Assembly: GCF_900240215.1 (NCBI RefSeq)
Contig: NZ_LT964681.1
Location: 695,749-759,748, forward strand
DNA from: Raoultibacter timonensis
GTDB taxonomy: Bacteria; Actinomycetota; Coriobacteriia; Coriobacteriales; Eggerthellaceae
Direction: 5' to 3'
DNA length: 64,000 bases
Of the stretch, positions 1 through 64,000 are shown piece after piece. A model generated the notes under the pieces. It was not told the DNA's origin, did not search any database, and saw nothing but the letters and a program-made list of their open reading frames with translations. How positions within the stretch are numbered: position 1 is the first letter of the stretch; each line of letters starts with the position of its first letter. The position numbers and the translations under genes were made by a program.

Positions 1-69
1 GGGGGCGGGGGCGGATTCTCCGGCGGGGGCGGAGGAGGAGGCGGTGGCGGAGGCGGTGGAGCCCGGTAA
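1..69 (+). CDS. C-terminal fragment of a protein with a poly-glycine tail
   Basis: Frame 1 reads from the window edge to a TAA stop and encodes only the last 22 residues, almost all glycine with a Phe-Ser and ending in Ala-Arg. Gly-rich C-terminal tails of this kind are common on DUF2207 and TPM-domain membrane proteins. The body of the gene lies outside the window, so the family cannot be assigned. The gene converges on the GH30 gene. Confidence 0.5.
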   Translation, partial: GGGGGFSGGGGGGGGGGGGGAR

Positions 70-137
70 AACAGGGTTCAGCCCGCACCCCTTCCCGAGC
101 GGTTCGGCCGTCAAAACCCCATCCCTTAGAAAACCGC

Positions 138-167
138 ACCTGGCGTTGAGCGCAATCGGCGCCAGGT
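138..167. terminator. Hairpin between convergent genes
   Basis: An 8-bp perfect stem (ACCTGGCG / CGCCAGGT) lies between the end of the Gly-rich gene and the stop codon of the GH30 gene. Short T-rich tracts lie on both sides, so it could work as a bidirectional terminator. Confidence 0.5.
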
Positions 168-178
168 TTCGTTTGCGC

Positions 179-1504
179 CTAGCTCCAGCAAGCAGTCATG
201 ATGCTATGGGCGCCAAGTGAGACTTCGGCGACGTTGCCGTCTTCGCATAAGGTGAAAGATTGCTCCCCATCGGATTTATTGAGCACGACGAGCACCCGTG
301 CACCGTCGGGGTTGACGAACCCTGCGCATTCGACGGCATCGGTAAACCGCGATACGAGGCACCGGTGCGCACCGCGTTCGACGAACCGCGAGAAGTGGCC
401 GATGTAGTAGTACGAACGATTGATGATGAGCTCGCCTTGTTCGCGATCGTACATGAGCGGCGCCTCGCAGAAGTTGCCGACGTGGTTCGGGCCGCCTTGC
501 TCGTCGAGCAGCACGTTCCAGTCCACGAACCCGTTCGCCCCCGCATTGAGGTTGCCGATCATGTCGTGGGCGTACTGCTCGGCCTTTCTCCCTTGGTTCG
601 CTTCGCGGTCGCGCGAGTACTCGACGCACCCCTCCGTGAAGACGAACTCCTTATCGGGATGCGTCCTGACCGTTTCTGCCAGCGCTTCGAAATGATCGCC
701 CGAATACCAATGGAAGGCTACGCCCCTGACCGCCTTATCGGCTTCGGGCTCGGCGAGCGTTTCGTCGACGCGCTCGATGATGCGATCCTTGTTGTGATCC
801 CATACGAGAATCTCCACGTTGCAGAGCCCGGCGTCGTCGAGCGCGGGGCGCAGATGGCGCGCTGCGAACTCGGCTTCTTCTTGAGATGTGAACAGGCACG
901 ACTCCCACGTTTGCCGCGCCATGGGCTCGTTTTGCACCGTCACGCGCGAAACGGATATACCCTCGCGCGCGTATTCGGCAACGTAGCGCGCCACCATGGA
1001 AGCCCACATGCCGTAGTACTTCTTGCGCAGGCTTCCCCCGAGAATCATCGTACGCGACGTTTTCATGAACGCCGGCGGACTCCAGGGCGATGCGATGATC
1101 TCGATGGACGGATCGACTGCAAGGGCGCATTGGATAAACGGAATGAGCAGTTGCCGATCGTGTTCGATGGTGAAGAGGGATAGCCCCTTGTCGCGCTTAT
1201 CGGTAAGGTACGCGTAGCTGCCCAGCGAGAAGTCGCAGCTCTGGATATGCGTCCTGCATAGCGTGTACGCATTGCCCCCAGGCCCGAAGCACAGCCCCAA
1301 GAACCGATCCTGCACTTCGGGCGGCATGAGCGCGAACGTATAAGCCGCCGATTCGGTGAGCGCCGCCCCGAAACCTGCGACGCGCTGGAATGTTTTATGC
1401 GGATACACCTTCACGAGGTTCATCTCGGCGCGCTTGTTCCGCGAAAACGCAAGCTCGGTTCTGCGCATAGGCTCGTGAGCGTCGGTGGTATAGCACTCGA
1501 TCAT
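179..1504 (-). CDS. Glycoside hydrolase family 30 (glucosylceramidase-like)
   Basis: This 441-residue protein has the layout of GH30 retaining beta-glycosidases. It has an N-terminal GFGAALTES segment (about 44-52), the acid/base glutamate in VQNEP (Glu193), the nucleophile in FTEG (Glu291), and a C-terminal beta-sandwich ending near LGAHSI. No signal peptide is seen, so it probably acts in the cytoplasm on an imported glycoside. The ATG at 1504 is preferred because AGGAAAGGG lies just upstream; the open frame continues further upstream only through the antisense of the MFS gene. It follows the MFS gene by 71 bp on the same strand, which suggests a transporter-hydrolase pair. The substrate (glucosylceramide, steryl glucoside or another beta-glycoside) cannot be read from sequence. 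Confidence 0.88.
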   Translation of the reverse strand: MIECYTTDAHEPMRRTELAFSRNKRAEMNLVKVYPHKTFQRVAGFGAALTESAAYTFALMPPEVQDRFLGLCFGPGGNAYTLCRTHIQSCDFSLGSYAYLTDKRDKGLSLFTIEHDRQLLIPFIQCALAVDPSIEIIASPWSPPAFMKTSRTMILGGSLRKKYYGMWASMVARYVAEYAREGISVSRVTVQNEPMARQTWESCLFTSQEEAEFAARHLRPALDDAGLCNVEILVWDHNKDRIIERVDETLAEPEADKAVRGVAFHWYSGDHFEALAETVRTHPDKEFVFTEGCVEYSRDREANQGRKAEQYAHDMIGNLNAGANGFVDWNVLLDEQGGPNHVGNFCEAPLMYDREQGELIINRSYYYIGHFSRFVERGAHRCLVSRFTDAVECAGFVNPDGARVLVVLNKSDGEQSFTLCEDGNVAEVSLGAHSIMTACWS

Positions 1505-1575
1505 GGTCGCATCCCTTTCCTCGGCGAGCCGCTCCCGCATCGCTTCGGGCGCCGTCCGCCCCTCGATGCGCAAAA

Positions 1576-3096
1576 CTACTCGCTGGCTTTTCCCGTTCCA
1601 GTATGATCTACTTTCGTGGCAAGAGGATGCTGCTTGAGGAACATCATGATGATCGCACCAACCAGAAGAAGCGGGATCAGATAGACGAAGATGGGGATGA
1701 GCGCATCGTTGTACGAAGCCTTGATACCCTCTTGCAGCGTCGCCGACAGGCTGTGGACGAACTCGGGCGTGATCGCATCGACGTCGATGTGCTGCGAGGC
1801 GGGGATGTTCTTCGCCAGTTCGGTTGCCAAGCGCGACGTGAACACCGCGCCGACGAGCGATGCTCCGAGCGTCGAACCGATCTGCCTGAAGAAGTTGTTG
1901 GCCGCCGTAGCCGTACCGACGATTTCGCTCGGAAACTCGTTTTGCACCACGAGCACGAGGATTTGCTGACCGAGTCCGATGCCGAACCCGAGCACGAACA
2001 ACGAAAGCCCCGTCATCACTAGCGAAGTGCCCATCGAAACCTGGGATAGGAGGAAGAATCCGCCCGCCATGACGAAGCAACCCGCAATGGGCATCCACTT
2101 GTACTTGCCCGTCTTCGAAGCGAGAAAGCCGGTCGTCACGGCCATGAGCATGGCGCCGCCCATCATCGGGACGGTCATGAGCCCGGCCTGTTCGGGCAGA
2201 AGCCCGTCGACGATCTGGAAGTACGTGGGAAGATAGGTGGTCGTCCCCATCATGCCGAGCATGATGAGCAGTCCCGTCACGGTGCACAGCACGAAGTTTC
2301 GGTTCTTGAACAGATACAGCGGGATGATGGGTTCGTGCGCGAATCGTTCGGCGAACACGAAGATGACGGCGGCCACAACGCACACGATGGCAAGCCCGAC
2401 GATGACCGGAGAATCCCATGCATAGAGCGAGCCACCCCACGAGGTGAGCAGAACGAGCGACGATACCGAAACGATCATGAACACCATCCCCGCAATATCG
2501 ATCGAGAGCCGTTCGTCGACGTGGTTCGGTTTGGGCAAAAACTTCGCCGCCGCAGTAATGGCGAGCAGCGCCAGGGGCACATTGAAGCCGAACAGCCACC
2601 TCCAGCCCGTCACCTGGACGAACCAGCCGCCGAGCAAGGGACCGAGCACCGTCGACAGGGCGAATACCGATCCCATGACGCCCATGTACTTACCGCGCTC
2701 GCGCGGGGGGATAACGTCGGCAATCGTCGCCTGCGAGAGGATGATGAGGCCGCCGCCACCGAGGCCCTCGATGGCGCGCCCGACGATGAGACCGTCCATC
2801 GACGTTACGAACCCGCAGGTCACTGAGCCGACAACGAATATGCCGAGCGCTGAAATGAGCAGATACTTCCTGCCGAGGAGATCACCGAGCTTGCCGTAGA
2901 TGGGCATCATGATGGTCGCGGCGAGTATGTAGGCCGTCGTGACCCACTCCATATGATCGACGCCCCCGAGGTCGCCGACGATGGTGGGCAGAGCCGTAGC
3001 CGTGACGGTTTCGGAAAGCGAGCTCACGAACATAGCGAGCAGAAGACCCGCGAAGATGGCCGCTATATCGCGTTTATGTTTCCGTGCTGCATCCAC
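1576..3096 (-). CDS. MFS transporter, DHA2 (14-TMS, EmrB/QacA-like)
   Basis: This 506-residue polytopic protein has DHA2 hallmarks: motif A-like GKLGDLLGRK (about 69-78), motif C-like LGPLLGGW (about 155-162), and 14 predicted membrane spans with a loop before the last span. The family exports drugs and amphiphiles by proton antiport. The start is a GTG at 3096, eight bases after an AGGAG ribosome site. The only gene close behind it is the GH30 hydrolase, so it may handle a glycoside or aglycone instead of an antibiotic; this is inference from position. Confidence 0.87.
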   Translation of the reverse strand: MDAARKHKRDIAAIFAGLLLAMFVSSLSETVTATALPTIVGDLGGVDHMEWVTTAYILAATIMMPIYGKLGDLLGRKYLLISALGIFVVGSVTCGFVTSMDGLIVGRAIEGLGGGGLIILSQATIADVIPPRERGKYMGVMGSVFALSTVLGPLLGGWFVQVTGWRWLFGFNVPLALLAITAAAKFLPKPNHVDERLSIDIAGMVFMIVSVSSLVLLTSWGGSLYAWDSPVIVGLAIVCVVAAVIFVFAERFAHEPIIPLYLFKNRNFVLCTVTGLLIMLGMMGTTTYLPTYFQIVDGLLPEQAGLMTVPMMGGAMLMAVTTGFLASKTGKYKWMPIAGCFVMAGGFFLLSQVSMGTSLVMTGLSLFVLGFGIGLGQQILVLVVQNEFPSEIVGTATAANNFFRQIGSTLGASLVGAVFTSRLATELAKNIPASQHIDVDAITPEFVHSLSATLQEGIKASYNDALIPIFVYLIPLLLVGAIIMMFLKQHPLATKVDHTGTGKASE

Positions 3097-3202
3097 AAAT
3101 GATACTCCTTGATCGTTGCCTTGGAGTATCCGCCCGCAGGAGCGCGCTCAACCTGTTTGTTGCCGAGGGATGCCGAACCGTAAACGTTGATTGACGACCT
3201 TT

Positions 3203-4864
3203 CTATTCGACCGCTATGAGAATGCGCTCACCCGCTTGCCCGTACGTCGCATCGATCACGCCGCTCAATTCCGTTTGCAGATAGTTGATGAGCGCCTCGG
3301 TATCGGAATAACCTGTCGTGTAGCCGGTTGCCTGGTAGGCTTCGGCCACCGCATAGTACGTATCGCCGCCCGCCGTGATGAAGCTCGACGCCGCAATCGT
3401 GTAGTCCGCATCGAGCGAGAAGCCCTTGCCGCCGACATCGGTGATCGTCACGCGTGAGCCGGGGTTCGCAGGAGCGTAGTAGGTCGAGCCGGGATACTGT
3501 TCGCCGTTCTCGTAGGGAACGGTCGTATCAACCAGGTACGTGATCCCCGCCACTTGCGGGAACCCACCCGACGCCTCGGGAAGGCAGAACGTTGCCGCCT
3601 CGAGCACTTCGAGCAGCTCCGCGCCCGTAAGCGTTACCGCGTTGAGGCTGTTGTTATAGGGAAACACCGTCATAAGCGTTTCCATGCTGATCTCGCCCAC
3701 GCCGATGGACGCACGGATGTTGCCGCCGTTCACGATGGCTCCGTCGATCGTCTGACCGCTCGCCTGCCGCACCTGCCACAGCATCGCATCGGCTGCAAAA
3801 TCGCCGAGGTTGGTCTCCTGAGTGCGCACGCCCGGATCGCGCTCACCGTCGAGGGCAACGTCGGTTGTGCCGATGGTTTCGGAAAGCTGGCTCTTCACTT
3901 CGTCGTTCGTTTGCGAAATGAGCTTATCGGTCGCCTCGTCTTTACCGTCGTAAGTTCCGTATTCGACCATCTGCTCGGTAAAGGCGTCACCCTCGTAGAA
4001 CAGGACGCCGATGTTCTCGATATGGCACCCCGTACTCACGAGCAACGAGCCGTTGACCTCCTCGTTGACAACCTCGTGATCGTGTCCGTCGATGAACACG
4101 TCGATACCCTCGGTGTTTTCGAGCACATCGATCGATCGGTTCGGTGCCGCGCCGCCGAGGCTGCCCAAATGTCCCAGGCACACGATCACCGTGCAGCCCT
4201 GAGCCTTGAGCTCGTCGACCTGCTCTTGCGCGCATCGGTACATATCCTCGCCCGCAGCGAACGTGAGACCTGCAACGTTCTTCGGACTGGACTTCGTCTG
4301 CGTTTCGGGCGTTGCGAGACCGAACACGCCCACCTTCGTGCCGTCGCCCAGCTCGAACACCGTGTTTGCTTGCGCGAACGGCTCACCCGTCGCATCGACG
4401 GTGATGTTCGCGGCGAGCACGGGGAAGTTCGCCTTCGCGATGAGCGCTTCGAGGTTATCGGCTCCCCAATCGAATTCGTGGTTGCCGATCGACATGGCAT
4501 CGTATCCTGCCGCATTCATGAAATCGATGGCGGCTTCGCCCTGCGAAAGGTTCACGAGCACGTTGTCCTGGATGGCATCGCCGTCGTCGAGGAGCAGCAC
4601 TTCGTAGCCCTGTTCCTCGTAGTCTTTCTTGATCTGGGCGACCGCCGCCATCCCGATGACCCCGGGTGCGGAATCGATCGGCTCGGCGGGCATGTCGTAG
4701 CCATGCGTGTCGTTGGTGTGGATGATGGCGAGCTTCGGCTCGGCGGCTTGCGGTTGCTCCCGTTGTCCGCCACCCGAAGACGAGCACCCGAATAAGGGCA
4801 ACCCGCACGCCGCGACTACAACGGTCAGGAATAGGATACCTAGCTTTCGACCCGTACGCCTCAT
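3203..4864 (-). CDS. 5'-nucleotidase/UshA-like metallophosphoesterase lipoprotein
   Basis: The 553-residue product has a signal peptide with a lipobox (LFGC, Cys27). Next comes a calcineurin-type phosphoesterase domain with NDTHG (about 55-59), GNHEF and GHDHE metal motifs. The C-terminal 5'-nucleotidase domain holds GGNIR and FPYNN substrate-binding segments. Family members remove phosphate from extracellular nucleotides or UDP-sugars. The ATG at 4864 has a GGGAG site; a longer in-frame extension to 4942 lacks one and would bury the signal peptide. It is probably monocistronic, with about 106 bp before the MFS gene. Confidence 0.9.
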   Translation of the reverse strand: MRRTGRKLGILFLTVVVAACGLPLFGCSSSGGGQREQPQAAEPKLAIIHTNDTHGYDMPAEPIDSAPGVIGMAAVAQIKKDYEEQGYEVLLLDDGDAIQDNVLVNLSQGEAAIDFMNAAGYDAMSIGNHEFDWGADNLEALIAKANFPVLAANITVDATGEPFAQANTVFELGDGTKVGVFGLATPETQTKSSPKNVAGLTFAAGEDMYRCAQEQVDELKAQGCTVIVCLGHLGSLGGAAPNRSIDVLENTEGIDVFIDGHDHEVVNEEVNGSLLVSTGCHIENIGVLFYEGDAFTEQMVEYGTYDGKDEATDKLISQTNDEVKSQLSETIGTTDVALDGERDPGVRTQETNLGDFAADAMLWQVRQASGQTIDGAIVNGGNIRASIGVGEISMETLMTVFPYNNSLNAVTLTGAELLEVLEAATFCLPEASGGFPQVAGITYLVDTTVPYENGEQYPGSTYYAPANPGSRVTITDVGGKGFSLDADYTIAASSFITAGGDTYYAVAEAYQATGYTTGYSDTEALINYLQTELSGVIDATYGQAGERILIAVE

Positions 4865-5048
4865 AGAAGCTCCCTTCGCCACGGGAAGCCCCATTTGCTT
4901 CCCGTCTCCCGAAAGCATTATCCCATGGCGCGCCCGACGCATGCTCGACGCATCAGCATGCGGAAGCAGCGCTCGGCGGAAGCGTTCGCAACCCGCCCTC
5001 GCGGTAGCGAAGCCTACTCCCTTTACAGGATCGTGGCGCAGACCATGT

Positions 5049-5369
5049 CTATTCGTGCGTCGTCAGGTTGAGCCCGATGATCCCTGCACCGATCAGCAAA
5101 ATGCAAAGGATCTTGATGGCGCTCGCAGGTTCTTTCAGAAACACAATGCCGAGAATCGCCGCACCGACGATGCCGATACCCGTCCACACCGCGTAGCCGA
5201 CGCTCAGCGGCAGCGTCTTCAGCGCGTGCGCCAGAAGGCCGAAGCTGATTATCATACCGACGATGGTAAGAATGCTCGGCATGAGCTTGCTGAACCCATC
5301 CGACAGCTTGAGCTGGTAGGCCCAAAACGTCTCGAACAGTCCGGCGATGATCAGAATTACCCAGTTCAT
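5049..5369 (-). CDS. sugE: Small multidrug resistance protein, Gdx/SugE type (probable guanidinium exporter)
   Basis: The 106-residue, four-helix protein matches the Gdx/SugE branch of the SMR family. It has the membrane glutamate in helix 1 (FETFW), the GFSKLMPS segment, and the helix-3 signature YAVWTGIG. Gdx proteins export guanidinium in exchange for protons as antiparallel dimers. The ATG at 5369 is preferred to the GTG three codons earlier because it stands eight bases after GGAG. A strong terminator hairpin lies directly before the ribosome site, which points to control by attenuation. Confidence 0.88.
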   Translation of the reverse strand: MNWVILIIAGLFETFWAYQLKLSDGFSKLMPSILTIVGMIISFGLLAHALKTLPLSVGYAVWTGIGIVGAAILGIVFLKEPASAIKILCILLIGAGIIGLNLTTHE

Positions 5370-5384
5370 GATGCTCACTCCAAT

Positions 5385-5440
5385 AAAAAAGCATGCGCTT
5401 TCCCCTATCTTCTATGGCCTAACGATAGGGGCGCACATGC
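5385..5440 (-). terminator. Leader terminator (attenuator) before sugE
   Basis: Read on the minus strand, two stacked stems (GCATG.GCGC with GCGCATGC, and CCCCTATC with GATAGGGG) are followed by TTTTTTATT. Only the ribosome site and the start codon of sugE come after that. A factor-independent terminator inside a leader means transcription of sugE is probably conditional. Confidence 0.7.
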
Positions 5441-5520
5441 TTTGTTCTTGGTCTACCCGGCGGCAGATGCTTCAATTGTCCGTTTATTCTACCCTCTTAG
5501 GTAACATCATACTAGGGTAT
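5441..5520 (-). promoter_or_regulatory. Candidate riboswitch/antiterminator leader of sugE
   Basis: Minus-strand leader between a TATGAT hexamer (about 5506-5511) and the terminator. It contains a CTGCC/GGTAG hairpin. Its 5' part CCTAAGAGGG can pair with CCC...TTAGG in the terminator's descending arm and loop, giving an alternative antiterminator. The gene family makes a guanidine aptamer the natural guess. I could not match the sequence to the guanidine-I or -III consensus from memory, so the class is left open. Confidence 0.4.
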
Positions 5521-5537
5521 TCGCCAAAACTGCATAG

Positions 5538-5555
5538 CCGCTGCTCATTCAAGCA
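5538..5555 (-). terminator. Small hairpin downstream of the universal stress gene
   Basis: GCTGCT/AGCAGC stem with a six-base loop, 48 bp after the stop of the UspA-like gene. A short T run lies further downstream on the minus strand. It is a weak terminator candidate. Confidence 0.3.
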
Positions 5556-5602
5556 GCATGCATCCCAAACCTCCCCGAACGCCGGTTTTGCGCCGCCTGG
5601 AG

Positions 5603-6031
5603 CTACTTTGCGATCAAAACGGGAATCTCGGCTCCGTGGAACACCTTGTAACTTACGCTTCCCATGTATTCCTTAAGCCCCGATAAACCGCGGTTCCCCA
5701 GAATGATGAGATCGTACTCGCCGCCGTTCGCCAACTTGAGAAGCTCGGTAGCGGGAGCCGTGCCGGTAAGGAGCAGCGTGCCTGCCCGATCACCAAGCGC
5801 TTCGATCTTGTCATGGGCCGCATACAGCGTTTCTTTGCCATCCTCGATCATCATGTCGGTAATGTCTTTGAGGCCGATCGCTTGCGTTTCGTTCAGCAGG
5901 GGAATCGGTACGACGTTGACTACATCGACTTTCGTCTCAGGGTTGGGCAGCGCGATGTCGAACGCAAGGCCGAGCGCTTTATCGGCCAGATCGGAGCCAT
6001 CGTATGCGACAAGGATTTTCTTGAGGGCCAT
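5603..6031 (-). CDS. Universal stress protein UspA family
   Basis: The 142-residue protein starts with the typical KKILVAYDGS strand and ends with the ATP-binding signature GNRGLSGLKEYMGSVS (G-2x-G-9x-G-S). This places it in the ATP-binding UspFG-like group, not the UspA group that lacks nucleotide. The ATG at 6031 has an AAGGAAGGG ribosome site; an upstream in-frame extension has none. Universal stress proteins act in the cytoplasm in starvation and energy stress. It is transcribed alone, divergently from the MarR gene. Confidence 0.9.
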   Translation of the reverse strand: MALKKILVAYDGSDLADKALGLAFDIALPNPETKVDVVNVVPIPLLNETQAIGLKDITDMMIEDGKETLYAAHDKIEALGDRAGTLLLTGTAPATELLKLANGGEYDLIILGNRGLSGLKEYMGSVSYKVFHGAEIPVLIAK

Positions 6032-6200
6032 GGTATCCCTTCCTTTCACGATCGGACGGAGGCCGCCTTGGTATGACCCGTCGGACGGCCTCGCATTCGA
6101 TCGGATCGTCGGATCCAACAATGCCTTAAGTATATCGCGTTTGGGCGGCGCTGGTTTATTACAGGCAGCCTACGATTCTCTCCTTGTTTCATCCATGGGG

Positions 6201-6228
6201 TTGCATTAGTTTTTTGGTAAGCTATTCT
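6201..6228 (+). promoter_or_regulatory. Candidate promoter of the MarR-type gene
   Basis: TTGCAT and TATTCT hexamers are separated by 16 bases. They lie about 40 bp before the ATG of the MarR-type regulator, in an AT-rich pocket. Confidence 0.4.
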
Positions 6229-6269
6229 CTAATAATGCTCCTATTCGCATATCCAACGAGAGGAATCCC

Positions 6270-6713
6270 ATGCAGTACGTTCCTACCGATTCTACCCAGC
6301 GGCAACTGCTGCGAAGCCTTTCATACTTCAGCGTGAGACTCAAGTACGTTGAGCGCAAAAGCTTTTTCGGCCTTTCGGGCCGGCAGGTCCTGCTGCTCGC
6401 TTCGCTCTGCTCGTTCGACGAACCCCCCTCGCTCGGCGAGCTCTCGGAAGCGAACGGCGCCTCGCATCAAAACATCAAGCAGATACTGCTCAAGCTTGAA
6501 AAGGCCGGTTATGTAACCATTCGTCCCGATGAACACGATAACCGCGCCCTGCTCGTCGAACCGACCGACATGGGTCGAAATCTCGCCGTACTTTACAACG
6601 AGAAGATCGACGAAGTCATCAACCATCTCTTCGAGAACATTTCGGAAAAGGATGCCGCCACCTGTGTCGCCGTAGTCGAGAAGCTTCGTGAGGGACTCAA
6701 AGAATTACTGTAA
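6270..6713 (+). CDS. MarR family transcriptional regulator
   Basis: The 147-residue protein has the MarR winged-helix layout: an N-terminal helix, then LGELSEANGASHQNIKQIL as helix-turn-helix (about 57-75). The wing follows with the conserved D-x-R-like DEHDNRALLVEPT (about 86-98), and a C-terminal dimerisation helix ends the protein. A GAGAGGAA site precedes the ATG. It stands alone, with a convergent gene after it, so its target is not shown by context. A FabT-type operator lies about 6 kb away before fabH, and FabT is a MarR protein, so a link is possible but unproven. Confidence 0.8.
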   Translation: MQYVPTDSTQRQLLRSLSYFSVRLKYVERKSFFGLSGRQVLLLASLCSFDEPPSLGELSEANGASHQNIKQILLKLEKAGYVTIRPDEHDNRALLVEPTDMGRNLAVLYNEKIDEVINHLFENISEKDAATCVAVVEKLREGLKELL

Positions 6714-6746
6714 GCGGCGATAGCTCCTTGCGCGTGCAACGGAAAG

Positions 6747-6777
6747 CTTAGCCGCCAAGCAGCCCCAAGCGGCTAAG
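6747..6777. terminator. Hairpin overlapping the stop codon of the DUF6933-like gene
   Basis: A 9-bp perfect stem (CTTAGCCGC / GCGGCTAAG) spans the last codons of the minus-strand gene, at its convergence with the MarR gene. On the minus strand it is followed by CTTTCC. It is a plausible terminator. Confidence 0.4.
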
Positions 6778-7269
6778 ATCGTGCCGTAGGAAATCGACCG
6801 GCCGCCCTCGCTGTGCGAACCCTGCCGCCTTGCACAGCTCCCGGTTGGCGGCAGAGCAGGCGTCGAGCTGTACGAGCTCCGCTGTATCGATCGCAAACTC
6901 GTGTCGTTGCAGATAATCAACTGCGAGGTTAAGCCCCGCAACCGATCTGCGGCCGTGCGTCTTGGTGGTTTCAAACGGACCAGAGATACCGAGGTAGGCT
7001 TCGACCAAATCGGCGCTCAAACTTTCGCTGCGCAGCACTGCGGCTAACGAATCCACGCATACCGTCTGCCAATCCGCCCAGTCCTGCTGCGACAACCCTG
7101 CAGCCAGAACGCAGAATCGATTGCTTGCATTGGCCGCGATGAGCGCATCCTTTCCCGCGAACGTGAAGCGATGGACCTCCCAACAGAACAACGGATCGAT
7201 TATGTTCCCGTAGGGCGGCTTCCTCGCATGGAGGTAGTTCTGCAGCGGTATGGTGATGCCGAACTCCAT
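6748..7269 (-). CDS. DUF6933-like protein
   Basis: The 173-residue soluble protein has a central segment (FTFAGKDALIAANASNRFCV, about 35-54) that resembles the DUF6933 family, recalled as common in gut anaerobes and of unknown function. It has no signal peptide or membrane span. It starts five bases after the stop of the upstream 96-residue gene and is almost certainly co-transcribed with it. A hairpin overlaps its stop codon, so it is probably the last gene of the Nudix-helicase operon. The family call is from memory and moderate. Confidence 0.6.
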   Translation of the reverse strand: MEFGITIPLQNYLHARKPPYGNIIDPLFCWEVHRFTFAGKDALIAANASNRFCVLAAGLSQQDWADWQTVCVDSLAAVLRSESLSADLVEAYLGISGPFETTKTHGRRSVAGLNLAVDYLQRHEFAIDTAELVQLDACSAANRELCKAAGFAQRGRPVDFLRHDLSRLGLLGG

Positions 7270-7274
7270 GGGGA

Positions 7275-7565
7275 TCAGCCCGACAATTCTGCGCTTTTAG
7301 CAAGAGCTTCGACGAATGGCTCGACTAGCTGCTCGTTTTTACCGCGCCGCCATAGCGCTCCCACGTCGAATCCCACACCGACAGCGTATTCCTTGGGAAT
7401 GAACCGCATGCGATTCCGGCATCGCCACTCCGGGAACTGCAGCGCTAGGACATATGCTTCGACTGGCAGGATTCCATATCGCACAACATTTACGAACACG
7501 CGACTGCCTTCCACCTCATAGTTTCCCGCAGAGTAGTCAGTTTTGAACACCTGCAAAGTATTCAT
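7275..7565 (-). CDS. Hypothetical 96-residue protein overlapping the helicase gene
   Basis: I do not recognise this small soluble protein. It is mixed alpha/beta by appearance, with several aromatic residues (FPEWRCRNRMRF, about 48-59). Its ATG (7565) lies 29 bases inside the 3' end of the helicase gene, in another frame, and its stop is five bases before the DUF6933-like gene. That packing suggests translational coupling. No clear ribosome site is seen, which fits coupling. An ATG three codons earlier is also possible. Confidence 0.55.
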   Translation of the reverse strand: MNTLQVFKTDYSAGNYEVEGSRVFVNVVRYGILPVEAYVLALQFPEWRCRNRMRFIPKEYAVGVGFDVGALWRRGKNEQLVEPFVEALAKSAELSG

Positions 7566-10470
7566 AAATGTCATCACGGACAGCATGTTCAAGTTCAAGC
7601 TTAAAGTTGACAATGGGCAATTCTTTACCATCATCATCGCATATGGTTTTCTCTTGCCACGAGACTGGTTTCACTTTCCCTAGATAATAAAAGTCACAGC
7701 CCTCCCCATCGCTTTTCTTCACGAAAAGCCTCATGTCCATACCGTTTGTTTCTGCGTTCATTATCTTCTGGGCCTCGCTCGATCGAAGCGTCACCCTGCT
7801 TCTCGTCATCCAACTGAATAGTCTTTGGCTCTCGAATGTATCCTCGTACTGGGTGCTGCTCGCAATATCATCCTCCTTATGATATGTAACGAAAATGGGA
7901 CAAGTACCATACTTAATGCGATAGCCGTACATCGTTGCACTATCATCCCGATCCCAATTCAACAGACGGCAAGCATCTTTTCTCGTATATTTCTCGTAGA
8001 GCGCAAACCCATCGTCGTTCGGCACGTATCGTTCCGCACTACGCAGAAGCCCAAAATCGATTACATCTAGAAGAGCTTGAACAAAGTCTTCGTTCTCGAG
8101 CATTTTTCCAAAATCTTGGCTCTTTAGTACCAACCCATCACTTCCGTAATCAATCAACTCGAGATCGGAATATTTCTGTTTGTCGCTTGGTGAGTTCACA
8201 AAGCTCTTGTCGAGTACACGAAGCGCCGAATCATACTCTTTGTCTTTCATTTCGACAAAATAATACTCACTGAGCTCGCTTGCGAGCTCCTCTTTCGACA
8301 CAATGCCCTCGAACAACAATTCCTTAAGCGCAACCAACTCATGGGGGCGCTTTCCATTAGCAAAATAGCTCGAAACAAACTCCAAAACAAGCTCCTCATC
8401 GCAAGAGAGCCTTACCCTATAATCGTGATCGCAATCAACAAGAAAGCGGTAGTAAGATCTTTTCTTCTCAATGAACAGCAGCGGGTCGATTTCACCATAT
8501 TTCTGGAAGTCGACCATAGTGGGCACCCTGCCAAGCTTATGCTTGAGCACAAGATACTTATCTTTGAGTAATTTCAGCGACGTAGTGCTGTTGTTGATCG
8601 ATTCGAATATTCGCGCTTTGGATATTTCATCGAAATGGATGCTCGAGCATCCGGGAATAACACGCGATCCCTCCATAACATATTTGCGTATCGTATCTTT
8701 GTTGTAGCTTCGATCGCCCGAAAGCGCTATTGGTATTAAAAAGTTATTTGAGTAGTTCCCAATAAAGTCGAGGACTACGACATACTCTTTGCCTTCCGCC
8801 TTGCGCAAACCGCGTCCGAGTTGTTGGACAAACACGATCGGAGATTCCGTTGGGCGCAACATGATAACTTGATTTACCTCGGGAACATCGATGCCTTCAT
8901 TGAAGATATCTACAGAGAAAATATAGTCAATCCTATCCTCGTAATAAGGAGAGCCGACATTTGCAGCAAGTCGAAGGATTGCGTCTTCGCGAGCTGCCTG
9001 GCTATCATCGCCAGATAGTGATACCGTTTTATACCCCTTTTCGTTGAACTTATCTGAGAGATCTTGGGCTTCAAGTTTAGTTCTGCAAAAAACCAACCCT
9101 TTGACTCGATCACCACTATATCCATAGTATTCTGCCTGATTGATAATATAAGAAACTCGATCATCAGACACGAGATGGTTGAATTCCGTTTTATCGTCGA
9201 TCACACGGCCGTCGATGGATAAATCCGTTATCCCAAAATAGTGAAACGGGCACAGCAATCCCTCCTCCAAAGCCTTCTGCAATCGAATTTCATAAGCGAT
9301 GTTGTTGTCAAACAGCCCATAGATATCAAATCCATCAGGTCGATCAGGGCTTGCAGTCATTCCAAGGCAAAAGTCAGGCTGAAAGTAATCAAGGATCTTC
9401 TGGTAACTGCTCGACCCAGCACGATGCACCTCGTCGATAACTATCATGGCAAACTCATCGCGAGCAAACGAGCCCAATATATGATCCTTTGAAATCGTCT
9501 GCATCGTAGCGAAAAGGTAGTCGGCATCCATCTCGCGCGCATTCCCGGAAAGCAAACCGAACGTCTTAGTGCTACCAAAAACGCGCTTATAGCTCCTGAT
9601 TGACTGCTTCAATACCTGTTCCCGGTGCGCCAAAAACAACACTCGGATGGGATTTACATGCCTCATGGCAAACGCCGAAGCATACGTCTTCCCCGTGCCG
9701 GTTGCAGAGATAAGCAGTGCCCTCTTTTCACCTAGCTCAATGATTTCGTCAAGACTCTTTACGAATGAGGCCTGCATGGTATTTGGCTCAAGTCGAACAA
9801 GCTCGATTTCCGAAACAACTTCGGCCCCAATTATCTGTTTCTTCTCCAAATAAATCTGGCGATACGTATTCAGAACGTCAACAAGCGGGCACGCGTCGCT
9901 CCAAAGAACCTCAAACTCAGCCATTAACTCGCAAAGCATCTCACCTTGCATAGTTGAAGATATCTGCGTATTCCACTCTTTGTTAACCGTCAAAGCACTG
10001 TTCGTAAGATTGGAGCTGCCTACGAGCGCCTTATGCGTCCCGTCATCGTAAGAAAACAAATACCCCTTTGTATGGAATCCTGCGTTACCGGATAATCCAC
10101 CTGACTGGTACATACGGACTTCTATATTCGAGTACGCAGCTAGCTTTTCGAGCGCTCGTGGCTCGCTGAAAGCCAGATAGTCCGTTGTAAGGACCCTGCC
10201 CGATACGCCCCTTTCTTCGAGCTCTCTCAGAACTTGCAGCAACGGCGCTAGTCCGCTTTGGGTAACAAAAGCAACACTGAATGCAAAAGACGAGCACTTT
10301 GATAACTCGACCTCTAACGTAGACAGGACCTTTCTTCCCAATCGGTAATTATTGGAAACGAATTGCGGCCGAAAGGCCTCCAAAGAGGCATGCCCCCTAT
10401 CGACAAAAGCGGTAATCGCCCCGTTTACGATTTCTTTTTCAACCGCCGTCGACAAAGAATACGCCGTCAT
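7537..10470 (-). CDS. PLD-nuclease / SF2 helicase / DUF3427 fusion protein
   Basis: The 977-residue protein has a phospholipase-D-type nuclease domain at its N-terminus, with FHTKG (His123, Lys125) and the conserved Asn in GSSNLTNSA. Next is a superfamily-2 helicase core with Walker A SATGTGKT (245-252), DEVH (336-339) and the motif VI string QLGRGLRK. The long C-terminal region has the character of DUF3427. The architecture is that of an ATP-driven nucleic-acid enzyme and resembles phage-defence or restriction-like helicases. It begins two bases after the Nudix gene. The coding sequence is clearly AT-richer than the flanking genes, a sign of acquisition by transfer. The defence role is inference. 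Confidence 0.85.
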   Translation of the reverse strand: MTAYSLSTAVEKEIVNGAITAFVDRGHASLEAFRPQFVSNNYRLGRKVLSTLEVELSKCSSFAFSVAFVTQSGLAPLLQVLRELEERGVSGRVLTTDYLAFSEPRALEKLAAYSNIEVRMYQSGGLSGNAGFHTKGYLFSYDDGTHKALVGSSNLTNSALTVNKEWNTQISSTMQGEMLCELMAEFEVLWSDACPLVDVLNTYRQIYLEKKQIIGAEVVSEIELVRLEPNTMQASFVKSLDEIIELGEKRALLISATGTGKTYASAFAMRHVNPIRVLFLAHREQVLKQSIRSYKRVFGSTKTFGLLSGNAREMDADYLFATMQTISKDHILGSFARDEFAMIVIDEVHRAGSSSYQKILDYFQPDFCLGMTASPDRPDGFDIYGLFDNNIAYEIRLQKALEEGLLCPFHYFGITDLSIDGRVIDDKTEFNHLVSDDRVSYIINQAEYYGYSGDRVKGLVFCRTKLEAQDLSDKFNEKGYKTVSLSGDDSQAAREDAILRLAANVGSPYYEDRIDYIFSVDIFNEGIDVPEVNQVIMLRPTESPIVFVQQLGRGLRKAEGKEYVVVLDFIGNYSNNFLIPIALSGDRSYNKDTIRKYVMEGSRVIPGCSSIHFDEISKARIFESINNSTTSLKLLKDKYLVLKHKLGRVPTMVDFQKYGEIDPLLFIEKKRSYYRFLVDCDHDYRVRLSCDEELVLEFVSSYFANGKRPHELVALKELLFEGIVSKEELASELSEYYFVEMKDKEYDSALRVLDKSFVNSPSDKQKYSDLELIDYGSDGLVLKSQDFGKMLENEDFVQALLDVIDFGLLRSAERYVPNDDGFALYEKYTRKDACRLLNWDRDDSATMYGYRIKYGTCPIFVTYHKEDDIASSTQYEDTFESQRLFSWMTRSRVTLRSSEAQKIMNAETNGMDMRLFVKKSDGEGCDFYYLGKVKPVSWQEKTICDDDGKELPIVNFKLELEHAVRDDIYEYFAGVQN

Positions 10471-10472
10471 CG

Positions 10473-10874
10473 TTAGTGGCCTTCGATTATGTGCTGCCGT
10501 TTAACTTCTTCGACAACACCAGTATCGGCCGAAAGCCAATCGAGGCTATCGATGGTTGAACCGTCGACCCATTGAGCCGCGGAGTGCTCAAGGAGCTGGA
10601 GCTCACCCTCAATCACGGTACAGAGATAGCAGTGCATGGTTAGATGAAAGGTATCATAGTCGTATTCAACAGTTGTGATAAATGAATCAATTCTTATTCC
10701 AGCATCGAGCTCTTCATGTATTTCCCTAACAAGAGCTTCTTCCGGAGTTTCTCCCGACTCTATTTTTCCACCAGGAAACTCCCAACCACCTTTCATATCT
10801 CCATATCCCCGCTGTGTTGCCAGGATCTTACCGTCTTGTTTGATGATTGCAGCTACAACTTCGATTGTTTTCAT
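10473..10874 (-). CDS. Nudix hydrolase, MutT/NudG-like (d)NTP pyrophosphohydrolase
   Basis: The 133-residue protein has a Nudix box starting at Gly36 (GGKIESGETPEEALV then REIHEELDA). The usual Gly near the end of the box is replaced by Asp. The ATQRGYGDMKGGWEFPGG stretch is typical of MutT/NudG enzymes that hydrolyse oxidised or non-canonical nucleoside triphosphates. The ATG at 10874 has an AGAGG site; the open frame extends 12 codons upstream without one. It is the first gene of a tight operon with the PLD-helicase gene (two-base gap). That pairing is unusual for a housekeeping MutT. Confidence 0.85.
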   Translation of the reverse strand: MKTIEVVAAIIKQDGKILATQRGYGDMKGGWEFPGGKIESGETPEEALVREIHEELDAGIRIDSFITTVEYDYDTFHLTMHCYLCTVIEGELQLLEHSAAQWVDGSTIDSLDWLSADTGVVEEVKRQHIIEGH

Positions 10875-11079
10875 ATTGCCTCTTGGATAAATGCGAGTAC
10901 AATGCATCACCTATTCTATCGCATAGGCTCAAGGCAACTACCCGCAATGCCTGCATCTACGGATACAAAACTCTCAACGAGTAGCGATGCGACGATTCTC
11001 AATCGGCTTATACTAGCCTTCGGATAAGGTCGAATGGAAAATAACTGCACAAAAGAGGCCTCCCTCGCCACCCAACCCC

Positions 11080-11475
11080 TCAATACCCCATCTCATGAAG
11101 GCGTTCGTCGTCGATGCCGAAATAGTGGCCGATCTCGTGAATGACGGTTTTGCCGATCTCCTCGACAACTTCCTCGCGCGAGCCGAAGCTGCGTTCGTGA
11201 GGGCCCTTGAATATCGTGATCACATCGGGGATATCGCCGTCGTAGTACCCATCCCGCTCGGTTAGCGGAATGCCGTCGTAGAGGCCTAAAAGCTCGTCCT
11301 CGTAAAGGGAGCCACCCAATGATTCGGGCTCGTCGAGCGTTTCGAAGTGATAGTCGTCGGGTTCGTCTTCCATAACGATGGCCACGTTCTCCAAGGCCTC
11401 GAGGAACTTCTCGGGGATCGTTTCGAGGGCCTCTTCGATAACGCTTTCGAATTCTTCATCGCTCATCAGGTACAT
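11080..11475 (-). CDS. Zinicin-like metallopeptidase family protein
   Basis: The 131-residue protein is very acidic and ends in a zinc-binding HEIGHYFGIDDERL motif, as in the minimal 'metallopeptidase family' (DUF1025) proteins of actinobacteria, which have this length. The ATG at 11475 is chosen because GGGAG lies eight bases before it; the frame runs about 36 codons further upstream without support. Function is unknown for the family. It is divergent from the NYN RNase gene. Confidence 0.82.
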   Translation of the reverse strand: MYLMSDEEFESVIEEALETIPEKFLEALENVAIVMEDEPDDYHFETLDEPESLGGSLYEDELLGLYDGIPLTERDGYYDGDIPDVITIFKGPHERSFGSREEVVEEIGKTVIHEIGHYFGIDDERLHEMGY

Positions 11476-11618
11476 CGGGTCGTCTCCCGTCACATCGTGC
11501 CGCTCGGGGCCAAGCGCCCAAGCCTCCTGTTGCGTGATAGTATTGTACCCGAAGACAGACTTACCATGGATTGCTCCGCGCAAGCAAGCAACATGCCACG
11601 AGTTCGATCGGATTTTGC

Positions 11619-12095
11619 ATGCACTACCTTATAGATGGCTACAACGTTACACGGCGCGATCCGAGCACCAAAGATCTTCCGCTCGAAAACCAACGCGCTG
11701 AACTTGAAAAACGCCTGCGCATCGGCAAAGCGATGCTGCCCGGCAAGGCGACCTATTCGATTGTCTGGGATGCGGCCGGCGGCGCGGGAATCGTGCATCC
11801 GACCGACCGGTCGGAGTACACGCGGATGCCCACCGCCGATGATGCCATCGTCGAAAAGGTCCGTCGCGCAACCGAGCGTATCGGCGTGGTCACCTCAGAT
11901 AACGAGCTGGCCGGCCGCTGTCGATCGGCCGCCCTGCACGGAGTGGACGTCCTGCCCGCTGAGCGCCTGTTCGCGGACGCGAAACCGCCGAAGAAGCGCA
12001 GCAAGAATACTCCCATGCGCCGCGATATCGGCATACCCGCCAATGCACACGAGATAAACCGCGAGCTCAAAGAAATCTGGGGCATCGACGACTGA
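11619..12095 (+). CDS. NYN-domain RNase, YacP/Rae1-like
   Basis: The 158-residue protein starts with LIDGYNV, the first acidic motif of NYN (PIN-like) nucleases. It continues with DAAGGAG and VVTSDNELAGRC, the further Asp motifs of the YacP/Rae1 group. Members cleave mRNA, in Bacillus on the ribosome. The ATG at 11619 gives the normal family N-terminus; an in-frame extension of 16 codons has no conserved sequence. It is likely monocistronic: fabH follows after 221 bp with its own operator. Confidence 0.8.
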   Translation: MHYLIDGYNVTRRDPSTKDLPLENQRAELEKRLRIGKAMLPGKATYSIVWDAAGGAGIVHPTDRSEYTRMPTADDAIVEKVRRATERIGVVTSDNELAGRCRSAALHGVDVLPAERLFADAKPPKKRSKNTPMRRDIGIPANAHEINRELKEIWGIDD

Positions 12096-12238
12096 GCAGA
12101 TAGATGGAGCCAAACCCTAAAGCCCGCCCGACTCGTCAGCCGACCGAACACAACGCCTTACGCTGCGCCTGCAAGCGGCATCTTCAAAACATGAAGATTC
12201 CTGCATTTCTCAGCGCAGCACGCGTACATGGAGTACAA

Positions 12239-12271
12239 TTCCTAATACTTTGATTATCAAAGTATTAGGAA
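12239..12271. promoter_or_regulatory. 33-bp perfect palindrome before fabH, FabT-like operator
   Basis: TTCCTAATACTTTGAT-T-ATCAAAGTATTAGGAA is perfectly symmetric around a single base. Its core ACTTTGATTATCAAAGT matches the FabT (MarR family) operator known from lactic acid bacteria, ANTTTGATTATCAAATT. It lies 45 bp before the fabH ATG and directly after a TACAAT hexamer (12234-12239), a position suited to repression. No T tract follows, so a terminator is less likely. Confidence 0.75.
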
Positions 12272-12316
12272 GCACGAAGGCAATCGCGAGATGGCTTTCG
12301 AAAGCAGGAGGCGGTA

Positions 12317-13429
12317 ATGGGTTCTACGTTAGTCGGATGCGGGAAGGCGATGCCCGCACTGAAAATCGGTAACACTGCGCTCGAAGCGCTTGTCGATACC
12401 AGCGATGAATGGATCGCCTCCCGCACGGGAATCAAAACCCGATGCATCGCAATCGAAGAAACATCGGCTGATCTCGGCGAAGCAGCAGCACGGCAAGCCC
12501 TTGGCTGGACGGCTGGCGGATACAGCGAGCGCCCCCTTATCCCCGAAGACATCGACTTGATCGTCTGCGCAACGATCACTCCCGACTGCATCACGCCCTC
12601 GACAGCCGGTTTGCTCCGCCGTCGGCTCGGCCTGAGCAATGCCATCGCATTCGATGTCAACGCCGCTTGCACCGGATTCGTATACAGCGCGACCGTAGCC
12701 GAGGCGATGATGGCGGCTTCGGCGCCCAACGCTGCGGGCGCATCGGGCAGAAACCCCATCCGCCGCGCGCTCGTCGTGGGCACCGAACGCCTCACGAGAC
12801 TTACGAATTGGGCCGATCGAAACACGTGCGTTTTATTCGGCGACGGCGCGGGAGCCGCCGTGCTCGAATGGGACGAATCCCGTTCCGGCATCCTCGGCAG
12901 TTTCATCGTCAATGCCGACGATGAAACGAATGCTCTCTCCTGCCCCCTTTCCTACGACGTCGTCCCGCCCTTCGACAGTCGGGGCGTTTCGACCGAAGCG
13001 TCTCGCCAAGAAGACCCCTCGACATCCCGCGTCGACGAGGAGCTTGCCGTTCGCGAGGCGGTCGATGCAGGAGAGCCGCAGCAAGTGCTGCGCATGAACG
13101 GTCCGCACGTGTTCAAGTTCGCTGCTGAGGCCTTGACCGAAGCTGTGCGGCAGGTTTTGAGCCGAACCGGGCTTACGCTTGACGACATCGCCTGCATCGT
13201 CCCCCATCAGGCAAACGAGCGCATCATCAAGTACGCCGCAAAGAAACTCGACCTTCCCCTGGACTTCTTCCAGATGTCCATCGCGCAAACGGGGAACACG
13301 TCCGCCGCCAGTGTTCCGATGGCACTTGCCGACGCATATGCAGAAGGCCGTATCAAGCGGGGAGATAAGGTAATCCTCACCGCATTCGGCGGAGGCTTCA
13401 CATCGGGAGCACTCGTGTTCGAAGCATGA
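12317..13429 (+). CDS. fabH: Beta-ketoacyl-ACP synthase III
   Basis: The 370-residue thiolase-fold enzyme carries the KAS III triad: Cys118 in AACTGF, His297 in PHQANERI and Asn327 in GNTSAA. It condenses acetyl- or branched acyl-CoA with malonyl-ACP to start fatty acid synthesis. It is about 40 residues longer than typical FabH because of an insertion near 205-250 between the two halves. An AGGAGG site precedes the ATG. No other fab genes are beside it. A very strong palindromic operator precedes it, so its expression is probably tied to lipid status. Confidence 0.9.
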   Translation: MGSTLVGCGKAMPALKIGNTALEALVDTSDEWIASRTGIKTRCIAIEETSADLGEAAARQALGWTAGGYSERPLIPEDIDLIVCATITPDCITPSTAGLLRRRLGLSNAIAFDVNAACTGFVYSATVAEAMMAASAPNAAGASGRNPIRRALVVGTERLTRLTNWADRNTCVLFGDGAGAAVLEWDESRSGILGSFIVNADDETNALSCPLSYDVVPPFDSRGVSTEASRQEDPSTSRVDEELAVREAVDAGEPQQVLRMNGPHVFKFAAEALTEAVRQVLSRTGLTLDDIACIVPHQANERIIKYAAKKLDLPLDFFQMSIAQTGNTSAASVPMALADAYAEGRIKRGDKVILTAFGGGFTSGALVFEA

Positions 13430-13503
13430 GCATCTGCAGATCGCAAGATCCCGGTCTCGTACCAAGCGCCTAGGCCGTCCAGCGCCACCACGGGCATAAA
13501 GCG

Positions 13504-14916
13504 TTATCGCTTATCCTTTCCCCGCAACGAACGGGCATACAAAAACGCCAGCACCAACCCAGCCAGAGCGATGCCGATGGCGAGTGTCAGCGTATGCGAA
13601 AAAGCGGCTGCGTACGCGTCCGCTTTCGCAAGACCGGCCGCCGTATCGCGCAGCACGTCCGAAGAGAGAACGCCGACGAAGAGCGAAGGTCCGATCGCCG
13701 AAGCAATCTGCGTAAACGTAGAGTTGATCGACGCGCCGTACGGATAGAGATCGGCCGGCAGCTGGTCGAGCGCCGTGGTTTTCGAGGGGGAAACCACAAA
13801 ACCGAGCCCGACGTACGCTACCGCGCACAGGGCGACGACCGCAACAACCAGCAAATCCTTCGAAAAGGAGAACACTCCCAGCAAACCGGCAAGAACCACG
13901 GCGAATCCGAGGGGAAGCATAGGCCAGATCCCCCGCCTGTCGAACAGCTTGCCTCCCGCAACCGAGCAGACGGCATTCGCCACAACGGGACCGAGCATGA
14001 GCAGACCCGCGAAGAAGGCCGAATAGGCCACCGCTCCCTCGAAGTACAAGGGAAGCAGAACGCTCAAGGAAAACGAGATCATCGTACCCACCATGACGAG
14101 CGTGAGACCCAAAGCAAACCGCGGATGCCCAAGGGGCCGAAGGTTGAGAAGCGGTGCCTTAGCTGTAAATTGGCGTCGCACGAAAACCGCGAGAACGGTG
14201 ATTCCGCCCGCCAACGCGGCGATCGAGAAAACGAGATCGTGAGTGAATTCGCTCAGCCCGTACATCAGCGCTCCCAAGCCGACAAGACTGAGGGCAACGC
14301 TAAGAGGGTCGGCAGAAACCTGTTCGCGAGCGCCGATATTGCGAAGGAGCGCGCATCCGATCGCAAATAAGGCGATTGCCAGGCATAGCGGCACAACGAA
14401 CATGGCGTGCCGCCCGAAGTAGGTGAGCACAAGCCCCGATACGACAGGGCTCACCGCCAATCCAAGCGCAATAACGCCGCTGTTCATGGCGAGATTCGTC
14501 CCGAGGCGCCCTTTCGGAGAAACCGTCATGATGGCGCTCGTAACGACAGGGTAAAAGAGCCCCGAGCAAATCGCCTGTACCAACCGGCAGCAGAACAGAA
14601 TCGGGAAGCTGGGAGCGAATACGGCCAATCCGCTTCCCGCTGCCAATGCCGACACCCCCACGAAAAAGACCGTGCGCAGCCCGAACCGCTTGAGCAAAAA
14701 CGCCGCGAGCGTTACCGCTGTGGCAGCAACCACCTGATAACCCACCACCAGCCAATTCGCCATCGAAAGGGTAACCGAGAATTCATGGGCCAGTTCGGGC
14801 AGCGCGATGTTCATCATGCTCTGCGAAAACGAAGCGGCAAACGAGCATCCAAGCAGTACGGGCAGCATGCTGCGGCCGCCGCTTCCACCCGCCGTCGCTT
14901 TCACTCGGTTCCTCAT
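13504..14916 (-). CDS. MFS transporter, DHA2-like drug exporter
   Basis: This polytopic protein of about 470 residues has 14 predicted spans. The first helices hold the MMNIALPELAHEF motif typical of DHA2 exporters, and a motif-C-like Gly/Pro segment (LAVSPVVSG) follows. The ATG at 14916 sits at the start of a basic N-terminus (RNRVK); its ribosome site GAGAAAG is moderate, and the frame stays open upstream without support. It is convergent with fabH and stands alone. The substrate is unknown. Confidence 0.82.
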   Translation of the reverse strand: MRNRVKATAGGSGGRSMLPVLLGCSFAASFSQSMMNIALPELAHEFSVTLSMANWLVVGYQVVAATAVTLAAFLLKRFGLRTVFFVGVSALAAGSGLAVFAPSFPILFCCRLVQAICSGLFYPVVTSAIMTVSPKGRLGTNLAMNSGVIALGLAVSPVVSGLVLTYFGRHAMFVVPLCLAIALFAIGCALLRNIGAREQVSADPLSVALSLVGLGALMYGLSEFTHDLVFSIAALAGGITVLAVFVRRQFTAKAPLLNLRPLGHPRFALGLTLVMVGTMISFSLSVLLPLYFEGAVAYSAFFAGLLMLGPVVANAVCSVAGGKLFDRRGIWPMLPLGFAVVLAGLLGVFSFSKDLLVVAVVALCAVAYVGLGFVVSPSKTTALDQLPADLYPYGASINSTFTQIASAIGPSLFVGVLSSDVLRDTAAGLAKADAYAAAFSHTLTLAIGIALAGLVLAFLYARSLRGKDKR

Positions 14917-15279
14917 CCGATCATCTTTCTCGTTCGTCGTTTTCCAGCCGCCCGCATCGAAACGGACTATTATGAAAGGTACTACCGATTTAGTCGCCAT
15001 CGAGAAAACGAAGCGGATCGTTGCGGACATGCCATGAATCGGTTGCCGAAAGCGCAGCTCTGCCCAGAGCCGAAGAAACGCGCGCCCAGCTCCGCGTAAA
15101 GCGAAAGTTAACCTTACCAAACATGAAAGACGGAACGGTTACATTCGCATGACGCGAAGGCCACGAAACACGATAGTCGACACCGCCTCGAATGCCCATC
15201 TGCAAGAATAGGGAACAGCGACCGCTGATCGGAATCAGATCGGCCAATCAGGCACAGTGCAAACGGAAGGAGCCTTTCC
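14917..15279. other. Intergenic region between divergent MFS and bacterioferritin genes
   Basis: The 363 bp hold the two divergent upstream regions. A TATTAT/CATAAT pocket near 14970 could serve the MFS gene, and a GGAAGGAG ribosome site precedes bfr. I see no convincing further gene, repeat or RNA here. Confidence 0.4.
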
Positions 15280-15744
15280 ATGAAGGGTAATCAGAAACTT
15301 ATCGACACCTTGAATTCTCTGCTCGAAGGTGAATTGACCGCAATCAACCAGTACATCGTGCATGCGGAAATGTGCGAGGACTGGGGTTACGGCAAGCTGA
15401 GCGGAAGCTTCAAGACGCGCGCGATCACCGAGATGAAACATGCTGAAAAGCTTATCGAGCGCATTCTGTTCCTGGAGGGCACCCCCATCGTGTCGAACCT
15501 CAGCGACATCAACATCGGCAAAGAAGTTCCCGAGCAGGTCAAGAACGACCATTCCCTCGAAGTCGATACCGTCAAAGACTACAATGAGGCCATCGTTCTC
15601 GCAGGGGAGGTCCTCGACTACGCCACCCGCGACATCCTCATGGAGATCCTCAATGACGAAGACCAGCATGTCGACGAGCTCGAAGAGCTTCAGGATCAAA
15701 TCGATCAGATGTCGCTGCAGATCTTCCTGTCGACGCAGAATTAA
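15280..15744 (+). CDS. bfr: Bacterioferritin
   Basis: The 154-residue protein has the full Bfr ferroxidase set at the standard positions: Glu18, Glu51, His54, Glu94, Glu127 and His130. It also has Met52, the axial haem ligand, so it should form the haem-bearing 24-mer and store iron while consuming peroxide or oxygen. Ribosome site AAGGAG. A strong bidirectional terminator follows. In an anaerobe rich in haem and Fe-S enzymes it would buffer iron. Confidence 0.95.
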   Translation: MKGNQKLIDTLNSLLEGELTAINQYIVHAEMCEDWGYGKLSGSFKTRAITEMKHAEKLIERILFLEGTPIVSNLSDINIGKEVPEQVKNDHSLEVDTVKDYNEAIVLAGEVLDYATRDILMEILNDEDQHVDELEELQDQIDQMSLQIFLSTQN

Positions 15745-15769
15745 TGCACAAGCACCATTCCCAAAACTC

Positions 15770-15814
15770 AAAAGGGAAAGCCGCAGTTCATTCGACGTGC
15801 GGCTTTTCCTTTTG
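15770..15814. terminator. Strong bidirectional terminator after bfr
   Basis: AAAAGGGAAAGCCGC pairs with GCGGCTTTTCCTTTT across a loop of about 15 bases, with A-rich and T-rich flanks on opposite sides. It lies between the convergent bfr and Crp-type genes. Confidence 0.8.
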
Positions 15815-15821
15815 GGCGCAG

Positions 15822-16496
15822 CTATTCTTCATCAAGATACCGGCGTAGGCCCGCAAGATCCTCAACCACAATCGGCCTCAGCTGCTTGGCTACATACCCT
15901 TTTGATCGCAGATGAGAAAGAGAATTCGTTACCGTATTGCGGTGAGTACCGATTATACTTGCAAGCTCATCGATGGTGTATAAAATCGCACATCCATCAC
16001 TCACTGCAAGAGAGTACAACAATCCGGCAAGCCTTCTGACGCCGTTTTCGAACGAAAGGTTTGCGATCTCTTCAGTCTGGGAATTCATAATCTGGAAGAG
16101 ATATTCGATATAAGCAAGGTAGTAGTCGGTATGCCTATTGCAGAATAAAAGCAGGTCATCTGAATCCATCGCAAGCAATTCACAATCCGTCGCCGCTACC
16201 GCAGTCGATCGAGTGAGGCGATTCCGTTTAAAACCCTGGAACCCAAACTGCGTATCAGCCGTATGATAAAACAACGTTTTTTCAACACCTTCGCGAGAAG
16301 TGAGATACAAGCGCACTACACCGCTTACCACATGATATGTAAAGCGATGCCTCTCTTCTGCAAGAAACAAGCATTCGCCCTTCTCAACCTTCTTAACGAC
16401 AATCGGTATTTCGGCCTGCGCAAGCAGTTCTTCGGTTGTAAACACAGCCGAGAACCTATCGGCATCGATAAACTGAGGCAGCACCATTCCGTACAT
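15822..16496 (-). CDS. Crp/Fnr family transcriptional regulator
   Basis: The 224-residue protein has an N-terminal cyclic-nucleotide-binding-like beta-roll (about 20-120), a long dimer helix, and a C-terminal winged helix with YTIDELASIIGTHRNTVTNS (HTH_Crp). No Cys cluster is present at the N-terminus, so it is not a classical oxygen-sensing Fnr. GGAGGAG precedes the ATG at 16496. It follows the DmsB-like gene on the same strand after 60 bp containing a hairpin, and may control the upstream molybdoenzyme operon. Confidence 0.85.
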   Translation of the reverse strand: MYGMVLPQFIDADRFSAVFTTEELLAQAEIPIVVKKVEKGECLFLAEERHRFTYHVVSGVVRLYLTSREGVEKTLFYHTADTQFGFQGFKRNRLTRSTAVAATDCELLAMDSDDLLLFCNRHTDYYLAYIEYLFQIMNSQTEEIANLSFENGVRRLAGLLYSLAVSDGCAILYTIDELASIIGTHRNTVTNSLSHLRSKGYVAKQLRPIVVEDLAGLRRYLDEE

Positions 16497-16521
16497 CCCC
16501 TTATCTCCTCCCTGAGGCCAT

Positions 16522-16547
16522 GGGCGCGAAGGCATGGCTTCGCGCCC
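16522..16547 (-). terminator. Hairpin between dmsB-like and Crp-type genes
   Basis: A 10-bp perfect stem GGGCGCGAAG/CTTCGCGCCC with a six-base loop and no T tract. It may lower read-through into the regulator gene or protect the mRNA end. Confidence 0.45.
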
Positions 16548-16556
16548 GCAAGCTTT

Positions 16557-17123
16557 CTAGCAATAATACACTGAGGGTTCCGTTCCCTCTTCGGGCAGCA
16601 ATACTTTGGCGTTCTTTCCAGCGATTGCCTTAGCGATGTCGGTCGTAGAATCGCTGATATCGCCGTACATGCGGGCCTCAGCTGGACAGCTGCATACACA
16701 AAGGGGTTCTTCCCCTCGTTCGATGCGAGGCCTGCACAAATCGCACTTTATCGCACGCTTAGCATTTTCATCGAGAACAGGAGCTCCGTAGGGACACGCC
16801 TGCACGCAGGTGCCGCATCCGATGCAAATCTCCGAATCAGATTCGACGATTCCGTCTTCATCGCGTTTGTGCATAGCGCCCGTCGGGCAATTTGCAACGC
16901 ACAACGGGTTCTCGCAATGATTGCACATATGCGGCCGAAACGTGATGCTGACATTTGGATACGTCCCGCTCACGAGGTAATTCTCATCGGAACCGATGGT
17001 TTCAAGGTATCCGAGATATGTACCGTCGGGACACTCGTGCAATATTTTGCATCCCACTACACATGTTTGGCAGCCAACACACCGGGTCGTATCGATGAGC
17101 ATACCGTATTGTTTTTCCGCCAT
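16557..17123 (-). CDS. DmsB-like Fe-S electron-transfer subunit
   Basis: The 188-residue protein has four ferredoxin-type Cys clusters: CVGCQTCVVGC, CNHCENPLCVANC, CIGCGTCVQACP and CDLCRPRIERGEEPLCVCSC. This is the DmsB/NrfC/PhsB pattern for four [4Fe-4S] centres. It has no own signal peptide and would be exported with the Tat-bearing catalytic subunit. It starts nine bases after that gene. No NrfD/DmsC membrane anchor is beside it, so the electron donor may be encoded elsewhere. Confidence 0.92.
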   Translation of the reverse strand: MAEKQYGMLIDTTRCVGCQTCVVGCKILHECPDGTYLGYLETIGSDENYLVSGTYPNVSITFRPHMCNHCENPLCVANCPTGAMHKRDEDGIVESDSEICIGCGTCVQACPYGAPVLDENAKRAIKCDLCRPRIERGEEPLCVCSCPAEARMYGDISDSTTDIAKAIAGKNAKVLLPEEGTEPSVYYC

Positions 17124-17132
17124 GATATCCCC

Positions 17133-19628
17133 CTATGCCTTCTCTACTTCAACCATGATGTCGTTGAAAGCGCTATTTGTTTGCGAGTAGTGTTCCTCAG
17201 CAGGACTCAGGGTAAGATGGCTTAAGAACTGATGATTTCCTTCGACAGTATGCTCAGGAGTCCATCCCGCCTGAGCCGCCGTCACCCCCGGCATGATGCC
17301 CTCAGTCACAAACGCCTTCATCTTGACTTCTCCCCGGTCATTAAAAATTCGAATAGTATCGCCGTGCTTGATCCCCCGAGGCTCGGCATCAATCGGATTG
17401 ATGTGGAACAAGGGTTCGGTCTGCACAACATCAAGCGACGGATTGTCGCAATGCTGCGTGTGGACATTCATACGGTCATGATAGGTAAGGTGCATCAACG
17501 GATACTTTGCGGCAAGCTCTGAATCAGACGCCTCAAGAGCCGGGGTGTGTTTTGGCACTTGCTCATCAAATTCAACCATGCTTTCGGTATAGAATTCGAA
17601 ACGGCCTGTAGGCGTTTGATACACCTGGTCCTCGAAGACGATGAGCGGCTCGTCGTAGATGCCCGTTGGCATGCCCCACATACCCACCTTTACCGCTTCG
17701 TCGAAGTCGAAACCTTCGAATGCTGAGCTTTCGGGGTTTGGCCAGCTGCGAACCCACTCTTCGGGCGTTTTCGGCCAATACTCCTCAAGGCCGACGCGCT
17801 CAGCTAGCATGGTCATCATCTCGCAATCGGACTTGCTTTCTCCCAGCGGATCGATAGCGGGTTTCACGAGAAACACCCACGGAGCTCTGTCGTAAAGATC
17901 CCAGTATTCCCAAAGCGAGGTTGCAGGTAGCACGTAGTCGGCATACTTCGCCGTCCACGTCCACCACGGATCCGCTACCACAATCGTCGAAATATTGGGA
18001 AACACCTCATCGATGATGCGATGGGCATCAGGACTTTGGTTGAGAAAGTTCGATACATTGAACCAGATGAAATCTATGGGAACCGGATCATGGTTCACGG
18101 CGCACTGGTAAATAAGCGAGCTTTTGACCATGTTGGCCTTTTGCCCCGTTTCAGCCCATTCATCGTAGTTGAATTCAGGTGCCGTTTCGCCCGGAACAGG
18201 CTTGTTGGCTTTTGTGCCGCCGGCATGGGATGCGCCTCCGCCACGCACACCTACATATCCCGCCACTGCAGCAAGCGTAGCCACGGTGCGAAACGATTGA
18301 TAGGAGTTGAACGTGCGCTGCATACCTTGGCCCATACGAATACCCGCAGGCTTTGCCTCGATATACTCTTGCGCAAAAGTCTCGATGACGCCGACGGGAA
18401 CGCCAGTGAGTTCCGAGGTTCTTTCGAGTGTATACTCGGCAGCCGCCTCCCTCAAATGGACAAAGGCCGGCTTGCACGCCACGCCATCAACCTCAAACGA
18501 TCCCTCGATAGGAGCTTCGACACCTTCGGTATCGGCGGGCATCGCCTTGCCCTGCACGACATCCCACACCATGTAAGCATCGCCTTCGCCACGCAGGTAC
18601 GTCCCATCGTCGTCGCGCACCAGCAACGAGCCACAGCTGTGCTTGCTCAAGAACTCCTTGTCATGCAGATCGTTTTGGATAATCCAGTTTATCATGCCCA
18701 ACGCCAATGCCGAATCACCACCCGGCTTAATGGGGATCCACTGATCGGCGATGGTAGCCGTAGAGCTGAAGCGCGGATCGATATAGACGATTTTTGCACC
18801 CCGCTCGCGGGCGCGAACGATATAGCGCAGCTCCGAAGTATGCGTATCGGCAAGATTGCGACCCCAGATGACAATCATATTGGAGTTTTCTTCGTAGTCG
18901 CGAGTATCGTGCGCGCCACGAATAACGCCATAGACCATCTTCATGCCCATCGATGCACCGTGATCGCCCATGATGCCTTCGATATCCCATGTCGTACCAC
19001 CGTAGCATGCCGCAAAGCGAGTAGCCGACTGCATGGCAAGCTTCGATTGGTTGCCGGTAAACGAATAAAACGAGCATGCCGTTGAGCCATACTTGCTCTT
19101 CGACTCTTCCATGCGTTCCGCAATCTCGTCTATAGCCTGATCCCAGCTGATACGCTCGAACTCGCCACTGCCACGCTCTCCGATTCGTTTCATGGGGTAC
19201 ATAACGCGTAGGTCTTCGTTTTGAATGCGCTCGATATACGACATGGCGCGCAAACAGGCATTTGCATAATCAGGTCGGCCCGGCATCTCGCCCGGCTCAA
19301 CAGCCACAAGCTTTCCATCGCGCACGTGCCCCTTCAGTAAGCATCGCGAAGTACAATTGTAGCTGCAGCATGCATACGAATACTCAGTGGCATCGGATGC
19401 AGCTTGGGCGCTCTCGCTCGGCTCTAATTCTTCATCGGCCTTCGGCGCACAACCGGCAACCGCACCACCAAGCGCAGAAACCACCGTAATCCAACCGACG
19501 CCTTTAATAAAGGTACGACGGGTCAGCTTGCCGTCTTCAACGAACTCAACCGGATTGCGATCCAGACTTTCAAAAGGCGAGACGCTCGCCGCATTAGATG
19601 AAAAAGCACTTCGTTCTCGTTTAAACAT
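17133..19628 (-). CDS. Tat-exported molybdopterin oxidoreductase (DMSO reductase family)
   Basis: The 831-residue catalytic subunit has a twin-arginine motif LTRRTFIKG (Arg37-Arg38) and then VAGC, so it may be a Tat lipoprotein. A [4Fe-4S] motif CSYNCTSRC...ACLR follows, then the molybdopterin domains and a C-terminal dinucleotide-binding domain beginning near HLTYHDRMNVHTQ. It should use bis-MGD to reduce a small external acceptor. The ATG at 19628 has GGGGG before it; the long N-terminal stretch before the RR motif is unusual. It is co-transcribed with the DmsB-like gene. The substrate is unknown. Confidence 0.9.
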   Translation of the reverse strand: MFKRERSAFSSNAASVSPFESLDRNPVEFVEDGKLTRRTFIKGVGWITVVSALGGAVAGCAPKADEELEPSESAQAASDATEYSYACCSYNCTSRCLLKGHVRDGKLVAVEPGEMPGRPDYANACLRAMSYIERIQNEDLRVMYPMKRIGERGSGEFERISWDQAIDEIAERMEESKSKYGSTACSFYSFTGNQSKLAMQSATRFAACYGGTTWDIEGIMGDHGASMGMKMVYGVIRGAHDTRDYEENSNMIVIWGRNLADTHTSELRYIVRARERGAKIVYIDPRFSSTATIADQWIPIKPGGDSALALGMINWIIQNDLHDKEFLSKHSCGSLLVRDDDGTYLRGEGDAYMVWDVVQGKAMPADTEGVEAPIEGSFEVDGVACKPAFVHLREAAAEYTLERTSELTGVPVGVIETFAQEYIEAKPAGIRMGQGMQRTFNSYQSFRTVATLAAVAGYVGVRGGGASHAGGTKANKPVPGETAPEFNYDEWAETGQKANMVKSSLIYQCAVNHDPVPIDFIWFNVSNFLNQSPDAHRIIDEVFPNISTIVVADPWWTWTAKYADYVLPATSLWEYWDLYDRAPWVFLVKPAIDPLGESKSDCEMMTMLAERVGLEEYWPKTPEEWVRSWPNPESSAFEGFDFDEAVKVGMWGMPTGIYDEPLIVFEDQVYQTPTGRFEFYTESMVEFDEQVPKHTPALEASDSELAAKYPLMHLTYHDRMNVHTQHCDNPSLDVVQTEPLFHINPIDAEPRGIKHGDTIRIFNDRGEVKMKAFVTEGIMPGVTAAQAGWTPEHTVEGNHQFLSHLTLSPAEEHYSQTNSAFNDIMVEVEKA

Positions 19629-19765
19629 ATAATTCCCCCTACAAAATCGATTGCGAAACCGCTGTGGCTCCGCCTTCCTAACTTCCACTCGCGCGATAAG
19701 CGCATCTTAGGGGTGAAGCTTCTTGTGGTTCCACACAGTTTTGGGTGAGCCACGCGAAGCTCTCG

Positions 19766-21004
19766 CTACATATCGCCATGCCGAGCGTGCGGCAAGAGCA
19801 GCGTCGCCAGTCCCAGCAGCACGGCTATCACACCCTGGAACATAAATATCGCAGTAACATCGCCTACGGCGGCAATAGCAAGCCCGAAGCCGCCGCTTGC
19901 ACACGCAATTCCAAGGTCAATGCTGTTTTGCTGCAGCGACAAAACCGAAGTACGCGCCTCGTCGGCAACCCTCGCCGCAACAATTGCTAGCACAGTTGTC
20001 ATGGAGCCGAAATACCCGAAGCCCATCAGGAGACCCGAAACGAACAGAACCACCCGTCCGTACGACATAAACCCCAAAGAAGCAATTCCCGCACCCATGC
20101 AGACAAACAAAATGGCAAGTATTCTTGTCCGAGACGTTCTATCGCTCAACCATCCCGCAAGAGGATTTGCCACAAGGCCTCCAACGCCTATGAGCGTGAA
20201 GTAGAGACCCGAATTGATATCTGGCTGCACGCTTCCGATATAGGGAGCCGCGAATCCGAAGAGAAGTCCATACCCTAAAGCCGCAATGAACGTTGCGCCC
20301 AAAACTTCTCCTATCAGGAGCGGCGATTGCATAATGGCTTTTTTCAGAATACGCGGTACGAGATTTCTATCGCTTTGTCGTTGCTCGTCCTTGCCCTGCA
20401 ACGCATTTTTCCCCTGTCTCCCGGCGTCGATTTCTGCATACAACCGCGAACGCTTTGAAGAAATGCTTAAAACCGCGCATCCAGCAAGCCCGGCACAAAG
20501 ACCCATGCAGATGAAACTTGATCGGTAGCCACTTGCCTCAACGAGCGCTAAAGCCAAAGTCGGACCGAACAAAAGCGATGCGGACGAAACCAGCCGATAG
20601 AGCCCGAGATAAAATCCCGTCTTATCCCCTGGGGCCAAAGCCGCTACCGCAGCCGTTGCACAGGGAAAATATGCCGCAAGACCAGCAGCCTGAATGCATC
20701 TCAGTGCAATAAACTGCCAAACCTGGCCGCAATAAGCCATGAGAAAACCCGACACGGCAAACGCGGATAGCCCCAAAACCATAACGAGTTGAGTGCCGCA
20801 TCTATCAGCCAAGGGGCCGGAAAAGAAACGCAAAACGATAGCAGCAGCCATGAACACCGACCCCTGCACACCAACATCAACCACAGTTCCACCGATCTCG
20901 ATCACATAAAGCGGCGAGAGAACCATGAAAGCATTGTTATATGCATACGCGATAAACCCTGCAAAAAACAGCGCGACTACCGATCGCAGTGCAGTATTCG
21001 GCAT
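19766..21004 (-). CDS. MFS transporter, 12-TMS
   Basis: The 412-residue protein has 12 predicted spans with a motif-A-like GPLADRCGTQ in the first half and AGWLSDRTSRTR in the second, and a basic central loop (about 195-225). The ATG at 21004 follows GGGGAAGG closely; the frame remains open further upstream. It lies 137 bp upstream of the Tat molybdoenzyme on the same strand, so it may carry the reductase's substrate or product. The direction of transport is not shown by sequence. Confidence 0.8.
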   Translation of the reverse strand: MPNTALRSVVALFFAGFIAYAYNNAFMVLSPLYVIEIGGTVVDVGVQGSVFMAAAIVLRFFSGPLADRCGTQLVMVLGLSAFAVSGFLMAYCGQVWQFIALRCIQAAGLAAYFPCATAAVAALAPGDKTGFYLGLYRLVSSASLLFGPTLALALVEASGYRSSFICMGLCAGLAGCAVLSISSKRSRLYAEIDAGRQGKNALQGKDEQRQSDRNLVPRILKKAIMQSPLLIGEVLGATFIAALGYGLLFGFAAPYIGSVQPDINSGLYFTLIGVGGLVANPLAGWLSDRTSRTRILAILFVCMGAGIASLGFMSYGRVVLFVSGLLMGFGYFGSMTTVLAIVAARVADEARTSVLSLQQNSIDLGIACASGGFGLAIAAVGDVTAIFMFQGVIAVLLGLATLLLPHARHGDM

Positions 21005-21146
21005 TCCCTTCCCCGTCCTGCCTAGCAAGCGCCATCCCCCCTGGCACTTTTGCTTCAGTATAGGATTACCGCGCGCCACGTTCCGCACAAGATTGTGTGA
21101 AGCAGGCACATATGAACCGAGAGCCCGTAAGGAAGATAGTTCCCTA

Positions 21147-21494
21147 TCAGTAATCTCCCTCTTCCGCAATGCCTTCGCCGCACATGTCGGCGATATCGTC
21201 GAAGCGGATGCGGGTGCGCACCACGGTGATCGTGCGAAACGCATAGTCGATATCGCTCACCATGCCGTGCGTCGTTATGTACGCATCCGTATCGTAATGG
21301 GTGATGCGGACCATCGTTCGGCGCTTCGCTTGAGCGAGCTTCTTCGAAAGCACGAGCGCTTCTTCTTCGGTCAGCTCGTGCTTCGGCTGCACGATGCGCT
21401 CCCGTTCGCGAATGAGATCGTAGTATCCCCTGAGTGCGGCAAAGGGCATGAACTGCTGCGCCCTGCCGGCGCGCGGCGCGCGATCACTAGGCAT
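21147..21494 (-). CDS. YolD-like protein
   Basis: The 115-residue protein has the YolD-like domain (GRAQQFMPFAAL and DRIRFDDI-like end), found almost always beside Y-family polymerases. Its ATG overlaps the stop of the polymerase gene by eight bases, so the two are translated from one SOS-controlled message. YolD-like proteins are thought to act in the same role as UmuD in Gram-positives. Confidence 0.85.
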   Translation of the reverse strand: MPSDRAPRAGRAQQFMPFAALRGYYDLIRERERIVQPKHELTEEEALVLSKKLAQAKRRTMVRITHYDTDAYITTHGMVSDIDYAFRTITVVRTRIRFDDIADMCGEGIAEEGDY

Positions 21495-22824
21495 GATGCC
21501 CCCCGACCTGCTCGTTGCGCTCCCGAGCCGTTGCCTTCTCTGCGAGGCTCATGCCGCGCAGAAGCGCATTCTTCCCAAACTTTCCCTTCACGGCAAGCAC
21601 CGCCTCCTGCAAGCTCTTCTCCTCGGCTTCCGCCTGTTCGTCGGTGAACAGATCGACCGTCGCGAACTCCTCAGGAACAACGCCCCCGAAGCTCACGTTG
21701 ATGCGACGGATCGGCTTGTCGCGGCGCGTCGTTTCCTCGAAGAGATCGAGGAAACGCGGCATGATCTTCGAGTAGAGGTTCGTGCGCCCGAATTGCTTGC
21801 GGGTTCCGCCGGTATGGGGAACGCTGCGTCTGCCGCGCAGCGGACGCTTTCCGTGGCCTCCATCGAAAAACTCCCCATCGCTGCGATTCTCCCGATCTTC
21901 CCGCTCTCTCGCATAACCCACGTAGAGCGATATCGTTTCCGCCACCAGGTTCTTCTCAACGAGATCGAGCACAAGAGCATCGACCATTTCCTTCAGCACC
22001 ACGAGCGCATCGTCGTAGCTGTAATCGCACGACAGCACCTGTCCGCTCATCATGGAATGGGCGCTCGGCTCGTATTCGTGGATTTCGGCAATGGTACACG
22101 GCTCGATGCCATGCGCATGGTCGATGAGGTATTCGGCGTTCACTCCGAACTCCCGATACAGCGCATCTTCTTCCATGCGGCACACGCCGCGAAGATCGTA
22201 AACGCCGAACTTCGCAAGGCGCTTGGCGATGCCGGGCCCGATGTTCCAGATATCGGTTATCGGGGTGTGCGTTTGTATCGTGCGCTCGAATTCCGCTTGA
22301 TCGAGGTACCCGATGTTGTCCTCGACGTGCTTTGCGGTGATGTCGAGTGCAACCTTTGCGAGAAAGAGATTCGTGCCCACACCCGCCGTAGCGCAGATAC
22401 CCGTTTCGGCAAGCACTGCATCCATGAGCATGGCGGCGAACTCTTTGGCGGTCATATGGTAGAGCGAAAGGTACGGCGTTGCGTCGATGAAGCACTCGTC
22501 GATCGAATAGGCATGGATGTCGTCGGGCGATACGTAGCGCAGGTAGATCGAGTAGATGTCGGCGGAAACCTTCATGTAGTGGGTCATCTGGGGTTTCGCC
22601 ATGATGTACTTGACGTGCGAGGGAATCTCGAACACGCGGCAGCGGTTCGAGATGCCAAGGTCTTTCATGGCCGGCGTAATGGCGAGGCAGATTGTTTTTT
22701 CGGTGCGGCCGGGATCGGCGACGACGAGGTTCGTCGTGAACGGATCGAGCCCGCGCTCGACGCATTCGACGCTTGCATAGAAGCACTTGAGATCGATGCA
22801 GATGTAGCTGCGATCTTCGGACAC
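21487..22824 (-). CDS. Y-family DNA polymerase (UmuC/ImpB type)
   Basis: The 445-residue protein starts with YICIDLKCFYASVE, the first metal motif of Y-family polymerases, and has YSIDECFID (about 90-100) with the second acidic pair. An HhH segment (DIWNIGPGIAKRL) and the little-finger domain follow. The GTG at 22824 is preferred: AAGGAG lies eight bases before it and the family N-terminus begins right after, whereas the open frame runs about 70 codons upstream. A LexA-type box lies 38 bp before the start. Confidence 0.9.
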   Translation of the reverse strand: MSEDRSYICIDLKCFYASVECVERGLDPFTTNLVVADPGRTEKTICLAITPAMKDLGISNRCRVFEIPSHVKYIMAKPQMTHYMKVSADIYSIYLRYVSPDDIHAYSIDECFIDATPYLSLYHMTAKEFAAMLMDAVLAETGICATAGVGTNLFLAKVALDITAKHVEDNIGYLDQAEFERTIQTHTPITDIWNIGPGIAKRLAKFGVYDLRGVCRMEEDALYREFGVNAEYLIDHAHGIEPCTIAEIHEYEPSAHSMMSGQVLSCDYSYDDALVVLKEMVDALVLDLVEKNLVAETISLYVGYAREREDRENRSDGEFFDGGHGKRPLRGRRSVPHTGGTRKQFGRTNLYSKIMPRFLDLFEETTRRDKPIRRINVSFGGVVPEEFATVDLFTDEQAEAEEKSLQEAVLAVKGKFGKNALLRGMSLAEKATARERNEQVGGHHA

Positions 22825-22861
22825 GCCTTCGCTCCTTTCGTATACGGCCGCATCGGATACT

Positions 22862-22875
22862 AAAACATTTGTTCG
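22862..22875 (-). promoter_or_regulatory. LexA/DinR box
   Basis: Minus strand CGAACAAATGTTTT matches the Gram-positive/actinobacterial SOS box CGAACRNRYGTTYC in 13 of 14 positions. It lies in the promoter region of the Y-family polymerase gene. Confidence 0.8.
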
Positions 22876-23116
22876 TTCATAATACCGCAGAATGCGTTTT
22901 CGGGTCGTCGTCATCCGCGCTTTGGACAATCTTCGCGAAAACCGAGCCGCTGTGCACAGCAGGGTGCTTTCGGAAAACCCCAATCCGTGGTTTCGCGGCG
23001 CGCTTTTCGGTCCCACCGTCTGGGTGCAGATCCGCACGATGACTTATACTATGATCCGCACACTGAGCGGAAACCGCGACGTTCGATACCGCCTTGCCAG
23101 CGTTGAACGGCTTAAT

Positions 23117-23139
23117 GGACCGTTCGGGCCGAACGGTCC
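23117..23139. promoter_or_regulatory. 23-bp perfect palindrome before the MATE gene
   Basis: GGACCGTTCGG-G-CCGAACGGTCC lies 35 bp before the MATE start and about 60-70 bp after TATACT/TATGAT hexamers (23045-23055). Perfect symmetry around one base suggests a TetR- or MarR-type operator; as RNA it would also form a stable leader hairpin. Confidence 0.65.
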
Positions 23140-23174
23140 AAACGAAACGTCTATGCCGCACTGAGAGGTTTTCC

Positions 23175-24581
23175 TTGAACAAGCTCGAAAGCTTAGCACT
23201 CGGTCGAAGCGTCCCGCACACTTTGGTCAGATTCGCCCTGCCCGTCATTGCAGGGCTGCTTCTCATGCGCATAAACACCGCCGTGGATCACGTTTTGGTC
23301 GGACAGGCAATCAGCACCGTCGGCGTCGCCGCCATCACCATCTGCGATCCGTTTGTTTTGCTCATCACCGCTTTGGCGGTTCTGGTTGGGGATGGCGGAT
23401 CGTTCGTCATAGCCTTGAGCATGGGCGCCCACGACACCCGCAAAGCCGCTCGGGCAGCCGGTACGGGAATCGCCGCAGCAGCTGTCCTCTCGCTTGCCTT
23501 CGCGCTGACGGCAACCTTGTTTGCCGACCCCCTTCTACGCTTCGCGGGCGCGAGCGAAACGCTGCTTCCCCACGCGCGACCGTTTCTTCAGATCATAGCT
23601 TGGAGCAGCCTGTTCACCGCGTTCAGCTCAGGCATCTCATCTTTCGTGAGAACCGCCGGGTATCCGAATCGCGTGTTCGCCATCCAGACCATCAGCATCC
23701 TGTGCAACATAGCGCTCGGCTATCTGCTCGTTATCGTCATGGACACAGGGACTGCCGGCGCCGCATGCGCTACCGCCATAGGCCAAGCAGCCGCCATGAT
23801 CGCGACCATAGCGTTTCTCCTGAAGCGGGATATGCCCTTCAAGCTTCGCGCGCGCGATCTGGTCCCCGATTTTCGCATGCTCTTCAAAACGGCGGCGCTC
23901 GGCTTCCCTTCGAGCGCGCTGAGGATAACCGATGCGTTCTGCATTTTCGCGACGAACTTCCTCGTGACAGCCTTCGCGATTTCAGCCCTTCCGCACGGCA
24001 CGACAACCGGGGGAGCGCTTGCCGCATCGGGCATCGAAAACGCCGTAACCGCCTTTCTTCTCGTACCCGGCATCGGAATCGCCACCGCAGCGCGACCGTT
24101 CATCGGGTACTGCAGCGGAGCCGGCCTTCCGCGGCGCACGTATCAATTTGCACGGTGGACGTTCATATGCGGATTCGCAGCGCTTCTCCCCCTCTGGGCC
24201 GCGGTTGAACTTGCACCGGAACTCTTCGTCGGCATGTTCGGGATCGATGCAGCAGACGTCCCGTTTGCCTGCTGGGTTCTTCGAACCTCGGCGCTTACCG
24301 TTCCTATATCGATGGTGCGCATCGTGGGAACGAGCTATTTTCAAGCTTCGGGGCAAGCGGGGATAGCAAACGCGCTCATCGTGCTACAGCAAGGGTCCTA
24401 CATTCTCGTGAAGCTCTTCGTATTCCCGTTCCTGTTGCCGGTATTCACCCAATTCGACCATCTGCAATCGCTGTTTCTCGGTTCGATCGGCGGCGGCCTT
24501 GCCGCGGTGGCGATCACCGCAGCCTTTCTCTTCCACGAGCGTTTCGTGATACGAGGAAAGATTGCCGAAAGCGAGGCGTAG
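23175..24581 (+). CDS. MATE family efflux transporter
   Basis: The 468-residue protein has 12 predicted spans and the two-fold repeat of MATE exporters, with PVIAGLLLMRINTAVDHVLVG in the first helix pair and a matching PISMVRIVGTSYFQA in the second half. The start is a TTG at 23175, seven bases after GAGAGG; a longer frame upstream contains the palindrome and is unlikely to be coding. MATE proteins export cationic compounds by sodium or proton antiport. The strong palindrome before it suggests ligand-controlled repression. Confidence 0.87.
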   Translation: MNKLESLALGRSVPHTLVRFALPVIAGLLLMRINTAVDHVLVGQAISTVGVAAITICDPFVLLITALAVLVGDGGSFVIALSMGAHDTRKAARAAGTGIAAAAVLSLAFALTATLFADPLLRFAGASETLLPHARPFLQIIAWSSLFTAFSSGISSFVRTAGYPNRVFAIQTISILCNIALGYLLVIVMDTGTAGAACATAIGQAAAMIATIAFLLKRDMPFKLRARDLVPDFRMLFKTAALGFPSSALRITDAFCIFATNFLVTAFAISALPHGTTTGGALAASGIENAVTAFLLVPGIGIATAARPFIGYCSGAGLPRRTYQFARWTFICGFAALLPLWAAVELAPELFVGMFGIDAADVPFACWVLRTSALTVPISMVRIVGTSYFQASGQAGIANALIVLQQGSYILVKLFVFPFLLPVFTQFDHLQSLFLGSIGGGLAAVAITAAFLFHERFVIRGKIAESEA

Positions 24582-24616
24582 CGCGCGAGCACGAGGGCAA
24601 GGGCGAAGGCGAAGGA

Positions 24617-25336
24617 CTAAGCCAGAGCATCATCGCTTGTTTGGGATGCTTGCCCTTCGCTGCGCCTGCTTCCTTTGGTCCATTGAAGGAGAATGACGAG
24701 CAGTAATCCCACCCCGTAAGTGATGCAGAGATCTTTGATGTCGAACGAGACGATACCTGCAAACGAGATGAAGTCGAGAACATAGCCGCGAAAGACGCTA
24801 TCGAGAACCGACGAGACGGCACCCGCCGCAATGAGCGCAACCGCCCACCTGAACCCGTTGTTCGAGAAGTCGAAGCCTTCCCTTTTCAGATACCTTACTC
24901 CCAATGCAGCGGCCGCACCGCACAGAAGCACTTTGGAGAGAGCGTGAAAGGCCCGCGAATCAATCGTGATATCGAGAAGCGACAGCAGCACGTTGTTGCT
25001 ATGGTTGGGAACGAACCTGATGCTGAGAAAATCCCCCACAAGCTGGATGCCCGATCCCCCGAAGACAAAAACTGACACGAGGATTTTCGCGATTACGTCG
25101 GACGCGACAAGCGCGGCGGCAACGATAACGAGCGTTCGGGTGGATGCAGCTCGCCTCCGGGCGAAAACGAGAACGAGAAAACCCGTCGCCCATAAGAACA
25201 CCGCACCCACGGCAAGCCCCAGAAAAGAGCGCGGCGTGCACAGCGACTCGTCGGGTAGTATCGCCGCGAGGCAATAGGCCGCCCAAGCCGCAGCGAACAC
25301 GAGCGAGTATCCTATGTCTTGACGTCTTGAACCCAA
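24617..25336 (-). CDS. Atypical signal peptidase II (LspA)-like membrane protein
   Basis: The 239-residue protein has two extra N-terminal helices followed by an LspA-like unit: SDVIAKILV (79-87), GDFLSIRFVPNHSNN (101-115), a segment with Asp169 (SSVLDSVFRGYVLDFI) and FDIKD (Asp192). These acids match the catalytic Asp pair of LspA. However, the usual Asn-x-x-Asp-Arg is changed to Ser-V-L-Asp-Ser. It may be a diverged lipoprotein peptidase or a paralogue with another task. The TTG start at 25336 has only a weak ribosome site, so the exact N-terminus is uncertain. Confidence 0.65.
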   Translation of the reverse strand: MGSRRQDIGYSLVFAAAWAAYCLAAILPDESLCTPRSFLGLAVGAVFLWATGFLVLVFARRRAASTRTLVIVAAALVASDVIAKILVSVFVFGGSGIQLVGDFLSIRFVPNHSNNVLLSLLDITIDSRAFHALSKVLLCGAAAALGVRYLKREGFDFSNNGFRWAVALIAAGAVSSVLDSVFRGYVLDFISFAGIVSFDIKDLCITYGVGLLLVILLQWTKGSRRSEGQASQTSDDALA

Positions 25337-25405
25337 CTTCGCACCCGTCGTCGGCTGACTTCGATTAAGCCCAGAAGTGTACCATACGGGTTCGCCCGAT
25401 ATGAA

Positions 25406-25438
25406 ACGGAGTGCAGCGAACCGTTCGCTGCACTCCGT
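25406..25438 (-). terminator. Terminator after the surface-protein gene
   Basis: A 15-bp perfect stem (ACGGAGTGCAGCGAA / TTCGCTGCACTCCGT) with a three-base loop lies 47 bp after the stop of the beta-helix gene. On the minus strand it ends in GTTTC. Confidence 0.7.
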
Positions 25439-25485
25439 CTTTCCGGTTTCGGTTCGCTAAAACCTTTTCCCAAACAGAATCTCGC

Positions 25486-28400
25486 TTACTGCTGATGGCT
25501 CCGCTTGCGCACAGCCGCCCCGCAGGCAACTGCTCCCGCAGCAACGGCAACGAGGCCCACTGCCTGGAAGGGCGGCACCGCATCTCCCGTTTGGGCGAGC
25601 GGGAAGACCTTGTTCGCATCATCCTGCCCACCGGACGGATCGGTTACCGTCGAGCCGTTGCCGCTACCCGCAGCCTGCCAGATGAGCTCGAAAGGCCCGA
25701 ACTGCTGTGCGGGAACGGAGAACAGAACCCCCGAATCGGTTTTCGTTACGCCAAGCGCATGAGCCTGCGATTTGGCTATCTCCGCATCGAGATCGGCGGA
25801 TGCCATATCGAGCGTGTAGTCACGCGTAAGGCCTTCGAAATACGCTACGGCAACCGCATCGTCCTTGGTTACTCCTTCGGGATACGGCCAGAACACGGTC
25901 ACGTTTTCGCCATCGGTACTCACCCATGCGTTGCCGTTTGCCATATCGACAAGATCGATGTACTTGAATTCGGAGCCGATCGTCCGAGACGGATCGATCG
26001 TGCTTTTCGCAGCGGCAACGCCCTTTTCGTTGAGCACGGCGACGCGGTTCTCGCTTCCAAGGACCTCGGGAAGAAGATCGTCCCACAGAAGACCGATTTT
26101 CGAGCCCTCGCCCACAGGCAAATCGGGATTCCCGTTCGTGAGGAAGCGCGTTCCTTTCGCCACATGGGCATGGGGGTCGACGGAGTCGTCGCAGCCTCCC
26201 TCGACCGTACCGAGATCGCAGAACCCATCGTCGGAGGCGCCTTCGCTTGCGTCCAGCACGCGAGCAGCCGCTCCCGCGTCTTTCAAGCCAACCAAAGGGC
26301 TCTCCGAGTTGTAGACCGGGCGCAGCACCGAAGGGTCGAGTGCGACAGCAGCATCTGCGTTCGCCACCGCACGCACCTCGACGGTTGCAACAGATCCGGC
26401 GGATCCAACTGCAGCAACCGTACCATCATCGGCGAATTCGAGTACGGCGTCGCCGACCTTCACGGTCGCATCGGCCGCATCCGCGCTTTTCCACGCCTTC
26501 AATTCGTAGACGCCCTCACCTGCCACATCGTCAACGGGATTGCCGGCCTCATCAACCCATTCCCATTCAAGGGGCAGGGGATCCGCATCGGTAAGGGGCT
26601 GATCGTCAACCGTGATATCCGCAATGTCGAACGCCCACTTCGGATTAGGAAGCGCGTTTTCGCCAAGACCACCCTCGTAGGCGATGAGGGAGTACGCAGA
26701 GACGGCAACCGTCTCGGTTTCAACAACGCCGTAGCTGCCGTCGGGATTCCGAGTGGGGCTGAATCCCTCCGCACAGTACTCGTCTGGAACCTCGGAGCTG
26801 AACTCGCCGCCCGATACCATCATCTTGTTTTCGGTTGAGCCGCCGCTTTCGGCAGTCACATTGAGCGCAGGAACTCCCTCGGACGCGCTCACGGATCCTC
26901 CCTGAATAACGGCAACGCTATTCGGGCTGTCGTAATACTTGCTGCTTCCGTCTATCTGTATGCCATAGCAGTCCTGGATAACCGTGCTGTCGCCGACCTT
27001 GCCCTGGGAGCTGCCCGAAGCGATCACCGTGCCGCCCGTCATGTCGAGCGTACCGCCGCGCATCAGGACACCGACTCCCCCATCGGCGTAGATCGTACCG
27101 CCCGAGATGTTGAGCGCGCCGGCTTGGGGATGGTAGATGCCGCACGCGATGTACCCACTCGACACGATATGGCCGATGATCGTGCCGCCTGCGATATCGA
27201 TCGCAGTTCCGCCGTACGTCGTCGAAGCATCGTTGGTGCCGTTGCCGGCAACGGCAGCGTTGTCGGTGCCGACAATCACACCGTCCGACACCTTGAGGTA
27301 GGCGCCGTTACCGAAAACGCCAGGACCCCCCTCGGGGCCAATTTGGTAGCCACCTTCTATGAACACTTTCGACTCGATCGGATCCGCGCCGGGGGTCGTC
27401 GATCCATATACTCCAACGGTATAGTTCTTGATCGACTCGATCGTGCCGCTTTTCAAGGTGAATACCCCGCCATCCGTTACCATAACGGTGACGGCGTTGG
27501 CGTCCCTCGAACCGAGCGTATTGACGATCTTTCCCGATGCGTACGTTACGGTTTCATAATCGTCGCTCACGATCGGCTTGCCGGAAACGCTGCTGTCCTC
27601 AACGGTAAGGTTTCCCGTAACCTTCACCGGCTCATCGACCGACAGCGTGTGCCCCGAAAGATCGAGTACGATGTTTTTGTCGGCAGGCACCGCGATGTTT
27701 TCGGCAGCAGGGGAAAGAAGGGCAACGGTCTGCCCTTCGGCCGCATCGTCAATCGCGGCTTGCACCGAAGGATACTTCGTTCCGTCGATCGATGCTACGG
27801 GATTGGGCACATCGACGACCCAATTGCCCTCACCGTCCGAAACAGGCTCGTAGCCCTCCGCAAACATATCGTCAGCGGGCTTCGACGAGAACGAGCCGCC
27901 GGAAATAGCCGCAGCTCCAAGCGCGTTATCCGCAACAATAGCGGTCTTGGATCCACCGCCGCCCGCGAAGGTGCCGCCTTTGATGACGACCGTAGCCTCC
28001 TGCCGGTTGCCTCCGTCGCCCCCAGCATTGTTGTTTCCAACGTGGACCGCTTCGCGCTGCGAGGAAGAGAACTCTCCGCCGTGCACCGTCGCGGAAGTCT
28101 TATACGACTCGCCCGCAACGTAGAGCGCGTAGAACGTGGCCGTATGCGAGGGGTTCTTCACGCAGTTACCTGTCGAGAACGTGCCGTCGTAGACGTCGGC
28201 TGAGCCTCCGACGATCGCAAGACCTCCCTGCACACCGGTAACGGTACCGTTTTCGAACGCAAGATACGCCCCATCGGCGTCAAGACCGCTTCGAACCGTA
28301 TATCCATAGTGAGCGTTATCGCATGCGCTGCACGACGTGTTCTTGAACTCGCCGCCCGAAATGGTCATCGTTCCGCCGTTCTCCACGGAAGGATACCACG

Positions 28401-29175
28401 GACTCTCCCAATAGCCGCCCTCGATCACCGTCGTCGAGCCTTCGGCGGTACGCAAGGCGGTTCCGTTCGTGTCGTAGGTTCCACCTTTGAAGATCGCCTG
28501 ACCGCCAGCGCGGTTCCAAATGTTTACCGAATTGCTCTCGAGCGTCCCGCGAAACGTTCCGTCCACCACCGTCAGCGTTCCGTAGTTTTCGATAGCGCCC
28601 CAGCCATTCGCTCCAGCTCCACCGACGTCGATCGTTCCGTTGCCCTTCACGGTCAGCGTTCCACGATTGACGATCGGACGACCCTTGAAGCCGCTCGCTG
28701 CAGCGGTGATGTTGTTCCCGGCCATATCGAGAATGACGTTCTGGCCGTCCTCCACCGTTACAATGCCCTCAGATGTAAGCTCGGCATTATCGAGCATGGT
28801 GACGGTCGTCTCGGTACCGTCAGCGGGCACAGCGGCGAACGCCTCTTTGAGCGATGAATACTCTTGGCCATTCACCTCGGCAACGCCCGTTGACAGTGGA
28901 GCAATGGCAGCACTGCTGTCGCCTTCGCTCTCGGCAGCTCCTTTCGCGCCTTGACCTTCCGATTCGCGAAGCGCACCGCCTGAAGAATCGCTTTCGTCGT
29001 CAACCGAGGGCGAATCCACGCCCTCGCCATCGGCAACCTGAGATAAGGCAAGACCCGCAGAGGAATCTTCGCCCCCCCCCGACGCCCACGCCGCTACCGG
29101 CAAACCGAAAGTCGTTGCCAGAACAAGCGAGAGCGCAATCGACAGTGTGCGGTTCAGCTTGCTGCTGCGCGCCAT
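25486..29175 (-). CDS. Large beta-helix surface protein with LPXTG-like anchor
   Basis: The 1229-residue exported protein has a signal peptide (about 1-32, ending AWAS) and an acidic low-complexity stretch (about 33-95). A right-handed beta-helix region follows, built from many short T/G/N-rich strands such as GGTYDTNGTAL and GGTIYADGGVG (about 100-790). Two segments starting NGQEYSSLKEAFAAV and DGTKYPSVQAAIDDA open two copies of the helix module. The C-terminus has LAQTGD, a hydrophobic span and RKRSHQQ, a sortase sorting signal with Ala for Pro. AAGGAGGAG precedes the ATG. It is likely wall-anchored and adhesive or carbohydrate-binding; a sortase is not in the window. Confidence 0.85.
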   Translation of the reverse strand: MARSSKLNRTLSIALSLVLATTFGLPVAAWASGGGEDSSAGLALSQVADGEGVDSPSVDDESDSSGGALRESEGQGAKGAAESEGDSSAAIAPLSTGVAEVNGQEYSSLKEAFAAVPADGTETTVTMLDNAELTSEGIVTVEDGQNVILDMAGNNITAAASGFKGRPIVNRGTLTVKGNGTIDVGGAGANGWGAIENYGTLTVVDGTFRGTLESNSVNIWNRAGGQAIFKGGTYDTNGTALRTAEGSTTVIEGGYWESPWYPSVENGGTMTISGGEFKNTSCSACDNAHYGYTVRSGLDADGAYLAFENGTVTGVQGGLAIVGGSADVYDGTFSTGNCVKNPSHTATFYALYVAGESYKTSATVHGGEFSSSQREAVHVGNNNAGGDGGNRQEATVVIKGGTFAGGGGSKTAIVADNALGAAAISGGSFSSKPADDMFAEGYEPVSDGEGNWVVDVPNPVASIDGTKYPSVQAAIDDAAEGQTVALLSPAAENIAVPADKNIVLDLSGHTLSVDEPVKVTGNLTVEDSSVSGKPIVSDDYETVTYASGKIVNTLGSRDANAVTVMVTDGGVFTLKSGTIESIKNYTVGVYGSTTPGADPIESKVFIEGGYQIGPEGGPGVFGNGAYLKVSDGVIVGTDNAAVAGNGTNDASTTYGGTAIDIAGGTIIGHIVSSGYIACGIYHPQAGALNISGGTIYADGGVGVLMRGGTLDMTGGTVIASGSSQGKVGDSTVIQDCYGIQIDGSSKYYDSPNSVAVIQGGSVSASEGVPALNVTAESGGSTENKMMVSGGEFSSEVPDEYCAEGFSPTRNPDGSYGVVETETVAVSAYSLIAYEGGLGENALPNPKWAFDIADITVDDQPLTDADPLPLEWEWVDEAGNPVDDVAGEGVYELKAWKSADAADATVKVGDAVLEFADDGTVAAVGSAGSVATVEVRAVANADAAVALDPSVLRPVYNSESPLVGLKDAGAAARVLDASEGASDDGFCDLGTVEGGCDDSVDPHAHVAKGTRFLTNGNPDLPVGEGSKIGLLWDDLLPEVLGSENRVAVLNEKGVAAAKSTIDPSRTIGSEFKYIDLVDMANGNAWVSTDGENVTVFWPYPEGVTKDDAVAVAYFEGLTRDYTLDMASADLDAEIAKSQAHALGVTKTDSGVLFSVPAQQFGPFELIWQAAGSGNGSTVTDPSGGQDDANKVFPLAQTGDAVPPFQAVGLVAVAAGAVACGAAVRKRSHQQ

Positions 29176-29614
29176 GTGCTCTCCTCCTTTTCCATAAATT
29201 ATAACTAAATCAGTTTGAAATATGAGATTTAACTCAGTATTTAACTCAACTTTTAGTACGGCGTTTGATGGATGTCAACATATCTCCCCTGCTCTACCGT
29301 CGTATTTTTGCGAAATATCCATAAATGGGATAAAACCGATTTACTTGGGTTTCTTTAAAGAATTCTTGGCAGCGGACAACCGCCGGCCAGCGAAAGCTCT
29401 GCCGTCATCCACATCGACCAATCGAAATCCTGCTCGCATCGAAAACGTACTTTGCCATGAACGCCGACTCGCATAGCGGCCGTTCTAAAACGTTCGGCAA
29501 AGCAAGGAAGCACCCTTGCCCGAATACAGAAACGTCCTTGAAACCACTGGGTTGCAAGGACGTTTACCCGCGAGGCCAAATACCCCGAAAAAGCTATTTC
29601 ACTTCACAGAGCGA
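29176..29614. other. Intergenic region upstream of the surface-protein gene
   Basis: The first half is AT-rich and contains a short direct repeat, ATTTAACTCAGTATTTAACTCAAC, near 29226-29249. It probably holds the promoter of the surface-protein gene. The second half holds the terminator described next. No convincing ORF is seen. Confidence 0.4.
29530..29565. terminator. Terminator after the SPFH gene
   Basis: AAACGTCCTTG and CAAGGACGTTT form an 11-bp perfect stem with a loop of about 14 bases, 50 bp after the stop of the SPFH-protein gene. T runs lie on both sides. Confidence 0.65.
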
Positions 29615-30811
29615 TTAAATACCGAGTACCTTCGCTTTCGCAGCTTCGAACTCCTCTTGCGATATCACCCCTTGGTCGAAGAGGTTCTTCAGCTTGGCGA
29701 GACGCTCGTATGGGTCTTCTGCAGCTGCCGCATCCGCTTGCTGTGGTTGCGACACCGAATACCCTGGTGCTTGGTTCGGTTGCTGCATCGCACCGACGGC
29801 TCCTGCGGCACCCTGCATACCCATGCCCATAAAGCCCATGCCCAAAGCACCGCCATCGGGGTTCTCTCCGGCAGCACGCAAGCCATCGGCGAACGAAGCC
29901 TGCAGGTTCGCATTCCCCCGCGCACCCATGAGCGCATCGGCCTGCTGAACCTTCGCAAGCAGCGCTTTGGTGGTCTCGTCGTAGTCGATGGCCATGATCG
30001 CCGCTTTGACGATCTGCAATCCCCTATCGTATCTCCAGTGGTAGGACTGCTCAACAGCCTGGGACAACGATTGGGCGAACCCCACGGCGTCGCCTTGAAT
30101 GTTGGTGATCCTGTTTTGTTTATCGCCCGCATTCGCATAGACGCTGAAGGCGCTTGCGAGCGATCCGACCACCTCGGAAAACAGCTGATTTGCTGCAGCG
30201 TTGTTGAGATCGGAGAAATAAAAGGGGAACCCGCCGGGCGCATAGTACTGAACCGGCACAAAGCTCTTCAAAAACAAGATCGGGTCAACGATTTTCAGCG
30301 TATACGTTCCATGGGCCCTTGCGCCAACCTGCGTATTGAGGAACGCATCGTCCCAATAGATTTCGCTTTGCGTGCCGAATTTGTTGTTGGGGATCTCCTT
30401 TAGGTTTACGAAAAGAGCGACCTGCGCAGCCGCCGGTGGCCCACCGTACTTGAAACGGTCCCACGACTGCTTTACCACCGCATCAACGAAACCCGAATCG
30501 GCGAAAAACGAGCGGGCGTTGATGTTGTCGGAGGTCCACTGATAGCCTCCAGGATCGGACACGAATCCCGTCACTGCACCGTTCTCCATCGTGATGAGGG
30601 CGAACCCCTCGGGCACGAGGATGAGCGATCCGTTGGTGATGATGAAATCGCTTCCGCTGTCGTTCGAGGATCGCTGAGCGTTGGCGCCGCTCCGAACGGC
30701 CGAGCAAACGCCGACGGTTCCCGACAGCCCCGAAGGAACCGTATAGAAGTCCCGCCATTGATCCGCCATCGCCCCGCCAAGCGCTCCGCTGAATGCTTTG
30801 AAGAAGCCCAT
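29615..30811 (-). CDS. SPFH-domain protein with C-terminal SHOCT (YdjI/virion-core-like)
   Basis: The 398-residue protein has an N-terminal SPFH (band-7-like) domain of the bacterial 'virion core protein' type (about 20-290). A Gly/Met/Gln-rich linker (about 300-360) and a SHOCT motif, LKNLFDQGVISQEEFEAAKAKVL, at the end complete it. Such proteins assemble at membranes or in stress-related complexes. It is the last gene of a three-gene operon, 12 bases after the YbjQ-like gene. No transmembrane span is seen, so membrane contact would be peripheral. Confidence 0.85.
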   Translation of the reverse strand: MGFFKAFSGALGGAMADQWRDFYTVPSGLSGTVGVCSAVRSGANAQRSSNDSGSDFIITNGSLILVPEGFALITMENGAVTGFVSDPGGYQWTSDNINARSFFADSGFVDAVVKQSWDRFKYGGPPAAAQVALFVNLKEIPNNKFGTQSEIYWDDAFLNTQVGARAHGTYTLKIVDPILFLKSFVPVQYYAPGGFPFYFSDLNNAAANQLFSEVVGSLASAFSVYANAGDKQNRITNIQGDAVGFAQSLSQAVEQSYHWRYDRGLQIVKAAIMAIDYDETTKALLAKVQQADALMGARGNANLQASFADGLRAAGENPDGGALGMGFMGMGMQGAAGAVGAMQQPNQAPGYSVSQPQQADAAAAEDPYERLAKLKNLFDQGVISQEEFEAAKAKVLGI

Positions 30812-30823
30812 GATGCCCCCTGC

Positions 30824-31381
30824 CTAGTTGCCCGGTGAGTCTTTTTCAATGACCACGGCATTCCCGTTGGCGGTAACGCCGAACACATAGGGAAGGTACA
30901 ACGTGCCGCCGTTTGCGTTCGCCGTTTCCGGATCGAGCGTGATGTAGTCGAAATCGACTCCGATTACCGCGTTGCACCCTAAATCGTAAGCCGCCACCTT
31001 GAGTTCCATGAGGGCGTTTCGGCGAATTTCCACGATCGATTTCATCAACGCCTGGCCCACGTTCGTAGTCTGGCTGAACAGTCCGCTCTTCCCACGATCA
31101 ACCTGCACGGCATCGTCACCCGAGATGTAACCCGAGTACTTCTTAATCCTATAGCCCTCGAAACCGAAGCCGGACGTGATCATTATCGACGACATGACCT
31201 TCTGTTTTTTAGCCTCTTCTTCGAGATACCGGTGAAAACCGTTCACGATCGGCCCCACGTCGGAGTCCTGGACTACCTTTTTGGTAAAGCTCGATTTGAT
31301 CTCAAAGCCAGCATTGCTGATAAACGTCTCGACCTGCTCTTTGTCGAACCCGTACATTTTCGCAAGATCATCGGTATACAT
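30824..31381 (-). CDS. YbjQ/UPF0145 domain protein
   Basis: The 185-residue protein has a YbjQ (DUF74) fold with the typical GYRIKKYSGYISGD near 75-88 and AAYDLGCNAVIGVDFDY near 130-146. About 55 extra residues at the N-terminus hold a small helical unit. The YbjQ family is believed to form pentamers and was once called heavy-metal-binding. It sits between the zinc-ribbon and SPFH genes with gaps of 17 and 12 bases, so the three products probably act together. Confidence 0.85.
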   Translation of the reverse strand: MYTDDLAKMYGFDKEQVETFISNAGFEIKSSFTKKVVQDSDVGPIVNGFHRYLEEEAKKQKVMSSIMITSGFGFEGYRIKKYSGYISGDDAVQVDRGKSGLFSQTTNVGQALMKSIVEIRRNALMELKVAAYDLGCNAVIGVDFDYITLDPETANANGGTLYLPYVFGVTANGNAVVIEKDSPGN

Positions 31382-31398
31382 GGCTGCCCGTCCTTTGC

Positions 31399-31656
31399 TT
31401 ACAAGTACCTACGTGCCTCTGCATTGTTTGGATCGATATCGAGTATGAGGTTGGCGTAGCGGCTTGCTTCCCTCGGATTCTCCCTGCACTTTTGAAGCAA
31501 ACGCGCGATATCGTCGTTCAGCGCCATATGCGAAGCGCGCGGCACCGCATCCGATTGCTGAAGCAGGTACCTCGTTCGGCAATAGCTGCACATCCTGAAA
31601 CCGCCCATGTCGACGATTTCGGTACTACCGCAATTCTCGCATACCACCATTTTCAT
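31399..31656 (-). CDS. Small zinc-ribbon protein
   Basis: The 85-residue protein has a TFIIB-type zinc ribbon at the N-terminus (CENCGS...CSYC, about 6-26) and a helical tail with a TPR-like end (ANLILDIDPNNAEARRYL). The ATG at 31656 follows AAAGGGAC; an extension of eight codons lacks support. It is the first gene of the operon with the YbjQ-like and SPFH proteins and may be the adaptor that links a client to them. Confidence 0.75.
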   Translation of the reverse strand: MKMVVCENCGSTEIVDMGGFRMCSYCRTRYLLQQSDAVPRASHMALNDDIARLLQKCRENPREASRYANLILDIDPNNAEARRYL

Positions 31657-32059
31657 GCGCGTTGTCCCTTTGACTACCACGAACCGGCATCATGCGCGGC
31701 CGACCGATGATTTCGAATGAAGACACTTTAGCACACCAGCGGCTGAAGGTTGATCGCTTCGATGGGCGATAGCGCTGCTGCGCATACCGCATCTTGAGCG
31801 GTCGTCATACGCCCTCGAGCACTTCTAAAAACAATGTCGTTGGGGTATTCGATAAAGCGAGGATGGGAGGCGTAGCCATCGGCAAGGCAGTCTTCATCTC
31901 ATTATGGGTCCAGTTTGCCCCAGCCATAACAGCCTCTGTTCGCAGAGGAATTAAATCGCCAAGAAAGTTCATCGCTGGACTGAGCAAAATTAACCCGCAG
32001 CAGCATCGCTCCACCTAAGAGAGAGTTAAGGGGTATACCGAAATAAGGAGGCTACTTTA

Positions 32060-32194
32060 ATGCGCGAAAGGGATCGAGGACCCGTCCTCCAATCCGCAAC
32101 AACTTGGCTGAAAGAAGTAGATTTGAATCGATACCTTGGGAACCACGCACTCGCATTCTCAATAGCTACACAGATCGCTGGCCGTGGCTCGTAA
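32060..32194 (+). CDS. Possible 44-residue peptide or gene remnant
   Basis: An ATG lies nine bases after a very strong AAGGAGG and opens a frame of 44 codons (MRERDRGPVLQ... ending AGRGS). I do not recognise it. It could be a real small protein or the start of a decayed gene, since nothing coherent continues after the stop. Confidence 0.3.
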   Translation: MRERDRGPVLQSATTWLKEVDLNRYLGNHALAFSIATQIAGRGS

Positions 32195-32250
32195 TTTCAG
32201 ATCAGCGCATTGTTATGGTTTGCACCTTGGCAAGAGAGACCAAAATGAGA

Positions 32251-32282
32251 GCTTGGGGTATTCAGACGCGAATGCCCCAAGC
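32251..32282. terminator. Terminator after the OFA-type MFS gene
   Basis: GCTTGGGGTATTC and GAATGCCCCAAGC form a 13-bp stem with one G-T pair and a six-base loop, 69 bp after the MFS stop. It is followed on the minus strand by TCTCATTTT. Confidence 0.6.
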
Positions 32283-32350
32283 CCCAGCCATCAAGTCTCA
32301 GCATGTGCCCGCTCAACCACCCACGGCGCGCAATGCACGTCCCTCATTTC

Positions 32351-33658
32351 CTACTCCGCTTCGCTCTTCGCAGCAAGCTCTTTGGCTGCCTCTTCTTCCA
32401 TAGCCGTCAGCTGCTTGTTCTTCTTGGCAAACAGCATGCAGGTTGCAGAGGCGACTACGAATATCGCAGCGATGATAAACGCGCCGTTCCATCCAAGAGC
32501 GCTGCCCGAAATAGCCGCCAGCAGAGGAACGCCGATGGCATCGAAGATGGGTTTGCCGAGAAACACGAGGCCATAGATCTGCGCGAAGTTCTTCGGTCCA
32601 AGGTACATGGTGGTCGCCGAAGAGAAGCATACGGCAGAAGAGCTCAAAGCCGCGCCGAAGAAGAATCCGGCAACGAAGAGTACGACCAGGTTGGTGCCCC
32701 ACAGCATGATCACGATAAGCGCTACCGCCGCAGCATAGTTGATCGAGGAGTACGCCCAGCGCGGCCCGACCTTATCCACAATGAGGCCTGCGGCGATCTT
32801 TCCGCAGCAGCCGGCAAACGCGAGGAACGTCATGAACATGCCGGCGGTGCCGAGATCGACGCCGTTTCCGACGAGAAACGTCGGGAAGTTCTGCAACGGA
32901 CCCTGCTCGCCGATGCCGATAAGGGCAAAGGACAGCGCTATCAGCCAGAACGTTGCGGTTTTCAAAGCCGACTTGCGATCAAGGCCGACGAGTTTGGCAG
33001 CACCGGCCTGCACCGCTTCCTGCGCCGCTTCTGCTTCGGTCACTCCGTCGGGAAGAAGCCCGATATCCTGTGGCCTCCACCGCAGGATGAATGCGGCGAG
33101 GAACAGAACGACGAACGCGATTATTCCCAACGTGATTGCCGCCTGCTGCCAATCGCCACCCGCGGTCGCGGAAGAGATGATGCTCGTGGTGATGTAGGAG
33201 CCCGGCAACGTCGCGCACCACGTGATGCCGATAGCGATGCCGCGGCGTTTGACAAACCAGTTCGACGGAATACCCGAAAGAATGATCATGCCGCCAAGCG
33301 CGCTGCCAAGTCCCATGACAACATAGGCCGCATACACCATCCACAGCTCGGTCATGAACCCGAGAATGAAGAATCCCCCCGAAAAGAGAAAGGCCGAGAG
33401 AATCAAAGCACCACGGACCTTTATCTTTTCAACGATATCGCCCACGATGAGGCTGAAAAAGCCGACAACCAGGGCAAATATCGAGAAGCCAAGCGCTACC
33501 TGCGTCGGATCGGCGCCGAGCATCTCAGTCATGGGCACTTTGAACATACTGAAAGAATAGAGTCCGAATCCCTGCGTGACAACGCCCACGATAAAGGCGA
33601 TGAGCACCATAAACCACCCTTTTGCAAAAAACGGACTGCTTTTCTTTACCTCATCCAT
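32351..33658 (-). CDS. MFS transporter, oxalate/formate antiporter (OFA) type
   Basis: The 435-residue protein has 12 spans and the OFA pattern: NWFVKRRGIAIGI after helix 4, LPDGV before the central loop, and an ALKTATFWLIALSF start to the second half. OFA carriers exchange small carboxylates. AAGGAGG precedes the ATG. It is the last gene of the molybdoenzyme cluster, 148 bp after the small Fe-S gene with a hairpin between. A role in uptake or release of the enzyme's aromatic or carboxylate substrate is likely by context. Confidence 0.87.
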   Translation of the reverse strand: MDEVKKSSPFFAKGWFMVLIAFIVGVVTQGFGLYSFSMFKVPMTEMLGADPTQVALGFSIFALVVGFFSLIVGDIVEKIKVRGALILSAFLFSGGFFILGFMTELWMVYAAYVVMGLGSALGGMIILSGIPSNWFVKRRGIAIGITWCATLPGSYITTSIISSATAGGDWQQAAITLGIIAFVVLFLAAFILRWRPQDIGLLPDGVTEAEAAQEAVQAGAAKLVGLDRKSALKTATFWLIALSFALIGIGEQGPLQNFPTFLVGNGVDLGTAGMFMTFLAFAGCCGKIAAGLIVDKVGPRWAYSSINYAAAVALIVIMLWGTNLVVLFVAGFFFGAALSSSAVCFSSATTMYLGPKNFAQIYGLVFLGKPIFDAIGVPLLAAISGSALGWNGAFIIAAIFVVASATCMLFAKKNKQLTAMEEEAAKELAAKSEAE

Positions 33659-33758
33659 GCTAAACCTCCTTGCTTGCTCGTATGCAGGTTTCGCCGAGAT
33701 AAAACGTGTTCATTTTGATAGCGGCGAGACCGGCATTCCCAAGGCAGATTCCTGCCCC

Positions 33759-33792
33759 GTTGCTGCCCGCCGTCAATGCAGCGGGCAGCAAC
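33759..33792 (-). terminator. Intergenic hairpin between Fe-S and OFA-MFS genes
   Basis: A 12-bp perfect GC-rich stem (GTTGCTGCCCGC / GCGGGCAGCAAC) with a ten-base loop and no T tract. It is more likely an mRNA stabiliser or partial attenuator than a full terminator. Confidence 0.45.
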
Positions 33793-33806
33793 CTCAAGTC
33801 ATATGG

Positions 33807-34142
33807 CTACGCCGTGAAGATGGAGCAGTGACGCCCTTCCGCTTCCTTCACCATGTCGGCAAGCGAACCGATCTTCAGCGCGCGTGTCGGACAACCGCTC
33901 ACGCAAAGGGGGTTCGGATTGTCCGCGTAGCATGCCGCGCATTTGTCGAGAACCGGTGCCACAAGATGGTACTGGCGCAATACGCCGTCGACCAAAAACG
34001 GCTCGCGCCGCTCGCAGCGCATCCAATCCTCATCGTAGGGATAGCGGTGAGTCTCGCGGCAGGCAGCCTCGCAGCTGAAGCAGCCGTTGCAGTCATCCAG
34101 GTCAAGCAAAAGCGCAATACCTTTTCCGTCGACTCTGCTCAT
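33807..34142 (-). CDS. Small ferredoxin-type electron-transfer protein
   Basis: The 111-residue protein has CNGCFSCEAAC (about 18-28) and CAACYADNPNPLCVSGCP (about 68-85), enough for about two [4Fe-4S] clusters, and no export signal. Its ATG overlaps the stop of the molybdoenzyme gene in a TAATG junction, so the two are coupled and probably form one cytosolic complex. It is much shorter than the four-cluster DmsB type. Confidence 0.85.
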   Translation of the reverse strand: MSRVDGKGIALLLDLDDCNGCFSCEAACRETHRYPYDEDWMRCERREPFLVDGVLRQYHLVAPVLDKCAACYADNPNPLCVSGCPTRALKIGSLADMVKEAEGRHCSIFTA

Positions 34143-36358
34143 TACAGATCACCCCTTCCAGCTTCGATCTTGCACAGTGATGAGCGCATGGCGGTGGCGC
34201 CATAGCCGGGCTCTGCAGGTGTAGAGGGCACGAGGATGTTGCCGTTGCATTTGTCCCAACCGTAGCCGGGCAATCCCAGTTCGGGACATTCATCACGCCA
34301 GCCCGGGCGAGGCACCGCCACAACCCCCTTCTTGATCTCGCGCGTCACCGCAGCCTTCGAGATGATGTGGCCACGAGGCGAGGTGATGGTGATCCATTCG
34401 CCGTCCGTGATACCGTAGGCGCGCGCGTCGTCAGGATGCACGAGCGCGAACGGATCGGGATAGAGCTTTCGCTGTGCCGGAATGTTCGTCCACGCAGAAT
34501 GGAAGAACGAGTAGACGCGATGGCCGGTGACGGCGATGAGCGGATATTCTTCGGCGAGCTCAGGCTGGGAGATGGGGCTCTCCATCGGCTCAACGTAATC
34601 GGGCAGCGGATCATACCCGAAGTCCGCCAAGGCCTGGCACCAGAACTCGATGCGCCCCGTAGGCGTTGCGAAGCCCGGCTGCCCATCGGGCCGCATGATG
34701 CCCTTCTCGTACTTCTTCTCGATATAGTCGCCCTTTTCACCGCCGGGCTCGGTTGAGCGCCAGTCCTTCGATTGGAATTCATCCCAGGTAAGATCGAGAT
34801 CGTAGAACTCCTTCAAACGCCAGAGCACCATTTCCTTGGTGTTGTTCCAGGGCCAATGCTCCGGATCGATGCGCTTGCCCCAGTGCAAGAAGAACTCCCA
34901 GTCATCCCAGCACTCGCCCGGGGCCTCGACCGCTTGATCGAACGTGAGCAGCAGGTTGCCGTCGATCTCCTCGTCGTAGGAGCACCGCTCGGCCCAGTCC
35001 GCCGAAGGAAGCAGCAGGTCGGCGAGCTTCGCCGTCGGCGACATATAGAAGTCCTTGACGGCGACGAAATCGAGGTTCGGAGATGTCATGGCCTTGTACG
35101 TGAGATTCGTGTTCTCGTAGCACAGCAGCGGGTCGTTCGCGATGGCGATGAACGCCTTCACAGGCCGGGGCTCGCCGGTGATCATGGCCTCGAACACGGC
35201 GTGCGGATCGTTCGAGCGGCCGAATGACTTGTACAGCGGATGCTCCTCGCCGCCGAACGTGAACAGGTCAGAGCGGCCCGGATCCTTCGTTCCGTCCCAC
35301 AGCGTGATCTTGTCGTCGAGCATGACTGAGAACGAGAGGCTCACCGGAGTGCCGCCCACAACGTCGATGTGCCCGAGTAATCCATGGAGACAGGCGAGCG
35401 CGCGGCCGTTCTGGATGGCGTTGGTATGCATGCACCCTGGCCCTAGGCCGATGTTCATGGCAACCGGGCCGCACGTACCCATGATGCGAGCGGCCTCGCG
35501 GATTTCCTCGGGAGTGATCCAGCAGACTTCAGCAGCGCGCTCGGGAGTCCAATCCTTCACCCGCTCGGCGAGCTCATCGAAACCATAGGTCCACTTGTCC
35601 ACGAACTCGACATCGTACCATCCGTTCTCGATGACTTCGTGAATGAGGGCAAGCGCCAGCGCCGCATCGGTGCCGGGGCGAGGCTGGATGGCAACATCAG
35701 CATGCTTGGACATATCCTGGAAGCGGGTGTCGATCACCACGAGTTTCGTCTTGCCTGCACGCTGATTCGCGTAAACCTCCTTGGCCCAGGTTGTCTGCAT
35801 TGCAGGATTCTCGCCCCACGCAACCACGCAGCCAGCATGGCGTGAATCGCCCTTTCCGGAGCTGAAGATGCCGAGCGTAAATGCGTTCGGAAGGATGTGG
35901 GGCATGAGGCATACATGCGTAGGCACAAGGCTCCAGCCCTCCAGTCCAAGCGACGAATTCAAGCGGCAATGCCAATGGTTTGCGACACGCCCCGTCCCCT
36001 GACCGGTAATGATGGCCTCGGGCCCGTATTGGTCTTTGATGCGCATGCACTCGGCTGCGATGATATCGAGTGCCTCGTCCCAGGAAATGCGCTCGAACTC
36101 GCTTTTGCCGCGGTTCTCGGGATGTCGCTCCCCTTGGGGATCCCAGTCCACGCGCTTCATGGGATAGAGCAGACGACCTTCGAGGTTGTTGTGAATCTCA
36201 CGCTCCGACATTCCCGATCCGCAGATCACGCCATGAGACTTCACGTTGTCGGGGTTGCCCTCGATTTTAACGATCTGGTTGTTCTCATCTGAGTAGACGA
36301 TGACGCCACAGCGCGCATGGCAGGTTGTGCATTGCGTTCTGGTCTTTTTCAGTGCCAT
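34142..36358 (-). CDS. Cytosolic molybdopterin enzyme, acetylene-hydratase/catechol-dehydroxylase-like
   Basis: The 738-residue protein starts with CTTCHARC...GVICG (Cys10, 13, 17 and 46) for a [4Fe-4S] cluster, then molybdopterin domains, and lacks any Tat signal. A Cys in THVCLMP (Cys150) is in the place of the metal ligand in acetylene hydratase, which is Cys141 there. Cytosolic members near that branch include transhydroxylase and gut actinobacterial catechol dehydroxylases, which sit beside small Fe-S proteins and MFS carriers as here. AAGGAG precedes the ATG at 36358. The reaction is inference: reductive dehydroxylation of an aromatic substrate is the leading guess. Confidence 0.8.
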   Translation of the reverse strand: MALKKTRTQCTTCHARCGVIVYSDENNQIVKIEGNPDNVKSHGVICGSGMSEREIHNNLEGRLLYPMKRVDWDPQGERHPENRGKSEFERISWDEALDIIAAECMRIKDQYGPEAIITGQGTGRVANHWHCRLNSSLGLEGWSLVPTHVCLMPHILPNAFTLGIFSSGKGDSRHAGCVVAWGENPAMQTTWAKEVYANQRAGKTKLVVIDTRFQDMSKHADVAIQPRPGTDAALALALIHEVIENGWYDVEFVDKWTYGFDELAERVKDWTPERAAEVCWITPEEIREAARIMGTCGPVAMNIGLGPGCMHTNAIQNGRALACLHGLLGHIDVVGGTPVSLSFSVMLDDKITLWDGTKDPGRSDLFTFGGEEHPLYKSFGRSNDPHAVFEAMITGEPRPVKAFIAIANDPLLCYENTNLTYKAMTSPNLDFVAVKDFYMSPTAKLADLLLPSADWAERCSYDEEIDGNLLLTFDQAVEAPGECWDDWEFFLHWGKRIDPEHWPWNNTKEMVLWRLKEFYDLDLTWDEFQSKDWRSTEPGGEKGDYIEKKYEKGIMRPDGQPGFATPTGRIEFWCQALADFGYDPLPDYVEPMESPISQPELAEEYPLIAVTGHRVYSFFHSAWTNIPAQRKLYPDPFALVHPDDARAYGITDGEWITITSPRGHIISKAAVTREIKKGVVAVPRPGWRDECPELGLPGYGWDKCNGNILVPSTPAEPGYGATAMRSSLCKIEAGRGDL

Positions 36359-36462
36359 TTCTTCTCCTTCGCTCTTACTGGTTTTCGCAGTTCCGTTCGA
36401 GTTCCGCCTACGTTGCCTCACCTCTTTTCAAACGCATCACGTTCAATCCCTCTTCGAAATGA

Positions 36463-37788
36463 CTATTCGGCCTTTTTGGGAAAGCGCACCAGAAGAGAGC
36501 ACACCACGCCGATCACGCAGCACACGCCGATTCCGATGTACGCGGGGTTGTAGCTGCCTGCAGAGCTGAATACAGCGCCGGAAATGACCGGGATCATGCC
36601 GGCGACGATGCTGAAGATGGGAAGCGCGACGCCGATGATCTTCGAGAAGTTCCCATTGCCGAAATAGTTTGCAAAACAGGTGGGGCCGCACACAAGATTG
36701 ATGCCCCAACCAGCACCGATGCAGATGAAGTACACGAACATGAGCACACTGTCGTTTGCGCTGCTGAAGCTCGCAATGAACATGGCGAGGGCCATGGCAA
36801 TCCCGCCGAATGCAAGCACGCGCACCGGCTCGATACGGTCGATAAGGGGTGCGATCAGGAAACGGACGATCAAGGCGACGATGCCCTGGATGGACAAGCC
36901 GAGCGCAACGATACCGGGATCGAAGCCCATGCCCGAGAAGTGCAGCACGCCGGCAGATACGTTGATGTTGAAGCCGAAGTACAGCGGAAGGGCTGCGCAT
37001 ACGAAAAGCCAGAACGCGGGTGTTTTCAGAGCCTGAGCGAGCGTCTTGCTCTCTTTCGTCTTATACACCTTCGACGAATCGACTTTGCTCTCGACGGCCT
37101 CTTCAGGCCCCTCGTCAACAGAACCGTCGGGAACAAGCCCCTTATCCTCTGGCTTGTTTCGAATGAACAGCACCACGATCACAAGGCCGACAACAGCAGC
37201 CGCAGCGACCGCATAGAACGCGGATCTCCACGAGCCGGTCGACTGGATGATGGCGTTAATTGCGGGCGGCACGAGAAACGCTACAGCGCCCATTACCGCC
37301 ATCATGATGGCCATGGCCATGCCGCGCTTCTTGACAAACCACATGCTGATGGTGGTCTGGCACGGCACCTGAGATCCCATGGCGCTGCTGAAGCTCAGCC
37401 ACACACCGAAGATCAGGAAGTAGGCGATTGTGCTCGAGCCACCGAACTGAGCGAAAACGATGCTGCCGATGATGATCAGGATAGCCGACAGGATCATCGT
37501 CAGGCGAGCGCCCTTTTTCGATACCAAGCTTCCGATGATGGGTGCCAGCAGGCCCTGGAACAAGATGAATACAGTAAAGCCGAGGCCTACCAGCGTACGA
37601 TCCATCATGATGTCGGGCTGCGTCACCATAACAGGTATGGCAATCTGGCCAGCGTTGAGCGATACCGATCCGAGAAGCAGATACACCAATCCGCAAGCTG
37701 CTGTGATCACCCAGCCATAGAAGAATCCCCCCTTCCCCTTCTTCGGCGCAGACTGAGCTGTGCCCGACTTGCCCTCATGCTCATCCAT
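36463..37788 (-). CDS. MFS transporter, OFA type
   Basis: The 441-residue protein has 12 spans, an SMWFVKKRGMAMAIM segment after helix 4, LVPDGS in the central loop and TLAQALKTPAFWLFV at the second half. It is thus an OFA-type carrier paralogous to the one at 32.4-33.7 kb. The ATG at 37788 has AAGGAGG; the frame upstream is not supported. It is first in the molybdoenzyme cluster. A 17-bp palindrome about 190 bp upstream may bind the adjacent LuxR regulator. Confidence 0.87.
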   Translation of the reverse strand: MDEHEGKSGTAQSAPKKGKGGFFYGWVITAACGLVYLLLGSVSLNAGQIAIPVMVTQPDIMMDRTLVGLGFTVFILFQGLLAPIIGSLVSKKGARLTMILSAILIIIGSIVFAQFGGSSTIAYFLIFGVWLSFSSAMGSQVPCQTTISMWFVKKRGMAMAIMMAVMGAVAFLVPPAINAIIQSTGSWRSAFYAVAAAAVVGLVIVVLFIRNKPEDKGLVPDGSVDEGPEEAVESKVDSSKVYKTKESKTLAQALKTPAFWLFVCAALPLYFGFNINVSAGVLHFSGMGFDPGIVALGLSIQGIVALIVRFLIAPLIDRIEPVRVLAFGGIAMALAMFIASFSSANDSVLMFVYFICIGAGWGINLVCGPTCFANYFGNGNFSKIIGVALPIFSIVAGMIPVISGAVFSSAGSYNPAYIGIGVCCVIGVVCSLLVRFPKKAE

Positions 37789-37979
37789 AGCTTCCTCCTT
37801 CTTTTCTGTCGTTCGAAACCAGACATTCGGCTTCATGTACGGCAGAGCCAGGAAGGCTTTGGTGCTAGGATGGAGCTTCGCTTCCGGGCATCTGCGCGTC
37901 TCATGCGCCATAGGCCCGAAGATACGTGTTTTAGGGGGAAATGCATCGGCTCGGCGCTGCGAAACAGCCCGAAAGCGCC

Positions 37980-38004
37980 TCATGCAAGCTGCATGAATTA
38001 TTAG
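37980..38004 (-). promoter_or_regulatory. Palindrome and -10-like element before the molybdoenzyme cluster
   Basis: TCATGCA-AGC-TGCATGA (37980-37996) abuts TAATAATT on the minus strand (37997-38004). TTCGGA lies 17 bases before TAATAA and could be the -35. An operator directly after a -10 element fits control by the membrane LuxR protein encoded next door. A second palindrome GAATGCCCGGGCATTC lies at 38027-38042. Confidence 0.5.
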
Positions 38005-38062
38005 CTCGATCAGGCATTATTCCGAAGAATGCCCGGGCATTCGGCAGTTGCTGGGATGGCCC

Positions 38063-39595
38063 TTAGAGCATGTCGGTCTTTTCGGCCTCGACCATATCGA
38101 TCAGGGCTTGATGCGAGCCAACCCCAAGCTTCTTGTATATGTTGTAGACATGGGTTCTCGCTGTCGAGTTGCTGATGACGAGCTTCTCTTCGATTCGCTC
38201 CACGTTGCGGCCTTTCGCCAGCAGAAGAAACACTTCGGTTTCTCGAGGCGACAGTCCGTGGTTCTGGGCGACCTTCTTGCATGCGCGGATGAATCGGCCA
38301 TCATGGTCTGACGTCTCATCCCTCTCGTCGAGCTTGACTTCGCCGAGCCTGCTTATGGCTTCGGCTTTCCTGCTCTCTTCAGAGATCAAGAGCACGAAGG
38401 AGAGCAGCAGCAGAAAGGCCAGGCCGATGAGGATGAAGTGAGCGCTCTGCTCTATCGGTTCGTTTCGCATGAACGCATACCAGCCGACAACCGTACCGAT
38501 GAGAAGCCCGATCCAGTTGGGAATGCTTGCCTTCGAATACCTTCGAATGGAGTGAATCCTGAATTCCTGGTTGAGCTCGCTGCGTTCGCACCAAGAAAGA
38601 ACCATGGCAAACGCATTAAAGGCCACGTTCAGGCCGGCGCACACGATCAACGCCGCTTCGTTGCAGTAGGGAATCAGAAAGAGAATGGCGACGATAAACG
38701 GCAGCGACAGCTGTTGGACCTGCTGGCTTTTCAGCACTCTGTTGAGCGACCAGTGTTTGGCCATGATCGATAAGGCGGCGCCAATAACCCCGCAAGCCCC
38801 TACGATGAGGGCCGGTCCCAACCCCAGCGAAACCGTTACAATCAGAACGACCCCGTACGCCGCGCTATGGCATGCAAGCCAAAACGCCTTCTTGCTCGAT
38901 TCCCGAAAAACACTCTCGTCTTCTTCGCGGAGATAGTTGCCCCAATCGACGTTCTTCATGAGCAGCCGGCAGATCGCCACCTCTGCAGCAATGATGATCG
39001 CCATCCCGATCAAACCCAACTGCAGAGGCTGCGCGGCACAGGCCGAAACGTATAGCAGTACGCTGAAGAATGCGCTCGTCGCAACCGTAAGGATATTCTG
39101 CCTCATGGAGTTATGGCTCAATATGAGACACCAGAGCAAACCAGAAGCAGCAAAACTTATGCCAAGCAAAACCCAGGTGAAGATAGCGACAAACCCCAGT
39201 GTGGCCCCAAAACAAAGCACAACAGCCTCGGCAAGGAACGGGACAACGCCAACGGCTACAGCCGGCATAAGAACAGAAGCGTGATGCATAACGAGCCAGT
39301 CTGCCTGTGCATATCCAAGCACAAACACCCCCAACATCGCCAAAATGGCAGCGATGCGAAGGGTAACCGCGAATGATTCGCCATACCCAAAAGCGAGGGG
39401 AAGTGCAATGCTCAAACCACAGTATGTCTGAACCGTCAGAAAGCACCCGAAGCCAATTGCAGCCAGAATCAACCGTCCGTCAGGAATAGACTTGCCACTT
39501 TCAGCAACCGCCCCCCTATCAACCAGTACGTTTAGCGCAGCTCCATCTTGCCCTACCCTCTTTGTCCTCAACCCGTCGATATCTGCCGCCCCCAA
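38063..39595 (-). CDS. LuxR-type regulator with polytopic membrane sensor
   Basis: The 510-residue protein has about 12 membrane spans (about 40-410) and a C-terminal LuxR/GerE helix-turn-helix: LSPRETEVFLLLAKG then NSTARTHVYNIYKKLGV (about 448-495). This architecture, without receiver or PAS domain, is frequent in Eggerthellaceae beside reductase genes. It probably senses a small molecule at the membrane and controls the divergently placed or downstream cluster. The start is uncertain: the longest frame begins with a TTG without a ribosome site. Confidence 0.85.
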   Translation of the reverse strand: MGAADIDGLRTKRVGQDGAALNVLVDRGAVAESGKSIPDGRLILAAIGFGCFLTVQTYCGLSIALPLAFGYGESFAVTLRIAAILAMLGVFVLGYAQADWLVMHHASVLMPAVAVGVVPFLAEAVVLCFGATLGFVAIFTWVLLGISFAASGLLWCLILSHNSMRQNILTVATSAFFSVLLYVSACAAQPLQLGLIGMAIIIAAEVAICRLLMKNVDWGNYLREEDESVFRESSKKAFWLACHSAAYGVVLIVTVSLGLGPALIVGACGVIGAALSIMAKHWSLNRVLKSQQVQQLSLPFIVAILFLIPYCNEAALIVCAGLNVAFNAFAMVLSWCERSELNQEFRIHSIRRYSKASIPNWIGLLIGTVVGWYAFMRNEPIEQSAHFILIGLAFLLLLSFVLLISEESRKAEAISRLGEVKLDERDETSDHDGRFIRACKKVAQNHGLSPRETEVFLLLAKGRNVERIEEKLVISNSTARTHVYNIYKKLGVGSHQALIDMVEAEKTDML

Positions 39596-39764
39596 TCAAC
39601 TTCACTGATCAGATATGTTTACGATAGGCTGCATGCTGGCCGCAAGCCATTTCCCCCTGCCCGAGCGAACAAAACCCCGATCGCTTTTCCGGGCATCACC
39701 TTCTGTCTATACGGTCCTATATTTAATACCAATCCAATTATGATACCACATACTCTAATTTATC

Positions 39765-39983
39765 ATGGACATGAATGAGCGCAAAGCAAAACTAGGTCAA
39801 ACAATTCGCTCCAGGCGTCAGGAGCAAGATATTTCGCTGCGTCGTTTCGCACTAATGGTCGGATTTAGCCACTCCTACTTAGTTGATGTCGAAAGCGGAC
39901 GTCGAAACATTGGCATCGAAAACCTCTGCAAGATCGCCGATGGCCTCGGGGTCAAAGTAAGCGATCTGACTAAGGGGTTGTAG
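39765..39983 (+). CDS. XRE-family helix-turn-helix regulator
   Basis: The 72-residue protein is a single Cro/C1 domain (LGQTIRSRRQEQDISLRRFA, then SHSYLVDVESGRRNI, about 10-50). A TATGAT hexamer lies only about 20 bp before the ATG and no ribosome site is seen, so the message may be nearly leaderless. The surroundings are AT-rich and no partner toxin is visible. Its role is unknown. Confidence 0.8.
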   Translation: MDMNERKAKLGQTIRSRRQEQDISLRRFALMVGFSHSYLVDVESGRRNIGIENLCKIADGLGVKVSDLTKGL

Positions 39984-40243
39984 GCTCAAACCGAAAACTG
40001 ATTTCGTTGCCCGAACTCGCTCGTTTCTCATAGTTGAACCATAGTTACACCCAAAGGTTATGAGCAATCTGCCGTCGCCCAAGCTGCTGAAGAAACAAGC
40101 CTGCTCGCCTCAGCAGCATACCGTCAGGAATGCCACCACAACCAACCATGGACGCTTTTCGTTTTTCGGGCTACGGAAAGATATCCTATTCGCCTATCCG
40201 GAAAAGAAACAAGACCAGCAAAACAGCTGGCCTTGTAAATTTC
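39984..40243. other. Intergenic region downstream of the XRE gene
   Basis: Apart from the tRNA terminator at its right end, I see no gene or repeat in this stretch. Confidence 0.4.
40213..40232 (-). terminator. Terminator of the initiator tRNA gene
   Basis: On the minus strand GGCCAGC-TGTTTT-GCTGGTC forms a hairpin followed by TTGTTTCTTTT, about a dozen bases after the tRNA 3' end. Confidence 0.7.
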
Positions 40244-40320
40244 TGGTCGCGGGGACAGGATTTGAACCTATGACCTCCGGGTTATGAGCCCGGCGAGCTA
40301 CCAGACTGCTCCACCCCGCA
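40244..40320 (-). tRNA. Initiator tRNA-fMet (CAU)
   Basis: The 77-nt gene folds as a cloverleaf with a CAU anticodon in the loop CTCATAA. Three consecutive G-C pairs in the anticodon stem (GGG/CCC) mark initiator tRNAs. The 3' CCA is encoded. Position 1 is U opposite G72, giving a weak wobble pair where Escherichia coli has the C1-A72 mismatch; a weak end pair is needed for formylation. Confidence 0.92.
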
Positions 40321-40608
40321 CTATGGTGCCAACTTGCATCCATTCGATATATCAAGAACAGGAAAAGCGGCAAGAAGATATAATACTCTGCCGATATCAT
40401 CTGCGCAAGAAATGATTTCGCCTCCATAAAACATTCGTATTTAAGGCCCGGTTTCGGCCGCATAGAGTCTCAAAGAGCCCGTTCGTTGTGACGATTCGCC
40501 TGTATTGTGAGGCATTCGCTTTTCGTTTCAGCCATCCACGCGGTTGCTGTATTACAATCAAGTCGAACAACGCAGATGCCTGCACAACCGAATCCGAGGT
40601 ACCGAAAA
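40321..40608. other. Region between tRNA-fMet and the amidohydrolase gene
   Basis: This 288-bp stretch holds the divergent upstream regions of the tRNA and the amidohydrolase gene. An open frame that extends the amidohydrolase by 34 codons here has no ribosome site. Nothing else is seen. Confidence 0.4.
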
Positions 40609-41400
40609 ATGACCGTCATCGACGCCCATGCACACATCTACCCTGAGAAAATCGCCGCAAAAGCGGTTGACGCAATCGGCGAGTTCTACGACATCGGCAT
40701 GTACGGCGAGGGCACGTCCGCCCATTTGCTCTCGTCCATGAACGAAGCCCCCATCACCAACTTCATCGTACATTCGGTCGCAACCAAACCCGAAGCGGTG
40801 GAATCGATCAATAACTTCATCGCCCGCGAATGCGAAGCGCATCCCGAATTCACGGGCTTCATGGCCATGCATCAGGACTACCCCGAGCCGGAAAAAGAGA
40901 TCGAGCGAGCCGTAAGCCTCGGCCTCAAAGGCATGAAAATCCACCCCGACACCCAAGAAGTCAACCTCGACGACCCACGGCTCATGAGCGTGTACGAAAT
41001 CATCGAGGGTCGCCTGCCGATCATCATCCACATGGGCGATTACCGCCACGATTACTCGCACCCCCGCCGCCTCAAGAACGTCTTGAACACCTTCCCAAGG
41101 CTCGTGGTCGATGCTGCCCACTTCGGCGGCTGGTCGATGCCCGAAGTAGCACTCGACTACCTCGGCAGCGAAAACTGCTTCGTTGACATGTCGAGCTCGA
41201 TGTTCTGGCTCGGTAAGCGCCGCACCAAGGAACTCTGCCGTCTGTACGGCACCGAGCGCGTGCTGTTCGGTTCCGATTTCCCCATGTGGAATCCCGTCGA
41301 CGAGTACAACACGTTCACGAACATCGATTTCACCGACGAAGAGCTTGAAAACATGCTCTGGCACAATGCCGAGCGGTTCCTCGGCGAGAAAATCAACTAG
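40609..41400 (+). CDS. Amidohydrolase-family TIM-barrel metal-dependent hydrolase
   Basis: The 263-residue protein begins with IDAHAHIYP (metal-binding His pair), has IIHMGD for the strand-5/6 ligand and ends with LFGSDFPMWNP, whose Asp closes the site. This is the amidohydrolase-2 (ACMSD-like) pattern of decarboxylases and hydrolases. The ATG at 40609 has GAGGTA before it. It stands alone and ends at a strong hairpin. The substrate cannot be named; nothing beside it points to a pathway. Confidence 0.85.
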   Translation: MTVIDAHAHIYPEKIAAKAVDAIGEFYDIGMYGEGTSAHLLSSMNEAPITNFIVHSVATKPEAVESINNFIARECEAHPEFTGFMAMHQDYPEPEKEIERAVSLGLKGMKIHPDTQEVNLDDPRLMSVYEIIEGRLPIIIHMGDYRHDYSHPRRLKNVLNTFPRLVVDAAHFGGWSMPEVALDYLGSENCFVDMSSSMFWLGKRRTKELCRLYGTERVLFGSDFPMWNPVDEYNTFTNIDFTDEELENMLWHNAERFLGEKIN

Positions 41401-41414
41401 CATCTCCATGCAAA

Positions 41415-41435
41415 ACGGCGCCCGATGGGCGCCGT
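41415..41435. terminator. Hairpin between convergent genes
   Basis: ACGGCGCCC-GAT-GGGCGCCGT is a perfect 9-bp stem with a three-base loop, between the convergent amidohydrolase and CBS-membrane-protein genes. Confidence 0.6.
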
Positions 41436-41476
41436 CGAAACTGCCGTTCAAACGTTCGGCCTATACGCCGTCGTCC

Positions 41477-42805
41477 CTATTCCCCGTCTTTTTTCTCTTC
41501 GTCTTCGGCGCGCTCGATCACCATGTCGATCTTATCGATGCGGCGCACGTCCATCTTTTTGACGGTGAAATCGACCTTCGTATCGCCCTCTTCAGCAGAC
41601 ACCTTGTCGCCAACCTCGGGAATCTGCCCGAACAGATCGAACAGCAAGCCTCCCGCCGTTTCGCAATCGCCAGCCTCTTCAGGCTCGAAGCCCATGAGCT
41701 CGGACAGCTCGTCGATCGGAAGCGATCCGTCCACAAGATAGTGGTCGTCGGCGAGCTTCTTCACCTCGTCGGTATCATCGTGCATGTACTCGTCATCGAG
41801 CTTGCCGACGATCTGACCCATGATATCGCTCATGGTCACAATACCCGAAGTACCGCCGTGCTCGTCAACCACCACGGCGATCTTCGTACGTTTCTCCTGC
41901 AGGGTCTGCAACAGCTTCGCGATCGGAATGCTCTCGGGCACCGCATGGATCGTGCGGATCTTGAGGTCTTCCATCGTGGAGCCCGCAGGCAGGCTGTACA
42001 GGTCCTTGATGTGCACGAACCCGACAACATCGTCTTTGTTGCCGCGAATAACCGGATAACGCGTGTATTTGTACTGCTGCATCGTCTTGACGTTCTCCTC
42101 GAGGGTGTCTTCGAGATCGATGCAGATGAGCTCGGTACGCGGGGTCATAATGGCCTCGGCGTCCTTGTCGCCCAAATCGAAGATGTTGTCCACGTACGTG
42201 TTCTGGTCGGCATCGATAAGGCCGCTTTCGGTGCTCTCGTCGATGAGGAGCTTGATCTCCTCGCCGGTGTACACCTCGTGCTCGTTGGCCACATCGTGGC
42301 CCGCAAGCTTCATGACGCCGTTCGTAATCGTATTGAACAGCCACATGATGGGATACGTGATGCGGTAGAACCATACGAGGGGCGCCGCGGTTAAAAGCGC
42401 GTATTTCATCGTGCTGAAGATGGCGAGCGATTTGGGAATGAGCTCGCCTACCACGATGTGGAGCGCTGTGATGATGATGAAGCCGATGGCGACCGCAATG
42501 GCCGAGATGGCAGCATCGGGCAAGCCGATGGCGGCAAGCAGCGGATGAATGAGTTCGGAAACTGCGGGCTCGCCCAACCAGCCGAGTGCAAGGGAAGCGA
42601 GCGTGATGCCAAGCTGGCAAGCAGAAAGATAAGCGTTAACGTTGTCGGCGACGAGCTTGGTGTACTTCGCACCGGCTCTCCCCTCCTCGATGGCGATGTC
42701 GACTTGGGATTTTCTCACGCGGACAAGCGCGAATTCCGAAACAACGAAGAAAGCGTTCATCAAGAGAAAGAACAGGACAAGAAAAAGGCTTAGCGCAACG
42801 GGCAT
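41477..42805 (-). CDS. CNNM/HlyC-type membrane protein with CBS pair
   Basis: The 442-residue protein has a DUF21 (CNNM) transmembrane domain at 1-190 with NAFFVVSEFALVRVR and GELIPKSLAIF. A CBS pair follows (about 205-330, MTPRTELICID and the VVDEHGGTSGIVT loop), and a CorC/HlyC domain ends the protein. Relatives transport magnesium or other cations and help in acid or metal stress. GGAG precedes the ATG at 42805. It is transcribed alone. Confidence 0.9.
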   Translation of the reverse strand: MPVALSLFLVLFFLLMNAFFVVSEFALVRVRKSQVDIAIEEGRAGAKYTKLVADNVNAYLSACQLGITLASLALGWLGEPAVSELIHPLLAAIGLPDAAISAIAVAIGFIIITALHIVVGELIPKSLAIFSTMKYALLTAAPLVWFYRITYPIMWLFNTITNGVMKLAGHDVANEHEVYTGEEIKLLIDESTESGLIDADQNTYVDNIFDLGDKDAEAIMTPRTELICIDLEDTLEENVKTMQQYKYTRYPVIRGNKDDVVGFVHIKDLYSLPAGSTMEDLKIRTIHAVPESIPIAKLLQTLQEKRTKIAVVVDEHGGTSGIVTMSDIMGQIVGKLDDEYMHDDTDEVKKLADDHYLVDGSLPIDELSELMGFEPEEAGDCETAGGLLFDLFGQIPEVGDKVSAEEGDTKVDFTVKKMDVRRIDKIDMVIERAEDEEKKDGE

Positions 42806-43107
42806 TAAAGCGGGTCTCCTTACGTCGGTTGTCAAGACTGCCGTGGGCGGTTCCTCAACACCGTCCCTATGCAATAGCAGCGTTTTGATTGTCCTTATCT
42901 GTTGTATCAGGTTCTGGCATGCCGCGCAGGATCATCGTGCAATATCCAGAAGAGTTACAGCGATTGAGCGGCTGCATAGCCGACAGCACGTACCGATACG
43001 ACCCTTTAGCGCCGCGTATTCCCGTACCGTACTGCCGCAACAATACACCAACCCAAAACGAAACGCCCGCAAGCGTCGCCGAGAAAGACTCGACTTCGGC
43101 CAATAAG

Positions 43108-43276
43108 TTCGTGGCAGGAAAACGAAGATATTCGTCGCCCGAACCTCTTTTGAACGCCGAAGGGCGCGGTCACCTCACAGGGCTGCCTCATCGTACCTGA
43201 TCAGAGAAACAACTGTTAAACCATCTGCAAAAGAGGAGTCTAACAACGACGAATAGCTCCGCTTTCCTGCCACGAA
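43108..43276. repeat. Long imperfect inverted repeat (about 45-bp arms)
   Basis: The arms TTCGTGGCAGGAAA...TATTCGTCG...CCTCTTTTG (43108-43152) and their reverse complement (43228-43276) agree except for three substitutions in the outer part and an unmatched inner stretch. They enclose about 75 bp. Each arm, read outward-in, encodes a similar FVAGKR-x-YSS peptide, so a coding-like unit is duplicated in inverted order. It looks like a MITE or dispersed repeat remnant. Confidence 0.6.
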
Positions 43277-43405
43277 TTCGCCTTTCCGCCGTCTGATCGG
43301 AATCGACGCGCCCGCACCAACACCTGACGGGACGCATCGGGCGAACGGCTGCCCGCACATGACCGCAGGGAACCCGAAAACCGCTCGTTTTCAGCCACCA
43401 CACCG

Positions 43406-43435
43406 CGGATGCCGCACCAGCCGATGCGGCATCCG
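43406..43435. terminator. Hairpin downstream of the flavoprotein gene
   Basis: CGGATGCCGCA and TGCGGCATCCG form an 11-bp perfect stem with an eight-base loop, 150 bp after the flavoprotein stop. No T tract follows. Confidence 0.4.
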
Positions 43436-43585
43436 AAATCTCAGTACAGTCTCGCTGTGCGGCTCACTGCGCAGTTTTCGCTCAGTTCGCCGCGAAGCCC
43501 ACGGTGCGTCTTGCAATGCGGTTCAACACGCAGCTCCCACGCAGTTCACTATGCAGCTAGCCGCGCGCCGCCCATGCGGCGCCAG

Positions 43586-45184
43586 CTACTTCTCGGCGCT
43601 TCCCGCGCTCTGGGCGTACGCGGTCGACACCTCGCCCGAAAGGCGGCCGAGCACCGAATAACCGCTCATCACACACCAGTAGTCGCCGTTCATGATGCCG
43701 CCCGCCGCGCCGGGAACCGCATACAGGCCCGCGATCGGCTGCGCGTCAGTGCCGATAACCTGCGTGTCGGTGTTGATCTTCAATCCGCCGAACGTGGCCA
43801 TGATGCCGCCGACGACGGGGATCGCGTAGAACGGGGGCGTCGAAAGCGGCGTTGCGGGCACGGTTCCGAGATGCGGAACCTCGAGCGCTTCGGCGGTTCC
43901 AGCGGCAGCGGCCTCGTTGTACGCAGCTACCGTCGCCGCCATGTTGGCCGCGTTGAAACTCACTCCGTCGGCCGTCTCGGCAACGATCTTCGCACCGAGC
44001 TCCTCGATGCTATCGGCCTGCACCACGGTCATGCCCTTCTCGATCATGTGGTCGATGCGGTCGCCGCCGATAACCGCAGCGTTGCAGAACGGAGTCTGGC
44101 GGATGATATCGCGCACGCCCTCGTCGAGAATCAGGTAAGCACGCGCCATGTGCTGCTGCATGACCTCCTGGTTCACCAGCGAAGATCCGAGCCCCTCGTT
44201 GACGAAGCGCTTGCCTTCGGTATTTACGTAGATGCCCATGCTCTGTATCGAGTGCTCCGTGGTGCCGTAGTAGAGGATGTGCACATCGTCGACGTTCTCG
44301 ACAGCTTCGTATCCCTCAGGCGTATCGACGCCGTTCAAGTACGTCATCGGCCACGGCTGAGGATGCCCGTAGTACGAGCCGAAGCTGCGCGAAAGCTGGG
44401 CACCCACCTCGACACCCATCTTGATTCCCGATCCGTCGAGGTACGGCACGCACTGCGCCTGTCCGAGATCGGCGTGACGACCGATGTACTTGGTGCACAT
44501 CTCCTTGTCGCACTGCCAACCGCCCGTTGCGAGGATGACGGCTTTTGCCGTGATGGCGAAGGGGCCTTCCGCATCTTCGGCAACGAGTCCGGTTACGGCA
44601 CCGGCGTCGTCGGTCAGCAGCTTGATCGCACGAGTGCCGAGCAGCGTCGTGCCGCCCTTCTCAACGAAGATATCGCCGAACTGCTGCAGGTATTCGTCGG
44701 TGTAGCTCTTCGATCCCTCCTCGGCGGGGCGCTTGCCGCCCATCCATACGTACGGGCTGCCCGGGGCGAGCTCCTCGGTCGTGAGACCGAGGCCGTCGAT
44801 CCACTCGACATACGACCCCCAATTGTCGCAGACAAGCTTGCCGAGCTCCGGGTCGGACATAGGAGCCTTGGCGTAAGCGGCCTCCCATTCGGCGCCGAAC
44901 CGCGGCCCGAACGCACCTGCGGCGAAGCGGCTCGTTCCCCCGACATGCTGCGAAGCCTCGACCAGTATGACGTTCGCACCCTTCTCAGCCGCGCTCACCG
45001 CTGCCGCCAAACCGCCGATGCCGGCGCCGGCAACCACGACGTCGCATTCGTGCTTGGTCTCGAAGGCTGTCTTTTCGGCAGGCTGCGAACTGCAACCCGC
45101 GAGCGCCGTCACTCCCGTGAACGCCGCAGCACCTGCCGCGACCAGTCCGGCTCCCTTGATGAAATCCCTCCGTGTTTGCTCCAT
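43586..45184 (-). CDS. Tat-exported flavoprotein reductase (fumarate-reductase-like)
   Basis: The 532-residue protein has TRRDFIKG (Arg5-Arg6) and then LAGC, so it is a Tat-exported, probably lipid-anchored protein. A Rossmann FAD motif VVAGAGIGGLAAA follows, with a FAD-binding-2 domain of the fumarate reductase/urocanate reductase/KstD family and a C-terminal GGL...PGLYAVPGAAGG FAD contact. No covalent FMN-binding domain is present, so electrons should come from the multihaem cytochrome encoded just upstream. GGGAGAGG precedes the ATG. The acceptor is unknown. Confidence 0.88.
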   Translation of the reverse strand: MEQTRRDFIKGAGLVAAGAAAFTGVTALAGCSSQPAEKTAFETKHECDVVVAGAGIGGLAAAVSAAEKGANVILVEASQHVGGTSRFAAGAFGPRFGAEWEAAYAKAPMSDPELGKLVCDNWGSYVEWIDGLGLTTEELAPGSPYVWMGGKRPAEEGSKSYTDEYLQQFGDIFVEKGGTTLLGTRAIKLLTDDAGAVTGLVAEDAEGPFAITAKAVILATGGWQCDKEMCTKYIGRHADLGQAQCVPYLDGSGIKMGVEVGAQLSRSFGSYYGHPQPWPMTYLNGVDTPEGYEAVENVDDVHILYYGTTEHSIQSMGIYVNTEGKRFVNEGLGSSLVNQEVMQQHMARAYLILDEGVRDIIRQTPFCNAAVIGGDRIDHMIEKGMTVVQADSIEELGAKIVAETADGVSFNAANMAATVAAYNEAAAAGTAEALEVPHLGTVPATPLSTPPFYAIPVVGGIMATFGGLKINTDTQVIGTDAQPIAGLYAVPGAAGGIMNGDYWCVMSGYSVLGRLSGEVSTAYAQSAGSAEK

Positions 45185-45330
45185 GTTGAATCCTCTCCCT
45201 TGTCGTGTGACGCGCACCCTCGGATACGCGGTACTCCTTGACTCGGTTGCCAGTCGCGACATGCGGCGGTTATCGCCAGCCGCAAACCATCGGCTGCTGC
45301 ACGCAGCGAACCCGCAAGCAGCCGATCGAC

Positions 45331-45942
45331 CTAGTGGCACGTGTTGCACTCGTACACACCGGCATGATGGCAACTGACGCACGTGTCTGCCGCATTGACT
45401 TCGGCTTTGTGCATATTGTGGCAATCCGAGCATAGGATGTCGGCGTGCCCGTCGGTCAAACCCATGACCTCATGGGGATTGACCTGCGTTCCCTGCGAAT
45501 CCGTCAGATCGGTAATGGTCGCAGTACATGCAAGCATCTCGTCTGCACTCAGATCGTGGCATCCCGCCGCTTGGCAGCTGGCAGCATCGACCACCGTTGC
45601 CTTGAGCTTCTTCGGCATCGTGTCGGTCGCCGTCGCCTCCTTGTGAACGTCGGCGAGTGCCGCTTCGTCTGCATGGCAGCTGATGCACGTCGTCTGCGCC
45701 TCCTGCACGTGAATGCATGCCCCCATCGAGCCGTCCTCCATCGTCGCGCCCTCCGTCGCATGGCATGTCGCGCAATCCATGTCGGGCGACCACGCAACCT
45801 GCACGGCGCTATCCGAGCCGCCACCTTGCTCGGCAGGCTTTTCTGCCGCAGGCTCTTGCGGCGAGCATCCCGCTACCGCAATGGCGATCGCCGCAGCGGC
45901 GAACGCGATCAGCACTTTGTGAATCGGCTTGGCTTTCCCCAT
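45331..45942 (-). CDS. Multihaem c-type cytochrome lipoprotein
   Basis: The 203-residue exported protein has a signal peptide with a VAGC lipobox. It has five CxxCH haem sites (CATCH, CISCH, CSDCH, CVSCH, CNTCH) and a sixth, unusual CQAAGCH (four residues between the cysteines). It should carry electrons from the menaquinone pool to the flavoprotein encoded 146 bp downstream. The pair is like the Cgr1-Cgr2 and fumarate-reductase-type modules known in Eggerthella. GGGAGG precedes the ATG. A GC-rich hairpin in its leader lies at 45961-45980. Confidence 0.9.
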   Translation of the reverse strand: MGKAKPIHKVLIAFAAAAIAIAVAGCSPQEPAAEKPAEQGGGSDSAVQVAWSPDMDCATCHATEGATMEDGSMGACIHVQEAQTTCISCHADEAALADVHKEATATDTMPKKLKATVVDAASCQAAGCHDLSADEMLACTATITDLTDSQGTQVNPHEVMGLTDGHADILCSDCHNMHKAEVNAADTCVSCHHAGVYECNTCH

Positions 45943-45960
45943 CGCCTCCCTTTCTCCCGA

Positions 45961-45980
45961 CCGCCCGCTGTTTCGGGCGG
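45961..45980 (-). promoter_or_regulatory. 5' leader hairpin of the cytochrome gene
   Basis: CCGCCCG-CTGTTT-CGGGCGG forms a seven-pair GC stem about 20 bp before the cytochrome start codon. It may affect translation or mRNA stability. Confidence 0.4.
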
Positions 45981-46143
45981 GTTGATAGGGCAATGGTAGA
46001 AAACCGATGCCTGCTTGCCATCGAAGGAAAGATGTGAAATAGTTTTTAAGGGGAAAAATGCAATGCAATCTGCGCTTTTGACGTGGTGTTTTGCATTTCA
46101 GGGGAGAAATTCACCAGTTTCTAGTGAGGTTTGCGAGGGGCTT

Positions 46144-47631
46144 ATGAGCACTGATCGGAAACAAAAGAAGGAAAGAAACGCCAAAGAATCCATTCGTTCG
46201 AAGTTTGCAATGGAGCTGAACCGCGCCAACATCCCGATGACGATCGGATTTGCGCTCTGTCAGCTCTGGCTTACGCTGTGCTTCTTTGCACCGCAACTGT
46301 TTCCCGAGAACTCGTCGGTGAGTGTATACGAGATATCGCTCGGAGTGTGCGCGGTCTCGCTTGTTCCCGCGCTCGTTCTCACCAAACGATTCGAGGAGCT
46401 GTTCGAAAACCGAGTCGTCATCTTCGCACTAGCGGCTTGCGCGGGCATCGGCACGTTCATCATCCCGTTCTCCTCGGGCGATACCGCGATAGACGTCGTC
46501 TTGCAGATTGTCGCAGGAGCGCTTACGGGCATCGCCTCGGGCTGGTTCTTCGTCGCGTGGTACCAGGCGTTCTGCAAAGCCGACGACCTGATAGGCTTCG
46601 TACTCAGCGTTTTGGTGAACAGCCTGTTCATGTACGTACTCACCGCCGTAGCCTACCTGCCGGAGCTGAGCCCGTGGATCGTCGTCTGCATCGCGTCGGC
46701 CATGCCGTTCGTCTCGGCGTTTCTCTTGGTGCGAAACCCCCGCAACGACACCTTCGTCAGCGAACCGATTCTGCCGCCCAAACGCACCGGGCAGCGCAAG
46801 GCTTTGCTTCTGCTCTGTTGCAGCATCTTCGTCATCAGCTTCATCGATGAATTCATGCGCAACTTTTACCTGCAAGGATCCGACCTGTTGTTTTACTCGG
46901 GCGGACTCAACCTTATTCTGCTCATCGTCAAGGTGGCCTGCTCCATCATGCTCGTCGTCATCATCGCCGACCACAGCCACCGCATGTCTCTTGTCTACCG
47001 CATCTCGTTTCTGCTCACAATGACGGCTGTTCTGTTCATGCCCTATGCGCAGCACAGCTTCGAGTTCATGTACGGGGTTACGAATTTCGGCGCGTTCCTG
47101 TTCAAGATCATGATCATGATCATCGCCTTCAACTTCTGCCAGCGCTACCGCACCTCCCCGACACTCGTGTTCTCGCTTACGCGTATCGCCTTCTCGCTCG
47201 ATCTGCTGCTCGGTTTCGGCATGTTCCACGCCTACAGCCATTTCGAACCCGCGATTCCCGATCTGCTCGGCGTCGTATCGGTGGTACTGGGCATCCTCGT
47301 CGTGGCAACGTATTCGTTCGTGTTCACCGACCGCTACAGCATTCCCATCTTCGTCAAAGTCGAGGCCCAAACGGAAGCAGGGGCTCCGCTCGAAGACCGC
47401 TGTGATCGACTGGTTCGCATAGGAAAGCTCTCGCGTCGCGAATCCGACGTGCTGAGGCTCATAGCGAAGGGCCGGTCGGCTCCGCGCATTCAGGAAGAAC
47501 TTCACCTCTCGATGAACACCGTCAACACCCACACGAGCCATATCTATCAAAAGCTCAAAGTGCATTCGCGCCAAGAACTGCTCGACTTACTCGAAGACAC
47601 CGCACCGGAGGAAGCGGGTGGGCAGAGCTGA
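46144..47631 (+). CDS. LuxR-type regulator with polytopic membrane sensor
   Basis: The 495-residue protein has about 12 spans (about 25-400) and ends with a LuxR domain: LSRRESDVLRLIAKG then MNTVNTHTSHIYQKLKVHS (about 430-480). The ATG at 46144 follows GAGGGG. It is divergent from the cytochrome-flavoprotein operon, with a shared 201-bp upstream region holding GAAATGCA-type elements. The most likely role is substrate-sensing control of that operon. Confidence 0.87.
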   Translation: MSTDRKQKKERNAKESIRSKFAMELNRANIPMTIGFALCQLWLTLCFFAPQLFPENSSVSVYEISLGVCAVSLVPALVLTKRFEELFENRVVIFALAACAGIGTFIIPFSSGDTAIDVVLQIVAGALTGIASGWFFVAWYQAFCKADDLIGFVLSVLVNSLFMYVLTAVAYLPELSPWIVVCIASAMPFVSAFLLVRNPRNDTFVSEPILPPKRTGQRKALLLLCCSIFVISFIDEFMRNFYLQGSDLLFYSGGLNLILLIVKVACSIMLVVIIADHSHRMSLVYRISFLLTMTAVLFMPYAQHSFEFMYGVTNFGAFLFKIMIMIIAFNFCQRYRTSPTLVFSLTRIAFSLDLLLGFGMFHAYSHFEPAIPDLLGVVSVVLGILVVATYSFVFTDRYSIPIFVKVEAQTEAGAPLEDRCDRLVRIGKLSRRESDVLRLIAKGRSAPRIQEELHLSMNTVNTHTSHIYQKLKVHSRQELLDLLEDTAPEEAGGQS

Positions 47632-47819
47632 ACGCGGTCCGATGCGAACCGGGGCCGTCGAACGCGCAGCGCCAGCCAATCCGTCCCGCCGTCGACGGGG
47701 GTCGGGCGCGCCGTCCGCATCGCTCCCGAACAGCGAACGAGCGCCCCCGGAGGAGCGCTCGCCATGCACATTCGCCAAGTTGCGTACCGCTGCATTGTAC
47801 CCCTTGGGATACGCGGATT

Positions 47820-48590
47820 CTAGAACCTCAGGCTCAGGCAGCTCAAGCCCCCGTCGAGCTTGCGGTACTCGGACGTATCGACCGTGATGGTCTTGTAGCC
47901 CGCCTCTTGGATTTTCTCAAGTACGGTGGGGTATCCCTCGGGCACGATCACGGTGCCGTTGACCCAGATGCAGTTGGCGGCGTACGCCTCGTCCTCGGGG
48001 ATCACGATCTTGTTGTATTCGGCGAAATCGGACTTCTCGATGAACTCGCCCGATACGAGCATGTTGTTATCCTCGATGTAGTTCACACCGGTCTTGAGGT
48101 GCAGCACGTACTCGAGCGGAACCTCGGAACCCGTTAGGCCCCAGCCCTCGAGGATCTCGATGAATTGGCGGATGCCCTCCTCGTTGGTACGAGCAGAGCG
48201 TCCCACGAAGAAGTGGTCGCCCACCATCATGACATCGCCGCCCTCGAGCGTTCCGGGTGCCTCGATGTAGGCGATGCGGTCGTCATCGAAGAACTCGCGA
48301 ATCGTCGGCTCCATCGCCTTCGCCTCGCCATTGCGCGTACCGGCACCCGGATTGTCGATGATGGCACCCTTGCGCGTAATGACGGCGGTATCCTCTACGA
48401 AACAGGAATCGGGAAACTCTTCGAGCGCCGGCAGAACCGTCACCTCGACGCCGCATTCCTTGAGCGCGGCGATGTAGTCGTCATGCTGCTTGAGCGCCAG
48501 CTCGTAATCGGGCTTTCCCAGCTCAGGGGCAGAGGTGATGCCGTCTACCAGCGATTTGCTCGGACGCCTGACGATCACGTTCGTAAACAT
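47820..48590 (-). CDS. Dimethylarginine dimethylaminohydrolase-like amidinotransferase-fold hydrolase
   Basis: The 256-residue protein has the catalytic set of DDAH: the acidic pair in CFVEDTAV (Glu66-Asp67), His164 in LHLKTG and Cys251 in GGLSCLSLRF at the C-terminus. DDAH converts methylarginines to citrulline and methylamines. The larger family also covers arginine deiminase and related enzymes. AAGGAGG precedes the ATG at 48590. It is not in an obvious arginine operon, although an amino-acid antiporter lies 4 kb away. The substrate assignment is from family only. Confidence 0.83.
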   Translation of the reverse strand: MFTNVIVRRPSKSLVDGITSAPELGKPDYELALKQHDDYIAALKECGVEVTVLPALEEFPDSCFVEDTAVITRKGAIIDNPGAGTRNGEAKAMEPTIREFFDDDRIAYIEAPGTLEGGDVMMVGDHFFVGRSARTNEEGIRQFIEILEGWGLTGSEVPLEYVLHLKTGVNYIEDNNMLVSGEFIEKSDFAEYNKIVIPEDEAYAANCIWVNGTVIVPEGYPTVLEKIQEAGYKTITVDTSEYRKLDGGLSCLSLRF

Positions 48591-48772
48591 TGCGATTCCT
48601 CCTTCGGCCACCGCCTTGCGCGATGGATTAAGCGAACTGTTGCTGAATCGATTATCCACCAACTTGGTGAAATTGGAAGCGATCGCCGAAAGGGTTTTCA
48701 AGCTGTCATCGAGCAAAACGGGCGAGCCCTGTCGGACCCGCCCGCTACCGCCTTCGCGCTTTTCAGCTGCCG

Positions 48773-50635
48773 CTACGCCGAGGCCGCATGCTTTCCGGCA
48801 ACACGCCCGCTCGTGAGCGCATTGCCCATGTTGTTGCCGGCCGACGGACAGCTGTACGAATTCCCGTACCGCTCGCCCATCGTATTGCCGACTGCGTACA
48901 AACCGGGAATGACCGATGTTTTGTCCATGGTCAACACCTGGTAATTACCGTTTACGCACAGTCCCGCAAGCGTGTTCAACCCAGGGCCGTACAGCGCCGA
49001 AGTCGCCTGAATTGCAACGTAGAACGGAGCCTCGTTTATGGGAATCATGATGTCCGAGCTCTTGCCGAACTGCGTATCGGTTCCCGATGCGCAAAGCTCG
49101 TTGTACTGCTCGACCGTCTCGAGCGCGGTTGCCAGGGCATCGCCCGAAAGACCGGCGTTCTTCATGGCCTCCTCCATCGTATCGCCCACGAACACGTCGT
49201 AGGTCAGCATCTTGTTCTGCTCTTCGCTGTAGCTTGCAATAACGATAGTCGTCACTTTGATGCTGCCGTTCTCTGGCGTCGCCTGCATCGCCTTGTCGAA
49301 CGCCTCCATGCCCTGCTCGAATCCCCAGTTCGGCGAACCGTGATCGAGGCCGCACTTCTGCACGTACTGCATGTACTTCTTATCCATGACAGCGAAGTTG
49401 CCCATCGTGCCTTCTTGCGAAATGGGCTGGCGAATCGATTGCGCGAGCAAGAGGGCGCTGCACTCCTCGTTCATGAAGCGCCTGCCCTGGCAGTTCATCC
49501 ACAAGCACGGCGTCGAACCCCACGGTCCGAAACCGATGACAGGGGCGCTGCCTGCAACAGGACGCGGATGCCCCTCGATAGCGCCGCCCGCCCAGCAGCC
49601 GATCTTGTGGCCGGAGCCGTCGCAGTCGGTCATGCCGGTGAGCATTTCGCGATCCACGCCATGACGCTCGGCGTACTCGCCGCATTCGTCGCACAGCTGA
49701 TACACCATGTCGGTATTCGCGCCGAAGTCTCCTGTTGCGAGGATAACGCCTTTGGCGGCCTCGTACTTGATGTACTTCCTTTCTCCGTCCTGGGTGATGA
49801 CGCCCGTGACAGCTCCGTCGTCGGCCTTCGTGCAGACAACCGCGCTCTCGTTGCAATGCCACGTCGCGCCGAGATCCTCCGCAGCTTCTCGAGAGTACAC
49901 TTCGAGCTCGGCCAGGCGTGTAATGCCCGTAAGTCCATTGCGGCCGATCGGCGCTTCGTTCATCGAGTTCAGCGTCTGCAGCGTCGAAGCCCACTGATGC
50001 AGGCCGCCGTTGAGGATCGGATAATCGGACCCGTTGGGCTTCTCGAAGGCAATCTGCACCGTACACTGCTTGCCCTCGTAATCGAACACTGTCGAGGTTT
50101 CCGGAACGAGTGAAACCAGGTTGTCCATCATCTCGCCGGAGTTGTACACGAATGTCCTGATCGCCTCGCTGTTGCACCTGCCCGCAGCACGGCGGATGTA
50201 TTCGTTCGTAATGTCCTCGAGGTTGTACGGACCAAAACCCCAGCCCTCAAGCAACTTGGAATTGTACGAGCAGATGTCGTCGCCACGGTACACGATCTCG
50301 CCGTCCTTGTGCTTCTCGATAACCGCAACCGATGCGCCAAGCTGAGCGGCCGCAAGCGCCGCCTGCGTTCCCGCATGCCCGCCGCCCACAACGACCACAT
50401 CGAAGCTCCGTGTCTCGGCGATATCGCTTTCGCCGACAGCCGGAGCCTCGCCGAGCCAGTCTTCGCTGCAAATATAGCCCTTCGGCACGGTAATCGGCTC
50501 GCTGGCCGCACCCGTTTCGGGAGTCGCTGCGCCCTGCGTTTCCTTTTGCGGCGAGCAGCCGATCAGCCCCGCAGTGGCTCCCACAAGACCGGCCCCTGCC
50601 ATGCCCTTCAGAAAACTGCGTCTTGATACGCTCAT
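48773..50635 (-). CDS. Tat-exported flavoprotein reductase, second copy
   Basis: The 620-residue protein has SRRSFLKG (Arg5-Arg6) and a LIGC lipobox, a Rossmann VVVGGGHAGTQAALAAA, and the fumarate-reductase-type FAD domains with a C-terminal PGLYAVGNTMGERYG. It differs strongly from the flavoprotein at 43.6-45.2 kb, with a longer N-terminal linker and a different substrate region, so it should use another acceptor. No cytochrome lies beside it. AAGGAGGG precedes the ATG. A LuxR regulator is encoded just upstream on the same strand. Confidence 0.88.
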   Translation of the reverse strand: MSVSRRSFLKGMAGAGLVGATAGLIGCSPQKETQGAATPETGAASEPITVPKGYICSEDWLGEAPAVGESDIAETRSFDVVVVGGGHAGTQAALAAAQLGASVAVIEKHKDGEIVYRGDDICSYNSKLLEGWGFGPYNLEDITNEYIRRAAGRCNSEAIRTFVYNSGEMMDNLVSLVPETSTVFDYEGKQCTVQIAFEKPNGSDYPILNGGLHQWASTLQTLNSMNEAPIGRNGLTGITRLAELEVYSREAAEDLGATWHCNESAVVCTKADDGAVTGVITQDGERKYIKYEAAKGVILATGDFGANTDMVYQLCDECGEYAERHGVDREMLTGMTDCDGSGHKIGCWAGGAIEGHPRPVAGSAPVIGFGPWGSTPCLWMNCQGRRFMNEECSALLLAQSIRQPISQEGTMGNFAVMDKKYMQYVQKCGLDHGSPNWGFEQGMEAFDKAMQATPENGSIKVTTIVIASYSEEQNKMLTYDVFVGDTMEEAMKNAGLSGDALATALETVEQYNELCASGTDTQFGKSSDIMIPINEAPFYVAIQATSALYGPGLNTLAGLCVNGNYQVLTMDKTSVIPGLYAVGNTMGERYGNSYSCPSAGNNMGNALTSGRVAGKHAASA

Positions 50636-50665
50636 GCATTCCCTCCTTGTATCTGTTTGCATGCC

Positions 50666-50680
50666 GCTTCACGTTGAAGC
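50666..50680. promoter_or_regulatory. Small palindrome in the leader of the second flavoprotein gene
   Basis: GCTTCA-CGT-TGAAGC lies about 30 bp before the start codon, flanked by TGCATGC and TTGCATTTTCC. It could be an operator for the adjacent LuxR protein or a leader hairpin. Confidence 0.4.
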
Positions 50681-50814
50681 GCTTGCATTTTCCGAAGGCG
50701 AGAAGCGTTTAGACAATACGTAGGGGCGTTGAATTCTTGCGAAACAAGGTCAACGGATGGATTCTAGTTTTTATCATACCCGTTCAGAGTCTTAATTATC
50801 CCAATTGAGAAAAC

Positions 50815-52242
50815 TCAGCGATCTCGAACAAGCTGGGATAGATCTTCGCGCGAAGCCACCCCGAGCTTGCGGTACATGTTGTGAATATGAGTCCTTACCG
50901 TATTGGGAGAAATGAACAGTGTCTCCGAGAGCTCGGCACTCGCATATCCGCGCGCCAAAAGCTCGAGGATCTCGTGTTCCCGGTCGGTGAGGGAATACGC
51001 ACGGGCGAGATCGGCGCACCGCTCGCCCAGCGTTTGCGAGCCGTCCTCCTCGAGCCCATCCTCGTCGATAAGCGCATCACCGCTTTGCCGTACGCTTCGA
51101 GCAACGAGCATGACGGCAGCGTACAGCGTTGTCACGGCGGTAACCACCACGCTGATGGTTTCTTCGGAGAGAATCTCCGAGCAGCTCAATCCAACCAAAG
51201 AAGCGGCCGCAAACAGCACCAAAGCGATCGAATAGATGAAATCCGAGCTGAATTCGGATGCGTGCGCTATGGCGCACAGGGTTGCCACCGTCAGCGTTGC
51301 CGCGAACGAGTAGAGCAAAAACATGCAGAACATTTCGGTTGCCGATTCGCCGGACAGAGCCGTGCTCATGCTCGATACGGCCAGCATGATAATGGCAAGC
51401 AGCGGAATGATGTTTCGATACAACGGCTGCACGATTGGCTTCTTAAGCCTCAGAAACGCCAGAACCACCAAGATGGCGGATGCCACGAACGAGGCGAGCA
51501 GATAATCGGAATACCACTCCGTATAGGTATAACAGGTAATCCCCATGATGAAGGCGAAGACCAGCAGTCCCAGCGCAGGCTCGGCAACCACCCCGAAAAA
51601 CGAGGGAAGCGAAGAGGCCTTTTCCGAACCTCGGCCCTTCGTACTCTCATGCTCCAACAACGCGCGATGATCGAACAGGGACGGCGTAACCGCGCAAACC
51701 GCAGCGCAAACCATGAACACGCCAACGCCTGCAAGCGTGGGAGCGAGCATGATGCATGCATAGACTATCGCCGCAACGCAGCTCGCCGCAGCTACATTGA
51801 GCAGGGCGCCGCTCAAAGGAAATCGGCTGAACAACTTGCCCCAAACCAAGCACAAAAGCCCGCAGCCCACGCCGCTTGCAGCACCGCCGAAGCATGTTAG
51901 CGACGCACCTTGGTCGCCCGCCAAAACCAGATAGCAGAAAAACGCGCTCGCTACGAGATGGACGACGCCGCCCACCCCGGAAATCGCTTTGAGGGGGATG
52001 CTTTTCCCCGCCAAGGAGAACCCGGCAACCGATGCGGCAACAACCAGCACCGAAGCCAAAGCTGAACGAGCGTATAGGCTGATGAAATCGCTTACCCCCT
52101 CATGAGCAAGAAACGAAGTCATGGCACCTGAAAAAATCAAGAGCGTGGAAAACAGCGCCGCCAAGCCGACGGTAAGCAAACTCAGCCTCGGCCGCTTCTC
52201 GTTTTCTTTGGAATATGAACGCGCCTCGCCCGATGAGCCCAT
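50815..52242 (-). CDS. LuxR-type regulator with polytopic membrane sensor
   Basis: The 475-residue protein has about 12 spans (about 20-390) and a C-terminal LuxR domain: LTDREHEILELLARG then PNTVRTHIHNMYRKLGVAS (about 417-463). It is the third regulator of this kind in the window. It is placed 179 bp upstream of the second Tat flavoprotein gene on the same strand, so that gene is its likely target. The start at the ATG at 52242 fits the basic N-terminus before the first helix. Confidence 0.87.
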   Translation of the reverse strand: MGSSGEARSYSKENEKRPRLSLLTVGLAALFSTLLIFSGAMTSFLAHEGVSDFISLYARSALASVLVVAASVAGFSLAGKSIPLKAISGVGGVVHLVASAFFCYLVLAGDQGASLTCFGGAASGVGCGLLCLVWGKLFSRFPLSGALLNVAAASCVAAIVYACIMLAPTLAGVGVFMVCAAVCAVTPSLFDHRALLEHESTKGRGSEKASSLPSFFGVVAEPALGLLVFAFIMGITCYTYTEWYSDYLLASFVASAILVVLAFLRLKKPIVQPLYRNIIPLLAIIMLAVSSMSTALSGESATEMFCMFLLYSFAATLTVATLCAIAHASEFSSDFIYSIALVLFAAASLVGLSCSEILSEETISVVVTAVTTLYAAVMLVARSVRQSGDALIDEDGLEEDGSQTLGERCADLARAYSLTDREHEILELLARGYASAELSETLFISPNTVRTHIHNMYRKLGVASREDLSQLVRDR

Positions 52243-52269
52243 AAGTCCAACCTATCGTCGGGTATAGCC

Positions 52270-52294
52270 AAGAAACCGCTCGAAGCGGTTTCTT
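52270..52294 (-). terminator. Terminator after the amino-acid antiporter gene
   Basis: AAGAAACCGCT and AGCGGTTTCTT form an 11-bp perfect stem with a three-base loop, 43 bp after the antiporter stop codon. Confidence 0.7.
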
Positions 52295-52336
52295 GCGAAC
52301 ATGTCTATTGTATCTTTTTGCCCCAAACGGCGCGAG

Positions 52337-53830
52337 CTACAAAACCACCTGGCCGGTCACCAACAGAACGATCGAGATGACGGCCGCCAGAAGAATGATC
52401 GCCACCACCACACGGTCGACCGTGCTCTTGAGGTAGGGCTCCCCGCGTTCCTTCTTCCCCTTGATGTACATGAGAATACCCGGCGCGTACAAGAGCGACA
52501 TGAGGGTAAGCCCCACCGCGCCCGACGCCCACGCGAGAAAGAAGCTGTAGAGTACGCCGAAGATACCGAAGATGCGCCACAAAACGATGCTGCCGCCGAG
52601 TTTGCCCTTGAACGCTCCCGGTTCGGTGAACGTGATCTTGGCGAAGTACGCGGCGGAAAGCAAATACGGCAAAAGAATCATGCCCGCCGAAAGCGTGTAG
52701 AAGAACTGGTAGGTGCTGTCGGAGAACAGCATGATGACGTAGAAGACCTCGACGATGATGTTCGTGACCACAAGCGTAACGATGGGTGCGCCCTTTTTGT
52801 TCGTCTTGGCGAACGCCTTGATGAACACGCCCTGCTCGGCCGCTTCGTACGGCGATTCGCTCGAAAGCACCGTATAGCCGAGCATCGCGCCCACAAGTGA
52901 AAGCACTACGCCGCCGTTAATGAGGATGGCGCCCCACTGCCCCACTGCGTGCTCCATGACGCCCGCAAGCGCGGGATTCTCAAGCTGGGCCAGTTCGGAC
53001 ATCGGCATAACGCCCATGGAAAGCACGCTCACCATCAGATAGATCGAAAGTACGCACACGAACGCGATGATGGTGGCCTTGCCCACATCGCGCTCCTTCT
53101 TCGCACGGCCCGAAATGGCCACCGCGCCCTCGATACCGACGAACACCCAGATGGTCACCATCATGGTGCTGCTCACCTGATCGAAGAACGGCATACCGGG
53201 CACCGCACCCGTCGTGAAGTTCTCCATAAAGATGGCGGGATCGAACTTCTGCAGGAAGACGATAGCCGTGATGGCCACGAAGATGGGAACGAACTTCGAG
53301 ATGGTGATGACGGCGTTCACACCCGTCGCCTCTTTGATGCCGCGCGAGACAAGGAACACGTAGAACCAGATGAGAATGCTCGCACCGATGATCGACGGCA
53401 GGTTCGTGCCACCGCCGAATATCGGGAAGAAGTACGAGAGAGCCCCGAACAGAAGCGCTGAAAAGCTCACCGTGCACAGAAGCGCGCTGATCCAGTAGCC
53501 CCATGCGCTGTTGAACCCGAGGAAATCGCCGAACCCCGCGTTCGCGTAGCTGTAGATGCCGCCCTTGAGCTTGGGCTTCACGCGAGAAAGAGCGAAGAAC
53601 GTCATGACGAGGCACAGCACGCCGACCGCCGAGATGCCCCATGCGGTCAGCACGGCGGCGCCGCTTGCGCCCCCCGCCGCCTGATCGCCCGCCAGCGTGA
53701 ACACGCCGCCGCCCACGATAAGCGTGATGACCGTGGTGACCAAACGAAAAATGCCAAGTCCGCCTTCGGGTTTGGCGATGCCGGACGCGCTTTCCGTTTG
53801 CACGGCCGGTGACGCTGATGGTTCGCTCAT
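52337..53830 (-). CDS. APC-family amino-acid antiporter (basic amino acid/polyamine type)
   Basis: The 497-residue protein has 12-13 spans and the APA-subfamily start TTVITLIVGGGVFTLAGD, where the glycine-rich break of helix 1 binds the substrate amino group. The next conserved part is YSYANAGFGDFLGF. Such carriers exchange arginine, ornithine, lysine, glutamate or their decarboxylation products. GGGGTGAT precedes the ATG and a TATTAT lies about 40 bp upstream. It is monocistronic. The exact substrate is not shown. Confidence 0.85.
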   Translation of the reverse strand: MSEPSASPAVQTESASGIAKPEGGLGIFRLVTTVITLIVGGGVFTLAGDQAAGGASGAAVLTAWGISAVGVLCLVMTFFALSRVKPKLKGGIYSYANAGFGDFLGFNSAWGYWISALLCTVSFSALLFGALSYFFPIFGGGTNLPSIIGASILIWFYVFLVSRGIKEATGVNAVITISKFVPIFVAITAIVFLQKFDPAIFMENFTTGAVPGMPFFDQVSSTMMVTIWVFVGIEGAVAISGRAKKERDVGKATIIAFVCVLSIYLMVSVLSMGVMPMSELAQLENPALAGVMEHAVGQWGAILINGGVVLSLVGAMLGYTVLSSESPYEAAEQGVFIKAFAKTNKKGAPIVTLVVTNIIVEVFYVIMLFSDSTYQFFYTLSAGMILLPYLLSAAYFAKITFTEPGAFKGKLGGSIVLWRIFGIFGVLYSFFLAWASGAVGLTLMSLLYAPGILMYIKGKKERGEPYLKSTVDRVVVAIILLAAVISIVLLVTGQVVL

Positions 53831-53950
53831 GTTGTATCACCCCGTCTTGTATGATGGACGGATACATAATACTCGATACTCCTGAAAAACTGACCAGCTT
53901 ACACCGCGTTGTAATAATTCGGATATGCGACGCTCGGTGCGCACATGCGG

Positions 53951-56848
53951 CTACCGGTAATCGCGCCGCTCCATGAGTACGGTATCGAGCGCTTGATAGT
54001 CGAGCTCGCATCCGAGTCCCGCCTCGTGCCCCTTCTGATTGAGCACGACAACGCCCTGCCGCACCGTAAACGGCGGATCGGTGATGTCCTGCTCGAAATA
54101 ACGCGACGTTTCGCTGATATCGCCGGGGATGTTCACGCCGAGCAGCGTCTCGAAGGCCGCATGAAGGCGTTTCGACACCCCTGTTTCGTACATGCCCGCC
54201 ATCCACAGTTCGATGCCGCGTTTTCGAGCCTCGCGATAGAAATCAAGCGTCGGCTGCACGCCGCCGAATTTGCCGATCTTCACGGCATAGCACGTCAGCT
54301 CAGGATATTCGAGCGCCCGCGACAAATCGCCTTCGGTTACCACCGATTCGTCGAGGCAGACGCGCATCGTGAGATCGCGCTGCAATCGGGCGAGCCGGGC
54401 GAACAGATCGGTCGGACCGACCGAAGGCGCGCGCTTCGGATCGAGCGGCTCCTCGATGCAACGGATTCCCAGGGTGTCGAGCGATTTGAGTGCTGGGAGA
54501 TCGCGTTCGGTATAGCTCTGGTTCGCATCGAGCATGATGGTGAGATGAGGATACGCCACCCGCACGGCGCGAACGCGAGAATAATCGTCCCCGGGTTTGA
54601 TCTTGAGCTTCACGCGATCGTAGCCCGCCTCGACATAGCGTTTTACCTCGGAGAGCGTTTTATCAACCGGCATCATGCCGAGCACCACGCCGGCGCGGAC
54701 CTCGGCCGTCGCAAGCGTCTGCAACGAGGGAACCGTTGCGCCCGCCTCGGTGTCGCGCTTGGCGCGTGCGCCGCCGATAAGCTGCCACAGAGGCCTGCCG
54801 ACGATCTTGCCGTACAGGTCCCACAGAGCAGGCTCGAGCGCTCCACGGGCGAGCGGGTACGCTCTCGCTGCATCGCATTCGGCGAATGCAGCTGAAGCTT
54901 CACCCGGATGCAGGTACACCTGGGAGAGAACCAAGGGAATCAGATGGTGCTCGAGAACGATCAGGTCGTCACCAAGCGTTTCGGGCAGATACCAATCGGT
55001 CGCAAACGCCACGCACTCGCCGATACCCGTTCTCCCCGCATGGTCCTCTATTTCGACGATGATCGACTCGCGCGAGTTCATGGTGGTCTTCGCCGTGGCG
55101 AACGGCGTTACGAGCCTCTGGTCGATCCGGTAGAGCGTCACGCGCTTGATCTCTATCCGCTCGTCGTAAGCCTGCCGCAGCGCGACCCGATCGGTCTTGC
55201 CGACACCGGTACGGGGGAAATCGTCGAGCACGAAAATCTGTTTAGGTTGATAGAGCTTCGATACACGTCGCTGCAAGCTCGTGCGAACGGTTTCGGCGAA
55301 CGCCCGCGGGGCAGTAACGCCGGCCGATGGCGAGGAAACCTCACGCTCCACGAAGGCGATGGGTCTGCGCCCCCAAGTAGCATCTTCGGCACCGAACACG
55401 TAGGCATCGCTCACCTGGGGCACGCGCATGATCTTGCGCTCGATTTCGGCTGGGTACACGTTCTCGCCACCCGAAACGAACATATCGCCCGTCCGCTCGA
55501 ATACGGTGAGCTTGCCCCTCTCGCATGTCGCCGTATCGCCCGTGAGGAAAAACCCGTCGGCCGTGGAGGGGGTCCGCGCGTTGAGGTAGCCCGGAAACAC
55601 GCCCGGTCCGCGCACGGCAAGCTGGCCTGCACCGCTCTCGTCGGGATTCACCACGCGAGCCTCGTAGCCGGGCAAAAGCGTCAGCGGACCAGCCGAGGAC
55701 GAGGTCACCCGAGCCGAGGCGATCTGGCTTGCCGTTTCGGTCATGCCGTAGCTCGCATAGACGCGCGCCTCGGCCGCAACGGCGCGGCTGAGGGTAGCCG
55801 GATTCGGGGCAGCGCCGCCCAGCAGCAGGCACCGGTAGTGCGAAAGCGTATCGTCGTCGTTTGCCGCAAGCAGATCCTGGAGCATCTTATCGACCACCGA
55901 GATATGCGTCGCTCCGTATTCGCGGGCGTCGGCAAGTATCCGCTGCGCATCGGCGCGGCGGTACAGGATGAACGGCGTTTCGTTGAGAACGCTTCTCACG
56001 AGTATCTGAAAACCGCCGATGTGAAACATCGGAAGCGCCGACTGCCAGAGGCCCTCGCCATGGCGGTTGAGCACCGCATTCGATGATTCCGCCGAGCCCC
56101 TAATATTATCCCAGGTGAGGGCAACGGCTTTCGGCCTGCCCGTCGTTCCGCTCGTAAACATGACGAGCGCGCAAAACCCGTGGTCGAACCCGGCGCGGGC
56201 GCGCTCTGCGAAGTTCACGATGGCCCGCGAATCGATTTCGCCCCCTCGTCCAGCCGCAGCCGTCCCGTCCTGCCGGCGCGACCGCGCCGCCTGTTCGCGC
56301 CCGGTGTCGTCTTTCCCGAACAGCCGGGAGAGCAAAGCCGGCTTATGGTTGTCCGCTGCACGTCCGCGCGCGCCGTGCTGAATCTCGTCGCGCGCCATGG
56401 CGTCGGCAACGGCTTGCGCTCCGGCAGGCGTCCCCATCGCATGCTCGATACGGTAGGCAACGTCATAGCCGCCGGGAACTCCGTCGAGAAGCCTGGCAAC
56501 ATCGCGTTCGGTAAGCGTTCTCGGCACCTCGATGCCGCTCGACATGCGCAAATCGGCAAGGCGCGAAGCCTTCTCCTCGTCGGTCAGGCGATGGTTGAGG
56601 GCTACAAGCGTAAAGCCCCCGTATGCCGCGGCAAGCGCCATGAATACGAACGCAGGGCAGTTGGGCATATCGACCGCAACGCCGGTACCGCGCGAAATGC
56701 CGAGATCGCGCAGACGCATCGCCAAGCCAGCAGCCGAGAATTTCGTTTCCTCGTAGGTAAAGGCGCGTCGATTACCCGCACCGTCGACGTATTGGAAGAA
56801 TACGTCGTGCGGCCGCCTCCGCATCGTCTGTTCGAACCGCTGTATCAC
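53951..56848 (-). CDS. menE-menC: MenE-MenC fusion: O-succinylbenzoate-CoA ligase plus O-succinylbenzoate synthase
   Basis: One uninterrupted 965-residue frame carries both enzymes. Residues 1 to about 564 are an acyl-CoA synthetase with the ATP loop TSGTTGRPK, YGMTE and the C-terminal GVGKTDR lysine. Residues from about 565 are an enolase-superfamily MenC: KLKIKPGD (KxK), MLDANQ, CIEEP, CLDES and the catalytic Lys in VKIGKFGG. MenC makes OSB and MenE activates it, so consecutive steps are joined, with the later enzyme first in the chain. The start is GTG after GGGGACGG. It is last in the men operon. A long insertion (about 140-210) is seen in the ligase part. Confidence 0.88.
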   Translation of the reverse strand: MIQRFEQTMRRRPHDVFFQYVDGAGNRRAFTYEETKFSAAGLAMRLRDLGISRGTGVAVDMPNCPAFVFMALAAAYGGFTLVALNHRLTDEEKASRLADLRMSSGIEVPRTLTERDVARLLDGVPGGYDVAYRIEHAMGTPAGAQAVADAMARDEIQHGARGRAADNHKPALLSRLFGKDDTGREQAARSRRQDGTAAAGRGGEIDSRAIVNFAERARAGFDHGFCALVMFTSGTTGRPKAVALTWDNIRGSAESSNAVLNRHGEGLWQSALPMFHIGGFQILVRSVLNETPFILYRRADAQRILADAREYGATHISVVDKMLQDLLAANDDDTLSHYRCLLLGGAAPNPATLSRAVAAEARVYASYGMTETASQIASARVTSSSAGPLTLLPGYEARVVNPDESGAGQLAVRGPGVFPGYLNARTPSTADGFFLTGDTATCERGKLTVFERTGDMFVSGGENVYPAEIERKIMRVPQVSDAYVFGAEDATWGRRPIAFVEREVSSPSAGVTAPRAFAETVRTSLQRRVSKLYQPKQIFVLDDFPRTGVGKTDRVALRQAYDERIEIKRVTLYRIDQRLVTPFATAKTTMNSRESIIVEIEDHAGRTGIGECVAFATDWYLPETLGDDLIVLEHHLIPLVLSQVYLHPGEASAAFAECDAARAYPLARGALEPALWDLYGKIVGRPLWQLIGGARAKRDTEAGATVPSLQTLATAEVRAGVVLGMMPVDKTLSEVKRYVEAGYDRVKLKIKPGDDYSRVRAVRVAYPHLTIMLDANQSYTERDLPALKSLDTLGIRCIEEPLDPKRAPSVGPTDLFARLARLQRDLTMRVCLDESVVTEGDLSRALEYPELTCYAVKIGKFGGVQPTLDFYREARKRGIELWMAGMYETGVSKRLHAAFETLLGVNIPGDISETSRYFEQDITDPPFTVRQGVVVLNQKGHEAGLGCELDYQALDTVLMERRDYR

Positions 56849-56912
56849 GCGTCCGTCCCCAACCTCGTTTCATGGATACGCGCTTCCGCAGATTCGGTAC
56901 CGCTCGCCGAAC

Positions 56913-57752
56913 CTAGGGGAACTTCGGGAATTGGTCGAAATCGGGCTGGCGCTTCTCTTTGAAAGCGTCGCGTCCCTCTTTCGCTTCATCAGTCGTATAG
57001 TACAGAAGAGTGGCATCTCCTGCGAATTGCTGCAAGCCGGCTAAACCATCGGTTGCAGCATTGAAAGAAGCCTTAAGAAATCTTAAGGCCGTCGGAGAGA
57101 ACTGCATCATCTCGCGCGCCCAGCTAACGGTTTCTTCCTCGAGCTCTTCGAAGGGAACGACCTTGTTCACCAAGCCCATCTCGAGCGCCTCCGCTGCCGT
57201 GTACTGGCGGCACAGATACCATATCTCGCGCGCCTTCTTCTGCCCGACGATGGCGGCGAGATAGCCCGCACCGTATCCGGCATCGAAACTGCCGACCTTA
57301 GGGCCGGTCTGCCCGAACTTAGCCGTCTCAGCTGCAATTGAAAGATCGCACAGGATGTGGAGCACGTGTCCACCGCCGATGGCGTAGCCGTTCACCATGG
57401 CGATGACCGGTTTGGGCACCACGCGAATAAGGCGCTGCAGGTCGAGTACGTTCAGGCGCGGGATGTTATCATCGCCCACGTAGCCGCCGTTGCCGCGTAC
57501 CTTCTGATCGCCGCCCGAGCAGAACGCCTCGTCCTCATGGCGTCCGCCATGATTCGCTCCCGTGAGGATGATGACGCCGATCGCGGCATCTTCGCGCGCT
57601 TCAGTGAAGGCATCGTAGAGCTCGTTCACCGTCAACGGCGTGAACGCATTGCGGCGCTCCGGCCTGTTGATCGAGATCCTGGCGATCCCGTCGCACGTCT
57701 CGTAGATGATCTCCTTGTAGGATTTGCCCCTCTTCCACGCGATGTCGCCCAT
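56913..57752 (-). CDS. menB: 1,4-dihydroxy-2-naphthoyl-CoA synthase
   Basis: The 279-residue crotonase-fold protein has the MenB-specific segments ICSGGDQ-like [11 protein letters not shown] (about 83-93), [18 protein letters not shown] and [13 protein letters not shown], where Asp acts in ring closure. It cyclises OSB-CoA. The ATG at 57752 follows AAGGACGG. It lies between menH and the menE-menC fusion, with gaps of 50 and 64 bases. Confidence 0.95.
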
Positions 57753-57802
57753 AGCCGTCCTTCCCTGTATCGCGCCTGCCTCCGGCAATCCGCGTTCCGC
57801 CC

Positions 57803-58648
57803 TCATCGGCCGGCACGCTTCGCCTGCTTGTCCAGAAACCCGCCTACCTGCCTGGCGAACGCTTCCGGATCTTCAAGATGGGTGTTGTGCCCCGTATTGA
57901 GCAGCACGCAAGAGACATTTTCTTCGTGTGCTAGATTTTCCGCTATTTTGAGATACTTTCTATCAAGAATCCCCGCAATGTACAAAATCGGCATGGGCAG
58001 ATGCTTGATATGCAAAGAGTAATCGATCATGCTGTGCTGCCCGGTTCCCCGAACGGTGTAGGCAAGCGCCCGCGGATCGTTCGCAATGCGCTCCCGCCGC
58101 ACGCGATCGCGCAGCTCGCTTGGCAAGCGCTTCTGCGTCTCGAAGATCGGCAGCTGCTCCCACTCGTCCATGAACGTCTCGATGTCCACCGACAAGAGCC
58201 GCTCGATCATATCCGCATCGCGGTGCCGCATGGCGGCATGCTGCTGGCCGGTCTTGGGCCCGAGGCCTGCACTCTCGAGCACAAGCGCCGAGACCCTGTT
58301 CGGCTCGCCGCACGCGAAGGCGAGCGCGATGCGGCCTCCCATGGAATAGCCGACAAGCGCGATCTTACGGCTGAAGCGCTCGGCCAAAAATACCGAAAGC
58401 GCATCGAGCACCGCGCTCATTTCGTACGAGAGGGGATCATCGGGCCTATCGCTTTTCCCGTGACCGATGAAATCGAACGCAACCACAAAGCGGTTTTTCG
58501 CGAGAGACGGCGCGACGTCGCACCACGATTCTGCGCTCTGCGCGAAACCATGCAGAAGCACGACCGGCAGATTGCCGACATCCCCCCATTCGCACACACG
58601 ATAGCGGATGCCGTGATGCTCAAACCAGCTTTCCCGCGCAGGTGCCAT
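57803..58648 (-). CDS. menH: Alpha/beta hydrolase, SHCHC synthase
   Basis: The 281-residue protein has [10 protein letters not shown] (oxyanion loop), the nucleophile elbow GYSMGGR (Ser near 102) and a late His in [10 protein letters not shown]. This fits MenH, which eliminates pyruvate from SEPHCHC. The ATG at 58648 is separated from the menD stop by one base, so translation is coupled. Placement between menD and menB supports the assignment over a generic hydrolase. Confidence 0.88.
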
Positions 58649-58649
58649 G

Positions 58650-60452
58650 CTACCGATACCGCCCGAACCGCTCGCCCACCCCATCGAGGGCAAGGGGAAC
58701 CTCGATCATACTGATGCCCGGTACGCCGAGGGCCTTCTCGTAGGCACGGGCAAAGCCGTCGACACCTTCGACCGCCGTATGCGGTACGCCGAACGCGCGC
58801 GCTGCCTGCCCGAAATCGACGCGCTGGGGCGTGAGGAACAGCCGCTCGAAATACGCATCGTCCGACTTTTGGGGAAGCGTTTCGAATATGCCGCCCCCGC
58901 AGTTGTTGAGGAGCACGATCACAATGCTCGCCGCCTCGCTGCCGCCGTGATGCTCGAGCAGCTCGCGCTGAAGCGCGAGCGCATTGAGGTCGTGCAGCAT
59001 CGTCAAATCGCCGGTGACGAACGTGGTTTGGCGATACGCCTGCGCAGCCCCAAGCGCCGAAGACACCGTGCCGTCTATACCGTTGAGGCCTCGGTTGCAC
59101 AGCACGGAAAGCTGCTTTTCCGATTTAAGGTACATGGCGTCGATCAGGCGAATCGACATAGAGTTGGCCACGAACACGAGCGATCCGTCGGGGGCGAGCT
59201 CGAGCGCCTTGGCTACATAGGAGGCCTCTACGTCGTCGGCAGCCTCGCCGATCCGCTCGATGCGCGCATGCGCCGCCTCGTTCGCCGCCATCCACTCGGC
59301 CGCACTCGCCCGGCTTGCCCCGTCGCACGCACCGTCCGCAGCCGCAAGCAGCGCTTCCACGAAGGCGCGGGGCTCGCAGCGTACGAACAGGTCGGTTGCC
59401 GCGTTGAAATCGCGTGTATCCACTGCATCCACGACGATCTGGACCGGCCGAGCACCCTCGCCCACGGCGCCGCACGCGCAGATCGAGGTAAAGCAGCTTT
59501 TCGAAACAGGGTAGCGTCCGAATCGGATAACGCACTCGACAGGGGGCTGCTCGCCCCGTGCGAATATGCTGTCGTAGGCATCGATCACCAGCTCGTCGTC
59601 CGACGAGCGCAGGCCGCTCAAAGGATCGGCAAGAAGAGGGAGCGAGAAGCGGTGCGCCCATTCGATGAGCGCCGTACGTTCGGCGAAGCTGAAGCATGTT
59701 CCCTCGCCCACGAGGGCGACGGTGCGCTTGTTGCAAAGCGCTGCCAGAATGGGCTGCACCTGCCGCGCGTCCAGCGAAGACGCCGCCGCGACGAAAGGTT
59801 CCTCGAACCCGGTTTCGCTTCGGCCGGCTCGGAACAAGCCCTCAACCGACAAGTCGGGTTTGAGCGGCTCGTCGAGGGGGAAGTTGAAATGAACGGGGCC
59901 CGCATCTCCCGCGCAGCCGTAAAACGGTTCGCCCCGATCGCCGAACGCCGGAGGCGAGCCAACCGCCTTGGCAAACGCGGTCTTTCCCATCTGGCGCGCA
60001 AACGCGATGTCGCGCTCTTCCGCAGCAGCAAGCGGCATCTGCTGGAAATGGCGTACGTGATCGCCGTACGCCTTGAGCTGATCGCACGTCTGCGGCGCAC
60101 CGAGGTTCTGCAAGCGCGGGGGGCGGTCGCCCGTCAACACGATAAGCGGCACGCGCGAGGTTTCAGCTTCGAGCACCGCCGGATAGTAGTTCGCCACCGC
60201 GGTTCCCGAGGTGCAGATCATGCACACCGGCCTGCCCGATGCCTTCGCCAACCCCAGCGCGAAGAACGCCGCCCCGCGCTCGTCGATATCGACGTACAGG
60301 TTCAGGCTGCTCGCATGCGCCACCATCGCAAGGGGCGTCGAGCGAGAGCCGGGGCTCACCACCACATCGCGCACCCCGCACGCGATAAGCTCGTCGAAGA
60401 ACGCCGAGAGGAAGAGCGCCGATGCCTGGGGCGCTTCGATGCTAGCGGCCAT
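58650..60452 (-). CDS. menD: SEPHCHC synthase
   Basis: The 600-residue thiamine-diphosphate enzyme has the MenD start VVSPGSRSTPLA, IDERGAAFFALG with the ThDP-activating Glu, SGTAVANYYPAV, and VTGDLTMLHDLNAL...LLNNCGGGIFETLPQ near the C-terminus for Mg-ThDP binding. It joins isochorismate and 2-oxoglutarate. Its start overlaps the menF stop by 11 bases. Confidence 0.95.
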   Translation of the reverse strand: MAASIEAPQASALFLSAFFDELIACGVRDVVVSPGSRSTPLAMVAHASSLNLYVDIDERGAAFFALGLAKASGRPVCMICTSGTAVANYYPAVLEAETSRVPLIVLTGDRPPRLQNLGAPQTCDQLKAYGDHVRHFQQMPLAAAEERDIAFARQMGKTAFAKAVGSPPAFGDRGEPFYGCAGDAGPVHFNFPLDEPLKPDLSVEGLFRAGRSETGFEEPFVAAASSLDARQVQPILAALCNKRTVALVGEGTCFSFAERTALIEWAHRFSLPLLADPLSGLRSSDDELVIDAYDSIFARGEQPPVECVIRFGRYPVSKSCFTSICACGAVGEGARPVQIVVDAVDTRDFNAATDLFVRCEPRAFVEALLAAADGACDGASRASAAEWMAANEAAHARIERIGEAADDVEASYVAKALELAPDGSLVFVANSMSIRLIDAMYLKSEKQLSVLCNRGLNGIDGTVSSALGAAQAYRQTTFVTGDLTMLHDLNALALQRELLEHHGGSEAASIVIVLLNNCGGGIFETLPQKSDDAYFERLFLTPQRVDFGQAARAFGVPHTAVEGVDGFARAYEKALGVPGISMIEVPLALDGVGERFGRYR

Positions 60453-61704
60453 CTTCGCCCCCGTCGAACGCGGAGAGGATCGTCTTGAGCTTCATATCGA
60501 TCTCGTCGTATTCGTCGTCCGCCACGCTACCCTCGACGATGCCGCACCCGGCGTACACCCAGCCGATTTCGCCATCGAATACGCCCGTGCGCAAAGCAAC
60601 GGTGAACTCGCCGTTGCCGTCGCCGTCGATGTAGCCGGCCGCCCCGCCGAAGAAACCGCGGTTGTATGCCTCGATCTGGCGGATGAGCATGAGCGCCTCG
60701 CCTACCGGCGCGCCCGAGAGCGCGGGCGTGGGATGCAGTTCGCCCATGAGCCCCATGAGCGTTTTCCCTTCGAGCACCTGCGCCGACGCGGGCGTGTACA
60801 GGTGCTGCACGTGCTGGAGCGCAAGGATGCCCGGATGATCGGGAATCGCCACGTCATGGCAGTTGCGCCGAAACACCTCCCTGATGAAATCGACTACGTA
60901 AGCATGCTCCTGCAGGTTCTTCCCGTCGTGCAAAAGCTCTGAAGCCAACTGCTCGCGTTCGGCTTCGTCGGCACCGGCGGCAGTGGTTCCTGCCAGGCAC
61001 ATGCTCTCAACCGATGCGCCGTCTTTGCGCACAAGCAGCTCGGGCGTGCAGCCGCAGAAGAACACATCGCCGTAGCGGTACAAAAGCACGGTGCCACGAG
61101 CCGGCCCGTCGATAAGGTTCACGAGCAGATCCTTCGACGAGAACGGGTTCGCCGCCACGAGCTTCTGCCTGCGCGACAGCACCACCTTGTCGACGCGGCC
61201 CTCGGATATGGCGGCAAGCCCCGCCCCGACCGCTTCGCCCCACGCTTCGCGCGAATCCCTCTCAAGCTCAAAGGGAATCGTTATGCGCGTGCGAGGCTTG
61301 GCCTCGGCGATGTGCCGCGAAAACCGCGCGACGCGGCCCGCATACACGGGACCCAGGCTGTTAACCTGCAGAAACCTTCCCTGTTCGTTCTCGATCAGCA
61401 CCACCTCGGGAAGCATGAGGCACAGCCGGGGGAACGAGGCGAACAGCTCGTCAGCGGGCTTGGGGTTCTCGGCGTCGAAGCGGTTGAACGAAAAGAGAAT
61501 CGGCGGCTGCTCGGTTTCGCCCTGCACGACGTACTCGACCTCGCGAAGGCTCGGCAGCGCGATGCAGCGCCCCAAGCCCATAAAGCGCGCCTTGCGCGAC
61601 TTGTCGTAGAACACGAACTGATCGGTAAAGCCCTTCTGCAGCACGCAGAACGCATCGACGATATCGGCATCGACCGGCTGCGTATAGGTATAGATTTTGG
61701 TCAC
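60442..61704 (-). CDS. menF: Isochorismate synthase
   Basis: The 420-residue protein is a chorismate-utilising enzyme with KVVLSRRQ, the LAGTTAAG loop, LMGELHPTPALSGAP and the final RTGVFDGEIGWVYAGCGIVEGS. It turns chorismate to isochorismate and opens the pathway. The GTG at 61704 gives the right N-terminus and has a GGTGATC site; the open frame extends 14 codons further. It is first in the operon and divergent from mscL. Confidence 0.92.
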   Translation of the reverse strand: MTKIYTYTQPVDADIVDAFCVLQKGFTDQFVFYDKSRKARFMGLGRCIALPSLREVEYVVQGETEQPPILFSFNRFDAENPKPADELFASFPRLCLMLPEVVLIENEQGRFLQVNSLGPVYAGRVARFSRHIAEAKPRTRITIPFELERDSREAWGEAVGAGLAAISEGRVDKVVLSRRQKLVAANPFSSKDLLVNLIDGPARGTVLLYRYGDVFFCGCTPELLVRKDGASVESMCLAGTTAAGADEAEREQLASELLHDGKNLQEHAYVVDFIREVFRRNCHDVAIPDHPGILALQHVQHLYTPASAQVLEGKTLMGLMGELHPTPALSGAPVGEALMLIRQIEAYNRGFFGGAAGYIDGDGNGEFTVALRTGVFDGEIGWVYAGCGIVEGSVADDEYDEIDMKLKTILSAFDGGEDGR

Positions 61705-61854
61705 TGGATCACCGCACTCACTCGGATATCGGTCTGTTTCAAGCAAAAGTATCGGTTCGCTAAACGTTTTACCATTCTACCATTGCATATCCTATACTGT
61801 GGCCCGTCAGCCGCCTGCGGCCGACACCGCAGATAAGACGCAGAAAGGGCAGCA

Positions 61855-62304
61855 ATGAAGAAGTTTTTCGAAGAGTTCAAGGAGTTCATCAACCGAGGCA
61901 ACGTGATGGATCTCGCGGTCGCCGTCGTCATCGGTGCTGCGTTCACGGCCATCGTCAATTCGGTTGTCTCCGATCTCATCATGCCCATCGTCGGAGTGGT
62001 AACCGGCGGCATCGACTTCGCCGATATGAAATGGACCATCCCCGTAGGAGCTGGCCAATCAGCCATTACCTACGGCAACTTCATCAACGCGGTCATCCAG
62101 TTCCTCATCATCGCATTCGTCGTGTTCCTCATCGTGAAGGCGCTCAACAAGGCGAAGGATATGACCTCCAAGGGCAAGAAAGCCGAAGAGAAGGAAGCGC
62201 CGAAGTGCCCCTACTGCCTCGAAGAGGTAGCCGAAGGCGCAACCCGCTGCCCGCACTGCACCGCCGAGCTTCCCGCACCCGCAAAGGCGACCGTCAAGCA
62301 CTAA
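61855..62304 (+). CDS. mscL: Large-conductance mechanosensitive channel with zinc-ribbon tail
   Basis: The 149-residue protein has the MscL core: FKEFINRGNVMDLAVAVVIGAAF for helix 1 and FLIIAFVVFLIVKALN for helix 2. After the cytoplasmic helix it carries CPYC...CPHC, a zinc ribbon of the rubredoxin type that replaces the usual short C-terminal helix end. It opens under membrane tension to release solutes. A TATACT lies about 65 bp upstream, with TTACCA 18 bases before it. Confidence 0.92.
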   Translation: MKKFFEEFKEFINRGNVMDLAVAVVIGAAFTAIVNSVVSDLIMPIVGVVTGGIDFADMKWTIPVGAGQSAITYGNFINAVIQFLIIAFVVFLIVKALNKAKDMTSKGKKAEEKEAPKCPYCLEEVAEGATRCPHCTAELPAPAKATVKH

Positions 62305-62961
62305 GCAACCGTACGCTGCGTCTCCTCGTAAAAGAGCTGCCGCTCTGTGCAGTCTCGGTTGCGGACGGGTGTTGCGAGAAAGGGCACCTCGGGCTGGCAG
62401 GCTGTAAGGCAAAGCCTTTCTGCACCGCGCGACTTTCCTGCACCGCGCAACCCGGGTCCGAGCTTTTGAGGTTGCGGCTTGCAGGCCGGATCGCCCTGTC
62501 TACGGGTTTTTGCCGATTATGTTGCGTTCAAGACTCTTTGGTGGCGGCTTTCGACCCCCTTGGGGAGAGCCTTGAAAGAGGTCAAACCGGGACAGCACTG
62601 CGACCAGGCAATATGCTGCGAGCAAGAAATCAACCGGCTTGCAGGCGAGCTCCGAACGCAACATAATCGGCAAAAACCCGTAAAAACAGTCCCGCAAACC
62701 CCTCAAGTGCAACACGATCCGCAGCATCGTGCATTTTTCGGACGGTTCCACCGTTCTGCCGCCATCGGCGTTGCTCCGGCCTCGGCACACGGTCGGCGGC
62801 CTACCGCCAGAAACGTCAGCCGAACAACTCGGGAGCTGCGCACGGCATGATTCGCGGGAATGCGTGCACGCGAGCCCGCGGAGCCCCGGCTCGCACCATG
62901 GCGCCCGAAGCACTTCGCGATCGACGCACACCGCAGCCTTCTCGGTACCGCGCGACTTGCC
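62305..62961. other. Long intergenic region with a large inverted repeat
   Basis: No confident gene is found in these 657 bp. Features seen are an AAGGC-AAA-GCCTT hairpin (about 62406-62418), two near copies of TTYCTGCACCGCGCRAC (62417-62451), two copies of CGGCTTGCAGGC (near 62475 and 62635) and the long inverted repeat given next. Open frames on both strands pass through the repeat arms and match no family I know. Confidence 0.4.
62501..62682. repeat. Perfect 29-bp inverted repeat around 124 bp
   Basis: TACGGGTTTTTGCCGATTAT followed by GTTGCGTTC (62501-62529) is exactly reverse-complementary to 62654-62682. The 124-bp interior is not symmetric. The arms could be ends of a small mobile element or a long RNA stem; no target-site duplication is evident by eye. 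Confidence 0.7.
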
Positions 62962-64000
62962 CTAGTCGGCAACAGCTTCGAGCTGCTCCGGTTCGTCATC
63001 TGCGCAATCGGCACAAAGCGCTTCGCGCCTGAGGATGAAGAAGCCGATGAGACCCGCTACGAGCGACGCCGCCAAGATGGCTATCTTCGCCGAAGCGATG
63101 GTGGTCGGATCGGTGAACGCAAGATTGGTCACGAAGATGGCCATCGTGAATCCCACACCGCCCAGAATCGATACGCCGAGGATATGGCCCCAGCATACGC
63201 CGTCGGGCAGTTCGCTGATCTTGAGCTTCACCGTCAACCACGTGGCCACAAAGATGCCGATCGGTTTACCGACGAGCAGGCCGAAGAACACGCCGATGGT
63301 AACGGGGCTCATGATAAGGGCCAGTATATCGGTACCCGCCAGAAGCACGCCCGCGTTCGCAAAGGCGAACAGGGGCAGGATGACGAAGTACACCGGCGTA
63401 TGAAGAAAGTAGTCGAGCTGCGTGATCGGCGGGATGGTCATGCGCGATACGCGGCCGATCTGAGCGACCTCTTCAAGGTACTCCTTCTGCGCGATATCGG
63501 GCTGGCCCGGATCGTAACGCTCGTCGGCGTTTTGCGCCTTGGCCTCGAACCACGTGTTCACACGGCCGAGCTTCACCTGCGACTGTGCGGGGATGGTCAG
63601 CGCAACGAGCACGCCGGCAACCGTTGCATGGACGCCCGACAAAAGAATGCAGACCCATAGAGCAAGGCCGATGAGCAGATAGGGGGCGAGCCCGTACACG
63701 TGCATACGATTGAGCACGATGAGCACGGCGAACAGGGCAAGACCCGCCGCAAGCCATATAACGTTGAGGTTCGCCGTGTAGAATACGGCGATTACGAGAA
63801 TGGCGATCATGTCGTCGACGATAGTGAGCGTCGAGAGAAACGCGCGCAATCCCGCCGGCACCCTGCTGCCAAGCAACGCGAGGATGCCGAGGCAGAACGC
63901 GATGTCGTTCGCCATGGGCACGCCCCAGCCGTGCTCGAAGCCGCTCCCCATGTTGAAAGCCAGGTAGACGAGCGCAGGCAGCACGGCACCGCCGACCGCC
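62962..64000 (-). CDS. nhaA: Na+/H+ antiporter NhaA (5' end outside the window)
   Basis: The C-terminal 346 or so residues of an NhaA-type antiporter are present. They include the MANDIAFCLGILALLG and TIVDDMIAILVIA helices that carry the two sodium-binding aspartates (DD pair), and the late GVGFTMAIFVTNLAF and LVGKPIGIF segments with the conserved Lys. A hydrophilic insert of about 40 residues (NTWFEAKAQNADERYDPG, then DIAQKEYLEE) lies in the middle. The protein exports sodium and controls pH. The tail carries CADCADDEPE. The frame stays open to the window edge, so the start is not seen. Confidence 0.92.
   Translation of the reverse strand, partial: AVGGAVLPALVYLAFNMGSGFEHGWGVPMANDIAFCLGILALLGSRVPAGLRAFLSTLTIVDDMIAILVIAVFYTANLNVIWLAAGLALFAVLIVLNRMHVYGLAPYLLIGLALWVCILLSGVHATVAGVLVALTIPAQSQVKLGRVNTWFEAKAQNADERYDPGQPDIAQKEYLEEVAQIGRVSRMTIPPITQLDYFLHTPVYFVILPLFAFANAGVLLAGTDILALIMSPVTIGVFFGLLVGKPIGIFVATWLTVKLKISELPDGVCWGHILGVSILGGVGFTMAIFVTNLAFTDPTTIASAKIAILAASLVAGLIGFFILRREALCADCADDEPEQLEAVAD

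Follow-up and report, generated by a model that had tools for sequence, protein, structure and literature searches.

A predicted MenE-MenC fusion enzyme in the menaquinone gene cluster of Raoultibacter timonensis and other Coriobacteriia

In B. subtilis, the genes for synthesis of menaquinone (vitamin K2) follow the order menF-D-H-B-E-C. MenE and MenC are separate enzymes in Bacillus and Staphylococcus, and the succession menE-menC is found in the S. aureus operon (PMC7154746). Fused enzymes of this pathway are already known, the precedent being PHYLLO of plants and algae, a MenF-MenD-MenC-MenH fusion (PMC2412073, PMC6189191). PHYLLO is nuclear-encoded, contains no MenE and ends at o-succinylbenzoate (OSB), which in plants exits the plastid prior to CoA ligation (PMC6189191). 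The menEC gene of Raoultibacter timonensis resembles PHYLLO in fusing enzymes of the menaquinone/phylloquinone pathway, MenC among them; unlike PHYLLO, it is a bacterial gene in which MenC is linked to the enzyme of the following step, with menF, menD and menH as separate genes. The pairing of MenE with MenC is apparently new: a sequence-only reading of this DNA held that a fusion in this order is not known to be described, and no description was found in the open-licence literature, though an earlier report elsewhere is possible.

The window analysed is a stretch of 64,000 nucleotides, within which menEC occupies positions 53951..56848 of the minus strand as a single 965-codon frame with a GTG start at 56848 and its stop at 53951-53953; the plus strand of this interval is interrupted by stops. 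Four Pfam domains are recognised in the protein, AMP-binding (residues 5-422), AMP-binding_C (468-551), MR_MLE_N (577-692) and MR_MLE_C (733-951), which places MenE (residues 1-564) first in the chain and MenC (565-965) second, both complete, as the sequence-only reading had proposed. The gene lies at the end of a co-directional cluster on the minus strand, menF-menD-menH-menB-menEC. The earlier statement that the fused enzymes act at consecutive steps is supported. All four upstream genes score above the cut-offs of their models: menB (DHNA-CoA synthase, 56913..57806, minus; TIGR01929, 415.4 bits; NF005637, 488.4 bits), 64 bases upstream of menEC, then menH (SHCHC synthase, 57803..58693, minus; TIGR03695, 210.1 bits), menD (SEPHCHC synthase, 58650..60452, minus; TIGR00173, 379.5 bits) and menF (isochorismate synthase, 60442..61746, minus; TIGR00543, 269.1 bits). 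Chance is far too unlikely an explanation for two complete enzymes of consecutive steps sharing one frame in the last gene of the operon to which they belong. A permease-like frame of 497 amino acids (52337-53830, minus) lies immediately 3' of menEC and is a possible member of the operon.

The MenE half (55157..56848, minus) is assigned to the ANL-family OSB-CoA ligases by its Pfam domains and fold. Its score against the MenE equivalog model TIGR01923 is 266.9 bits, under the cut-off of 330.15, a strict threshold that no protein reached in 24 of the 25 genomes searched, 22 of them outside the class; the name MenE therefore rests on context, motifs and fold. ANL motifs A3, A5, A7 and A8 and the A10 lysine are all present, the half sits in a menaquinone cluster adjoining menB, and its best solved-structure and fold match is B. 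subtilis MenE (5x8f). The P-loop TSGTTGRPKA (residues 232-241; 56126..56155, minus) is kept in most fusions and changed in the aligned relatives that lack menB, while the A10 lysine, K551 in GVGKTD (55196..55198, minus), is a lysine in 46 of 49 fusions. Between the N-terminal part of the ANL fold and the P-loop lies a variable insert (about residues 123-206; 56231..56482, minus), predicted to be mostly disordered, with pLDDT below 50 at 128-140 and 159-203. The stretch equivalent to residues 118-225 ranges from 3 to 241 residues among complete relatives and measures 20 in family f12, which belongs to another order. Elsewhere in the window's own genome no MenE exceeds the cut-off, and the two best other ANL proteins score better against acyl-CoA ligase models. 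OSB-CoA ligation is the most likely function to be predicted for this half.

The MenC half (53954..55156, minus) reaches 254.2 bits against TIGR01928 (cut-off 200.65) and, besides the two MR_MLE domains, has the fold of the OSBS/NSAR family of OSB synthases, with matches to 2zc8, 1wue and 1sjb. It shares the enolase-superfamily fold and the KxK/D/E/D/K set with members of this family from Amycolatopsis (1sja/7s8w), Thermus (2zc8) and E. faecalis (1wue), and the KxK, the D/E/D metal ligands and the second lysine are nearly invariant in 49 fusions. The KxK (54602..54610, minus) comprises K747, conserved in 49/49, and K749, in 48/49; metal ligand D774 (54527..54529, minus), E799-E800 in an EEP motif (54449..54454, minus), D833-E834 (54347..54352, minus) and the catalytic lysine K857 (54278..54280, minus) are each conserved in 49/49. 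The catalytic motifs of both enzymes, noticed earlier by eye, thus hold up in the form of the A3-A10 set of MenE and the KxK/D/E/D/K set of MenC. Unlike the OSBS/NSAR enzymes, this MenC is fused to MenE and carries K instead of R at position 860: the lysine is found in 49 of 52 fused MenC rows and the arginine in all 15 separate MenC, 14 of which also have Q at the position of E800 (EQP). We take position 860 to be the counterpart of R266 in Amycolatopsis, a residue important for racemase activity; the structure of the Amycolatopsis R266Q mutant (7s8w) is among the fold matches. For this half, homology points to OSB synthesis as the most likely function. Set against the separate Bacillus and Staphylococcus proteins (B. 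subtilis MenE 5x8f, 5gtd, 5buq), menEC has the same enzymes, gene order, catalytic motifs and folds; it differs in being one polypeptide, in the variable insert ahead of the P-loop and in the EEP plus K860 signature.

The two halves meet without a linker. According to the alignment and an AlphaFold2 model, the final MenE helix (554-562) continues into the first MenC strand (565-584) at 55145..55168 (minus), and the boundary between residues 564 and 565 (at about 55156) is conserved across 49 distinct aligned fusions from many genera, in which the A10 lysine and the first MenC strand lie a nearly constant distance apart. The AlphaFold2 model of menEC, built with 31 aligned fusions, shows both folds complete (pLDDT 86.4, pTM 0.78). 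Neither a stop nor a frameshift occurs near 55150 in the window sequence, and the claim of a natural, uninterrupted fusion is sustained by the frame, its domains and the conserved junction. Across the fusions, the junction has no conserved start codon preceded by a ribosome site. Separate translation of MenC from a conserved internal start was considered and rejected, as nearby starts are mostly GTG, their offsets vary and no ribosome site is consistent; judging from the sequence, some free MenC from an internal start is possible.

The best matches in a search for relatives are fused frames of great length, covering most genera of the window's family and, from family f9, one genome; the fused frame also occurs in family f12. 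When the MenC model was run against 398 genomes of the class, 74 exceeded the cut-off, and in only one of them, G333, is MenC clearly separate (a 381-codon frame); the others have it in long frames, apart from the shorter ones of G021 and G389, which both run into contig ends. The presence of both domains in one frame was confirmed in the fetched loci and the remaining survey genomes were counted from frame length. The domain order whose spread in Coriobacteriia the sequence-only reading had left to a database search is present in the class and, among genomes with a MenC, nearly universal. Six genomes with long MenC frames (G505, G440, G426, G471, G501 and G631), taken as candidate hidden fusions, have no MenE domain inside, and no fused MenC outside the class was found in the phylum sample. 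In G333 (L032, L175), a genome of the family, a separate menE adjoins menB and the MenC is likewise separate; both are unlike the fused forms, and transfer or contamination is possible.

The order menF-D-H-B-EC is retained in families f12 and f9; loci L138, L139 and L140 show it. All fused forms fall to one side of a branch in both the MenC tree (support 99/94) and the MenE tree (support 100/100), and the deepest branching of the latter is weakly resolved (91/53). Because the fused forms group in both half-trees, a single fusion event is likely; the fused gene could also have spread between families by transfer. By a simple Nei-Gojobori count, dN/dS of both halves is well below 1 in pairs of intact fusions.

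We conclude that menEC very probably encodes one bifunctional protein, which would have been born once, long ago, in an ancestor within the Coriobacteriia by loss of the menE/menC boundary. The upstream menF, menD and menH would supply SHCHC, the MenC half would dehydrate it to OSB, and the MenE half would adenylate OSB and then ligate it to CoA, the product going to the neighbouring MenB. From these comparisons we infer both activities, translation as a single chain and an ancestral menF-D-H-B-E-C operon, at the end of which the boundary between the adjacent menE and menC would have been lost. The sequence-only reading had also remarked on the later pathway enzyme coming first in the chain. 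The order stands; it is less surprising than claimed because loss of a gene boundary would preserve the operon order menE-menC, as known from S. aureus (PMC7154746). The likeliest benefit would be synthesis at a fixed 1:1 ratio together with co-localisation. menEC would be a natural bifunctional enzyme whose two menaquinone steps lend themselves to assay, and it has apparently been retained across a class of anaerobes.

In a number of relatives one half has decayed. Within the family, eight genomes (G017, G031, G296, G035, G375, G026, G291, G306; loci L022, L024, L027, L028, L035 and L133-L136) have no menB and no menD over the cut-off and retain the fused frame; the absence is weaker for G026 and G375, since both are about 85% complete. 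No other men gene was found near the fusion in seven of them (16 to 18 kb fetched each), the fusion contig of G026 being only 3.5 kb long, and no MqnC of the futalosine pathway exceeds the cut-off in any menB-less genome searched. In the five such lineages that were aligned, MenE motifs are altered and the MenC catalytic residues are intact. For the menB-less species pair G031/G296, dN/dS is about 0.08 in the MenE half and 0.07 in the MenC half, similar to intact pairs; such strong purifying selection on both halves is a hint of function rather than proof of a new one. For these relatives, as distinct from the window protein, it is conceivable, if somewhat doubtful, that the fusion was repurposed, its ligase half having turned into a pseudo-ligase under constraint and its MenC half having taken on another role. 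Genomes devoid of menB and menD may depend on quinones, or precursors of them, from outside.

The converse situation is found in G235 (L137:7831-10725), where the MenE motifs are intact, menB is adjacent and the MenC half is degraded (S for D833, N for K857); no menF, menD or menH occurs in the 18 kb fetched and the genome is without menD over the cut-off, which suggests that G235 draws on external OSB. In G278 (L176), menB lies beside a MenE whose frame stops at the fusion junction, with no MenC domain; menF, menD and menH are absent from the 17 kb fetched, and no MenC exceeds the cut-off in the class survey. Relatives with only MenE and MenB suggest OSB uptake. With MenE altered, MenC altered or MenC removed at the junction, the relatives provide natural controls for the value of fusing consecutive enzymes.

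What other origin or activity might the frame have? Two separate adjacent genes could have been merged by an overlooked stop codon or by a frameshift in the assembly, and the window's genome assembly does consist of 21 contigs; yet the same linker-free, evenly spaced join recurs across 49 distinct fusions, which come from many independent assemblies, several being single-contig, and because of this conservation an artefact is rejected as having practically no probability. The score of the ligase half under the MenE equivalog cut-off could indicate some other acyl-CoA or acyl-adenylate enzyme. This is highly improbable for a domain that adjoins menB, is fused to MenC and has MenE as its top solved-structure and fold match, and whose motifs are lost in coincidence with the absence of menB.

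If menEC is the bifunctional protein proposed, there remains the question of what the covalent link brings. The sequence-only reading held that the fusion would channel OSB. Consecutive steps on one chain and a tight, conserved junction would favour handing OSB directly from one active site, that of MenC, to that of MenE with no release in between, and the pTM value suggests a defined arrangement of the domains. However, MenE persists without a working MenC in G235 and G278, MenC residues persist in the menB-less lineages although the MenE motifs there are no longer intact, and in plants OSB is released as an intermediate (PMC6189191). Since the halves decay independently and neither seems to need the other, the case for a need for channelling is weakened and a true channel is unlikely. 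It is rather probable that menEC is an ordinary fusion of operon genes, kept by drift or by 1:1 expression with no kinetic advantage: its domain order matches the operon order (PMC7154746), separate enzymes perform the same steps in other bacteria and either half can be lost alone. The near-universal retention of the fusion in the class wherever MenC occurs speaks against so neutral a history.

In one further genome, G381 (L178), the motifs of both halves of the fused frame are altered, and the 11 kb contig that carries it contains no other men gene. G381 does not appear among the menB matches listed and is not counted with the eight menB-less genomes. A transporter-like gene adjoins or lies near an orphan fusion in L130, L132, L134 and L135, in varying orientation.
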